Below, piece by piece: positions 1 through 7,097 of a DNA stretch of 7,097 nt. The stretch comes from an uncultured Flavobacteriales bacterium (GTDB taxonomy: Bacteria; Bacteroidota; Bacteroidia; Flavobacteriales; Crocinitomicaceae): contig CAMLET010000163.1 in the NCBI GenBank assembly GCA_946479125.1, positions 1 to 7,097 on the forward strand. The letters are read 5' to 3'. A model generated the notes under the pieces. The model saw nothing but the letters and a program-made list of their open reading frames with translations. It was not told the DNA's origin and searched no databases. Position 1 is the first letter of the stretch. Each line of letters opens with the position of its first letter. The position numbers were made by a program, and so were the translations under genes.

Positions 1-2
1 AC

Positions 3-464
3 CCATGGGGAGGTCCTTACATCAGAAATGAGGCTGGATGTTTCTTAGGTAACTTTAAACCAATGCGTGGTCGTTATTTCGATGACGGTGGATTCCACAC
101 AGTAAAAGCTTACTCTTACAATCCAAATGGATGGGGTATTTACTGTATGGCTGGAAACGTTGCTGAATGGTGTGAAACTGCTTACGATGAGTCAATGTAT
201 GAGTTCTCTCATGATTTGAATACTGAATACCGTTACGATGCGATGGACTGGGATCCACCAGCAATGAAACGTAAAGTTATTCGTGGTGGATCATGGAAAG
301 ACATTGGTTACTATTTAATGACTTCAACTCGTGCATACGAGTATCAAGATACGGCAAAATCTTACGTCGGATTCCGAAATGTGGCAACACACTTAGGACG
401 TGGTGGACGTGACTTCTCTAAAGAGGGAGGTGAAGAAATTCGAAGCGATATTGAACTACGCTAA
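3..464 (+). CDS. gldK: GldK, C-terminal part (T9SS ring lipoprotein, FGE-sulfatase-like fold), 5' truncated by window edge
   Basis: The reading frame is open from base 3 and gives 153 codons before TAA; the ATG at 63 is internal, because homologous sequence (PWGGPYIRN...GCFLGNFKP) continues upstream of it. GldK/PorK is an outer-membrane-anchored lipoprotein that forms the periplasmic T9SS ring with GldN. The fragment shows the C-terminal half of a formylglycine-generating-enzyme (FGE-sulfatase) fold: YNPNGWGIYCMAGNVAEW (the GNVAEWC part is encoded at 153-173), then RGGSW (282-296), then GFRN. The catalytic cysteine pair that follows RGGSW in true FGE enzymes is absent (KDIGYYLMTSTRAYE instead), and the usual GFRCA is GFRN, so a structural rather than enzymatic role is expected. 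A polar tail of roughly 27 residues follows. gldL begins 51 bp downstream, the standard gldKLMN order. The lipoprotein signal lies outside the window. Identification is firm from the fold plus the neighbours. Confidence 0.93.
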   Translation, partial: PWGGPYIRNEAGCFLGNFKPMRGRYFDDGGFHTVKAYSYNPNGWGIYCMAGNVAEWCETAYDESMYEFSHDLNTEYRYDAMDWDPPAMKRKVIRGGSWKDIGYYLMTSTRAYEYQDTAKSYVGFRNVATHLGRGGRDFSKEGGEEIRSDIELR

Positions 465-515
465 GAATAAACAACAAACAAAAACTTTTTAATAAACCCA
501 AAAAACAAGAAAACT

Positions 516-1337
516 ATGAAACCAGGAAGTAAAGGATGGAAGAAGTTTATGGCGAAACTCTACGGTTGGGGTGCGGCAGTCGTAATCGTTGGAGCATTAT
601 TTAAAATTCAACACTGGCCATTTGCATCTGAGATGCTTATCGTCGGATTAAGTACAGAAGCGTTAATCTTTATCTTCTCATCTTTTGAGCCGATTCACGA
701 AGATCCAAACTGGGAGTTAGTATACCCAGAATTAGCATTAGGTCACAGTGATGATTTAGATCACGATGCACTTCCGGCGGCAGGCGGACGTGGAAATCGC
801 GGTGGAGGTTCAGGTATTACAGCTGAACTAGACAAAATGCTTGAAGAAGCTAAAATTGACGGACAATTATTAGAGCGTCTAGGTGACGGTATGCGTGCAC
901 TTGGTGAAAATGCAGCTCAATTGAAAGGTGTTACTTCAGCAGCAGCAGCTACTGATTCTTATGTTACTTCATTGCAAGCAGCATCTGATAAAGTATCTTC
1001 TTTGTCTGAGGCTTACGAAAGAGCATCAGTTTCTATTTCTGGTATGACTTCTACAACTCAAGAAGGAGAGTCATTCGGAGAGCAAATGCAAAAAGTATCT
1101 AAGAATTTGGCAGCGTTGAACAACGTTTACGAATTACAATTGAAAGGTTCTTCTTCTCACTTAGAGGCTACAGAGAAGTTCCAACAACAAGTTACAGATA
1201 TGATGGCAAACTTGTCAGCTTCTGTAGAAGATACACGTTTGTACAAAGAAAATATGGCTATGTTGTCTAAAAACTTAACTGACTTGAACTCAGTTTACGG
1301 CAACATGTTGAAAGCAATGACAATTTCTAGAGATTAA
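516..1337 (+). CDS. gldL: GldL, inner-membrane T9SS/gliding motor subunit
   Basis: The product is 273 aa. GldL forms a pentameric inner-membrane proton channel around the GldM helices and powers T9SS secretion and gliding. Two transmembrane helices are visible, about residues 15-31 and 39-56, separated by a short HWPFAS turn. Residues matching those studied in F. johnsoniae GldL (alignment from memory) are present: Y16, K30, H33, the intramembrane E48 and E58. The conserved LVYPELA motif follows the second helix. After a Gly/Arg-rich linker (about 88-98) comes a long Ala/Ser-rich, predicted coiled-coil cytoplasmic region with a repeated SKNLxxLNxVY motif (S195 and S251). The protein is longer than F. 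johnsoniae GldL (a little over 200 aa); the extra length is in the tail. The ATG at 516 starts the characteristic MKPGSKGWKKFMAKLYGWG terminus and has an A-rich leader with no clear Shine-Dalgarno sequence. It is followed by gldM after 50 bp. Confidence 0.96.
   Translation: MKPGSKGWKKFMAKLYGWGAAVVIVGALFKIQHWPFASEMLIVGLSTEALIFIFSSFEPIHEDPNWELVYPELALGHSDDLDHDALPAAGGRGNRGGGSGITAELDKMLEEAKIDGQLLERLGDGMRALGENAAQLKGVTSAAAATDSYVTSLQAASDKVSSLSEAYERASVSISGMTSTTQEGESFGEQMQKVSKNLAALNNVYELQLKGSSSHLEATEKFQQQVTDMMANLSASVEDTRLYKENMAMLSKNLTDLNSVYGNMLKAMTISRD
1098..1310 (+). repeat. Intragenic repeat: SKNLxxLNxVYxxxLK motif, two copies in the GldL tail
   Basis: Two copies of a 16-residue helical motif occur in the GldL C-terminal tail: SKNLAALNNVYELQLK from base 1098 (residue 195) and SKNLTDLNSVYGNMLK from base 1266 (residue 251). 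They are 56 residues apart. A weaker relative, KVSSLSEAYERAS, lies about 35 residues before the first copy. The spacing suggests repeated coiled-coil or helical-hairpin units in the cytoplasmic domain. The repeat is seen at protein level; the function is unknown. Confidence 0.65.
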
Positions 1338-1387
1338 TTTCTTTTTCTGGACCAATAATTTATTAATCAAATAAAAGATTAGAAAAC

Positions 1388-3127
1388 ATGGCAGGAGGAA
1401 AAGAAACCCCTAGACAGAAGATGATCGGTATGATGTACTTGGTACTTACCGCACTTCTGGCACTAAATGTATCTAAAGCTATTCTCGACGCATTCGTTGC
1501 AATTGAAGAAAACATTCAATTGGCAAACTTGAATGAGTACGGGCGTGGAAGAGAGAAGCTTATCGAATTGGAAGAAGTATCTCAGGATAAATCAAATCCA
1601 CAGGCAATGGCAAAAGCAAAAACTTTGCTTAAGACTGTTAAGGAAATTGATGCTATGACTGGAGCTCAGATCAAAATGATTGATGATTTGAAACTTGCAA
1701 TTCTTGAAAAATGTAAAGAAAAGGTAGATCAAGCAGGTCCTGAGAACATCATCACTAAAAAGTACGACGCAGCTGATCCGTTGAGACCAACTCGTATGAA
1801 CTTGATGAAAGTTGATGGAAAAGACAAGTACGATGAGCCAATGGAAGTAATGGGTATCGCTGAAGATATCAAGAAACCAGGTGGTGAGGGTATGAAGCTT
1901 TGGGAAGCGTACCAAAAGTACCGTAAAGACTTGACTGAATTGGTTGCAAAATCTTCATCAACTAAAGAGAAACCTTATTCATTTAAAGCTCCGGCTTTTA
2001 ACAAAAGCACTGATTTCGCGGTTATCGCTAAGGAATTGGAGAAATCAATGAAGACGGTAGCTCCTGATGATAAGGATGTTTTGATGAAGATTTACTCTTC
2101 ATTAACGAAAGTTGAGTTTGCTGATATGCACGAAGGTGAGATCAAAGATGTTCATTGGATTGGACGTACTTTTGACCACTCTCCATCTGTTGCTGCGTTA
2201 GCATCTTTGTCTTCTATGCAAAAAGAGATTCTTACTGCTCGTGCTGAAGCTGTTGCGTTAATTCGTGGTAGAGTTGGTGGAGGAGAGTACTCTTTCAACA
2301 AAGTTATGGCATTGGCTTACGGTCCTGAAGTAGCAAATCAAAATGAGGAAATTGAAATCCAGGTTTTGATGGCTGCATTTGATTCAGATAAACAACCTTC
2401 AGTAACAATGAATGGTGGAGCTGTTTCTAAGGAGAATATCCGTGAAGGTAAAGCGTTCATTAAAACGAAAGCTGGTTCTACTGAAATGACTTTGAAAGGT
2501 GAGATCACTATCCTTAAGAAAGATGGTAGTCCGAAAACATTACCTTGGGAGAAGAAAATTCAAGTAATGAAACCTCAAGGGGTTGTATCATTACCTGATA
2601 TGAATGTATTGTACCGTGGTTACGATAACAAAATTGAAGCAACTGCATCTGGTTACCCTGAAGCGAAAGTTACAGGATCTGGAGTATCAGTTACGAAATC
2701 TGGAGCAGGTTACGTTGGTCGTGTAAGCGGTGGAGGTAAAGAAGCTACAATTTCAATTTCTGGTTTCAACAAAGCTACTAACAAGAGTGTTCCTCTAGGT
2801 TCATTTAAGTTCCGTGTTCGTAACCTTCCTCCTCCAAGTTTATTCTTTGGTGGTGCTGAAGATGGTGGACAAGCTTCTCGTGCTGAAACTAAGATCTTTG
2901 CTAAGTATGGTCCTGAGATTCCATTGAACGTTTCTTTCCAGGTATTAACATGGGAATTAGTAGTTGCTGGAGCTCCAATTACGGCAAAAGGAACTGGTAG
3001 TGTATTAGATGCTAAAGGAGTTGCATTATTGAAACAAGCTAAGCCTGGTTCATTAATCACACTTCAAACAACTGTAAGAGGTCCAGACGGGGTTTCTCGT
3101 AAGAAATCTGGATCATTCAGAGTATAA
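1388..3127 (+). CDS. gldM: GldM (copy 1), T9SS/gliding motor shaft
   Basis: The product is 579 aa. GldM is anchored by one N-terminal transmembrane helix inside the GldL pentamer, and its dimeric periplasmic part reaches the GldK-GldN ring, transmitting proton-motive-force-driven motion. The start MAGGKETPRQKMIGMMYLVL is diagnostic; R9, the residue thought to pair with the GldL intramembrane glutamate, is present, and the helix spans about 12-33. Four periplasmic domains can be placed approximately: helical D1 about 35-300 (containing LMKVDGKDKYDEPMEV and VHWIGRTFDHSP), D2 from about 300 (GEYSFNK, YGPEV), D3 from about 403 (LPDMNVLYRGYDN) and D4 from about 482, after FRVRNLPPP. F. johnsoniae GldM is about 513 aa; the extra ~65 residues fall in D1. 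gldN follows after 23 bp, so the two are probably co-transcribed. Codon use is strongly biased (e.g. CGT for Arg), which suggests high expression. Confidence 0.96.
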   Translation: MAGGKETPRQKMIGMMYLVLTALLALNVSKAILDAFVAIEENIQLANLNEYGRGREKLIELEEVSQDKSNPQAMAKAKTLLKTVKEIDAMTGAQIKMIDDLKLAILEKCKEKVDQAGPENIITKKYDAADPLRPTRMNLMKVDGKDKYDEPMEVMGIAEDIKKPGGEGMKLWEAYQKYRKDLTELVAKSSSTKEKPYSFKAPAFNKSTDFAVIAKELEKSMKTVAPDDKDVLMKIYSSLTKVEFADMHEGEIKDVHWIGRTFDHSPSVAALASLSSMQKEILTARAEAVALIRGRVGGGEYSFNKVMALAYGPEVANQNEEIEIQVLMAAFDSDKQPSVTMNGGAVSKENIREGKAFIKTKAGSTEMTLKGEITILKKDGSPKTLPWEKKIQVMKPQGVVSLPDMNVLYRGYDNKIEATASGYPEAKVTGSGVSVTKSGAGYVGRVSGGGKEATISISGFNKATNKSVPLGSFKFRVRNLPPPSLFFGGAEDGGQASRAETKIFAKYGPEIPLNVSFQVLTWELVVAGAPITAKGTGSVLDAKGVALLKQAKPGSLITLQTTVRGPDGVSRKKSGSFRV

Positions 3128-3150
3128 TTTTAAATAGTCAACAATTAGTC

Positions 3151-4164
3151 ATGAAACGTTTATTTTTAATTAGTTCATTATTCCTAGCGGCAATTACATC
3201 TGTATCTGCGCAAGAGATTAATGGTGGACCTATTAATGTTCCTCAAAGAGACATCATTGATGGTGTTTATTTGACAGAACATGTCCCTACGAAGCGTATG
3301 ATTCCATATGAGTTTGTTCGCGAGGCTGATGTAACTTGGAGTAAGCGTGTATGGCAAAATATTGACATGCGTGAGAAGTTCAATCATCCAATTTATCTTC
3401 CATTTGATAAGCACTATGTTTCTGGTGTATACGTTAGAAACGCTTCTCGTTGGAGTCTTTGGACAATTTTACGTCATCACATTATTCAAGGAGACTTAAC
3501 TGTGTTCTCTCCATACAATCCATATCAGTTTGATATGTTTGATGGTGATCAGTTTAAGTACCCAATTGCACCAACTCCAGGCGAAAGCTATGCAACAGAT
3601 TCACTTTTCAGAAATGAGGTGTTCCGTTACTTAGGAAAAGTTGGTTTACAAACTGATGTGGCATTCTCGAATGTTGATGGTGAAGATTCAATGGCAGTAA
3701 TCAATGGAGTTTTACAATATGTATATCCTCCTGCAGATACTACTTGGGTTGATTCTGAGCACATTGTTTCATACCACATTAAGGAAGATTGGTTCTTTGA
3801 TAAAGAGCGTTCTGTACTAGATGTTCGTATTCTTGGAATTGCACCGGTTGTTTATCGTTATGATGAGGATCCAGTGACTAAGAAGAAGATCATTAAAGGA
3901 ACAGAAGAGAAGTTCTGGTTGTATTTCCCTAGATGTCGTTACTTATTGAATAACTATTTCGTTTACAATGAGCAAAATGACGCTAACTGGATGAGTTTTG
4001 ATGACTTATTCTGGAAACGACAGTTCGTTAGTACTATTTACAAAGAGAGTAATGTCTTTGATCGTCAGATTGAAAGTTACAGAACAGGTGTAGACGCCCT
4101 GATGGAAGCCGATAAGATTAAGGAAGAAATCAGATTGTTCGAACACGATGTTTGGAACTTCTAA
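3151..4164 (+). CDS. gldN: GldN (copy 1), periplasmic T9SS ring protein
   Basis: The product is 337 aa. GldN/PorN is a periplasmic protein that builds the T9SS ring with the lipoprotein GldK and contacts the C-terminal domain of GldM. A Sec signal peptide is clear: MKR, a hydrophobic core (residues 4-16) and a likely cleavage SVSA|QE after residue 20. Family hallmarks follow: DGVYL (37-41), IPYEFVREADV (51-61), WSKRVW (63-68), DMREK (72-76), DGDQFKYPIAP, KEDWFFDKERS, GTEEKFWLYFPRCRY and NNYFVYNEQND, ending in ESYRTGVDALME...DVWNF. The mature protein has a single cysteine, C262. The ATG at 3151 gives the signal peptide directly, 23 bp after gldM. A strong terminator lies 20 bp after the stop, so this is the last gene of the first transcription unit. 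Of 20 Arg codons, 12 are CGT, matching a highly expressed gene. Confidence 0.96.
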   Translation: MKRLFLISSLFLAAITSVSAQEINGGPINVPQRDIIDGVYLTEHVPTKRMIPYEFVREADVTWSKRVWQNIDMREKFNHPIYLPFDKHYVSGVYVRNASRWSLWTILRHHIIQGDLTVFSPYNPYQFDMFDGDQFKYPIAPTPGESYATDSLFRNEVFRYLGKVGLQTDVAFSNVDGEDSMAVINGVLQYVYPPADTTWVDSEHIVSYHIKEDWFFDKERSVLDVRILGIAPVVYRYDEDPVTKKKIIKGTEEKFWLYFPRCRYLLNNYFVYNEQNDANWMSFDDLFWKRQFVSTIYKESNVFDRQIESYRTGVDALMEADKIKEEIRLFEHDVWNF

Positions 4165-4184
4165 CACGAGAAAATAATTTTTCG

Positions 4185-4229
4185 AACCCCGACATCCGCC
4201 CAAGGCGGATCGTCGGGGTTTTTCTTTTT
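4185..4229 (+). terminator. Rho-independent terminator after gldN copy 1
   Basis: A long GC-rich hairpin spans 4185-4220. The outer stem AACCCCGAC (4185-4193) pairs with GTCGGGGTT (4212-4220). The inner stem ATCCGCC (4194-4200) pairs with GGCGGAT (4204-4210). The loop is CAA (4201-4203), and a single unpaired C at 4211 is the only flaw in 16 bp. A T-rich run follows directly (TTTTTCTTTTT, 4219-4229). It ends the gldKLMN unit and separates it from the second gldM-gldN pair. Confidence 0.93.
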
Positions 4230-4318
4230 CAGAAAGTTCCCTTTTCGATTATATTTTCCTATCCCAGTTACTTTTCTATCCCAGCGCATTCTGTCGTAAA
4301 CCAAATAAACTTAAAGTT
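4230..4318 (+). promoter_or_regulatory. Probable promoter/regulatory spacer upstream of gldM copy 2, with direct repeat
   Basis: This 89-bp spacer follows a strong terminator, so the downstream pair probably needs its own promoter or depends on readthrough. It contains a near-perfect direct repeat: TTTTCCTATCCCAG (4254-4267) and TTTTCTATCCCAG (4272-4284); the shared CTATCCCAG cores start 17 bp apart. TATATTTT at 4250-4257 resembles the Bacteroidota -7 element TAnnTTTG but lacks the final G. I see no convincing -33 TTG partner at the right distance. The repeat is seen in the sequence; its role as an operator or part of a promoter is inference. Confidence 0.4.
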
Positions 4319-6052
4319 ATGGCAGGCGGAAAAGAAACCCCCAGACAAAAGATGATAGGTATGATGTACCTTGTTCTTACAGCACTTCTCGCACTTAATG
4401 TGTCAAAAGCAATTCTTGATGCTTTCGTTGCAATCGAGGAGAATGTTCAAATCGCCAATGTAAATGAATATGGCAGAGGAGAAGAGAAAAAAGGTGAACT
4501 GAGTGATGCGGCAAACGATGGCAGTCAACCTGAATTGAAAAAGAAAGCAAAAAAATTACTTACGGTTGTTAACCAAATTGATGCGCTTACGGCAAAGCAA
4601 ATTCAATTTATTGACGAGATGAAATTGGCAATTCTCAATAAGAGCGGTGAGGATATTAAATCGACCGGTTCCAATTTTATTATTTCAAGTAAATACAGTA
4701 AGAATGATCCGCTCAAGCCTACCCGTATGAATCTGATGAAAGTGGATGGGAAGGACAAATATGATGAACCAATGGAAGTTTTAGGAATTGCAGATGACAT
4801 TAAGATGCCAACTGGAAATGGGTTGAAACTTTGGAATTCATATTCTTCTTACAGAACTAGTCTTACCGAAATATTAGCCGCATCATCTTCTGAAAATGGC
4901 AAGAACTATAGGTTCAAGGATCCAAAAATCAATTCTTTCAAAGATTTTGCTGATATCAAGAAACAGTTGAGTAAATCCTTGAAAAATGTAGCTGAAGATG
5001 ATAAGGAGGATCTAATTAAGATCTACGCTTCATTGACGAAACAAGAGTTTGGAGATTTACATGATGGTGAAGTTAAAAATGTACATTGGATTGGTCGAAC
5101 TTTTGATCATTCTCCTACCGTTGCAGCGATTGCTTCATTGTCTTCTTTACAAAAGGAAATTCTTACTGCTCGTGCTGATGCGATTTCTTTGATTCGCTCG
5201 CGAGTTGGAAATGGTGAGTACTCATTTAATAAAATCATGCCTTTGGCTTACGGACCAGAAGTTGTTAATCAGAATGAAGAAGTGGAAATTGAGGTGTTAA
5301 TGGCTGCTTTCAATTCGGATAAAAAACCAAGAGTAACTGTAAGTGGGGGTAGTTTAAAGGACATTAGAGATGGAAAAGGATACATTAGAACAAAAGGTTC
5401 GTCAGGTGAAATTAAATTGACAGGTGAAATTACAATTACCAATAAACGAGGACAAGAGAAAACAATGCCTTGGTCGAAAACGATTCAGGTGATGAAGCCT
5501 CAGGGAACAATTTCTCTTCCGGACATGATGGTTTTGTATCGTGGCTATGACAATCGTTTGCAGGCTACGGCTTCGGGTTATCCTGATTTTAAGCTAATCG
5601 GAAATGGTGTCTCAATTCGAAAAAACGGAAATGAATTCATTGGAACGATTAGCACTTCTGCAAAAACTGCAACAATTCAAATTTCCGGATTCAATAAAAT
5701 GACGAATAAATCTGTACCACTTGGAATTACTACTTTCAGAGTAAAACAATTGCCAAATCCCAATGTTTATTGGGGGAATGTGGAAAACGGAGGCGCTGTT
5801 ACGGGAAAAGATCCTAAAATCTCTTTAAGTTACGGGCCTGATAATTTATTGAATGTGAAATTCCCTGTAAACTCATGGGATGTCAGTATAGAAGGTGTTC
5901 AAATCAAAGCTTCCGGAAATGGAGGTACTTTAGACCAAAAAGCAATGAACTTAGTGAGACAGGCCAAGAAAGGTTCCAGAATTATCATTAATGTTAAAAC
6001 TATTGGTCCAGACAAAGTTTTGCGTAACAGAACGGGAGTTTTCTATTTATAG
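4319..6052 (+). CDS. gldM: GldM paralogue (copy 2), T9SS/gliding motor shaft
   Basis: The product is 577 aa and is intact, collinear with copy 1 over its full length with only small indels. The first 42 residues, including R9 and the whole transmembrane helix, are identical to copy 1, so it should fit the same GldL channel. Other near-identical blocks are PTRMNLMKVDGKDKYDEPME, VHWIGRTFDHSP, SLQKEILTARAD and YGPEVVNQNEE in late D1 and early D2, and LYRGYDN at the start of D3 (Y407). The most diverged parts are early D1 (residues 43-120) and D4 (about 479-577), the domain expected to touch the GldN ring. The start at 4319 is fixed by the identical terminus, with an A-rich leader. gldN copy 2 begins 16 bp after the stop, so the pair is a two-gene unit. 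Codon use is less biased than in copy 1. It could be called gldM2; I know of no established name. Confidence 0.95.
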   Translation: MAGGKETPRQKMIGMMYLVLTALLALNVSKAILDAFVAIEENVQIANVNEYGRGEEKKGELSDAANDGSQPELKKKAKKLLTVVNQIDALTAKQIQFIDEMKLAILNKSGEDIKSTGSNFIISSKYSKNDPLKPTRMNLMKVDGKDKYDEPMEVLGIADDIKMPTGNGLKLWNSYSSYRTSLTEILAASSSENGKNYRFKDPKINSFKDFADIKKQLSKSLKNVAEDDKEDLIKIYASLTKQEFGDLHDGEVKNVHWIGRTFDHSPTVAAIASLSSLQKEILTARADAISLIRSRVGNGEYSFNKIMPLAYGPEVVNQNEEVEIEVLMAAFNSDKKPRVTVSGGSLKDIRDGKGYIRTKGSSGEIKLTGEITITNKRGQEKTMPWSKTIQVMKPQGTISLPDMMVLYRGYDNRLQATASGYPDFKLIGNGVSIRKNGNEFIGTISTSAKTATIQISGFNKMTNKSVPLGITTFRVKQLPNPNVYWGNVENGGAVTGKDPKISLSYGPDNLLNVKFPVNSWDVSIEGVQIKASGNGGTLDQKAMNLVRQAKKGSRIIINVKTIGPDKVLRNRTGVFYL

Positions 6053-6068
6053 GAAGAAACCCAAATCC
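6053..6068 (+). promoter_or_regulatory. Translation leader that decides the start of gldN copy 2
   Basis: The frame of gldN copy 2 is open upstream to an ATG at 5991, inside gldM copy 2. The ATG at 6069 is preferred: it begins a normal signal peptide (MKTITKIFVAV) aligned with copy 1, whereas the upstream extension is unlike any GldN terminus. AGGAAG, at 6051-6056 and overlapping the gldM stop, is 12 bases before the ATG and may be a weak ribosome binding site, though such sites are uncommon in this phylum. Confidence 0.55.
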
Positions 6069-7076
6069 ATGAAAACAATAACAAAAATTTTCGTCGCAGT
6101 ATGCCTTTTCATGACAGGAGAGGCATTTGCGCAATTTGGTCCAGTACCAGCCCGGAACGGCATAATAGACGGTGTCTATCTACCTGAAAACATTCCAACA
6201 AAACGATTTGTTCCTTACGAATTTGTGCGTGAAGCAGATGTAATGTGGAGTAAACGTGTTTGGCGGAATATCGATATGCGCGAGAAGATCAATCACCTAC
6301 TTTATTTGCCATTCGACCATCATACACCTTCAGGACAATATGTTCGCGATGGTAGCAGATGGAGTTTATGGACAATCCTTCGTTATCATATTGTAAACGG
6401 TGACTTAACTGTTTTTTCGGCTTATAATCCGCTGCAGTTTGATATGCTTGACGGAGATCAATTCAAGTATCCAATTGCTCCCGCACCCGGGAAAGACTAT
6501 TACACAGATTCCGTTTTCAGAGATGAAGTGTTTCGATATCTCGGTAATGTTGGCTTACAATCAGATATACCAATTCCAACTTATGACGGCGAAGGTGATT
6601 CTATGCGATTTGTAAACGGAAACTGGGAATATGTTTATTATCCTCCTGACACAACCTGGCTTGATTCACAGGATATTGTTTCCTATCATTTGAAAGAGGA
6701 CTGGTTCTTCGATAAAGAACGTTCGGTTATGGATGTTCGAATTATTGGAATTGCTCCGGTTGCCTACAAATATCAGGTTGATCCTGTTACAAGTAAGAGA
6801 ACCATTATCGGAACAGAAGAGAAGTTTTGGATCTATTTTCCGCGATGCAGGTACATTCTGAACAATTATTTTACCTACAATGAACGGAATGATGCACAAT
6901 GGATGAGTTACGACGATTTGTTTATGAAGCGGAAATTCAATAGTACAATTTACAAGGAAAGCAATGTTTTCGATCGATCAATAGACAGCTATCGAACTGG
7001 CGTTGATGCTTTGATGGAGTCAGAAAAGATAACAGAGGAGATCAGGACATTTGAGAGTGATGTTTGGAATTTCTAG
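6069..7076 (+). CDS. gldN: GldN paralogue (copy 2), periplasmic T9SS ring protein
   Basis: The product is 335 aa from the ATG at 6069. The signal peptide is MKTITK plus a hydrophobic stretch with likely cleavage AFA|QF after residue 21. The mature part keeps every GldN hallmark: DGVYL, VPYEFVREADVMWSKRVW, IDMREK, DGDQFKYPIAPAPG, KEDWFFDKERS, GTEEKFWIYFPRCRY, NNYFTYNERND, and the ending TGVDALME...DVWNF. Its single mature cysteine, C260, aligns with C262 of copy 1. The mature N-terminus is a few residues shorter than in copy 1, and a central loop differs (IPTYDGEGDSMRFVNGNWEY against FSNVDGEDSMAVINGVLQY). Expected role: periplasmic ring partner of GldK and of GldM copy 2. F. johnsoniae carries a comparable gldN paralogue called gldO, but orthology cannot be judged here, so the family symbol is used. 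Only 4 of 22 Arg codons are CGT; 13 are CGA, CGG or AGG, unlike copy 1. No terminator is seen in the 21 bases left. Confidence 0.95.
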   Translation: MKTITKIFVAVCLFMTGEAFAQFGPVPARNGIIDGVYLPENIPTKRFVPYEFVREADVMWSKRVWRNIDMREKINHLLYLPFDHHTPSGQYVRDGSRWSLWTILRYHIVNGDLTVFSAYNPLQFDMLDGDQFKYPIAPAPGKDYYTDSVFRDEVFRYLGNVGLQSDIPIPTYDGEGDSMRFVNGNWEYVYYPPDTTWLDSQDIVSYHLKEDWFFDKERSVMDVRIIGIAPVAYKYQVDPVTSKRTIIGTEEKFWIYFPRCRYILNNYFTYNERNDAQWMSYDDLFMKRKFNSTIYKESNVFDRSIDSYRTGVDALMESEKITEEIRTFESDVWNF

Positions 7077-7097
7077 AAGTATATGGAGTCGATGGGA

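Follow-up and report, generated by a model that had tools for sequence, protein, structure and literature searches.

The window analysed here, i.e., the whole 7,097-nt stretch of DNA, carries the 3' end of gldK followed by gldL, gldM1, gldN1, gldM2 and gldN2, all located on the + strand and all open. The gldK part (3..464, +) encodes 153 aa, as the window begins inside the gene, and its product aligns with positions 278-407 of the 408 of TIGR03525 (E 2e-63, 215 bits), a score under the 350-bit cut-off of this profile because the window edge cuts gldK. The gldL gene (516..1337, +), encoding the motor channel subunit, matches TIGR03513 with 243.7 bits (cut-off 68.3) and has PDB relatives 7sau, 7sax and 6ys8; its product carries E48 and E58, which we equated with E49 and E59 of the F. 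johnsoniae GldL, required for secretion and for gliding only, respectively (PMC8986121). The count of a single gldK and a single gldL is valid inside the window only.

Both shaft genes, gldM1 (1388..3127, +; 579 aa) and gldM2 (4319..6052, +; 577 aa), exceed the 180-bit cut-off of TIGR03517, with 223 and 213.3 bits, respectively, and their products display 62% identity over 577 columns. The membrane helix of GldM1 lies within residues 1-44, and the D4 tip domain corresponds approximately to residues 481-579 of GldM1 (nt 2828-3124) and 479-577 of GldM2 (nt 5753-6049); Pfam domains D1-D4 were matched in both proteins, the D4 of GldM1 reaching 24.5 bits, just under the cut-off of 24.6. GldM1 has PDB relatives 7cmg and 6ys8, and the AlphaFold model of GldM2 (pLDDT 82.6, pTM 0.52) shows the long helix together with beta domains and a D1 made of helices, its top PDB matches being PorM/GldM (E 1.5e-20) but with a low TM-score of 0.31. 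R9, an important residue of the GldM membrane segment, is present together with Y17 in that segment of both window GldMs, as the initial annotation had proposed for the key motor residues. The effect of a Y17A mutation in GldM has been described (PMC9127263).

The ring-subunit genes, gldN1 (3151..4164, +; 337 aa) and gldN2 (6069..7076, +; 335 aa), match PF19841 as well as TIGR03523 (173.8 and 176.2 bits, respectively; cut-off 85.9), and their products are 71% identical over 334 columns. The mechanical ORF start of gldN2 is at 5991, and 6069 was chosen as the start yielding a signal-peptide-like N-terminus, a feature judged by eye in both GldN copies. With all four genes open and their profile scores above the cut-offs, the presence of two gldM-gldN modules in the window is confirmed. 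Gene order K-L-M-N, protein domains and motor residues are those of the gldKLMN/porKLMN core operon of F. johnsoniae and P. gingivalis, the difference being that the window adds a second M-N set behind a terminator-like hairpin.

The interval between the two gene sets

Spacing is 23 nt between gldM1 and gldN1, 16 nt between gldM2 and gldN2, and 154 nt between gldN1 and gldM2. On the basis of folding energy, an intrinsic-terminator-like hairpin with a T-rich tail was placed 3' of gldN1 (4185..4220, +): the segment 4160-4250 folds at -35.3 kcal/mol (z -6.19), a value equalled by none of 200 shuffles, and the hairpin at 4185..4220 was absent from the output of a consensus terminator scan of the window. 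A hairpin and a T-rich stretch 3' of the first gldN were found in all 40 loci tested with a script of our own, run without a shuffled control. A weak candidate promoter of the second unit (4225..4257, +) corresponds to matches of a sigma-70-like scan at 4226-4255 and 4228-4255, the window's match count being inside the range of shuffles, and a TTTT-N-TANNTTT motif at 4225-4256 has a frequency at chance level. Two copies of the 8-nt direct repeat TATCCCAG, 17 nt apart (4260..4284, +), may constitute an operator; these two matches, against 0.09 expected, were reached in one of 200 shuffles, and there are none elsewhere in the window.

Codon bias, taken as a proxy for expression only, is weakest in the second set, with ENC values of 39 (gldK), 38 (gldL), 40 (gldM1), 43 (gldN1), 47 (gldM2) and 54 (gldN2), and it is weaker in the second gldM than in the first in 25 of 27 relatives; the weaker bias suggests that gldM2 and gldN2 are expressed at a lower level. 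Given this difference and the terminator-like hairpin between the sets, gldM2-gldN2 is probably a separate and weaker transcription unit, apart from the gldKLMN operon, and the two sets probably do not form one transcription unit.

Second GldM and GldN genes in relatives

The nearest relatives recovered for the window are Fluviicola and other Crocinitomicaceae. A 50-aa GldM N-terminus was used as query against 240 genomes of the Fluviicola chungangensis family, a survey that counted N-termini only, in draft genomes that may be incomplete or contaminated; two GldM N-termini were found in 65 of these genomes and any match in 218 (counted by eye), with a third GldM in none of the 218. In an order-level sample of 249 genomes, two GldM N-termini were present in 16 of the 158 genomes outside the family set (by eye). 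Possession of two GldMs is not exceptional, contrary to the initial annotation, which had regarded the duplication as an exception to a one-set T9SS core; a genome with two GldMs need not be a genome with two T9SS.

The sharing of one gldK and one gldL by both modules, claimed earlier, stands in the sense that one GldL is the rule in two-GldM relatives; the count in the window itself is local. A single GldL match (E <= 0.001) was obtained in 30 of the 65 two-GldM genomes (by eye), and the other 35 displayed one GldL above the cut-off, with extra matches of at most 41 bits, so that no second GldL was found in 64 of the 65. One of these weak matches comes from genome G149, which looks suspect: a contig of 3.2 kb bears a fragment from one end of GldL. 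GldK was found in one place above the cut-off in 34 of the 35 two-GldM genomes tested, and in none in G103. Regarding GldN, at least 27 genomes with two copies, at least 22 of them also with two GldM N-termini, were recognized among the 150 places listed; among the 65 two-GldM genomes, 20 gave only one GldN match (by eye; drafts may miss pieces). Searches in mobile elements yielded 17 pattern-matching stretches in viral contigs scanned for GldN2, none encoding a relative, and two plasmid records for GldM2, neither reaching 80% query coverage.

Gene order was compared in 98 loci, window included, with six genomes contributing two loci each; seven loci taken as repeats and L066-L080 are not part of the count. 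K-L-M-N was the order in 41 loci, K-L-M-N-N-M in 21, K-L-M-N-M in 11 and K-L-M-N-N in 5, the remaining loci having partial or other orders, and K-L-M-N-M-N was found in the window alone. The search of relatives for tandem M-N pairs, proposed in the initial annotation, thus returned no further M-N-M-N among these loci. Both second genes (N' and M') are open in 20 K-L-M-N-N-M loci, with M' in pieces in one more (L164); M' is also split in two pieces in L176, and a broken or remnant gldN' lies beside an intact gldM' in three K-L-M-N-M loci (L031, L032 and L051). The idea that M2 and N2 must always occur together throughout the family was rejected, as 11 of the 98 loci have M' and no intact N', and it is also countered by the single GldN match in 20 of the 65 two-GldM genomes. 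Accordingly, the earlier view of M-N as a paired module holds for the joint duplication in the window lineage, and not as a general obligate pairing.

Comparison with known arrangements indicates that the window is a new arrangement of known parts, second GldMs being common in the family. The K-L-M-N-N'-M' loci known from Crocinitomicaceae such as Crocinitomix and Fluviicola, including L012 of F. chungangensis, likewise have one gldL, two gldM and two gldN, a hairpin before the second set, and a second GldM with a faster-diverging tip; however, the family-type second set runs N' then M', whereas that of the window runs M then N, and whole-protein trees derive the latter independently, by duplication within its own M1/N1 lineage. 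In F. johnsoniae the ring-subunit gene is duplicated adjoining gldN, as gldO (PMC9127263, PMC10202324), whereas the window duplicates the shaft gene too, the passages on gldO in these papers mentioning no gldM copy beside it. A single sentence in PMC5790014 refers to extra porM orthologues in F. johnsoniae, i.e., more than one PorM/GldM-like protein per genome as in the window, but describes no tandem M-N unit. The titles and abstract openings surveyed contained no mention of a tandem gldM-gldN pair in Crocinitomicaceae.

Origin, divergence and possible roles of the second pair

The second pair is real and intact, and it has its own orthologues. Besides the window GldM2, the M2 clade comprises 10 further proteins, 64-96% identical to it, and length is 577-579 aa in 10 of the 11 rows, P0017 (563 aa) being short at the start. 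dN/dS was calculated for the second GldM across 11 pairs of related genomes; 16 of the 22 values were computable (six failed), all of them below 0.37, with dS above 1 in every computable comparison; these ratios show purifying selection on the second GldMs of relatives.

Gene trees were constructed first from loci L001-L065 under length filters, and later with 13 loci left out and a hand-picked subset of the earlier loci and proteins; the rows of the domain trees and of the final GldM and GldN trees were hand-picked as well. In the GldK+GldL tree, built without L059-L080 and nine other loci, the window falls inside a 13-row Fluviicola-type group (support 82) without a firm sister. GldM1 and GldM2 lie within one 14-row clade (100/99) of the GldM tree (30 chosen rows), divided into an M2-type clade of 8 (100/99) and a weaker M1-type clade of 6 (79/88), and GldN1 and GldN2 lie in one 9-row clade (100/100) of the GldN tree, with an N2-type clade of 6 (79/68). 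The window pair as an orthologue of the family N'-M' set was rejected on whole GldM, where forcing M2 with M' was 255 log-likelihood units worse (p-AU 2.2e-6), and weakly on GldN (N2 with N', p-AU 0.038); on D4 alone the grouping of M2 with M' was not rejected (p-AU 0.078), and in a quick D4 tree the M2 tips branched from within the group's own M1 tips (support 99, 20 rows).

The GldM genes are mosaics, as illustrated by P0025 and P0057, which are 96-97% identical in D3-D4 and 60% in D1, and since they recombine by domain, whole-length trees blur their history; domain trees were therefore added once the mosaics were seen, and whole-length trees alone were not trusted. P0039 and P0027 are also mosaics that shift place between trees, and for this reason their 391,255-nt contig was excluded from the M1/M2 pairs. 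Four other contigs (88,134, 359,340, 24,364 and 274,756 nt) carry one M1-type and one M2-type GldM each, a co-occurrence deduced from the identical nt sizes listed and not from gene order. The M and N trees and these contigs make it probable that gldM and gldN were copied together, as one unit, in the common ancestor of the window lineages, and that the second pair was then kept through speciation. The joint duplication of shaft and ring genes that had been suggested for this locus is thereby borne out in the window lineage, and the trees proposed for co-inheritance indicate a pair kept through speciation and not a sporadic decaying duplicate.

In the window, identity between GldM1 and GldM2 is 98% in the helix, 62% in D1, 65-66% in D2, 63% in D3 and 39% in D4. 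Among orthologues (9 M1 rows and 11 M2 rows in the D4 comparison), conservation of D4 is 89% for M1 vs 53% for M2, that of D3 86% vs 71%, that of D2 81% vs 82%, and that of D1 75% vs 72%. Within 34 two-GldM genomes, window included, R9 and Y17 are kept in all, and the median identities between both GldMs are 95% (helix), 47% (D1), 56% (D2), 61% (D3) and 48% (D4); in many lineages D1 is thus no less divergent than D4, and the tip is most conspicuous in the window pair and a few others. In 121 close genome pairs, picked after the data were seen (D1 identity over 0.55) and not independent of each other, M2-M2 identity was under M1-M1 identity in 120 (D4), 114 (D3), 109 (D2), 111 (D1) and 67 (helix) pairs, with D4 medians of 38% for M2-M2 vs 60% for M1-M1. 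Since M2-M2 identity is lower in D1-D4 of most pairs, the second GldM evolves faster in every periplasmic domain, and most in the tip. As a counterpoint to reading this as a diverging tip, fast D4 evolution is also compatible with relaxed constraint.

Such loci bear on the question of how torque generated by the T9SS motor reaches the ring or track through GldM. In published motors, five GldL surround one GldM dimer (PMC10202324); the D4 of PorM is enough by itself for PorN binding in P. gingivalis (PMC5790014), and GldK and GldN belong to the moving track in a 2025 model (PMC12635249). We consider it somewhat more probable than its opposite that gldM2-gldN2 is a working copy of the gldM-gldN unit, specific to this lineage and made by tandem duplication, and that it adds to the single GldL motor another shaft whose tip is diverging. 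The pair would be transcribed apart from the main gldKLMN operon, probably at a lower level. Because the membrane helix is shared, GldM2, which keeps the helix and body of GldM1, should enter the same GldL pentamer, dimerizing either with itself or with GldM1; and because D4 differs, GldL might thus drive a second shaft type with an altered contact with the GldKN ring or the track. GldN2 would be the matching ring subunit, not strictly required: a preferred fit to GldM2 is plausible in the window lineage because the pair was inherited together, but relatives that have M' and no N' show that such a partner is not needed in general.

Extended to the whole family, this reading becomes more tentative, and we regard as possible, though doubtful, that one GldL motor drives interchangeable shafts, the GldMs having a common motor-facing helix and rapidly diversifying tips. 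If true, the cell could point one proton-powered motor at various rings, tracks or cargo gates, and in Crocinitomicaceae new versions of the tip would have arisen again and again through gene duplication and the recombination of single domains. The idea that a single motor can work with alternative shafts is attractive, if tentative, and for it paralogues with a shared motor end and a differing ring end, present in dozens of one-GldL genomes, represent a natural comparison set.

Like GldO, which is partially redundant with the GldN of F. johnsoniae, the second pair may be a weakly expressed backup that provides redundancy or dosage, whose tip drifts as constraint is relaxed and gains no new specificity, an explanation that we judge rather unlikely but deserving serious weight. 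The weaker codon bias of gldM2 and gldN2, the faster evolution of second copies in D1-D4, and the broken N' and fragmented M' genes of the five loci mentioned above are in its favour; however, the acceleration in the M2 orthologues of the window is confined mainly to D3-D4, with D2 and the helix as conserved as in M1, M2 length is nearly constant, and two GldM N-termini are present in more than a quarter of the family genomes surveyed. A division of labour, one shaft-ring pair serving secretion and the other the gliding tracks, might be conceived by analogy with the separate roles of E49 and E59 in F. johnsoniae (PMC8986121), which have counterparts in the window GldL, and with the modelling of GldK and GldN as moving-track parts (PMC12635249), and we consider it improbable.

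A recent duplication now in decay is a very improbable explanation of the second pair. It might be supposed from the faster evolution of M2 and the broken second copies of some relatives, but neither gene is interrupted or truncated in the window, the M2 clade contains the 10 other proteins mentioned above, and dN/dS, where computable, is well below 1 for the second copies of relatives. Least credible of all is an assembly artefact fusing two strains or genomes, which the shortness of the window might suggest, but four other contigs carry both GldM types (by the matching nt sizes), and one of these four, of 88,134 nt, carries near-identical versions of both: its GldM1 (P0023) has 2 residue differences from that of the window, and its GldM2 (P0001) has 22, which are distributed among D1-D4 and spare the helix.

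Domain mosaics among GldM proteins

Domain mosaics were identified among the GldM proteins (P0025, P0057, P0039, P0027, L141_M1 and L146_M1), in which the periplasmic domain D1 is highly divergent while D3-D4 are almost identical, or vice versa, a pattern in the compared sequences which suggests recombination between GldM genes.

Integrity and spacing of the second gene copies in relatives

In three loci of relatives, namely L031 (6826-7845), L032 (7557-7882) and L051 (10986-11927), the second ring gene copy (gldN') was found broken or present only as a remnant, adjoining in each case an open second shaft gene (gldM'). The gldM' gene is distributed over three frames in locus L164 (3153-4843) and over two in L176 (2813-4532), and these splits may represent either decay or sequencing errors. 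Regarding spacing, gldN' and gldM' are separated by approximately 2.6 kb of other sequence in loci L030 (5421-8001), L150 and L151. Additionally, two GldN are listed for each of the genomes G006, G039, G066, G082 and G105, with a single GldM N-terminus found.

Direct repeat upstream of gldM2

The gap between the terminator-like hairpin and gldM2 contains a direct repeat, TATCCCAG, present twice with a spacing of 17 nt (4260-4284 of the window); scanning of the window revealed no further copies. This repeat is a putative regulator site.

A divergent GldM in genome G149

Genome G149 (contigs C61 and C23) carries a normal set on one contig, and a separate 3.2-kb contig contains an end of GldL and a strongly divergent GldM. 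This contig may correspond to a contaminant or to a second T9SS core; its GldM matches the NCBIfam GldM profile TIGR03517 with a value of 1.5e-69.
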